In this document: piece after piece, positions 1 to 32,335 of the stretch
Layout of the letters: each line of letters opens with the position of its first letter
How positions within the stretch are numbered: position 1 is the stretch's first letter
From: Bifidobacterium breve
GTDB taxonomy: Bacteria; Actinomycetota; Actinomycetes; Nanopelagicales; Nanopelagicaceae
Assembly (NCBI GenBank): GCA_945890205.1
Contig: CAMDCL010000010.1
Coordinates: 1 to 32,335 of the forward strand
Direction: 5' to 3'
Length of the DNA stretch: 32,335 bases
The notes under the pieces: generated by a model
Database searches by the model: none
The model's input: only the letters and a program-made list of their open reading frames with translations
Told to the model about the DNA's origin: nothing
Position numbers and translations under genes: made by a program

Positions 1-240
1 CTCAAACGCCAACTGCGTGGTCTTGCTTCAGGCGGGGTTTACATAGCTAACTGCATTACTGCAATTACTGGTGGTCTCTTACACCACCGTTTCACCCTTA
101 CCAACTTTCGTTGGCGGTTTACTTTCTGTTGCACTGTTCCCGCGGATTGCTCCGGGTGGGAGTTACCCACCGCCTTGCTCTACGAAGTCCGGACTTTCCT
201 CGGCGTCTTACGACAACGCGGTGATCCGGGCGACTCTTCT
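1..240 (-). ncRNA. rnpB: RNase P RNA (bacterial type A), 3' end cut by window edge
   Basis: This is the catalytic RNA of ribonuclease P, which trims the 5' leader from tRNA precursors. Read on the minus strand, it shows the conserved GAGGAAAGTCC block (191-201) near the 5' end, the ACAGAAAGTAAACCGCC block (113-129) and GGGTGAAACGGTGG (84-97), in the order expected for the bacterial type A RNA. The 5' end is placed near 240 by eye, where the core reads into a probable P1 strand. The closing 3' P1/P4 sequences lie beyond position 1, so the gene is partial only because the window ends. It diverges from tldD; the roughly 60 bases between them must hold both promoters. Confidence 0.93.
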
Positions 241-247
241 AAGGTAA

Positions 248-253
248 AGAGTA
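248..253 (-). promoter_or_regulatory. possible -10 of rnpB
   Basis: On the minus strand this hexamer reads TACTCT and lies about 8 bases upstream of the estimated RNA start. No good -35 is visible. The call rests on position and a weak consensus match only. Confidence 0.3.
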
Positions 254-287
254 CGCGAGATTAGTAGCGCTATGTAATGAGTTCCTT

Positions 288-293
288 TAGGGT
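288..293 (+). promoter_or_regulatory. -10 element of tldD, leaderless type
   Basis: TAGGGT is followed by 7 bases and then the ATG at 301, so transcription would begin at or next to the start codon. This supports choosing 301 over the upstream ATG at 277, which would precede the transcript. Confidence 0.65.
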
Positions 294-300
294 GGCACCC

Positions 301-1803
301 ATGATTACGACTGTTGATGCCGACTTCCTAGCTCTACCTCTCGAAAAAACCTCTGATGCGGCGATTAGTACAGCCACAGGCGCGGGTGCTTCTCATGTCG
401 ATGTGCGTATTGAGCGCACCCGAACTGGGTTGTTGTCCCTGCGTGATGCAAAACCCGAGACTCAATCAGATGAGACCAACTTTGGAATTGGAGTGCGCGT
501 CATCGTTAATGGCGCATGGGGTTTTGCCTCATCTCCAGATGTAAGTTTAGAAACAGCGCAGAAGCTAGCAATGACTGCGGTTGCGATGGCAAAGACTTCG
601 AAGCCTTTGTCAACAGATGAGGTTTCACTTGTGCCAGAACCGGTCTATGCAAAGAAGAGTTGGGTCTCTGCTTACGAAATCGATCCATTTTCAGTAACTG
701 ATGCAGATAAGAAGGATCGCCTTGCTTCGCTTAGTTCAAAGTTGCTTGCTGCCAAGGGTGTAAACCACACAAGCGCACATACGATGTATGTGAAAGAACA
801 GAAACATTATGCAGATTCTGCGGGAACCAGCACGACGCAGCAACGAGTTCGCGTGCAGACACAGATCGAAGCGATTTCAATTGGCGACCATGGTTTTGAA
901 TCCATGAGAACCCTTGCTCAACCAGCTGGTTACGGTTGGGAGTGGATGGGTAACTCAATCTGGAACTGGGATGCAGAGATCGATCAGCTTCCAACTCTGC
1001 TTGCGGAAAAGGTTGTAGCTCCATCGGTTGAGCCAGGTCGTTACGATCTTTTGATTCACCCATCAAATCTTTGGCTGACGATTCATGAGTCGATTGGTCA
1101 CGCAACAGAACTTGATCGTGCAATTGGTTACGAGGCAAATTACGCAGGTACCTCATTTGCTACACCAGACAAACTGGGCACATTGAAGTATGGATCTGAG
1201 TTAATGAATGTGACTGGAGATCGCAGTACTGAGCATGGCCTCAGTACTGTTGGTTGGGATGATGAGGGTGTTGCGGCACAACGCTGGGATATCGTCAAAG
1301 ATGGAGTTTTGGTTGGTTACCAACTAGATCGCCGTATTGCAGCGGTAGTGAACAAAGAGCGCAGTAATGGCTGTGCTTACGCTGATTCTCCGGCACATGT
1401 TCCGATTCAGCGCATGCCAAATGTTTCCTTGCAGGCAAATCCAACAGGACCAACCCTTGAGAAGTTAATCGAATCCGTTGAAGATGGTATTTACATCTTG
1501 GGAGACAAGTCCTGGTCTATCGATATGCAGCGCTATAACTTCCAATTTACTGGCCAACAGTTCCATCGCATTAAAAATGGAAAGCTTGTTGGTCAGTTAA
1601 AGGATGTTGCTTATCAAGCAACAACGACAGATTTCTGGGGATCGATGAAGGCTGTTGGTGGTCCATCTACCTATGTTCTAGGTGGTGCCTTCAACTGCGG
1701 TAAAGCTCAACCAGGACAGGTCGCGGCGGTTAGCCATGGATGTCCAGCTGCGGTGTTCGACAAAGTCAATGTTCTCAATACAGTTGCGGAGGCGAGCAAG
1801 TGA
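301..1803 (+). CDS. tldD: TldD metalloprotease subunit
   Basis: A 500-residue TldD protein. TldD and PmbA (TldE) form a cytoplasmic heteromeric zinc protease that degrades unfolded or peptide substrates; in enterobacteria it matures microcin B17 and degrades CcdA. The zinc motif HExxxH is at residues 262-267 (H262, E263, H267), and the likely third ligand C466 lies in FNCGK near the C terminus. TldD carries the metal site and PmbA does not, as seen here. The start at 301 is preferred over ATG 277 because actinobacterial homologues begin near MxxxVDxxFLALPL and because a leaderless -10 sits 7 bases upstream. The TGA stop overlaps the GTG of pmbA. No RiPP precursor was recognised nearby, so the natural substrate is unknown. 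Confidence 0.96.
   Translation: MITTVDADFLALPLEKTSDAAISTATGAGASHVDVRIERTRTGLLSLRDAKPETQSDETNFGIGVRVIVNGAWGFASSPDVSLETAQKLAMTAVAMAKTSKPLSTDEVSLVPEPVYAKKSWVSAYEIDPFSVTDADKKDRLASLSSKLLAAKGVNHTSAHTMYVKEQKHYADSAGTSTTQQRVRVQTQIEAISIGDHGFESMRTLAQPAGYGWEWMGNSIWNWDAEIDQLPTLLAEKVVAPSVEPGRYDLLIHPSNLWLTIHESIGHATELDRAIGYEANYAGTSFATPDKLGTLKYGSELMNVTGDRSTEHGLSTVGWDDEGVAAQRWDIVKDGVLVGYQLDRRIAAVVNKERSNGCAYADSPAHVPIQRMPNVSLQANPTGPTLEKLIESVEDGIYILGDKSWSIDMQRYNFQFTGQQFHRIKNGKLVGQLKDVAYQATTTDFWGSMKAVGGPSTYVLGGAFNCGKAQPGQVAAVSHGCPAAVFDKVNVLNTVAEASK
1788..1792 (+). promoter_or_regulatory. Shine-Dalgarno site of pmbA
   Basis: GGAGG lies 7 bases before the GTG at 1800. It fixes the pmbA start at the GTGA overlap with the tldD stop, rather than at the upstream in-frame ATG 1740, and points to translational coupling. 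Confidence 0.8.
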
Positions 1804-3182
1804 TTTCAGCTCAAGATCTCGTTGAAAAGATTCTGGCTCGTTCGACAACTGATGATTGCATCGTTGTAGTCCAGGACAGCACCCAAGCCAATCTGCGTTG
1901 GGCAAGCAGCACCCTGACAACTAATGGTGTGATTCAACAGCGCAGCGTTACAGTAATTTCATTTGTTGCAATGGATGGATCCATGGCATCGGGTGCGGTT
2001 ACTCGTACCAATGTTGATGAGAGCGATATCGATGCAATTCTTGCTGAAGCAACCGCTTCGGCAAAGGCATCGGGTGCGGCTGAAGATTTCGCACCCCTTG
2101 CCCGTGATGTGGCCTTTGGAGATTGGAGCGCTGCACATACTCCAACTGGTCCAGAGGTTTTCTCTGGCTTTGCTCCAGAACTTGGCGACATGATGCGCCG
2201 TTCAAAGTCAGATTCAATTGAGCTCTTTGGTTACGCCGAGCACACCCACCAAAGTATTTGGGTTGGTTCAAAGGGTGGAATGAGACTTCGTCACGATTCA
2301 CCAGTGGGAAGAGTTGAGATGACGGGTAAGTCGCATCAGCGTTCACGCTCAACCTGGGATGGTGTTGAAACCCATGACTTTAAAGATGTTTCTGTTGCTG
2401 CAATCGATGCCAATATCCGCCAGCGTTTAGAGTGGCAGGCCAAGAAGATTGATGTTCCTGCAGGGCGATACGACACAATTTTTCCTTCAGGATCAATTGC
2501 AGATATCTACGTCTACATGATGTGGGTTTCTGGCGGGCGCGATGCCCATGAAGGGCAGAGCGTCTTTTCAAAGAAGGGCGGCGGCACTCGCGTTGGAGAA
2601 AAACTCTCCAATGTAGGGCTGCAATTATTTAGTACACCGACCCATCCGGTGCTTGCTGGCTCTCCATTTGTATCAGCATCGACTAGTAGCTCATTTACTT
2701 CGGTCTTTGATAACGGTCAAAAGCAATCGCAGGTTGATTGGATTAAAGATGGCGTCTTGCAATCTTTAATCCAGACCCGCGCTAGCGCCAAGCTCACCTC
2801 GCTTCCATACACACCATTTGGTGACAACTTGATCATGAGCGTTGATGGAGGAAGCGGAAAGCTTGAAGATCTTGTAAAGAAGGTTGATAACGGATTGCTT
2901 CTGACAACGCTCTGGTACATCCGCATGGTTGATCCAAACTCATTGCTTCTAACTGGCCTGACTCGTGATGGTGTTTACTTCGTCAAAAATGGCGAGGTTC
3001 AGGGAGCTACAAACAACTTCCGTTGGAATGATTCACCAGTCAGCGCACTTTCACGTATCGCTCATGCAGGTGCTACTGAATGGACTCAACCACGTGAATG
3101 GGCCGGAGACATGACCAGCATGTCTGTTCCACCGATGGTTATTAAAGATTTCAATATGTCGACTGTGAGCCCAGGTAATTAA
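1800..3182 (+). CDS. pmbA: PmbA/TldE, non-catalytic partner of TldD
   Basis: A 460-residue PmbA (TldE) homologue, the partner of TldD in the heteromeric protease. It has no HExxxH motif, as expected for this subunit. Family-like segments include the PAGRYDTIFPSG region near the middle and a C-terminal GEVQGATNNFRWNDSP stretch. It starts with GTG overlapping the tldD TGA (GTGA) behind a GGAGG site; the longer frame back to 1740 only re-reads the 3' end of tldD. The gene converges on terC, and the two share a 4-base TTAA in which each strand reads a TAA stop. Confidence 0.94.
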   Translation: MISAQDLVEKILARSTTDDCIVVVQDSTQANLRWASSTLTTNGVIQQRSVTVISFVAMDGSMASGAVTRTNVDESDIDAILAEATASAKASGAAEDFAPLARDVAFGDWSAAHTPTGPEVFSGFAPELGDMMRRSKSDSIELFGYAEHTHQSIWVGSKGGMRLRHDSPVGRVEMTGKSHQRSRSTWDGVETHDFKDVSVAAIDANIRQRLEWQAKKIDVPAGRYDTIFPSGSIADIYVYMMWVSGGRDAHEGQSVFSKKGGGTRVGEKLSNVGLQLFSTPTHPVLAGSPFVSASTSSSFTSVFDNGQKQSQVDWIKDGVLQSLIQTRASAKLTSLPYTPFGDNLIMSVDGGSGKLEDLVKKVDNGLLLTTLWYIRMVDPNSLLLTGLTRDGVYFVKNGEVQGATNNFRWNDSPVSALSRIAHAGATEWTQPREWAGDMTSMSVPPMVIKDFNMSTVSPGN

Positions 3183-4186
3183 TCCTTTTTCTCACCATGC
3201 AGATGAGGCTTTTTCGCACTTGTGATGCGTCCACCATGTGCATGTGCAGTTGGATCACTCTTGGACTTAATAAGGCTTGCTACCGTTGAAACAACGAGAA
3301 TCAAAGCAATTACCATCAAGCTGCCGACTGTCGGAATCTTTGGAACTTCGACCCAAACTTCGTGCAGATAGGTCAGAATCAACTTCACGCCAATAAACAT
3401 CAGAATCATTGATAGGCCTAGTGATAGATAAATCAGCTTGTCTAACAAGCCCTTGAGCAGGAAGTACAGGGCACGCAATCCAAGGAGTGCGAAGGCGTTT
3501 GCTGCAAATACAAGGAATGGCTCCTGCGTTACACCAAAGGTTGCGGGAATTGAATCAAGTGCAAATAACAGGTCGGTAGATGCGATTGCAATCATTACCA
3601 AGAACATTGGTGTTGCGATGCGCTTTCCATTTAGACGTGTAAAAATCTTTGATCCATCATATTCATCGGTCATTGCAACACGTTTGCGGATTGACTTTAC
3701 AAGTGGGTTGTCCTCAGGTGTTGGATCCTCATCCCAGTGTTTGAACAGACCTACACCGGTCCAGATCAAGATTGCACCAAAGATTACAAATGTAAAGCTA
3801 AATGCTGCCAGTGCTGCTGCCCCAACAGCAATGAATATTGCTCGTAGGACCAGTGCCAGAATCACACCAAACATCAATACACGTTGGTGGTAGATCGATG
3901 GCACTTTAAATTGAGCCAAAATTATTATGAAAACAAAGAGGTTATCTACAGATAGTGATTTCTCGACCAAGTAAGCAGCAAAGTATTCGGTTCCAAATTG
4001 CGAACCAGCTGATTGCCAGACCCAGACACCAAATGCGATTGCAACGCCAATATAAAAAATAGACCATATTGCCGCCTCTTTAAACATTACATCGTGAGGT
4101 TTACGGCTTACGGTTAGTAGGTCAACGACAATCAGGGCAATAATGGCACCGACGACCAGCGCCCACGTCAAAAGGGTTACATCCAT
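3179..4186 (-). CDS. terC: TerC-family integral membrane protein, probable Mn2+ exporter
   Basis: A 335-residue TerC-family membrane protein with about eight or nine hydrophobic segments. Family marks include the acidic in-membrane motifs EKSLSVDNLFVF near residue 80 and ASTDLLFALDSIPA near residue 210. Members of this family such as Alx and YoaB/YkoY export manganese or support metal loading of secreted proteins. The start is set at ATG 4186, with AGGTG at 4193-4197 spaced 6 bases away; the frame back to 4216 would run into the riboswitch. The C-terminal tail is rich in His and Lys (HAHGG, HLHGEKK), possibly a soluble metal-binding end. The riboswitch just upstream makes manganese control very likely, which supports Mn2+ over tellurite as the physiological substrate. 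Confidence 0.93.
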   Translation of the reverse strand: MDVTLLTWALVVGAIIALIVVDLLTVSRKPHDVMFKEAAIWSIFYIGVAIAFGVWVWQSAGSQFGTEYFAAYLVEKSLSVDNLFVFIIILAQFKVPSIYHQRVLMFGVILALVLRAIFIAVGAAALAAFSFTFVIFGAILIWTGVGLFKHWDEDPTPEDNPLVKSIRKRVAMTDEYDGSKIFTRLNGKRIATPMFLVMIAIASTDLLFALDSIPATFGVTQEPFLVFAANAFALLGLRALYFLLKGLLDKLIYLSLGLSMILMFIGVKLILTYLHEVWVEVPKIPTVGSLMVIALILVVSTVASLIKSKSDPTAHAHGGRITSAKKPHLHGEKKD

Positions 4187-4203
4187 GAAATTCACCTGTT
4201 TCG

Positions 4204-4323
4204 TTAAAGGGGCCAAATGCCAAGGTCTTCCTCAACCGCTAGCTATTTACAAACTAGGTGGTCGCAGCTCCGGGATATTTCTATCCGTATTGACGAAGAT
4301 GCCGAACGAGGTACTCCCCTTAA
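4204..4323 (-). ncRNA. yybP-ykoY (Mn2+-sensing) riboswitch upstream of terC
   Basis: On the minus strand the segment opens with TTAAGGGGAGTA and closes with GGCCCCTTTAA, forming the P1 stem with one bulged U. In between are GTCAATACGG, CCCGGAGC and GGTTGAGGAAGACC, matching conserved blocks of the yybP-ykoY motif in order. This class binds Mn2+ and commonly precedes terC-type genes. The 3' P1 strand ends 6 bases before the AGGTG ribosome binding site (4193-4197). Switching is therefore probably translational, freeing or hiding that site; no U-run terminator is visible. Confidence 0.9.
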
Positions 4324-4332
4324 CGTAGGTAA

Positions 4333-4361
4333 ATACTATGTTCCTAAAATTGTGTATGCAA
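4333..4361 (-). promoter_or_regulatory. probable promoter of the riboswitch-terC unit
   Basis: Minus-strand TTGCAT (4356-4361) and TAGTAT (4333-4338) are separated by 17 bases. A start about 7 bases downstream, near 4326, falls just before the riboswitch P1 stem. The -35 match is weak; the position is what supports it. Confidence 0.45.
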
Positions 4362-4425
4362 ATCCAATCGCACAAACCTCTATTTTCATCTTGTAATCAG
4401 GCTGTGAATAGGACACAGTTCACAA

Positions 4426-6006
4426 GTGCAAACAGGTAGAAGTGTTGTTTACGCCCGAAATGGAGGGGCCGCCGCAAGCCAGCCTCTGGCTGTCAGCGCG
4501 GCGATCAACATCCTCAAGCAGGGTGGTTCATTTATTGATGCTGCGATTGCATTAAGTGCGGTTATCTGCGTAGTCGAACCCGGCGCTTCTCATTTGGGTG
4601 GGGATGCATTTCTAGTTACCCATCATGCAGCCAGTAAAACCAACCTGGCATTTAATGGCAGTGGAGAAGGTTCACATGCAGCCACACCTGAAAACTATAA
4701 AAATGGGATTCCACTGCATGGATATAAATCTGGAACTGTTCCAGGTTTAGTCTCAACCTGGTTTGAAGCCCATCAACGGTATGGGAAGTTGCCGATGGCA
4801 ACTTTATTGGCTCAGGCGATCGATTATGCAGAAAATGGCTTTCCAGCAAACACTGGATTTGTCCGCAGAATTGCTGGGCACCTTACGATTGTGCCAGAGA
4901 CTGCGCTTTTCAAAGACATGGGTGTCGATGTAAATGTAAAGATCGGTGATTTAGTTGTTCAAAAGGATTTAGCGCGCTCACTTCGCGAGATCGCAGAAGG
5001 TGGAAGAGCAGCATTTTACGAAGGTCACATCGCACAGCAATTGATCAAGGGATCTGATGGTTGGTTCAATAAAGAGGATTTGAAGAACCACACAACACGA
5101 GTTTTAGATCCGTTGTCAGTTAAGTATCGAGATATTACGGTTTATGGACAGCCTCCCCCAACCCAGGGAATGATCCTGATGGAAGAGCTCTTGCTCAATG
5201 AAAGATTTGATATCGCATCACTTTCTGAGACCGATCGCATCCACGTGGGTGTTGAATCAAAGAAGATTGGTTTTGCCGACCGTAATGCGATTTTGGGTGA
5301 CCCCGAGTTCATCACAGTCAACACTGAAAGGATTTTATCTAAAGCGCATATTGATCAACGTGCGGCCCAGATTTCAATGAATTCGGCAGGTAGTGACGTT
5401 GCAGCTATTGGCGAAGGTAGCGATACAACCTACTTTTTAGTGGCAGATTCGCACGGTAATGCCGTTTCTTGGATTCAATCTGTATTCCATGGCTTCGGAA
5501 GTTCATGGGTTATTCCTGAGACTGGAATCATTTTGAACAATCGCTTGACTGGATTTTCGCTAGATCCACAATCCCCCAACATCATCGCTCCGGGTAAGCG
5601 CCCAGCGCACACACTCAATGCATTTACAGCGGTGCGTGCTGATGGTTCTTTGTACCTAGTGGGCGGAACACCTGGTGCCAATATTCAAGTGCAAACAAAT
5701 TTGCAACTGCTTGTTAATCTCATTGATTTGAAGATGAATGTGCAGGAGGCAACTGAAGCGCCACGATGGCAACATTTAAATGCTCCTGGTCAAAGCTCTG
5801 AGGATGAAAAGGGTCCAGGCGTTCTTGAGGTAGAAAACAGGGTCTCGAACCTTGTTTTGGATGAGCTACGAGCAAAGGGCCATGATGTTCGCCCACTAGC
5901 TGCTTGGGGACATGGCTCATCAGTTCAATTGATGGAGGTTCTTCCTAATGGAAGCTACGCATTTGGATCAGACCCTCGTTGCGAAGGCCATGCTTCAGGT
6001 ATCTAG
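4426..6006 (+). CDS. gamma-glutamyltransferase family Ntn-hydrolase
   Basis: A 526-residue member of the gamma-glutamyltransferase/cephalosporin acylase family, which cuts or transfers gamma-glutamyl groups after autocleavage into two subunits. The cleavage and nucleophile site is the TT pair in GSDTTYFLVAD, with T334 the likely N-terminal nucleophile of the small subunit. A GGTPGAN segment near residue 415 corresponds to the substrate-binding glycine/serine region. The N-terminal large-subunit part has the usual AxxxAxxILxxGG and VxEPxxxxxGGDxF motifs. No signal peptide or lipobox precedes it, so it is predicted cytoplasmic, unlike periplasmic Ggt. It starts at GTG 4426, the first start after an in-frame stop at 4405; no convincing Shine-Dalgarno is present. 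Neighbouring aminotransferase and decarboxylase genes suggest gamma-glutamyl amine or GABA metabolism (inference). Confidence 0.88.
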   Translation: MQTGRSVVYARNGGAAASQPLAVSAAINILKQGGSFIDAAIALSAVICVVEPGASHLGGDAFLVTHHAASKTNLAFNGSGEGSHAATPENYKNGIPLHGYKSGTVPGLVSTWFEAHQRYGKLPMATLLAQAIDYAENGFPANTGFVRRIAGHLTIVPETALFKDMGVDVNVKIGDLVVQKDLARSLREIAEGGRAAFYEGHIAQQLIKGSDGWFNKEDLKNHTTRVLDPLSVKYRDITVYGQPPPTQGMILMEELLLNERFDIASLSETDRIHVGVESKKIGFADRNAILGDPEFITVNTERILSKAHIDQRAAQISMNSAGSDVAAIGEGSDTTYFLVADSHGNAVSWIQSVFHGFGSSWVIPETGIILNNRLTGFSLDPQSPNIIAPGKRPAHTLNAFTAVRADGSLYLVGGTPGANIQVQTNLQLLVNLIDLKMNVQEATEAPRWQHLNAPGQSSEDEKGPGVLEVENRVSNLVLDELRAKGHDVRPLAAWGHGSSVQLMEVLPNGSYAFGSDPRCEGHASGI

Positions 6007-6021
6007 CGCAAAGGTTGGTTT

Positions 6022-7362
6022 TTAGAGAGAAGCTAGAGCTTCATCAAGAACACTCAGCGCATCCTTTAGAAGTTCATCTGTAATTACAATTGGTGGCAGG
6101 AAGCGAACAACATTTGAGTATGTTCCAGCTGTAAGGACTAACACGCCCTTGCTCTGGCAATACTTAGTGATTGCATTCATCGCCGCTGTGTTTGGTGTCT
6201 TAGTACCTGGCTCTACCAGCTCAATCGCTTGCATTGCACCGCGTCCACGAACCTCGCCAATTACAGGGTACTTAGCTTGCATTGCGCGAAGTGAATCACC
6301 AAGAATCTGTCCTATGTGGTTAGCGCGAGCGACAAGGTTTTCTTCCTGAATTGTCTCAATTGCGCCAAGTGCTGCCGCGCATGCGATTGGGTTTCCACCG
6401 TATGTTCCGCCGAGGCCAGAGACATGGACCGAATCCATAATCTCGGCGCGAGCGGTTACGCCTGCAAGTGGCAAACCGCCGGCAATGCCCTTAGCTGTAA
6501 CGATCATATCTGGCACAACATTTTCATTTTCAACGGCAAACATATTTCCGGTGCGAGCAAAACCGGTTTGGACCTCATCAGCGATAAAGATAATGCCATT
6601 GTCAGTTGAGTACTTAGAAAGGGCTGGCAAAAATCCCTTCGGTGGAACGATAAATCCACCCTCACCCTGAATTGGTTCAATCAAAATCGCTGCAACGTTG
6701 TGGGCACCGATCTCTTTATCGATCTTGTGTGTGACCATCTCGATTGCATCTTCAGTAATGGTTGCCTGATCGCCTACCCAATGGAATGAGTACGGCATTG
6801 GCACGCGATAGATCTCGGGTGCAAATGGTCCAAAGCCTTCTTTGTATGGCATGTTCTTTGCGGTCAACGCCATAGTTAGATTGGTGCGTCCGTGGTATCC
6901 GTGTTCAAAAACAACGATCGCCTGACGCTTTGTGTAGTTACGAGCGATCTTGATTGCATTTTCTACAGCCTCAGCACCTGAGTTAACAAGGATAGACTTT
7001 TTCTTAAATGTACCAGGTGTTAATGAATTCAGCTTTTCACAGACTTCGATGTAGCCCATGTATGGAGCAACGGTAAAACAGGTGTGTGTAAATGCTTGAA
7101 CCTGATCGATCACACGATCGACAACGCGTTGTGCTGAGTTTCCAACACCAGTAACACCAATACCTGAACCCAGATCAATGATCTGATTGCCATCGATATC
7201 CAAAAGAATCGCATCACTTGCGCGTTCGACTACAACTGGAAAAGCCAGTCCAAGTCCCCCAGATGTCGCCTCACTGCGGCGCTGTAGCGCCTCGAGAGAT
7301 TTTGGTCCCGGAATAGCGGTAACCAACCGACGCTCTTGAGTCAATGCGGTAAGTGTTGTCAT
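6022..7362 (-). CDS. gabT: 4-aminobutyrate aminotransferase (class III, GabT-like)
   Basis: A 446-residue class III PLP aminotransferase. GabT moves the amino group of GABA to 2-oxoglutarate, giving succinate semialdehyde and glutamate. The cofactor lysine is K291 in VTAKGIAGGLPL. IADEVQTGFARTG holds the Asp that contacts the PLP ring, and IEPIQGEGG, SGAEAVENAIK and GYHGRT segments are all present. Length and motifs fit GabT of actinobacteria; other omega-amino acids such as 5-aminovalerate are possible substrates. The start ATG 7362 is set by a leaderless -10 six bases upstream. It converges on the GGT-like gene with a 15-base gap and diverges from the decarboxylase. Confidence 0.92.
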   Translation of the reverse strand: MTTLTALTQERRLVTAIPGPKSLEALQRRSEATSGGLGLAFPVVVERASDAILLDIDGNQIIDLGSGIGVTGVGNSAQRVVDRVIDQVQAFTHTCFTVAPYMGYIEVCEKLNSLTPGTFKKKSILVNSGAEAVENAIKIARNYTKRQAIVVFEHGYHGRTNLTMALTAKNMPYKEGFGPFAPEIYRVPMPYSFHWVGDQATITEDAIEMVTHKIDKEIGAHNVAAILIEPIQGEGGFIVPPKGFLPALSKYSTDNGIIFIADEVQTGFARTGNMFAVENENVVPDMIVTAKGIAGGLPLAGVTARAEIMDSVHVSGLGGTYGGNPIACAAALGAIETIQEENLVARANHIGQILGDSLRAMQAKYPVIGEVRGRGAMQAIELVEPGTKTPNTAAMNAITKYCQSKGVLVLTAGTYSNVVRFLPPIVITDELLKDALSVLDEALASL

Positions 7363-7368
7363 GGGTAA

Positions 7369-7374
7369 AGTCTA
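7369..7374 (-). promoter_or_regulatory. -10 element of gabT, leaderless type
   Basis: Minus-strand TAGACT followed by 6 bases and ATG. The same hexamer with 6-base spacing precedes murA. Confidence 0.65.
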
Positions 7375-7406
7375 AGCCATCATTTCCTACTCGCGAGTCC
7401 ATTGGT

Positions 7407-7412
7407 TAGGCT
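7407..7412 (+). promoter_or_regulatory. -10 element of the Orn/Lys/Arg decarboxylase gene, leaderless type
   Basis: TAGGCT followed by 6 bases and ATG 7419. The same hexamer precedes the aldehyde dehydrogenase start at 24660. Confidence 0.65.
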
Positions 7413-7418
7413 TAGAAG

Positions 7419-8852
7419 ATGAACTCGGAGTTAAGAAAGAGTGCACCTCTATTAGATGCCTATTTAGGCTACTTCGAAACTCAGCGCACAGCTTTCACAA
7501 TTCCAGGCCATAAACAAAAGGCCTATCGATTAGATCAAGGCCTCGGAACTGTCGTGGATTCAGATACTCCTCTGTATGGTGGACTTGATGAGATAAAACT
7601 TACTGAGGGAACTCTTAAGAAAGCAGAGGAGTTAGCCGCATCACTATGGGGCGCCGATTACGCACGGTTTTCAACTGGTGGATCAACCCATGCTAATCAG
7701 GCGATTATTTTGGCCTTGGGAAAACCAGGTGACAAGGTTGCGATCACCCGTACCGCTCATCGTTCAGTCCTAAGTGCACTTGTCTTAACAGGGTTAGAAC
7801 CGATTTGGTTAACCCCAGAGATTGATGAAACAACCGGTGTCCCTACCGGGATTCCTGTTTCAGAGCTAGAGCGTGTGCTAGATCAAAAACCTATTGCACT
7901 CTTATTAACAGAGCCTGGCTACTTGGGAGCGATCTCAGATCTTCCTGCACTGATTTCAAAGGCACATGAGAACTCAATTCCTGTAGTCATCGATGCAGCA
8001 TGGGGTGGACACTTTGGCTTTAACTCAAAGCTTCCTCAACATGTACTACAACTTGGTGCCGATGCATTAATTACTAGCGTTCATAAAGCATTGCCAGGCT
8101 ATAGCGCATCTGCATTGTTGTTGGCACAGGGCAAGTTTTTAAACCTAGACCGAATTGAGCAGAGTTTTGAGACGACACATACGACATCACCGGCCGGTGC
8201 ACCGCTTGCCTCAATCGATGGCTGTCGCGCTTTGCTACAAAGCCGTGGAGATCAGTTAACTGGCGATCTCTTGAAGTATGTCAATGATTTCAAGGCGCAG
8301 GTTCAATCACACTTTGAAAAACCAATCTTTCTCAACAGCAGCGACTTTGCTGCTGGACGTTTTGACCCAGTCAAGATTGTCTTACGAGCAAATATTCTTG
8401 GAGTTTCAGGGGTAGATATCGAAAAGGAGCTGCAAAAGGTAAATATCCGGGTTGAGATGGCTGATCAGGACACCATCGTTTTCCTTGCAACCCTTGCTGA
8501 TAACCCTGATGATTTCTCAGTTCTATCAGCGGCTTTGGTGAAAATTTTAAAAACTCTTAAGGCAACACCTCGACCAACTCAAACTTCTTTAAGCTGGTCA
8601 ATTGTTCCAACTGTGGCGGTATCTATGCGGGATGCCTATTTTGCAGATACTGAATTTGTTTCCGCGCAAATGGCGATCGGAAGGGTGAGCGCAGATCTGA
8701 TCGCACCATATCCGCCTGGTGTAGCTGTTGTGGCACCAGGAGAAGTGTTAACTGAGCAGATTGTCTCTGGATTATCTACGACACAAAAGGCCGGGGTACG
8801 AATCGCCTATGCAAGTGATCCAACCCTTGCAACCTACCGAGTAATTAAGTAG
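7419..8852 (+). CDS. Orn/Lys/Arg decarboxylase family PLP enzyme
   Basis: A 477-residue fold-type I PLP decarboxylase of the short Orn/Lys/Arg class, as in Bacillus SpeA. It removes the carboxyl group from arginine, lysine or ornithine to give agmatine, cadaverine or putrescine. Visible marks are the substrate loop FTIPGHKQ (residues 26-33), DTPLYGGLDE, the STGGSTHANQA cofactor segment (84-94), the VIDAAWGGHFGF Asp (190s) and the cofactor lysine K223 in SVHKALPG. It lacks the N-terminal response-regulator-like wing of the long inducible enzymes. Substrate cannot be assigned from sequence. Its location beside gabT and a gamma-glutamyltransferase-like gene suggests polyamine turnover. It converges on the RNase H gene with a 3-base gap. 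Confidence 0.88.
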   Translation: MNSELRKSAPLLDAYLGYFETQRTAFTIPGHKQKAYRLDQGLGTVVDSDTPLYGGLDEIKLTEGTLKKAEELAASLWGADYARFSTGGSTHANQAIILALGKPGDKVAITRTAHRSVLSALVLTGLEPIWLTPEIDETTGVPTGIPVSELERVLDQKPIALLLTEPGYLGAISDLPALISKAHENSIPVVIDAAWGGHFGFNSKLPQHVLQLGADALITSVHKALPGYSASALLLAQGKFLNLDRIEQSFETTHTTSPAGAPLASIDGCRALLQSRGDQLTGDLLKYVNDFKAQVQSHFEKPIFLNSSDFAAGRFDPVKIVLRANILGVSGVDIEKELQKVNIRVEMADQDTIVFLATLADNPDDFSVLSAALVKILKTLKATPRPTQTSLSWSIVPTVAVSMRDAYFADTEFVSAQMAIGRVSADLIAPYPPGVAVVAPGEVLTEQIVSGLSTTQKAGVRIAYASDPTLATYRVIK

Positions 8853-8855
8853 AAA

Positions 8856-9938
8856 TTAACGCAGGTGTGCCTGTTCATTTAAGGTACGCAGGGCACGTAA
8901 ACCATCACTTGGCCAAATGCTAACCGTTGTGATTGAACATGGTGAAACATCAATATGGAAGATACTTTCCGCTGGCGCACCGATGACAACTTTAACCGCT
9001 GACTTTATGGTGCCGTTATGGGTAACAACTGCAACACGTTGTCCTGGAAACTCTGCCGCGATTTGATTGAGGGCTGCATCAACACGTAAGGCAACGCTGT
9101 CATAGGACTCACCCTGTGGCGGTGCAAAACCTGTAGAGGAGATCCAGGATTGATAATCACCTGGATACTTTTCCTTTACCTCATCGATTGAAAGTCCATC
9201 CCAGACTCCAAATGAACATTCAATCCAAGCCTCTTCAAACACAATGGGTAGACCTGTTTGCCGGGAAAGTGCTTCAGCGGTTTGAGTAGTTCTCTTGAGA
9301 GGCGAGGCGATAATTACATCGGGATTGAACTGTGCAACCGCTGCTGCAACCTTTTCAGCTTGCTCCAGACCAATATGGGTCAGTTCAGGATTTAGTTCAC
9401 CATCACCTGAAAACCTCTTAAAGGGGGTCAAGATAGTTTCGCCATGGCGAATCAAAAATATAGTTGTTGCCTTTTCAGTAGAGAGTAAACGCTCCGTTAA
9501 GTAGTTTTGCTGAGTTTGAATGAGTTCGCCGCCACCTGCCTGTTGGTCAAGGGCCTTATTTGCAAGTCGATCTGCATGCGAGTTCTCATCACGTGGAATC
9601 CATGTGTAGTTCACTAAGGATGGGTTATGAGCCGAGCGTGCAGATTGAGCAAGAACTCTCATATCCGCATGCTTAATCTGCCAGCGACCTGACATCTGTT
9701 CTACAACTAGTTTGCTATCCATCTTTACATCAACTGTTGCCGTTGAATCAATCTCATTAATCGCCGTAAGTCCGGCAATAAGGCCGCTGTATTCAGCAAC
9801 GTTGTTGGTTGCAACCCCGATGAAATCAAAGAGCTCAGCAATAATCTTGCCGTTTTCAGTGATGACAGATCCATACCCTGCAGGACCAGGGTTTCCCCGT
9901 GATCCTCCATCTGCTGTCAGCAAGAAGTGTCGTGCCAC
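8856..9938 (-). CDS. bifunctional RNase H / histidine phosphatase
   Basis: A 360-residue fusion typical of actinobacteria (Mycobacterium Rv2228c type). Residues 1-132 form a type I RNase H domain with the full DEDD set D10, E49, D74 and D123; it cuts the RNA strand of RNA:DNA hybrids. A linker leads to a histidine phosphatase domain from about 158, with R164-H165-G166-E167 (H165 is the phosphorylated residue) and a second His in VTHNG; in mycobacteria this half has been linked to alpha-ribazole phosphatase (CobC) activity. The start is GTG 9938, directly after the TAA of the zinc-ribbon gene with no gap, so the two are cotranscribed and probably coupled. That gene order is conserved in actinobacteria. 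Confidence 0.95.
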   Translation of the reverse strand: MARHFLLTADGGSRGNPGPAGYGSVITENGKIIAELFDFIGVATNNVAEYSGLIAGLTAINEIDSTATVDVKMDSKLVVEQMSGRWQIKHADMRVLAQSARSAHNPSLVNYTWIPRDENSHADRLANKALDQQAGGGELIQTQQNYLTERLLSTEKATTIFLIRHGETILTPFKRFSGDGELNPELTHIGLEQAEKVAAAVAQFNPDVIIASPLKRTTQTAEALSRQTGLPIVFEEAWIECSFGVWDGLSIDEVKEKYPGDYQSWISSTGFAPPQGESYDSVALRVDAALNQIAAEFPGQRVAVVTHNGTIKSAVKVVIGAPAESIFHIDVSPCSITTVSIWPSDGLRALRTLNEQAHLR

Positions 9939-10667
9939 TTAAACCCCTCGCACCAAGATGCAACGGCACTCTTCGCAGCGGACAACCTCATCATCGGCTA
10001 AATCAGCCATTCGTTTGATCTCAACGGCGTTGATTGAAAGGTTACAGCCGGTGCATGAACCTGCAGATAAGGCCGCTGCACCTGCCCCACCACTTGTTTC
10101 TCTAATCTTTTCATATAGATCGATAAAAGCTTTTTCAACCCCTTGAATAATCTCTGCCCGATCCTTGGCAATCAACTCAAGATCCTTGTGAAAGATTGTT
10201 AATGCATTTTCTTTGCGGATTTCAAGATCTGCAATAACTGCGGCATGTTCTGCCTCCTCTGCCTTGAGGGTGGAAATTCGCTCATTAATGGCATCTACGC
10301 GCATCATGATTTCCAGTTCAACCTCTTCAAGTTCAGCTCGTCGCGCACCCAGTGTTCCCACCTCATGTTGCAACTGCTCTAACTCCTTAGGTGATGCTGA
10401 TCCCCCAATAAGTCGAGCCTCATCACGAGTTATGCGAGAGACGACCTGTTCGACATCAGCTTCGGCGCGCAATAGCTCGCGCTTAACATCGCTGAGCTCT
10501 GTCTCGGCAGCGATACGAAGATCCCGGGCGTTGTTTGACTTAATTACTGTACTTGCAAGCTCTGCGATTTCTGGAAGGTTTGCAGCCTTATGGCGCAGCG
10601 AGTTTGTCTGTTGATCAAAACGTGCAATATCCAAAATCGAACGCTGGTCGCTAGGAGATGCCTTCAT
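9939..10667 (-). CDS. C4-type zinc-ribbon coiled-coil protein
   Basis: A 242-residue protein of the actinobacterial zinc-ribbon family (Mycobacterium Rv2229c type). Most of it is a long charged coiled coil (about residues 10-185, rich in Glu, Arg and Ala heptads). The C terminus is a zinc ribbon with two CxxC pairs, CTGC and CEEC. Related Cj0706/CdsZ-like proteins have been proposed to act in ribosome or RNA-related stress responses, but its function here is not known. The start at ATG 10667 is set by GGAGGAA at 10672-10678; the longer frame to 10760 reads through the promoter region. It is followed directly by RNase H/phosphatase. Confidence 0.9.
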   Translation of the reverse strand: MKASPSDQRSILDIARFDQQTNSLRHKAANLPEIAELASTVIKSNNARDLRIAAETELSDVKRELLRAEADVEQVVSRITRDEARLIGGSASPKELEQLQHEVGTLGARRAELEEVELEIMMRVDAINERISTLKAEEAEHAAVIADLEIRKENALTIFHKDLELIAKDRAEIIQGVEKAFIDLYEKIRETSGGAGAAALSAGSCTGCNLSINAVEIKRMADLADDEVVRCEECRCILVRGV

Positions 10668-10671
10668 CTTA

Positions 10672-10678
10672 TTCCTCC
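10672..10678 (-). promoter_or_regulatory. Shine-Dalgarno site of the zinc-ribbon gene
   Basis: Minus-strand GGAGGAA ends 4 bases before ATG 10667 and decides the start. It is one of the strongest such sites in the window. Confidence 0.8.
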
Positions 10679-10702
10679 GACCGCTTATGTAAGTGCGCCT
10701 TA

Positions 10703-10731
10703 AGTTTAGGTCAGGGGGTAGTGAAAACCAA
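10703..10731 (-). promoter_or_regulatory. possible promoter of the zinc-ribbon / RNase H operon
   Basis: Minus-strand TTGGTT (10726-10731) and TAAACT (10703-10708) are 17 bases apart, leaving a leader of about 30 bases before ATG 10667. The match is moderate. The unit has a normal leader with a Shine-Dalgarno, unlike its leaderless neighbours. Confidence 0.4.
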
Positions 10732-10782
10732 ATAACTCTGTCGCACAGAAATATCTGCACAATTCATTGGTAGAGCCTGGCC

Positions 10783-11940
10783 TTAAATAGTTTGTTGCTT
10801 AGTCTCATCCCGATGCTTACGAAGATAAACCATAAATGGCGTTCCACCAGTTCCAACAGCAGATGGGTTTCCTGGGGTCGCTTGGGCTTGAGCATGAATA
10901 TAGGTGCCGGCATACTCCAAATGCATCGCTCTGAAGTTTGCAACTAATTCAACACAATCGTTAAAGAGCTCAGTTAAAGAGTTTTTCTTAGTAGAAGTTA
11001 CGAAATTACGCACTGAAGGACCGGCTTCTACCGCTTGGATGAAGGCAACATGGGTAGGAGGCATATACGTGCGCATCTCCATGAGGTACTCACGCAACTC
11101 ATCCTTCTCATGCTCAATACCCAACACACCATCCATCGCAGGAATAATTGCGCTCTGAGCACCGGTTTCACCACGAAACTTTTGCCCAACTCCTTTGTAC
11201 TGATCTACTCCCTCATACACCACACCATCTGGCAGAGAAGGATTGTTGCGCCAACCAAAAATATATGGGCGAACTCGGTGAAAATAAATGTAAGGATCGC
11301 ATCGTTCTGGCATACGACCTAACACTTCATACATCGCAGTTAACGCTGTGCGCAACTTAATGAGAGCGGCTTCAACCTTTTCTGCATCTCCTGAAACTAC
11401 CGCCTCTTGAGCTTGTTCAATCGCCTTGAGCGCCTTACCAGCTTTTTTCTCAATCTCAATATGGATTAAAATGAACCATTCTTCATCTTGACCACCTAGA
11501 AAACATTGCAGTAATCCAATATTTCCACATTCGATAGCACCAGATTTATCAAATCTGCGCCAATTATCAGAGGCATAACTTTGGTAGGAGAGAATTGGTG
11601 GGCGACCTACTAATTGTCCAACCTCATACCAAGGCTTAGCCAAAACCGCTGGCATAACAGTGGCGGCCTCATTTTCACTCCATTGGTACGCCTGTCCGAT
11701 ATAACTTAATACCAACATTGCTCTTTGTATTTCAGCTTCGCCATTTAATTTGCCGATATTGAATTGGGGAAGATTCTTAACTCTTTGACGAAAGTTTGTA
11801 CCCATTAATAACTTGGGAAGATCCTTGCCAAATTGATCCCACTCTTCATTTCCAGGTGATAGAGATAGCGCCGGATCAGATGAAGGTAGATAGCCAAACT
11901 CTTCAGTGATTCCATAATCGGCGATTTTGGCTGGCTTCAT
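10783..11940 (-). CDS. indoleamine 2,3-dioxygenase family heme enzyme
   Basis: A 385-residue IDO-family protein, close to the roughly 400 residues of vertebrate IDO1. IDO is a cytoplasmic heme dioxygenase that opens the indole ring of tryptophan to N-formylkynurenine. Family marks are RPYIFGW (about 228-234), the SAIIPAMDG segment, MPPTHVAFI (about 295-303), the proximal heme ligand H340 in FRAMHLEYAGTYI, and GTGGTPFMVYL near the C terminus, which matches the GTGGT loop of IDO that closes over the substrate. The start ATG 11940 has AAGGAG at 11945-11950. The gene sits 28 bases downstream of tRNA-Val, possibly reading from the same promoter. No kynurenine formamidase or kynureninase is adjacent, so the rest of the pathway is not visible here. 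Confidence 0.93.
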   Translation of the reverse strand: MKPAKIADYGITEEFGYLPSSDPALSLSPGNEEWDQFGKDLPKLLMGTNFRQRVKNLPQFNIGKLNGEAEIQRAMLVLSYIGQAYQWSENEAATVMPAVLAKPWYEVGQLVGRPPILSYQSYASDNWRRFDKSGAIECGNIGLLQCFLGGQDEEWFILIHIEIEKKAGKALKAIEQAQEAVVSGDAEKVEAALIKLRTALTAMYEVLGRMPERCDPYIYFHRVRPYIFGWRNNPSLPDGVVYEGVDQYKGVGQKFRGETGAQSAIIPAMDGVLGIEHEKDELREYLMEMRTYMPPTHVAFIQAVEAGPSVRNFVTSTKKNSLTELFNDCVELVANFRAMHLEYAGTYIHAQAQATPGNPSAVGTGGTPFMVYLRKHRDETKQQTI

Positions 11941-11944
11941 GGAG

Positions 11945-11950
11945 CTCCTT
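11945..11950 (-). promoter_or_regulatory. Shine-Dalgarno site of the IDO gene
   Basis: Minus-strand AAGGAG lies 4 bases before ATG 11940. With no clear promoter in the 28 bases to the tRNA, it suggests translation from a transcript that starts upstream of or within the tRNA gene. Confidence 0.65.
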
Positions 11951-11968
11951 AAGTTTTATTTCAAAACG

Positions 11969-12040
11969 TGGGCGGTGAGGGTTTCGAACCCCCGACATTC
12001 TCGGTGTAAACGAGACGCTCTACCACTGAGCTAACCACCC
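11969..12040 (-). tRNA. tRNA-Val (UAC)
   Basis: The minus strand folds into a full cloverleaf of 72 bases. The acceptor stem is GGGTGGT paired with ACCGCCC, followed by discriminator A. The D arm is GCTC/GAGC, the anticodon stem TCTCG/CGAGA holds loop TTTACAC (anticodon TAC), and the T arm is GGGGG-TTCGAAA-CCCTC. CCA is not encoded (the next bases are CGT), so the CCA-adding enzyme is needed. Confidence 0.97.
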
Positions 12041-12056
12041 GATCTTGCAGACCCAA

Positions 12057-12062
12057 ATCTTA
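12057..12062 (-). promoter_or_regulatory. possible -10 of tRNA-Val
   Basis: Minus-strand TAAGAT lies 16 bases before the mature tRNA 5' end, giving a short leader of about 10 bases for RNase P to remove. No clear -35 is visible. Confidence 0.35.
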
Positions 12063-12093
12063 ACTTACGAGCCCGCAATCTCCTAAATCACGC

Positions 12094-12549
12094 TTACAGA
12101 GCAGCGATAGCCGCCTTGTAATCAGCGTTCTCACGCGCCGCCCAACCATTCTTAACTTCCCAGCGCAGAACACCTTCTTTGTCGATTAGGAAGCTACCAC
12201 GCAAGGCACAACCCTTTGACTCTTCAAAGACTCCGTATGACTTTGCAACTGCGCCATGTGGCCAGAAATCTGAAAGAACTGGGAACTCATACTTTTCTTG
12301 CTCTGCAAAAACACGTTGTGTAAATGGAGAATCACATGAGATAGCAAGCAGCTGTAGATCATCATTTTGAAATGATGAAAGATCATCGCGTATGGCACAC
12401 AGCTCACCGGTGCAGGTTCCAGTAAATGAGAAGGGATAAAACATCAGCAAGACATTTTTTTGCCCTTTAAAGGAGGAGAGTGAAACCTTTTCTCCATGTT
12501 GATTTGCAATTTCAAAATCTGGTGCTGCTTGTCCAATTGTTAAACTCAT
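12094..12549 (-). CDS. AhpE/Bcp-type peroxiredoxin
   Basis: A 151-residue thiol peroxidase that reduces hydroperoxides. The peroxidatic cysteine is C46 in the PxxxTxxC motif (P39-FSF-T43-GT-C46). Overall it resembles mycobacterial AhpE (Rv2238c), a 1-Cys enzyme. However, a second cysteine, C51, sits five residues on (CTGELC), the CX4C spacing of Bcp/PrxQ, so an intramolecular disulfide is possible. The start ATG 12549 is set by a leaderless -10 (TAAGTT) that overlaps the stop codon of DUF3052, so this gene can be transcribed apart from it. DUF3052 and aceE neighbours repeat the order in Mycobacterium. Confidence 0.92.
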   Translation of the reverse strand: MSLTIGQAAPDFEIANQHGEKVSLSSFKGQKNVLLMFYPFSFTGTCTGELCAIRDDLSSFQNDDLQLLAISCDSPFTQRVFAEQEKYEFPVLSDFWPHGAVAKSYGVFEESKGCALRGSFLIDKEGVLRWEVKNGWAARENADYKAAIAAL

Positions 12550-12555
12550 GTCCCA

Positions 12556-12561
12556 AACTTA
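12556..12561 (-). promoter_or_regulatory. -10 element of the peroxiredoxin gene, leaderless type
   Basis: Minus-strand TAAGTT followed by 6 bases and ATG 12549. Its first three bases (TAA) are the stop codon of the upstream DUF3052 gene. Confidence 0.6.
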
Positions 12562-12951
12562 CCTCTTGCCCGCCTTACGTGCCACTAATCGAGTTGCGGT
12601 CCAATCCTTTGCGAGCGCGATGGTAGATGTAACACTCAGGCCTGCAATTGGTGCTGCATCTTGGATATCACTTGGTTCGACATGGCCAGCTCGCCCAGCC
12701 TTTGGGGTCATTACCCAAATTGGCCCCGTTTCAGACAAGTAAGTCAGCCCATCCATCAACTCATCAACTAAATCTCCATCACCTTCACGCCACCAAATGA
12801 TCACAGCATCAACAACTTCAGATGTTGATCCCTCTAAAAATGTTGTTCCTGTAATAGCCATAATCTGATCTCGAAGTGTGGAATCACAGTCGCTATCGTG
12901 GCCAACCTCCAAAACAAGGTCATCCTTGGCCAATCCCATACGTGTAGGCAC
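12559..12951 (-). CDS. DUF3052 family protein
   Basis: A 130-residue actinobacterial DUF3052 protein (Mycobacterium Rv2239c type), of unknown function. The family signature is clear: [20 protein letters not shown] in the middle, [20 protein letters not shown], then a C-terminal [12 protein letters not shown]. No catalytic motif is recognisable. The start is uncertain between GTG 12951 and the in-frame ATG 12939, which gives MGLAKDD and lies 12 bases after TAGCCT. It is divergent from aceE across about 105 bases and followed by the peroxiredoxin gene, an order conserved widely in actinobacteria. That conservation hints at a role connected with pyruvate dehydrogenase or redox state, but this is only association. 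Confidence 0.9.
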
Positions 12952-13044
12952 AGGCTAAGTCCACACTTTGCAGGCCTCGAGCGCAAGAGGAGGACAGGCT
13001 CAATTTCACACCCGCTCAATTTCCACTTCAGGGGCAGGAAGGGC

Positions 13045-13050
13045 GAGAAT
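13045..13050 (+). promoter_or_regulatory. possible -10 of aceE, leaderless position
   Basis: GAGAAT followed by 6 bases (AGGGCC) and ATG 13057. It matches TATAAT at four positions but lacks the first T. AGGG could instead serve as a short ribosome binding site. Confidence 0.4.
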
Positions 13051-13056
13051 AGGGCC

Positions 13057-15777
13057 ATGAGTGAAAACTTCGAGGCGCCAGATCTCAACATTGAGCAGTT
13101 AGTCGATACCGACCCTACAGAGTCTGCTGAATGGAGAGCCTCCTTTGATGCAGCTCTCAAGGCCGCTGGTCCAGTTCGCGCTCGCTATTTAATGCTCAAT
13201 CTTTTAAATCACGCCCAGGAACAAAATGTTGGAATCTCATCCCTTCGCACCACTGATTACATCAACACTATTCCCCCAGAGCATGAGGCAAAGTTTCCAG
13301 GTGATGAGGAGCTCGAGCGCAAGATTCGCCGCATCAACCGTTGGAACGCAGCGATGTTGGTACACCGTGCGCAACGTCCAGGTGTTGGAGTCGGTGGACA
13401 TATTTCAACTTATGCATCATCTGCTGCACTGTATGAGGTTGGTTTCAATCACTTCTTCCGCGGACAGGATCACCCAGGTGGTGGAGATCAGATTTTCTTC
13501 CAGGGACATGCAAGCCCCGGAATGTATGCACGTGCATTTCTAGAAGGTCGTTTAACTGAGGACCAACTCGATGGATTCCGCCAAGAGCTTTCACATCCAG
13601 GTGGTGGACTTTCTTCTTATCCTCACCCACGTTTGATGCCAGATTTCTGGCAGTTCCCAACTGTGTCAATGGGTATTGGACCACTGAATGCGATTTATCA
13701 GGCCCGTTACAACCGTTACTTACACAACCGTGGAATCAAAGATACAAGTGATCAACATGTGTGGGCCTTCCTCGGTGATGGTGAAGTTGATGAAGTAGAT
13801 ACTTTGGGTGCAATCGGTCTTGCAACTCGCGAAAAGTTAGACAACTTAACCTTTGTTATCAACTGTAATTTGCAACGCCTAGATGGTCCGGTTCGCGGAA
13901 ATGGAAAGATTATCCAAGAGCTCGAATCCATCTTTGGTGGAGCGGGCTGGAATGTTATTAAGGTTGTATGGGGCCGTGGCTGGGATCCACTATTGGCCCA
14001 GGATCGTGAAGGCGCACTTGTAAAGATTATGAATGAAACCCTCGATGGGGATTATCAAACCTTTAAGGCTGAATCCGGAAAGTATGTTCGCGATAACTTC
14101 TTTGCCCGTGATCCACGTGCGGCAGCGATGGTTGCGAATTGGTCCGATGATCAAATTTGGAACCTCAAGCGTGGTGGACATGATTATCAAAAGCTTTTTG
14201 CCGCATATACAGCCGCTACTCAAAAAAATGGCCGGCCAACAGTTATTTTGGCTAAGACTGTTAAGGGTTGGACACTTGGCTCTCACTTCGAAGGTCGCAA
14301 CTCAACCCACCAGATGAAGAAGATGACGCTGGAAGATATTCAAAAGTTCCGCGACACATTGCACCTAGATATTCCAGATGAGAAATTAGATAAGTATCTA
14401 CCTCCTTATTACAAGCCTGCCGCTGATTCTCCAGAGGCTAAGTACCTGGCTGAACGTCGTGCAGAGCTTGGTGGTTCGATACCGCGCCGTCGTGCAATTT
14501 CTCGTCCATTAACAATGCCAGCTGACTCTGTTTATGAGTCTGTAAAGCGCGGTTCAGGACACCAAGAGATCGCAACAACCATGGCCTTTGTTCGCATGTT
14601 GAAGGATCTTGTTAAGGATCCAGGGTTGGGCAATCGCATTGTGCCAATCATTCCTGATGAGGCCCGTACCTTTGGTATGGACTCTTTGTTCCCAACGATG
14701 AAGATTTACTCTCCACATGGTCAGCAGTACACAGCGGTAGATCGTGAATTGATGTTGTCATATAAGGAATCAACTTCTGGTGTGATTCTGCATGAAGGTA
14801 TTAATGAGGCGGGATCGGTTGCTTCATTTACCGCTGTTGGATCTTCGTATTCGACACATGATGAACCAATGATTCCTATGTATATCTTTTATTCGATGTT
14901 TGGATTCCAGCGCACCGGAGATGCTTTCTGGGCCGCTGCAGATCAGATGGTTCGTGGCTTCGTAATCGGTGCAACCGCCGGTCGTACAACTCTCAATGGT
15001 GAAGGCTTGCAACATGAGGATGGTCACTCACATCTTCTAGCGGCAACTAACCCTGCGGTAGTTTCTTATGACCCAGCATTTGCATACGAACTAGGTCACA
15101 TTGTTAAGGATGGCCTTCGCCGTATGTATGGTGAAAACAGCGAGAACATTTTCTATTACCTCACCGTTTACAACGAGCCATATGTACATCCAGCAGAGCC
15201 TGAAAATCTAGATGTTGATGGATTGCTCAAGGGAATTTACTTGTACTCCCCTGCTAAGAGTTCACGTAAGAAGAGTGCACAGATCTTGGCATCTGGTGTT
15301 GGAGTTAACTGGGCTATGAAGGCTCAGCAACTTCTTGCAGATGATTGGGGCGTTAACGCATCTGTTTGGTCTGTAACTTCCTGGAATGAGCTTCGCCGCG
15401 ATGGTTTAGAAACTGATCGTCACAACCTACTTAATCCAACAGATCGTCGTAGCGCTTACATCACCAAGAAGTTGGCCCACACAAAGGGTCCAGTAGTTGC
15501 AGTCAGCGATTTCATGCGAGCGGTTCAAGATCAGGTTGCTCCATGGGTTGATCGGCCTTTCTACTCACTTGGAACAGATGGCTTTGGTCTCTCTGATACT
15601 CGTGGTGCGCTTCGCCGTCACTTCAAGGTTGATGCAGAATCAATCGCAATCGCCGTGTTGCAGCAACTCTGTAACCAAGGTGAGATCAAGCAGAGCATTG
15701 TCACGCAGGCGATGGATAAGTATCGTATCCATGATGTCTCAGCTGCAGATGCTGGCAATACAGAAGGATCGGGTTGA
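13057..15777 (+). CDS. aceE: pyruvate dehydrogenase E1, homodimeric type
   Basis: A 906-residue homodimeric E1 of the pyruvate dehydrogenase complex, which uses thiamine diphosphate to decarboxylate pyruvate and acetylate the lipoyl domain of E2. The thiamine diphosphate motif GDGEVDE is at 240-246 and ends about 25 residues later with [12 protein letters not shown]. The N-terminal [20 protein letters not shown] segment, the [11 protein letters not shown] segment and the central [12 protein letters not shown] region match AceE. Length is normal. The start ATG 13057 gives the usual acidic N-terminal tail; frames upstream reach back into DUF3052. E2 and E3 genes are not in the window. Its TGA stop overlaps the TTG start of glgE. 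Confidence 0.97.
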
Positions 15778-17510
15778 TCTCCAGAATTCCAATCACAGAT
15801 ATCTCCCCCGCGGTTTTCTTCGGGGGAGAATTTGTTGCGGTTAAGGCGATTGCGCAAGAGAGCATCTCAGTTAGCGCAACAATAATTATTGAAGGTCACG
15901 AAACACTTACCGCCGAAGTGTGTCTTTACAACTCCAAAGAGAAGATGGTTGATTGCCAACCACTCATTCAAAGGTCGCAAGGCACAGATAGATATGAGGG
16001 CCAATTCACTGTTCCAGCTGAGGGTGATTTCTACTTTCTTATCAAAGCATCCAGCACATCGCAGTATCGAACCGTTACGGGCGAGTCTGAAAGGTACCCA
16101 GTCAGAGCTGATCGGGATCGCGCACTAGTTGGCTCTTGGTATGAGTTCTTCCCACGCAGTGAAGGTGCTCTTAAAAAGCCGGATGGAACAGTTGTCAGTG
16201 GAACATTTGCAACAGCTACAAAGCGCCTTGCGGGTGTAGCTGCAATGGGTTTTGATGTTTTATATCTGCCACCAGTTCATCCCATTGGATTGGCACATCG
16301 AAAGGGTAAGAACAACACCCTTGATGCAAAGCCAGAGGATTGCGGAGTTCCATGGGCGATCGGAAACTCTGATGGCGGCCATGATGCGATCAATCCTGCA
16401 CTTGGAACAATGAAGGATTTTGAGGATTTTGTTAAGGCTGCGGGTAAGCAAGGTCTTGAAGTTGCGATGGATTTAGCGCTACAAACATCACCTGATCATC
16501 CTTGGGTAAAGAGCAATCCTGAATGGTTCAACAAGCGCGCCGATGGAAGTATTGCATACGCTGAGAATCCACCAAAAAAGTATCAAGATATTTATCCAGT
16601 TAACTTTGATGATGATTACGAGGGGATCCGTAACGAGGTCCTGCGAATTATCCGTCTGTGGGTTTCAAAGGGTGTGAAGATCTTCCGAGTTGATAATCCA
16701 CACACAAAACCAGTTCACTTCTGGCAAGAGTTACTGGCCATTGTGTACAAAGAGAGCCCAGAGGTTATTTTCTTAGCTGAAGCATTTACCCGCCCTGCGA
16801 TGATGCATGCCCTAGGTAAGGCAGGATTTCATCAGTCCTATACCTACTTCACCTGGCGAACAAGTAAGTGGGAGCTCACCGATTATGGACGCGAGGTAGC
16901 GCACGGTACTAGCGCCTTCTTTAGACCAAACTTTTGGGTCAATACTCCAGATATCAACCCATTTCATTTACAAAGCGGAAACCCTGCGATGTTTGCGCTG
17001 CGTGCAGTTTTAGCATCAACCTTGACCCCGTCATGGGGAATGTACGCCGGCTACGAATTGTATGAACACCGCGCCTTCAAAGAAGGTGGCGAGGAGTACA
17101 TGGACTCTGAAAAGTACGAGATTAAAGTGCGCGACTGGGAGGGTGCAGGTAAAAAAGGGTTAACACTTGCTCCCTTTATCGCACTACTAAACGCGATCCG
17201 TAAAGAGCATCCAGCTTTGCAGCGTCTTCGTAACTTAACATTTCATGATACCGATTCTGATGCGATCATCGCGTACTCAAAGCGTGAAGGAAATGATCTT
17301 GTCCTAGTTGTTGTAAATCTAGATCCAAGCTTTGCTCAAGGAACCACTGTGCATTGGAACATGGAGGCTCTTGGCTTTCATAGCAATGAGTTTGCCGTTA
17401 AGGATTTATTGGATGGTTCAACGATGACGTGGAGCCCTCATACCTATGTTTCTCTTAATCCAACACGTCCAGTTGGAAAAGTAGCTCATATTGTTTCGGT
17501 AAAGATCTAA
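15774..17510 (+). CDS. glgE: GlgE maltosyltransferase, lacking the helical insert
   Basis: A 578-residue alpha-1,4-glucan:maltose-1-phosphate maltosyltransferase (GH13_3), which extends glucan chains by maltosyl units. The catalytic triad is complete: nucleophile D307 ([10 protein letters not shown]), acid/base E336 (FLAEAFTRP) and D393 (NTPDINP). The 29- and 57-residue spacings equal those of Streptomyces coelicolor GlgE (D394, E423, D480). The protein is about 85 residues shorter than usual, all before the nucleophile. The N-terminal sandwich runs almost directly into [12 protein letters not shown], so the helical insert (domain S) is missing. It starts with TTG overlapping the aceE TGA, behind AAGGA (15764-15768). 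glgB follows after one base. treS and pep2, frequent partners, are absent. Confidence 0.95.
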
Positions 17511-17511
17511 C

Positions 17512-19431
17512 ATGGGCGTATTTTCGAAGTTCTTCAAGGGTCAAGGTCAGAGCAATCATCTGGCTGCAACATTTCTTAACCCACATTCATCATTAGGTGA
17601 GTTAGATCTGTATCTGATTGCAGAAGGCCGCCACGAGCAGCTCTGGAAAGCCCTTGGCGCTCAGGTGAGACGGGATGAGACAGGGGCATTACTGGGTACA
17701 GCTTTTTCAGTATGGGCACCCAACGCCCAAGCTGTTGCTTTAATCGGTGATCACAATTACTGGGATCGCAATACACATCAGATGCATCGAATTGGCTCAT
17801 CGGGGATTTGGGAGATCTTTGTCGCCGATATTGGTGCGGGTACTAAGTACAAGTTTGCAATCTGTGGGATAGCTGGCCGTTGGGTTGATCATGCAGATCC
17901 CATGGCACGCGCAACTGAGATCCCACCGTTAACCGCATCTGTTGTCGAAGAGTCCAACTATCAATGGAGTGATAGCTCATGGATTGAGCAACGATCGCAA
18001 TTTCAATCGTGGCGCTCTGCCGTATCTGTCTATGAAGTCCATCTTGGTTCATGGAAAGTTGGCCTGAGTTATAAAGAGCTTGCAACTGAATTAGTTGAGT
18101 ACATTCAACAACAAGGATTTACACATGTTGAGTTCATGCCTGTGACTGAACACCCTTATGGACCATCATGGGGATATCAAGTAACCTCATTTTTTGCTCC
18201 TACCTCACGATTTGGATCACCAGATGAGTTTAAGTTTCTAGTTGATGCATTACATAAGGCAGATATCGGAGTCATTCTGGATTGGGTACCTGCACACTTT
18301 CCAAAGGATGAATGGGCGTTGGCAAAGTTTGATGGAACCGCTTTATACGAGCATGCCGATCCACGATTAGGTGAACACCCTGACTGGGGAACGCTAATTT
18401 TTAACTTTGGCCGCAATGAGGTTCGAAACTTTCTTGTAGCTAGCGCTTTGTACTGGTTAACAGAGTTTCATATTGATGGTTTGCGAGTTGATGCTGTGGC
18501 ATCGATGCTTTATCTGGATTACTCACGTGAAGAAGGGGAATGGCTACCAAACAAGCACGGTGGCCGCGAAAACCTAGAAGCGGTGCAGTTACTGCAGGAG
18601 GCAACATCAACGGCTTATAAAACCCATCCCGGCATCATGATGATCGCTGAAGAGTCAACGGCTTGGTCGGGTGTCACAGCAGATACCTTAGGTGGTGGAC
18701 TTGGCTTTGGCTTTAAATGGAATATGGGTTGGATGCATGACACCTTGCAATACCTATCCCATGAACCAATCCATCGCGTGTATCACCACAATGAAATTAC
18801 CTTCTCAATCTTGTATGCCTGGAGCGAGAACTTCATGCTTCCGCTATCCCATGATGAGGTTGTACATGGAAAAGGTCAACTAGTTAATAAGTTCCCTGGT
18901 GATCGCTGGCAAAAACTGGCAACTTTAAGGGCTTTGTATGGATTTATGTGGGCGCACCCGGGTAAGAAGTTACTGTTTATGGGTAGTGAGTTTGCACAAA
19001 ATGATGAGTGGAATGAAAGCGCTGGTTTGCAGTGGTATTTAACTGAGTATGCCGAGCACCAAGGTGTGCAAAAGACAGTTGCTGAATTAAATGCAATCTA
19101 TAAATCAACCGCCGCTTTGTGGGAGAAAGATACAAATCCCGAGGGCTTTACCTGGTTGGTAGGAAATGATGGAGCGGCAAATGTTGTCGCCTTCGCCCGT
19201 TGGGATGATTACTCTTCTGCACTGGTCAGCGTTACTAACTTTTCACCTGTCCCCCACAATAACTACCAACTACCCTTTCCAAACGCTGGAATCTGGCGCG
19301 AGGTATTAAACACCGATGAGGTTACCTTTGGTGGAAGTGGTGTCAGCAATGAGCCGGTAATCGTTGGAGCTTCTCAAATTGCTTCGGTAAGGATTCCCCC
19401 GCTAGCAACAATATGGTTTAAACGTTCTTAA
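17512..19431 (+). CDS. glgB: 1,4-alpha-glucan branching enzyme, lacking the N1 module
   Basis: A 639-residue GH13 branching enzyme that moves chain segments to make alpha-1,6 branches in glycogen. The catalytic residues are D327 (GLRVDAV), E380 (IAEEST) and D448 (LSHDEVVHGK); the 53- and 68-residue spacings equal those of E. coli GlgB (D405, E458, D526). The CBM48-like N2 module is present (about 30-140, FSVWAPNAQAVALIGDHNYW). The first sandwich N1 is replaced by about 28 residues, MGVFSKFFKGQ onward, so the protein is about 80 residues shorter before the active site. It starts 1 base after the glgE stop, clearly the same transcript. Its 3' end overlaps the convergent MFS gene by 14 bases. 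Confidence 0.96.
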   Translation: MGVFSKFFKGQGQSNHLAATFLNPHSSLGELDLYLIAEGRHEQLWKALGAQVRRDETGALLGTAFSVWAPNAQAVALIGDHNYWDRNTHQMHRIGSSGIWEIFVADIGAGTKYKFAICGIAGRWVDHADPMARATEIPPLTASVVEESNYQWSDSSWIEQRSQFQSWRSAVSVYEVHLGSWKVGLSYKELATELVEYIQQQGFTHVEFMPVTEHPYGPSWGYQVTSFFAPTSRFGSPDEFKFLVDALHKADIGVILDWVPAHFPKDEWALAKFDGTALYEHADPRLGEHPDWGTLIFNFGRNEVRNFLVASALYWLTEFHIDGLRVDAVASMLYLDYSREEGEWLPNKHGGRENLEAVQLLQEATSTAYKTHPGIMMIAEESTAWSGVTADTLGGGLGFGFKWNMGWMHDTLQYLSHEPIHRVYHHNEITFSILYAWSENFMLPLSHDEVVHGKGQLVNKFPGDRWQKLATLRALYGFMWAHPGKKLLFMGSEFAQNDEWNESAGLQWYLTEYAEHQGVQKTVAELNAIYKSTAALWEKDTNPEGFTWLVGNDGAANVVAFARWDDYSSALVSVTNFSPVPHNNYQLPFPNAGIWREVLNTDEVTFGGSGVSNEPVIVGASQIASVRIPPLATIWFKRS

Positions 19432-20605
19432 AGATCTTTGCAAAGTAGGGAACGGTTAGCAACATAACCGCCGGAATCAATAGTGCAATGCTCAATGAGG
19501 TTGCTTGAGCGGTCCAAGCGATTACCCATCTCACCACGAATACCAATGCGATATTGATGACGCCTATCTGCCCAATAACCACGCTAGAAGGAAACTTTGA
19601 GCGTGTATTTGCGGCATTCATGACAGATGGCCCCAGGAATGAAGAGCCAAGACCTGCGATTGTGAAGCTAATGGAGAGAATCACGATAACCAATGTCTTG
19701 TTTGCTGTGCCGACGATACTGACAGCGATGATTCCGGCAATAATTGAAAGGCCAGAAAGTAGAGATGCTCTCACGACTAGAAAGTCAATCGTGTACCGAG
19801 GTAGGAGATTATGCAGATTGAGGCGACCAATGATCATCGCCAAGGTAAAGAGAATGTATGGAAGTGTGTGTATTCCACCAGCAATCTTCATATCCTCTTT
19901 CACATAAATTGCAGCCCAATCGCTCACCGCATATTCGAGCATGATCACCAAGAGCAAAGCGGCTGAAACTTGTCTATCGATTGTGAAACCTTTAAACATG
20001 TCTCGGGCGCGATGCTCTGAGTCTGGAGTTTCATCTGCCTTTACTAAATTGGGTGAAACTTTAGAAATGATGAGGGTCATCAGTAGAAAACACAGTAGTG
20101 AAAGCACATTTGTGTATGTACCTAAGGCAACTCGATCAACAAGCAATCCAGCGATAATTGATGAGATCAATGCGCCGCTACTCCAGAATCCACTGAGCAG
20201 AGTAATAATCTGCTTCTTAGTTCTGTCTTGATAGAAGAAACCTTGCGCATTAATAGATATATGGAAAGCAGAGATCGCCCCACCTTGAATAATGATGAAA
20301 AGTAGAAAGAACAGGCTTGAAGTGGTGTGGGTTAAAGACACCAGACTTATTGCAAGCAACAATGCTCCGATATGCAGCATCCACCGTGCCCCATACTTAT
20401 GAACAAGGTGACCGACGGTAAAAAGAGCCACCAAGTTACCGATCGCCCCCATGCTTACAAGGGAGCCAAACTCACCATTAGTTAATCTGAGATTTGCCTT
20501 CACTTCAGGGAAGCGAGGGACCCAGGACATAATCAGCAGCCCAAATAGGAAGAAAAGCGCCTTTATAAGGTTGAGTTCATGCTCAACATCGATGCTTTTT
20601 TTCAA
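19418..20605 (-). CDS. major facilitator superfamily transporter
   Basis: A 395-residue MFS permease with about twelve predicted membrane spans in two halves joined by a charged loop near residue 200 (KADETPDSEHRARD). It resembles the FucP/YbjJ-like branch (MSWVPRFPEVKANLRLTNGEFGSL in span 1 to loop), but the substrate cannot be told from sequence. The start is TTG 20605, overlapping the TGA of the upstream gene (TTGA), with no Shine-Dalgarno of note; the next in-frame Met (about residue 26) would cut into the first span. It is the last gene of a DUF4032, thioredoxin-fold, MFS run on the minus strand. Confidence 0.85.
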   Translation of the reverse strand: MKKSIDVEHELNLIKALFFLFGLLIMSWVPRFPEVKANLRLTNGEFGSLVSMGAIGNLVALFTVGHLVHKYGARWMLHIGALLLAISLVSLTHTTSSLFFLLFIIIQGGAISAFHISINAQGFFYQDRTKKQIITLLSGFWSSGALISSIIAGLLVDRVALGTYTNVLSLLCFLLMTLIISKVSPNLVKADETPDSEHRARDMFKGFTIDRQVSAALLLVIMLEYAVSDWAAIYVKEDMKIAGGIHTLPYILFTLAMIIGRLNLHNLLPRYTIDFLVVRASLLSGLSIIAGIIAVSIVGTANKTLVIVILSISFTIAGLGSSFLGPSVMNAANTRSKFPSSVVIGQIGVINIALVFVVRWVIAWTAQATSLSIALLIPAVMLLTVPYFAKIFKNV

Positions 20606-21462
20606 AATAGCGCACTGGCTAGCTCTTTACGAGCCGCCACCAAACGTGGGTCGGTTTGATCAACTAATGCAAAGAGGTTAAGTAGATGATCTTTAACCTT
20701 TGTGCGATCATCCCCCGAAGTTGTGCGGATGGCGTGCAATAAGCGAGTAAAAGCAGCTTCTACGCCACCATTAACAATCTCTACATCTGCCGCCTTTAAT
20801 TGCAAGGCGATATCCCCCGGATTTTTAGTGGACTCATCTATTACAGCGTTGAGATCTAAGCCTTCAGTACGCATCAATAACTGAGTTTGGGCTAATCCTA
20901 ACTTTGCAAGATTCTCAGATGGCTTACGTGCTAACCACTTCTTATATGCAACCTCTGCTGCAAGATAATTACTAGCCTCTAGCGCTTCCATCGCTTCAAT
21001 CTCTTCTGCTTCCATCTGCGCAACAGGCGCCTGGCCTACCCCTTGCTCTGAAGAAAGTGTGAGTACCTTATCGATAACCATCTTCACCTGTGCCTCGGGG
21101 TATGCCTGTTCAAACAATGGAACCATTTGTTCGGCAATGATCGCAACTGCGTAAGGAATTGATTTGGTTTGAAATGCTTGAGCAACTTGAGGATGGGCTT
21201 CAATATCAACTCGTGCTAATGCAAAGGCTTCTTTGTAATCTCTTTCCAGCTTTCCTAGAACCTTTACTACCTCTACAGATTCTGGGGACCGAGTCGACCA
21301 CATCACAACAATTACTGGTCGCACCAAAGATAAAGGAAGAATATCGCTACTTAAGTTTTCAACTGATACTTCGATACCAGGCATAGGTGTCGAAGTATCC
21401 ACCTTTGGTTTAGTCAATGAACTTAAATCAAAGGCTTGACCGAAATTAGGCGGCAAGCTCAT
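20602..21462 (-). CDS. thioredoxin-fold/TPR co-chaperone-like protein (YbbN/CnoX type)
   Basis: A 286-residue protein with an N-terminal thioredoxin fold (about 30-140) and a C-terminal helical repeat region (about 150-285), the layout of YbbN/CnoX. In E. coli CnoX is a holdase that hands clients to GroEL/ES. The thioredoxin active site WCGPC is replaced by WSTRS (W55, S56, S59), so it cannot do dithiol exchange; many YbbN homologues also lack the pair. The start ATG 21462 is set by a leaderless -10 (TAGGAT) between it and the DUF4032 stop. The TGA stop overlaps the MFS TTG. Confidence 0.85.
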   Translation of the reverse strand: MSLPPNFGQAFDLSSLTKPKVDTSTPMPGIEVSVENLSSDILPLSLVRPVIVVMWSTRSPESVEVVKVLGKLERDYKEAFALARVDIEAHPQVAQAFQTKSIPYAVAIIAEQMVPLFEQAYPEAQVKMVIDKVLTLSSEQGVGQAPVAQMEAEEIEAMEALEASNYLAAEVAYKKWLARKPSENLAKLGLAQTQLLMRTEGLDLNAVIDESTKNPGDIALQLKAADVEIVNGGVEAAFTRLLHAIRTTSGDDRTKVKDHLLNLFALVDQTDPRLVAARKELASALF

Positions 21463-21468
21463 GTTGCC

Positions 21469-21474
21469 ATCCTA
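21469..21474 (-). promoter_or_regulatory. -10 element of the thioredoxin-fold gene, leaderless type
   Basis: Minus-strand TAGGAT followed by 6 bases and ATG 21462. It fills the 13-base gap after the DUF4032 stop. The same hexamer precedes the alpha/beta hydrolase. Confidence 0.6.
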
Positions 21475-21475
21475 T

Positions 21476-22702
21476 CTATTGAATAACTATATCGACGCCA
21501 GAGTCGCGGCGTAATGGAAGGATTTGCTCGCAGTAATTATCAGTAGCAACCTCTAACCCCACGTCATAGCCGACTTTTTCACTCAAATACCAGCGATTTT
21601 CAAGGATTTCATGGAACATCTGTGCGCGTTCTACCCGTCCTCGCATGTGATCGGGGACTCTATTGATAACAGGTTCAAAGACTTCCGAAATCCACTGCTT
21701 GGCCATCTCTTGAATCGGTGAACCTAATTTGTTTTCACGGGCGTTGTATCGGTCGAAGGAAGCCAATAAACGTTTTGCTTGTAGCTCTTCAGCATCGAGC
21801 CCAACCACCTCGCGCAGACGCTGTGTGTGATAACCAGCTGCGACCAGCTTTGGCTGGAAGGAGATCATTTGGGTATCACCATCAATGGTTATCGCTACCT
21901 CTTCGACAGCAAATCCAAGGTCATGGAGCTGACGCATCGCACCTTCAACTGCGTGGCGATCCTTAGGGTCTAACAACTGTCTCTCTTTCAGCGCCGCCCA
22001 GATTCTGCGATATCGACGAATGACCGCTTCAGCGGCTCGAACAGGTTCCATTCCTGGGTATAAGACTCCTGACAGAGATAGATCCTCAAGCTCTGCAGCA
22101 ACATTGAAGTGCACAATCTCTAAATCATGCTCGCGTTGACCATCGCTAAGTGTTTTTTGGAACTCGCCCGTTTCAGCATCGACTAGGTAAGCGGCAAAAC
22201 CCTCAGCATCCCGACGAAACAAGGTATTAGAAAGGGAGCAATCTCCCCACCAAAAACCCAAGAGATGCAACCTCACCAATAGCAGTGCTAAAGCACTTGC
22301 CATTGTTGTTATCTCATGTGCAGTAACTGCTCCTGATAACAAAACTCGGTACGGCAAGGAGTATGGCAAAAATCGAGTAACGATCGCGCAAGGGAGCTCT
22401 TCACCATGTGCATCGACTCGACCTTCAACAACTGCTACCTGCTCCACACAAGGGGCGTTCAGGTGGGATAGTTCACGCAAAATTTTGTACTCGCGATTTG
22501 CAAACTCTGAAACAGTCTCTTTAACCGCGTAAACTTCAGCATCTGGATCATTGCTTGCACGCACTAACCGCACAACGTGGCGTGAAATACCGCGCTTTTC
22601 AGCAAGGGCTGGATCCTCAGGCCACTCTTCAAGGGGTAAGTGCCAGGGTAGGCCAGTAACAGCTGCGATCTCCTCGCCTAAGCCTGTGATGCGCAACGCC
22701 AT
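21476..22702 (-). CDS. DUF4032 protein with kinase-like fold
   Basis: A 408-residue actinobacterial DUF4032 protein. The N-terminal half (about 38-180) looks like a lipopolysaccharide-kinase/RIO-like fold: K61 in VYAVKE, a catalytic-loop analogue G153-D154-CSLS-N159 and a metal-binding analogue D175 in LVDAETGE. The C-terminal half, about 230-408, is the DUF4032 domain, with EMAKQWISEVFEPVI and WYLSEKVGYDVG. Substrate and role are unknown. The start ATG 22702 (MALRITG) matches the usual family beginning MALRLT; the upstream GTG 22747 adds a non-conserved tail. GAGAAT lies 7 bases before the ATG, a weaker version of the leaderless pattern. Confidence 0.87.
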   Translation of the reverse strand: MALRITGLGEEIAAVTGLPWHLPLEEWPEDPALAEKRGISRHVVRLVRASNDPDAEVYAVKETVSEFANREYKILRELSHLNAPCVEQVAVVEGRVDAHGEELPCAIVTRFLPYSLPYRVLLSGAVTAHEITTMASALALLLVRLHLLGFWWGDCSLSNTLFRRDAEGFAAYLVDAETGEFQKTLSDGQREHDLEIVHFNVAAELEDLSLSGVLYPGMEPVRAAEAVIRRYRRIWAALKERQLLDPKDRHAVEGAMRQLHDLGFAVEEVAITIDGDTQMISFQPKLVAAGYHTQRLREVVGLDAEELQAKRLLASFDRYNARENKLGSPIQEMAKQWISEVFEPVINRVPDHMRGRVERAQMFHEILENRWYLSEKVGYDVGLEVATDNYCEQILPLRRDSGVDIVIQ

Positions 22703-22774
22703 ACTCGGTATTCTCTCGTATAAATGTGTCGGGAACATGAACACCACGTCTCAATAAGAGTGATCTATTCACTT

Positions 22775-22780
22775 TAGAAT
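22775..22780 (+). promoter_or_regulatory. -10 element of the AI-2E family gene, leaderless type
   Basis: TAGAAT followed by 6 bases and ATG 22787. It is the closest of the set to TATAAT. An inverted repeat AGTGA-N5-TCACT (22759-22773) ends 2 bases upstream. Confidence 0.65.
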
Positions 22781-22786
22781 GTCCCC

Positions 22787-23914
22787 ATGGCTATATCAGC
22801 GCGAATCAAGAAGGCGGCAACTCGTTCTCCAAAGGCGGAAAAGATAGCCGATGATTACGGCACATTGGGTGCACCGATTAATCGATCTCACCCCTTCTAC
22901 TTTGGCTTTATAGCAGCACTAGGAGCACTTACCGCAATTGTTTTGATGCGCGCACTTGCAAGTGTTAGCCAAATACTTGTACTGATCTTGATCGCACTAT
23001 TTCTTGCAACTGGGTTAAATCCTGCGGTAGAAGCGCTACGGAAGCGAAACCTATCCCGAAGCGCTGCCGTTACAGTTATTTTCACCTCGGTTATCCTCTT
23101 TGTCATCTTCTTCACCCTAGTAGTCGTTCCGCCAGTGATAAGCCAGGGAACCAATCTGATCGAATCTGGACCTCAACTACTTGAAGATTTAATGAAGAAT
23201 GAAACAATTAATCAACTCAATACTCAGTATGGCTTGATCGATACCTTACAAGAGAGATTGAGATCGGTAACTTCAGATGGAACTTTGCTGATTTCAACTT
23301 TTGGTGGAGTAATTGGAGTCGGAAAATCAGTACTGTCAGGGTTTTTCACTGCGCTCACAATTCTAGTTTTGACTCTGTACTTCATTACATCGCTGCCTCA
23401 AGCGGTAAACCTTGGACTCTCTTTAGTGCCTGCAAGTCGTCGTGATCGAGTCGGCTTACTTACAAATGCGGTTATCGCTCGAGTGGGCTCCTTTGTTGGT
23501 AGCCAAATTGTAATCGCAGCAATGGCTGCGGTGTTTGTCACAATTCTTTCAACATTTCTTGGTCTTCCATCACCAATTGCTATAGGTATGTTTATCTTGG
23601 TTGCGGCTCTGATACCTCTAATTGGGCACTTTATTGGTGCAGGAGTATTTACTTTGATTGCTCTGTCTCAATCATTAGCAGTTGGAGTAATCGCCTTTGT
23701 AGCCTACGTTGTGTATGTGCAGGTCGAAAACTATGTAGTTACCCCTCGCATAATGAAGAGAACTCTTTCTGTACCAGGTGCGGTCACAATTGTTGCAGCT
23801 CTCATTGGATCATCACTTTTGGGTCTGGTAGGTGGCTTATTGGCGGTACCTATTGCAGCATCAATCATTTTAATTCTGGATGAAGTTGTAATCCCTCGCG
23901 CAGATAAGGCTTAA
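22787..23914 (+). CDS. AI-2E family transporter
   Basis: A 375-residue membrane protein of the AI-2E (PerM/TqsA) family. It has about eight hydrophobic segments, a soluble loop between spans 3 and 4 (about 135-180), and the family motif ALIPLIGHFIGAG near residue 280 followed by VQVENYVVTPRIM. Members have been linked to export of autoinducer-2 or to Na+/H+ exchange; the substrate here cannot be assigned. The N terminus is basic (KKAATRSPKAEK) before the first span. It starts at ATG 22787 with a leaderless -10. It converges on the alpha/beta hydrolase; the two share a TTAA stop overlap. Confidence 0.9.
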   Translation: MAISARIKKAATRSPKAEKIADDYGTLGAPINRSHPFYFGFIAALGALTAIVLMRALASVSQILVLILIALFLATGLNPAVEALRKRNLSRSAAVTVIFTSVILFVIFFTLVVVPPVISQGTNLIESGPQLLEDLMKNETINQLNTQYGLIDTLQERLRSVTSDGTLLISTFGGVIGVGKSVLSGFFTALTILVLTLYFITSLPQAVNLGLSLVPASRRDRVGLLTNAVIARVGSFVGSQIVIAAMAAVFVTILSTFLGLPSPIAIGMFILVAALIPLIGHFIGAGVFTLIALSQSLAVGVIAFVAYVVYVQVENYVVTPRIMKRTLSVPGAVTIVAALIGSSLLGLVGGLLAVPIAASIILILDEVVIPRADKA

Positions 23915-24621
23915 AACTCAAGCGGAAGTATTGTTGGAACGCCCTCTACGATCGATACTATTTCAGATAGAACTCGGTTGACAGATAGTTCTCCGATCCA
24001 CAAATGCTTTGCATCATCTACAGCAATAATCTTTAGTGAAGGAATAATTGAAAATCTCTCGCGGGCAGCAGCTGGCTGTAGAAAATCATCATACTCTGGG
24101 ACAAGGGCTGTAATCGGACGAGGATCTAAGTTCCAATACCTTAGCTGTTCATCTGTTGTTGTTCTTAGCGGTGGGCTGAGCAGAATCAAACCTTTATGAC
24201 GTGGATCTTTTGCATGTTGCAACGCAAGGTCGGTTCCAAATGACCAGCCTGTTACCCAAAGATTCTCTAACTTCAATGTATCAAAGCAGTAGCGCAGCAT
24301 CGCCTCAACATCAAAGCGTTCAGATTTTCCATTATCAAAGTAACCAGTGCTGGTACCGGCTTCACTTGATGTTCCACGGGTATTGAAGCGAACAACGGTT
24401 ATACCCGCCATTGCAGGCAGTCGATTAGCGGCTTTTTTATATAGATGGCTGTCCATCATTCCGCCAGCGGTTGGAAGAGGGTGTAAGCATAAGATTGCAC
24501 CCTTTGAAGCACCTAACGGAGCTGCAACTTCGCCGATTAAATCAACACCATCTTCAGTCAAGAGGTGAAATGGAGTTCGCGTTGCATCAAAGACACTACT
24601 GGGGCGAACTATCTGACTCAT
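23911..24621 (-). CDS. alpha/beta hydrolase
   Basis: A 236-residue alpha/beta hydrolase. The nucleophile elbow is G125-W-S127-F-G129, followed by TDLALQ; the acid is likely an Asp in VPEYDDF and the base His is in DDAKHLWIG near the C terminus. An oxyanion-type CLHPLPTAGG segment is near residue 45. This fits small uncharacterised hydrolases of the dienelactone hydrolase/serine aminopeptidase type; the substrate is unknown. No signal peptide. Start ATG 24621 has TAGGAT 7 bases upstream. It shares a 38-base divergent intergenic region with the aldehyde dehydrogenase. Confidence 0.88.
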   Translation of the reverse strand: MSQIVRPSSVFDATRTPFHLLTEDGVDLIGEVAAPLGASKGAILCLHPLPTAGGMMDSHLYKKAANRLPAMAGITVVRFNTRGTSSEAGTSTGYFDNGKSERFDVEAMLRYCFDTLKLENLWVTGWSFGTDLALQHAKDPRHKGLILLSPPLRTTTDEQLRYWNLDPRPITALVPEYDDFLQPAAARERFSIIPSLKIIAVDDAKHLWIGELSVNRVLSEIVSIVEGVPTILPLEF

Positions 24622-24628
24622 ACTTCAA

Positions 24629-24634
24629 ATCCTA
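24629..24634 (-). promoter_or_regulatory. -10 element of the alpha/beta hydrolase gene, leaderless type
   Basis: Minus-strand TAGGAT followed by 7 bases and ATG 24621. Only 12 bases separate it from the opposing -10 at 24647. Confidence 0.62.
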
Positions 24635-24646
24635 TCGATACACGAC

Positions 24647-24652
24647 TAGGCT
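24647..24652 (+). promoter_or_regulatory. -10 element of the aldehyde dehydrogenase gene, leaderless type
   Basis: TAGGCT followed by 7 bases and ATG 24660. It fixes the start; the open frame runs further back but into the divergent hydrolase gene. Confidence 0.65.
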
Positions 24653-24659
24653 TTGTGAC

Positions 24660-26129
24660 ATGGCAAAAACATTCAACTCCTATAACCCTTCCAACGGCGA
24701 GGTTTTATCTCCTTATCCAATTTTTTCGGGTAAGGATGTTGCCAAGGTAGTTGAACAGGCGCGTGAAGCATCTGAAGGATGGGTCAGATTAGGCTTTAAC
24801 GGCCGAAAGAGAACTTTGCTTGCATGGAGCTCTTACATAATTAACAATATTGAAGATATCTCTCATTTAATCTCATTAGAGACTGGAAAACCATTGAGCG
24901 ATTCACGTTTAGAGGTTTCTAACGCGGTCAATCACATTGGTTGGGCGGCTCGTCATGCAGAAGACATCATGCGAACCTCACATCGTGCACCAGGTGCACT
25001 TATGGCCAATATGTCCGCCACCGTTGAGCGCTCACCTGTTGGAGTTGTTGGAGTAATTGGACCTTGGAATTATCCGATCTTCACACCAGTGGGCTCTATT
25101 GCTTACGCCTTAGCTGCAGGAAACACAGTTGTTTTCAAACCTAGTGAGTACACCCCGGGTGTAGGAATGTGGATCGATGAGAGTTTCAAGGCAATCTCTC
25201 CAATTGCTGGAGTATTTACAACAATTACAGGTTTAGGTGAAACTGGAAATGCTCTGTGCACCTCTGCGATTAACAAGCTTTCATTTACGGGTTCGACTCG
25301 AACTGCAAAGTTAGTTGCAGCAGCATGCGCAACCCAAATGACACCAGTAGTTTTGGAGTGCGGTGGAAAAGATCCTGTCATTGTTGCCTCCGATGCCAAT
25401 CTTGATCGGGCGGTCGATGCCACTATCTGGTCGGCTATGGCTAATGCGGGGCAGTCTTGTATCGGAGCCGAGCGGGTCTATGTTGATGAACGGGTTGCTG
25501 ATGCCTTCATCGAAAAGGCGATCGCACTTGCCTCAACCCTTACCGCTGCCGCACCTGGTGACGGTAATTATGGCGCTTCAACAATGCCATCGCAGATTGG
25601 TGTGATCACATCCCATATAAAGGCTGCGATCAAAGATGGTGGAAGGTTTGCATATGGAAGCATGAAATCTATTCAAGAGCCATTTGTTCAGCCAATCATC
25701 TTGGTTGATGTTCCAGAGAATTCAACAGCGGTTCGAGAAGAAACCTTTGGACCAATCATTATTATCAACCGAGTAAAATCCATGAAGGAAGCGATCCAAC
25801 TTTCAAATGACTCTCGGTATGGATTAGGTGCAAATATCTGGTCCAAGCGCCAAGGTAAGAAGATCGCTTCTCAGTTGCACTGTGGAATGGTTGCAATTAA
25901 CTCTACTTTCTCCTTCGCCGCTATCTCATCGGTGCCCTTTGGCGGAGTTAAAGACAGTGGATATGGTCGAATTCATGGGCCAGAGGGTTTACTTGAATAC
26001 ACCTACGCACGAACAGTTGTCAGAACTAGATTTAATCTTCCATTAAAGATTTTGAGTTTCAAAAGAACCGTTGGAACAGATCGATTAATTGTTAGAGTCT
26101 CGCGATTGCTCAAGGGTCGGTTAGGTTAA
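24660..26129 (+). CDS. aldehyde dehydrogenase, possibly succinate-semialdehyde type
   Basis: A 489-residue NAD(P)-dependent aldehyde dehydrogenase. The catalytic cysteine is C267 in NAGQSCIGAERV and the general base is E233 in LECGGKDP; their 34-residue spacing is standard. GPWNYP (about 140) and the KPSE cofactor lysine (about 162) are present, as is the C-terminal PFGGVKDSGYGR region. The basic C-terminal tail (FNLPLKIL to LLKGRLG) recalls mycobacterial GabD2. That would make succinate semialdehyde a candidate substrate, linking it to the GabT-like enzyme at 6022; this is inference and other aldehydes are possible. Confidence 0.9.
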   Translation: MAKTFNSYNPSNGEVLSPYPIFSGKDVAKVVEQAREASEGWVRLGFNGRKRTLLAWSSYIINNIEDISHLISLETGKPLSDSRLEVSNAVNHIGWAARHAEDIMRTSHRAPGALMANMSATVERSPVGVVGVIGPWNYPIFTPVGSIAYALAAGNTVVFKPSEYTPGVGMWIDESFKAISPIAGVFTTITGLGETGNALCTSAINKLSFTGSTRTAKLVAAACATQMTPVVLECGGKDPVIVASDANLDRAVDATIWSAMANAGQSCIGAERVYVDERVADAFIEKAIALASTLTAAAPGDGNYGASTMPSQIGVITSHIKAAIKDGGRFAYGSMKSIQEPFVQPIILVDVPENSTAVREETFGPIIIINRVKSMKEAIQLSNDSRYGLGANIWSKRQGKKIASQLHCGMVAINSTFSFAAISSVPFGGVKDSGYGRIHGPEGLLEYTYARTVVRTRFNLPLKILSFKRTVGTDRLIVRVSRLLKGRLG

Positions 26130-26148
26130 GTTAAAACTTAGGCCTTAA

Positions 26149-26466
26149 TTAAAAGCGGGGAGCGTTACGGGTTCGCTCTGTATTGGGACGGCGCTTTTCC
26201 TTCTTTGACCAGCACGCTGTATGCCAATGACGGCGTCCATCCTCCTCATACTCTCTCCATGCAACTACATGAGGAGTCGCTAAAGGAATCATTTGATCGC
26301 ACCCTGGGCATCGATATGGTTTAGTTGATCCTGAACCGGTTAACCGTCTAACGACATAAACACCATCGCTGTGCTCTTCTGTGCTCTCACCTGTAGAGGC
26401 GATGTTTATCTCCCGCGGTTCTTCGGGCTTTTCTCGCTTCTTTGGGTAGTTTCTACGCGGGCTCAC
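26149..26466 (-). CDS. small Cys/His zinc-binding protein, unknown function
   Basis: A 105-residue protein of an actinobacterial family often labelled ATP/GTP-binding protein without proof. The N-terminal third is basic and disordered (SPRRNYPKKREKPEE). The conserved core has C53-x2-C56 (YRCPGCDQ), then TPHVV (H66), and R-x-H-W-H-x2-C with H80, H82 and C85. This CxxC...HxxC set looks like a zinc-binding, HNH-like fold without proven nuclease residues. The start is taken as GTG 26466 because homologues begin near SPRRN and the longer frame to 26658 overlaps the divergent ABC gene. GAAAAT lies 6 bases upstream, a weak leaderless pattern. Function unknown. Confidence 0.8.
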   Translation of the reverse strand: MSPRRNYPKKREKPEEPREINIASTGESTEEHSDGVYVVRRLTGSGSTKPYRCPGCDQMIPLATPHVVAWREYEEDGRRHWHTACWSKKEKRRPNTERTRNAPRF

Positions 26467-26484
26467 AGGTGTATTTTCGCATAG

Positions 26485-26490
26485 TAAAGT
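26485..26490 (+). promoter_or_regulatory. -10 element of the ABC transporter operon, leaderless type
   Basis: TAAAGT followed by 6 bases and ATG 26497. The divergent zinc-protein start is only 30 bases away. Confidence 0.6.
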
Positions 26491-26496
26491 AGCCAC

Positions 26497-27348
26497 ATGA
26501 GCCTCATCGAAGTAAAAGGGCTGAAGAAAAGCTATGGCGATGTCCATGCGGTGCGCGGGGTTGATCTTGAAATCGCGCAAGGTGAGATTTTTTCCCTTCT
26601 TGGTCCAAATGGTGCGGGTAAAACAACCACAGTAGAAATTCTTGAGGGCTTTCGACATCGAGATGCAGGCTCAGTCTCTGTGCTTGGCTTTGATCCACAG
26701 ACACGTGGCCGTGAATCTCGCATTTGGCGGGATCGAATTGGAATTGTTTTACAGAGCTCCTTGGATGCGGGGGATTTAACTGTTATCGAAACTATTAATC
26801 ACTTCAGTGGTTACTACTCAAATCCTCGCAATGTGGATGAGGTTATTCACTCCGTTGGATTAAAGGAGAAGGAGGGCGCATTAATTCGCAATCTTTCAGG
26901 CGGTCAACGCAGACGGTTAGATGTTGCCTTAGGAATTATCGGTAGCCCAGAGCTGCTCTTCCTGGATGAACCAACAACAGGGTTTGATCCCGAGGCGCGT
27001 CGTGCCTTTTGGGCACTTATTCAGCAGCTTCGCTCCGATGGAACCTCAATCCTGCTAACGACCCATTACTTAGATGAGGCAGAGGCCCTTGCCGATCGCG
27101 TTGCAGTTATTAACAAGGGTGTGATTATGGAGGTTTCAACACCTGCAGATCTAGGTGGAAGAGCAACTTCGCAAGCAACTGTTCAGTGGCGCGATGGAGC
27201 TGAGACTAAATCTGAAAAAACAGATAACCCCACCACCGTTGTTTCAGCCCTATCCACCAGATTTAATGGTGAAATCCCCGAATTAGTAGTTACTCGCCCA
27301 TCACTTGAAGATATTTATCTAGAAATGATTGGGGGCGTTGATGAATAA
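26497..27348 (+). CDS. ABC transporter ATP-binding protein
   Basis: A 283-residue ABC ATPase of the ABC-2 export type (CcmA/DrrA-like). Walker A GPNGAGKT is at 36-43, signature LSGGQ at 133-137, Walker B LLFLDE at 153-158, and the switch His in TTHYLDEAEAL follows. The C-terminal 70 residues form the short regulatory tail usual in DrrA-like proteins. It overlaps the downstream permease by 8 bases and is clearly its partner. Such pairs export drugs, lipids or polysaccharide; the substrate here is not evident. Confidence 0.95.
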   Translation: MSLIEVKGLKKSYGDVHAVRGVDLEIAQGEIFSLLGPNGAGKTTTVEILEGFRHRDAGSVSVLGFDPQTRGRESRIWRDRIGIVLQSSLDAGDLTVIETINHFSGYYSNPRNVDEVIHSVGLKEKEGALIRNLSGGQRRRLDVALGIIGSPELLFLDEPTTGFDPEARRAFWALIQQLRSDGTSILLTTHYLDEAEALADRVAVINKGVIMEVSTPADLGGRATSQATVQWRDGAETKSEKTDNPTTVVSALSTRFNGEIPELVVTRPSLEDIYLEMIGGVDE

Positions 27349-28135
27349 GATTCCTAGCGCTCTTCAATTGGGTATTCGCCGTGGCGGTTTGGAGATTCGA
27401 CAATTTGCTCGGCAGCGAGAATCAGTTGTCTTTACACTATTATTTCCAGTTATCTTGCTTGCGATCTTTGGCTCTGTTTTCCAGAACACCATTGCACCTG
27501 GCGTTACCTTCTCACAGTACTTTGTAGCTGGAATGATCGCTTCAGGTCTTATTAATACTGGTTTTCAAGCGCTGGCTATCACTATCCCTATGGAACGTGA
27601 TGTTGGTGCATTGAAGCGTTTGCGTGGAACTCCGATGCCGGCATCTAGTTACTTTATTGGAAAAGCGATTCTGATCTTTGTAAGTATGGTGATTCAGATC
27701 CTTTTATTACTGGGATTTGGAGTCGCCTTCTTTGGCTTAGAAATGCCGACAGAATCAAGTAAGTGGCTCACCTTTGCTTGGTTGGTCTTACTCGGAAGTG
27801 CCTGCTCAACCGCACTTGGAATCGCTTTTTCAGTTGTTCCCAAGAGCGGTCGTGGAGCATCAGCGGTTGTCTCGCCAATCGTCATTATTTTGCAGTTCTT
27901 TAGCGGTGTCTTCTTTGTCTTTACTCAACTTCCACCATGGATGCAGCAGGTTGCAGCGATCTTTCCGCTCAAATGGCTAACACAAGGAATGCGTTCAGTC
28001 TTTCTACCAGAATCTTTTGCTTCTCAAGAGGTAGCACAATCGTGGGAGCTGCAAACTACCTTTGTTGTATTGATGATCTGGCTAGCAATCGGAATCTTCT
28101 TTAGTGTTCGAAAGTTTAAGTGGGATCGTGATTAA
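27341..28135 (+). CDS. ABC-2 type permease
   Basis: A 264-residue ABC-2 membrane subunit with about six membrane spans. A family segment PMERDVGALKRLRGTPMPASSYFIGK lies near residues 85-110, and SGVFFVFTQLPPWMQQVAAIFPLKWLTQGMR in the C-terminal half is typical of DrrB-like permeases. The start ATG 27341 has GGGGG at 27331-27335 and overlaps the ATPase stop; the TTG at 27329 is less likely. Its stop overlaps the start of a small secreted protein, making a three-gene unit. Confidence 0.93.
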   Translation: MNKIPSALQLGIRRGGLEIRQFARQRESVVFTLLFPVILLAIFGSVFQNTIAPGVTFSQYFVAGMIASGLINTGFQALAITIPMERDVGALKRLRGTPMPASSYFIGKAILIFVSMVIQILLLLGFGVAFFGLEMPTESSKWLTFAWLVLLGSACSTALGIAFSVVPKSGRGASAVVSPIVIILQFFSGVFFVFTQLPPWMQQVAAIFPLKWLTQGMRSVFLPESFASQEVAQSWELQTTFVVLMIWLAIGIFFSVRKFKWDRD

Positions 28136-28688
28136 GAGAGTCATCGCTCTGCTTCTGGCCTTAATTTTATTGGCACCGGTGGCACACACCGCTGAAATCT
28201 CATCAGTAGCTGCAAAAAAGAAGGCGAAAATTACCCCATCCCCTTCACCTGCGTGGCCTCCAAAGGGCTTTGTAAAGAGCAAAGATGGAAATACCTACGC
28301 AAAGATTCCCAAGGCACAGGAGTTAGTTGGTCTTGCCTCCAATGACAAAGTTCTAACACGCGCCTTAGCAAAAGAGATTGATGGAGTTCCGGTGTGCGAG
28401 AAGTTCTCTTGTGGAGCGGTACAGGTTGCATCAGCTACTGGTTGCACGTGGTGGGTAATTACAGCCAGCGTTAGAGGTTTTGCTTCACCGGAGGACAATA
28501 TTAAGAAAACCTTTGGCACGGTAAGAACTACATTTGGTGAAACAGGCCCGAAGAAGTACGCAACAATCTTAATTGTGAGCCGAGAGCCTATAGAACTTGA
28601 GCACTCAGTTTCAGGAATTAAAGCATCATGTAGGAATGACGTACCCCAGGAAAGGGTCCCATCAACTACCTACACAGCGGTTCCTTAG
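28128..28688 (+). CDS. small secreted protein with four cysteines, unknown function
   Basis: A 186-residue protein I do not recognise. An N-terminal signal peptide is clear: basic VIKR, a hydrophobic run from residue 5 to about 18, and a likely cut near AHTA-EI (about 22). After it come a Lys-rich patch and a Pro-rich linker (TPSPSPAWPP). The folded part (about 45-186) has C90, C95, C106 and C168, enough for two disulfides. GTG 28128 lies inside the end of the permease gene, overlapping its last residues and TAA, so it is part of the ABC operon; a start at 28104 would add a non-signal-like extension. It may be an accessory or partner of the exporter, or just exported by Sec. It converges on the adenosyltransferase with a 4-base stop overlap. 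Confidence 0.75.
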   Translation: MIKRVIALLLALILLAPVAHTAEISSVAAKKKAKITPSPSPAWPPKGFVKSKDGNTYAKIPKAQELVGLASNDKVLTRALAKEIDGVPVCEKFSCGAVQVASATGCTWWVITASVRGFASPEDNIKKTFGTVRTTFGETGPKKYATILIVSREPIELEHSVSGIKASCRNDVPQERVPSTTYTAVP

Positions 28689-29257
28689 CGATTGGCTCCC
28701 GGAACCCATAATTGATCGCCGATCTCTTTATTTGCAAACCGTGCAAGAACAAAGAGAAGGTCAGAGCAACGATTTAAATACTTAGCTGTCAGTGGATTTA
28801 CTCCACCACCAAATGCATGGATAGCTGCCCAGGTACAACGCTCTGCACGACGCACGACTGTGCGTGCGACATGTAGGTGCGCTGCAGATGCGGTTCCAGA
28901 TGGCAATACAAATGAGCGCAATGACTCAAGGTTTGCATTGTAATGATCGATTCGTTCCTCTAAGTATGTAATTTGAGATTCAAGTACACGCAATGGCTCG
29001 AAAGCAGGAGCATCAACAACTGGCGTACAAAGATCGGCACCAACATCAAAGAGATCATTTTGAATTCGAATGAGAAGTGCACGAACATCCTCAGTTAATC
29101 CATCAGTTGAAAGAACAACTCCGATGGTTGAGTTAGCCTCATCCACCGTTGCATACGCTTCAAGTCGTGGGTCATTTTTTGAGGTGCGGCTCATATCTCC
29201 TAGAGATGTAGTTCCATCATCGCCAGTCTTTGTGTAAATACGCGTTAAATTAACCAT
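28685..29257 (-). CDS. cob(I)alamin adenosyltransferase, PduO type
   Basis: A 190-residue PduO-type ATP:corrinoid adenosyltransferase, which makes adenosylcobalamin. It has the N-terminal ATP loop TRIYTKTGDDGTTSLG (about 5-20), the RTSKNDPRLEAYATVDEANS motif (about 24-43) and the C-terminal RRAERCTWAA and YLNRCSDLLFVLAR helices. Its presence implies an adenosylcobalamin-dependent enzyme elsewhere in the genome. Start ATG 29257 has TAAGGT 6 bases upstream. It is divergent from murA with only 28 bases between the start codons, a neighbourhood also seen in Mycobacterium (Rv1314c-murA). Confidence 0.94.
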   Translation of the reverse strand: MVNLTRIYTKTGDDGTTSLGDMSRTSKNDPRLEAYATVDEANSTIGVVLSTDGLTEDVRALLIRIQNDLFDVGADLCTPVVDAPAFEPLRVLESQITYLEERIDHYNANLESLRSFVLPSGTASAAHLHVARTVVRRAERCTWAAIHAFGGGVNPLTAKYLNRCSDLLFVLARFANKEIGDQLWVPGANR

Positions 29258-29263
29258 GGGCTT

Positions 29264-29269
29264 ACCTTA
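29264..29269 (-). promoter_or_regulatory. -10 element of the adenosyltransferase gene, leaderless type
   Basis: Minus-strand TAAGGT followed by 6 bases and ATG 29257. Only 4 bases lie between it and the opposing murA -10. Confidence 0.55.
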
Positions 29270-29273
29270 TAAG

Positions 29274-29279
29274 TAGACT
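29274..29279 (+). promoter_or_regulatory. -10 element of murA, leaderless type
   Basis: TAGACT followed by 6 bases and ATG 29286. A -35 would fall on the start codon of the divergent gene, and no consensus is seen there. Confidence 0.62.
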
Positions 29280-29285
29280 GCACCT

Positions 29286-30545
29286 ATGGCATCCCACGAT
29301 CGCTTCCGGATAGTTGGCGGCACCTCTTTGCGTGGCCAAGTCTCTGTAACTGGGGCTAAGAACTCGGCTTTAAAGCTTATGGCCGCCTCTTTGCTGGCCA
29401 CTGGATCCACCACAATTCGAAATGTTCCCGATATCGCAGATGTAGACATCATGGCCGATTTATTGACACGACTTGGCTGCACCGTCAAAAGAGCGGCAGA
29501 CACGGTGCAGATCAATGTTCCTGCCACACCCTCTCATCGCGCAGATTATGACCTGGTACGAAAGATGCGCGCATCAATCAATGTTCTGGGTCCCCTTGTC
29601 GCACGTGTTGGTCGAGCAGATGTGGCTCTTCCTGGTGGAGATGCGATTGGTTCGCGAGGTTTAGATTTTCACATTAAAGGTTTAGAGGCACTTGGTGCAA
29701 AGGCACATATTGAACATGGTTATGTAATTGCCGAAGCCCCTCATGGTTTAACTGGAGCACCCGTTGATTTAGATTTTCCAAGTGTTGGTGCAACTGAAAA
29801 CATTATGACCGCTGCCGTATTGGCAAAGGGTGTAACAACAATTGATAACGCTGCACGTGAACCAGATATTGTCGATCTTGGAGAGTTTCTTATCTCAATG
29901 GGCGCAAAGATCGAGGGCCTCGGAACACCAATGATCACAATCACCGGCGTCACAACCTTGTCTCCAACTGATCACACAACTATTACCGATCGCATCATTA
30001 CCGGTACCTGGGCATTTGCTGCCGCGATGACACGTGGTGATATCACCATTCAGGGCGCAGTTGCCGAGCATCTTGAACTTCCATTAGAAAAGTTAGCCTC
30101 CGCTGGTGCAATTATCACCACAACTGCAGATGGAATACGGGTCAAAATGGATGGGCGACCACAAGCTATTGATGTTGCAACACTTCCCTATCCAGGTTTT
30201 CCTACCGACTTGTTGCCAATGGTGATCGCACTTAACTCAATCGCAGATGGCCATTCATTAGTAACTGAAAATGTCTTTGAATCCCGCTTCATGTTTGTTA
30301 ACGAACTCAGCCGCTTAGGCGCACAAGTCAGCGTGGATGGCCATCACGCCTCAATTACAGGCGTAAAAGAACTATCTGGTGCACCCGTTGAAGCCCACGA
30401 TATCCGCGCAGGTGCGGGGTTGATTTTGGCGGCGTTAGTTGCAGACGGTGAAACTACTGTAGATCAGGCTTTCCACGTTGATCGTGGGTATCCAAATTTT
30501 GCCGAACAGTTACAAGGCCTCGGGGCTCAGGTCACCCGCGAATAA
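29286..30545 (+). CDS. murA: UDP-N-acetylglucosamine 1-carboxyvinyltransferase
   Basis: A 419-residue MurA, which performs the first committed step of peptidoglycan synthesis: transfer of enolpyruvate from PEP to UDP-GlcNAc. The substrate-binding K25-N26 lie in TGAKNSALK. The active-site loop reads LPGGDAIG with D119 where E. coli has Cys115. The same Cys-to-Asp change occurs in Mycobacterium and chlamydial MurA, where it blocks covalent fosfomycin attack. Length is normal. It starts leaderlessly and ends facing atpC across a long AT-rich hairpin. Confidence 0.97.
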
Positions 30546-30555
30546 GTTTGTGGAA

Positions 30556-30630
30556 TAAAAATAAGATTTTCAGTTCCGAAAAGATGAAGAAGCAACTACA
30601 CACTTTTCTACACTAAAAATCTTATTTTTA
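30556..30630. terminator. long AT-rich hairpin, likely bidirectional terminator
   Basis: Arms at 30556-30583 and 30603-30630 pair about one axis. There are 15 perfect outer pairs (TAAAAATAAGATTTT), one mismatch, 3 pairs, three mismatches, then GAAAAG/CTTTTC, around a 19-base loop. Runs of A and T on both flanks give each strand a U-rich 3' side. It fills the space between the convergent murA and atpC stops. It lacks the GC-rich core of a classic intrinsic terminator. Confidence 0.65.
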
Positions 30631-30643
30631 ATTGTTAAATTGA

Positions 30644-30895
30644 TTAATTCACGGATTCTGTCAGGATTGATACTCGGTTGTTTGCAACTGATAGGAATCC
30701 GCCGCTGACCTTGAACTCTGTCGCTTCTCCATTGATGCCGTGGATTACAACCTGGCCGTCGACAAGTACTCCAAAGAGCGGTGAGTGATTGCTCAAAATT
30801 CCGATATCACCCTCGATGGTACGGGCTGAGACTGATGTTGCCTCGCCCGACCATACCCGCGCTGTTGGAGATACAAGTTCGACTTTAAGAACCAT
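30644..30895 (-). CDS. atpC: ATP synthase F1 epsilon subunit, short form
   Basis: An 83-residue epsilon subunit. It contains only the N-terminal beta-sandwich that seats epsilon on gamma and the c-ring: VELVSPTARVWSGEA at the start, GDIGILSNHSPL near 30, and GGFLSVANNRVSIL at the end. The usual C-terminal two-helix domain (proteins of about 120-138 residues) that brakes ATP hydrolysis is absent; the frame ends in a clean TAA with no helical remnant in the 98 bases beyond. The start ATG 30895 lies 6 bases after the atpD stop without a strong Shine-Dalgarno, so coupled translation is likely. Confidence 0.93.
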   Translation of the reverse strand: MVLKVELVSPTARVWSGEATSVSARTIEGDIGILSNHSPLFGVLVDGQVVIHGINGEATEFKVSGGFLSVANNRVSILTESVN

Positions 30896-30901
30896 GATGT
30901 A

Positions 30902-32332
<1,431 letters not shown>

Positions 32333-32335
32333 TCA

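Follow-up and report, generated by a model that had tools for sequence, protein, structure and literature searches.

The closest described counterpart of the locus presented here is fGI-2 of Candidatus Methylopumilus, a streamlined freshwater bacterium, in which repeats of about 20 nt of the tRNA-Lys(ctt) 3' end accompany small cargo of changing content, 330 bp to 42 kb in size and including metabolic genes, at a fixed chromosomal site (PMC10872708). Tycheposons, as the same source outlines them, are tRNA-anchored, cargo-carrying elements of streamlined plankton, which measure 4-200 kb and carry a tyrosine recombinase (PMC10872708). In Islander-type tRNA-integrated islands the tRNA is kept intact and a displaced 3' fragment marks the far end (PMC4383910). 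In addition, turnover hotspots are known in which the same site shows high turnover between conserved flanks in the absence of mobility genes (PMC5635113). The cargo that is the focus of this report, indoleamine 2,3-dioxygenase (IDO), has likewise been described from bacteria as a member of the IDO fold family (Yuasa et al., 2011, as cited in PMC4217691 and PMC4191572), and a review reports IDO and TDO to be mutually exclusive in bacteria (PMC4191572).

Here we describe an IDO gene which lies directly behind tRNA-Val(UAC) in the window, i.e., the whole 32,335-nucleotide stretch of DNA that was analysed. The genome that contains the window, 1.27 Mb in size and 83% complete, falls into a genus of small actinobacteria, g1, which we take to be Planktophila-type (members include BACL15 and a Candidatus Planktophila MAG); a second genus, g32, is presumably Nanopelagicus, going by SCGC AAA278-I18, SCGC AAA027-J17 and BACL4. 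We propose, with a probability of about 0.78, that the interval between the tRNA and a downstream zinc-ribbon gene, hereafter the slot, is an additive island common to g1 and Nanopelagicus, that cassettes insert at the tRNA end, and that the window's IDO came from a Nanopelagicus-like relative. The features on which the argument draws are, by window position:

8856-9938, minus strand: RNase H / histidine phosphatase gene, conserved flank
9939-10664, minus strand: gene for a CT398-like coiled coil with a C4 zinc ribbon, right slot border in two genera
10665-10782, minus strand: 118-nt interval between the stop of IDO and the start of the zinc-ribbon gene; G089 has a homologous one
10695-10707, minus strand: copy 2 of a 12/13 direct repeat flanking IDO
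10783-11940, minus strand: intact gene of an IDO-family heme dioxygenase, 385 aa (open reading frame and profile match)
11941-11967, minus strand: 27-nt leader between tRNA and IDO, with a Shine-Dalgarno motif AAGGAG (11945-11950) and a weak A/T hairpin GTTTTGAAATAAAAC
11944-11956, minus strand: copy 1 of the 12/13 direct repeat, overlapping the Shine-Dalgarno motif
11968-11986, minus strand: att-like core, the tRNA-Val 3' end CGAAACCCTCACCGCCCAC
11968-12040, minus strand: tRNA-Val(UAC) gene as called by ARAGORN, G6-C67 acceptor-stem allele, CCA not encoded, left slot border
12094-12549, minus strand: peroxiredoxin (AhpC/TSA) gene, conserved flank
12559-12951, minus strand: DUF3052 gene, conserved flank
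13057-15777, plus strand: aceE, conserved flank, which served as species marker

An initial annotation had placed IDO just 3' of tRNA-Val, between a zinc ribbon-RNase H block and a peroxiredoxin-DUF3052-aceE block, and had seen neither a duplicate of the tRNA 3' end nor an integrase. All of this stands: the gap is 27 nt, the reading frame matches PF01231 over profile positions 2-411 of 412 (E=2.3e-95; 320 bits, the cut-off being 26) and no other Pfam family, the flanks are as described, and a search of the window and the slot returned no integrase and no copy of the tRNA 3' end (up to 3 mismatches) beyond the intact tRNA. Since the tRNA-Val/IDO junction recurs in two other MAGs, G029 (BACL15 MAG-120619) and G089 (UFOp-RE-18aug17), it is not a chimera of the window's assembly. 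The small hairpin at 11953-11967 lies exactly at the tRNA 3' trailer and has the form GTTTTGTTTCAAAAC in G089. The 12/13 direct repeat around IDO was set aside as its second copy is not kept in G089, an inverted match to the tRNA D-arm at 10764-10776 was judged to be due to chance, and the 118-nt interval shows no visible homology to Nanopelagicus BACL4. It is plausible that tRNA and IDO share a common transcript, as the annotation had also suggested, because 27 nt leave little space for a promoter and none was detected on the IDO strand in or beside the gap.

The closest solved relatives of the encoded protein are IDO2 and IDO1. Its H340 is the equivalent of the proximal heme ligand of human IDO1 (H346) and is invariant in the full-length relatives aligned, R224 corresponds to the substrate-carboxylate arginine R231 and is invariant in the alignment, and the GTGGT loop is conserved. 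TDO has a tyrosine where IDO1 has F226, and the protein encoded in the window carries a tyrosine at this position and a histidine, His160, at the position of S167. In human IDO1, S167 corresponds to His76 of TDO (PMC5758539). Because the heme-ligand and carboxylate-binding residues are conserved, with TDO-like residues at two other active-site positions, we infer that the enzyme is an active heme dioxygenase whose substrate is tryptophan or a related indole, and by virtue of His160 and the tyrosine it is predicted to be a TDO-like active-site variant in an IDO scaffold. In a tree from which the Gemmatimonas, S. scabiei and Erythrobacter sequences were left out, it falls with other bacterial and haloarchaeal members, apart from the clade of IDO1, IDO2 and the actinomycete G054 (100/99). 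Both this grouping and the lack of Ser/Thr at S167 and of Phe at F226 thus place it outside the animal-type, tryptophan-efficient branch.

Tryptophan catabolism or kynurenine signalling in a community had been suggested as roles for the gene. In the window's genome a search for kynurenine genes found kynureninase (kynU) and TDO, which overlap as a pair on another contig (C36, L011:521-2583) and score below the NCBIfam but above the Pfam cut-offs; a PF04199-type kynurenine formamidase was not found in this 83%-complete genome, and the search returned it only from G089, G142 and G147. Nothing was found in favour of a signalling role. A role in tryptophan catabolism is not assured, given the TDO-like histidine and tyrosine and the co-occurrence with a separate TDO-kynU pair. 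Such co-occurrence, which is also seen in the complete genomes G015 and G223, conflicts with the mutual exclusion reported for bacteria (PMC4191572). A second, divergent TDO-like family with a weak PF03301 score was observed in G211, G231, G232 and G304.

An alternative to which we give serious weight, while leaning slightly against it, is that the IDO-type enzyme acts mainly on some other indole or aromatic compound. TDO and kynU are nearly core in g1 and independent of IDO, TDO being present in 13 of the 16 g1 genomes with IDO and in 114 of 135 overall; the complete Nanopelagicus genomes G224 and G225 carry IDO with neither TDO nor kynU; and across 41 loci IDO has no recurrent pathway neighbour and no membership in a kynurenine operon. 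Moreover, those characterised IDOs that fall outside the animal/fungal branch turn tryptophan over very slowly (PMC4217691), and the window's enzyme may belong to the same branches. These points are countered by the conservation of the heme ligand, the R231 equivalent and the GTGGT loop, and by a distant relative in Haladaptatus, which shares the histidine and adjoins kynU and an alpha/beta hydrolase gene.

Whatever the substrate, the gene occupies a site of variable content. The slot has the same borders in g1 and Nanopelagicus and is empty (about 30-80 bp) in many g1 species; elsewhere in g1 it carries YceI (G023, G035), VKOR (G032), GNAT and an unassigned protein (G016), GNAT-HEAT-DUF4442-VKOR (G020), a PALP enzyme together with DUF1801 (G034) or, in G013, cargo of up to 7.2 kb, and in Nanopelagicus it holds IDO plus other genes, up to 8.5 kb. 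In the genomes that stand nearest to the window, by an aceE identity of 91% or more or, in the case of G104 and G035, by their flank genes, the slot contains IDO, GNAT/VKOR sets, another GNAT or YceI, or is empty. None of the slot proteins tested matched an integrase or transposase. The tRNA-Val of g1 comes in two acceptor-stem alleles, G6-C67 and C6-G67, which switch together with slot content: in a g1 sample, inserts accompany 13 of 13 G-type and 4 of 19 C-type alleles (Fisher p=7e-6, uncorrected for phylogeny).

The lack of integrases in the slots examined and the switching of the tRNA allele with slot content would both fit an exchange in which homologous recombination acts on the conserved flanks and nothing site-specific is involved, which would make the slot a hotspot without mobile-element genes; half of the hotspots in other bacteria are devoid of recognisable mobile elements, and recombination there takes place in flanking core genes (PMC5635113). 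We regard this process as possible but rather doubtful as the whole explanation, since flank recombination alone predicts neither displaced tRNA ends nor conserved right ends of cassettes, both of which are found in relatives of the window. The two routes may also have acted together, with tRNA-end insertion in one lineage followed by flank exchange.

Insertion at the tRNA end, which we favour, draws on the displaced ends in particular. Copies of the tRNA-Val 3' end, hereafter tails, occur upstream of Nanopelagicus IDO, several kb from the intact tRNA, and as stretches of 17-19 bp they separate slot genes, forming direct repeats between cargos of the same slot. They show 0-2 mismatches and are present in G020 (exact), G224 (two), G228, G229 (exact), G231 and the g31 genome G211; three Nanopelagicus slots (G225, G223, G226) contain none. 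IDO stands behind the intact tRNA in the window, G029, G089 and G230, and behind a displaced end, a copy of the core CGAAACCCTCACCGCCCAC, in G224, G228, G229, G231 and G211. Its start lies 23-24 nt past a preceding tail; in G230 and the lineage of the window, where the intact tRNA precedes it, the distance is 24-27 nt. Two comparisons amount to empty and occupied sites. G230 reads tRNA, IDO, and G231, with the same leader, reads tRNA, 405-aa gene, tail, IDO; similarly, G225 has the tRNA followed by 147-aa and 220-aa genes, and G224 has the tRNA, a 429-aa gene, a tail and those same two genes. In both pairs a cassette of about 1.4 kb has entered precisely where the tRNA ends.

The window itself contains the intact tRNA only, and no tail was found in the 405 kb and 7 tRNAs of its genome that were covered. 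Insertion by the tRNA-end route is thus argued for the window from its relatives, and either site-specific insertion or flank recombination is possible there. No IDO was seen to have a tRNA end on its right that would mark this border of its cassette.

The right ends of other cassettes are conserved. The 80 nt left of the tail are 91-97% identical in G224, G231, G228 and G229, and the genes of these cassettes differ. Conserved right ends (L214:9344-9473, L219, L132, L123) contain mini-ORFs, MGAKSRKSKYMKWMNEEN, that end at the tRNA tail, and a second type with the mini-ORF MTRQSKSRGSTRKKRS likewise ends there. In the complete genome G224 (1.22 Mb), tails occur at only 3 of 38 tRNA loci, Val-UAC, Val-GAC and Arg-ACG (an Arg(TCG) hit of the scan being the same copy as Arg-ACG), always within 3 kb downstream and on the strand of the tRNA; shuffled tails gave 0.015 genome-wide hits each. 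For tRNA-Val(gac) and tRNA-Arg(acg) of this genome (G224:C1:529911-530536 and 1176722-1178775), the displaced 3' end is an exact copy, which lies 0.55 and 2.0 kb downstream, respectively, and encloses one gene in either case. A further site is tRNA-Lys, with tail copies in G104 and G147 and, in L133, an IDO that directly follows a tRNA-Lys tail. In G223 and G014, tRNA-Lys(ctt) is followed after 97 bp by the gene of a small phage-type tyrosine integrase of about 250 aa (L266:952-1704; L267:1450-2199). The complete genomes G224, G225 and G015 have only two strong integrase-family matches each, presumably XerC and XerD.

A bolder generalisation, which we consider unlikely, would be that Nanopelagicaceae harbour mini-cassettes of about 0.5-3 kb, usually of one gene and integrase-free, which have their right ends conserved, contain a tRNA 3'-end core and are mobilised in trans into several tRNA genes, and that a TDO-like IDO with a non-tryptophan role is their top passenger and crosses genera together with its tail. 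An origin of IDO from phages or viruses was also considered and rejected, there being no IDO in phage records or IMG/VR contigs. Plasmid matches reach 34-45% only. The cassette right-end sequence is absent from viral contigs, and the exact tRNA-Val end occurs in 10 of them, in several cases inside tRNA-Val genes of unrelated viruses.

The distribution of IDO bears on its origin. The annotation's view that the gene is uncommon is contradicted by its presence in 45 of the 296 genomes of the family, spread over 6 of 17 genera, including 12 Nanopelagicus genomes with all three complete ones among them; in g1 it is present in 16 of 135 genomes and in 4 of the 44 good ones. In the window, G029 and G089 the g1 gene stands behind tRNA-Val. 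In G015, G004, G008, G064, G096 and G150 (L003, L004, L005, L053, L054, L055) it lies between proB and proA, and in G011 (L006), whose contig includes only the proB side, beside proB; in these seven g1 genomes proB and proA were named by reading the sequence and not by a family search. Further sites are found in G142/G147, G104 and G077/G074. In the Nanopelagicus genome G230 (L227), IDO is a frameshifted or stop-interrupted pseudogene, still directly behind tRNA-Val.

The gene tree departs from the species marker. In the aceE tree g1, g32 and g31 each form a clade; in the IDO tree the window, G029 and G089 group with Nanopelagicus G229/G234 and the g31 genome G211 (100/98), and the IDOs of the proBA type group with g36. 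Forcing the g1 IDOs to be monophyletic costs 82.7 log units (AU p=0.00013). With G229/G234 the window shares 91% identity in IDO but only 43% in the zinc ribbon; with other Nanopelagicus the values are 86-88% for IDO and 78-79% for aceE. At 4-fold sites the IDO of the window and that of Nanopelagicus are about 0.42 identical, which is close to saturation; the transfer was thus not recent, and saturation between genera makes synonymous divergence of little use for dating. Between window and G089, synonymous comparison gives 0.556 for IDO vs 0.425 for aceE, which makes IDO somewhat closer, and aceE seems to be fast. Base composition as a sign of transfer was discarded: with a GC of 0.440 against 0.441-0.489 in the neighbourhood, IDO is ordinary.

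In G211 the tail before IDO matches the tRNA-Val allele of Nanopelagicus and the window, and not that of G211 itself. Misbinning of this contig was considered and rejected: IDO is at 87% relative to G224, but most of the remaining genes differ from those of G224 by an inter-genus distance, and the contig is hence not from Nanopelagicus. The foreign allele on an otherwise non-Nanopelagicus contig indicates that the tail travelled with IDO. Vertical descent with loss, starting from an IDO already present in the slot of the family's ancestor and later deleted or exchanged for other genes in most species, would account for its retention there by most Nanopelagicus members, for the IDO-zinc-ribbon interval common to the window and G089 and for decay in G230, but is very improbable in view of the non-monophyly of the g1 genes, their several unrelated sites including that between proB and proA, the foreign tRNA-Val end in g31, and G104, which is near the window by its flank genes and yet carries nothing in the slot and, at another site, an IDO of a different type. 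The initial annotation's proposal of acquisition at the tRNA, for which descent along the species tree was the opposing outcome, is thus largely borne out by the gene-tree conflict, the slot turnover and the tails in relatives; a second tail in the window is the part that it lacks.

Taken together, short cassettes, often of a single gene, would be inserted exactly at the 3' end of tRNA-Val(UAC), and with every insertion the tRNA would stay intact and a 17-19 bp copy of its 3' end would be pushed downstream. IDO would be the most often shared occupant, whether behind the intact tRNA or behind a displaced end, and the window's lineage probably received it from a Nanopelagicus-like relative. Integration may be carried out by a tyrosine recombinase acting in trans, or the slot may be exchanged by homologous recombination over its flanks, which may also spread its contents between species (PMC5635113); once in place, IDO would be transcribed from the tRNA promoter.

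Abundant, streamlined freshwater bacteria would thus still swap single metabolic genes at a fixed tRNA site across genera. Bacteria that hold both TDO and an IDO with TDO-like residues offer a direct and easy test of bacterial IDO function, and, if the cassettes were moved in trans, these would rank among the smallest systems of site-specific gene capture apart from integrons. With fGI-2 of Methylopumilus the slot shares the streamlined freshwater host, the tRNA 3'-end repeats and small, variable metabolic cargo at a fixed position, but it belongs to another phylum, uses tRNA Val-UAC, spans 0 to 8.5 kb, has conserved cassette right ends and carries an IDO common to several genera (PMC10872708). 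It resembles Tycheposons in its tRNA anchor and its cargo in streamlined plankton, but the slots are mostly far smaller and no tyrosine recombinase was found among the slot proteins tested (PMC10872708). As in the Islander-type islands, the tRNA is intact and displaced fragments are present in relatives, but no integrase lies inside and the window itself has no such fragment (PMC4383910). From the hotspots without mobile-element genes, whose fixed site, high turnover and conserved flanks it shares, it differs in the tRNA-end copies, which point to a site-specific step (PMC5635113). Compared with the bacterial IDOs cited in PMC4217691 and PMC4191572, the fold family is the same, but TDO co-occurs and the active site is a His/Tyr variant. 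The site is therefore a further case of a known kind of tRNA gene island, with an unusual enzyme as its shared cargo.
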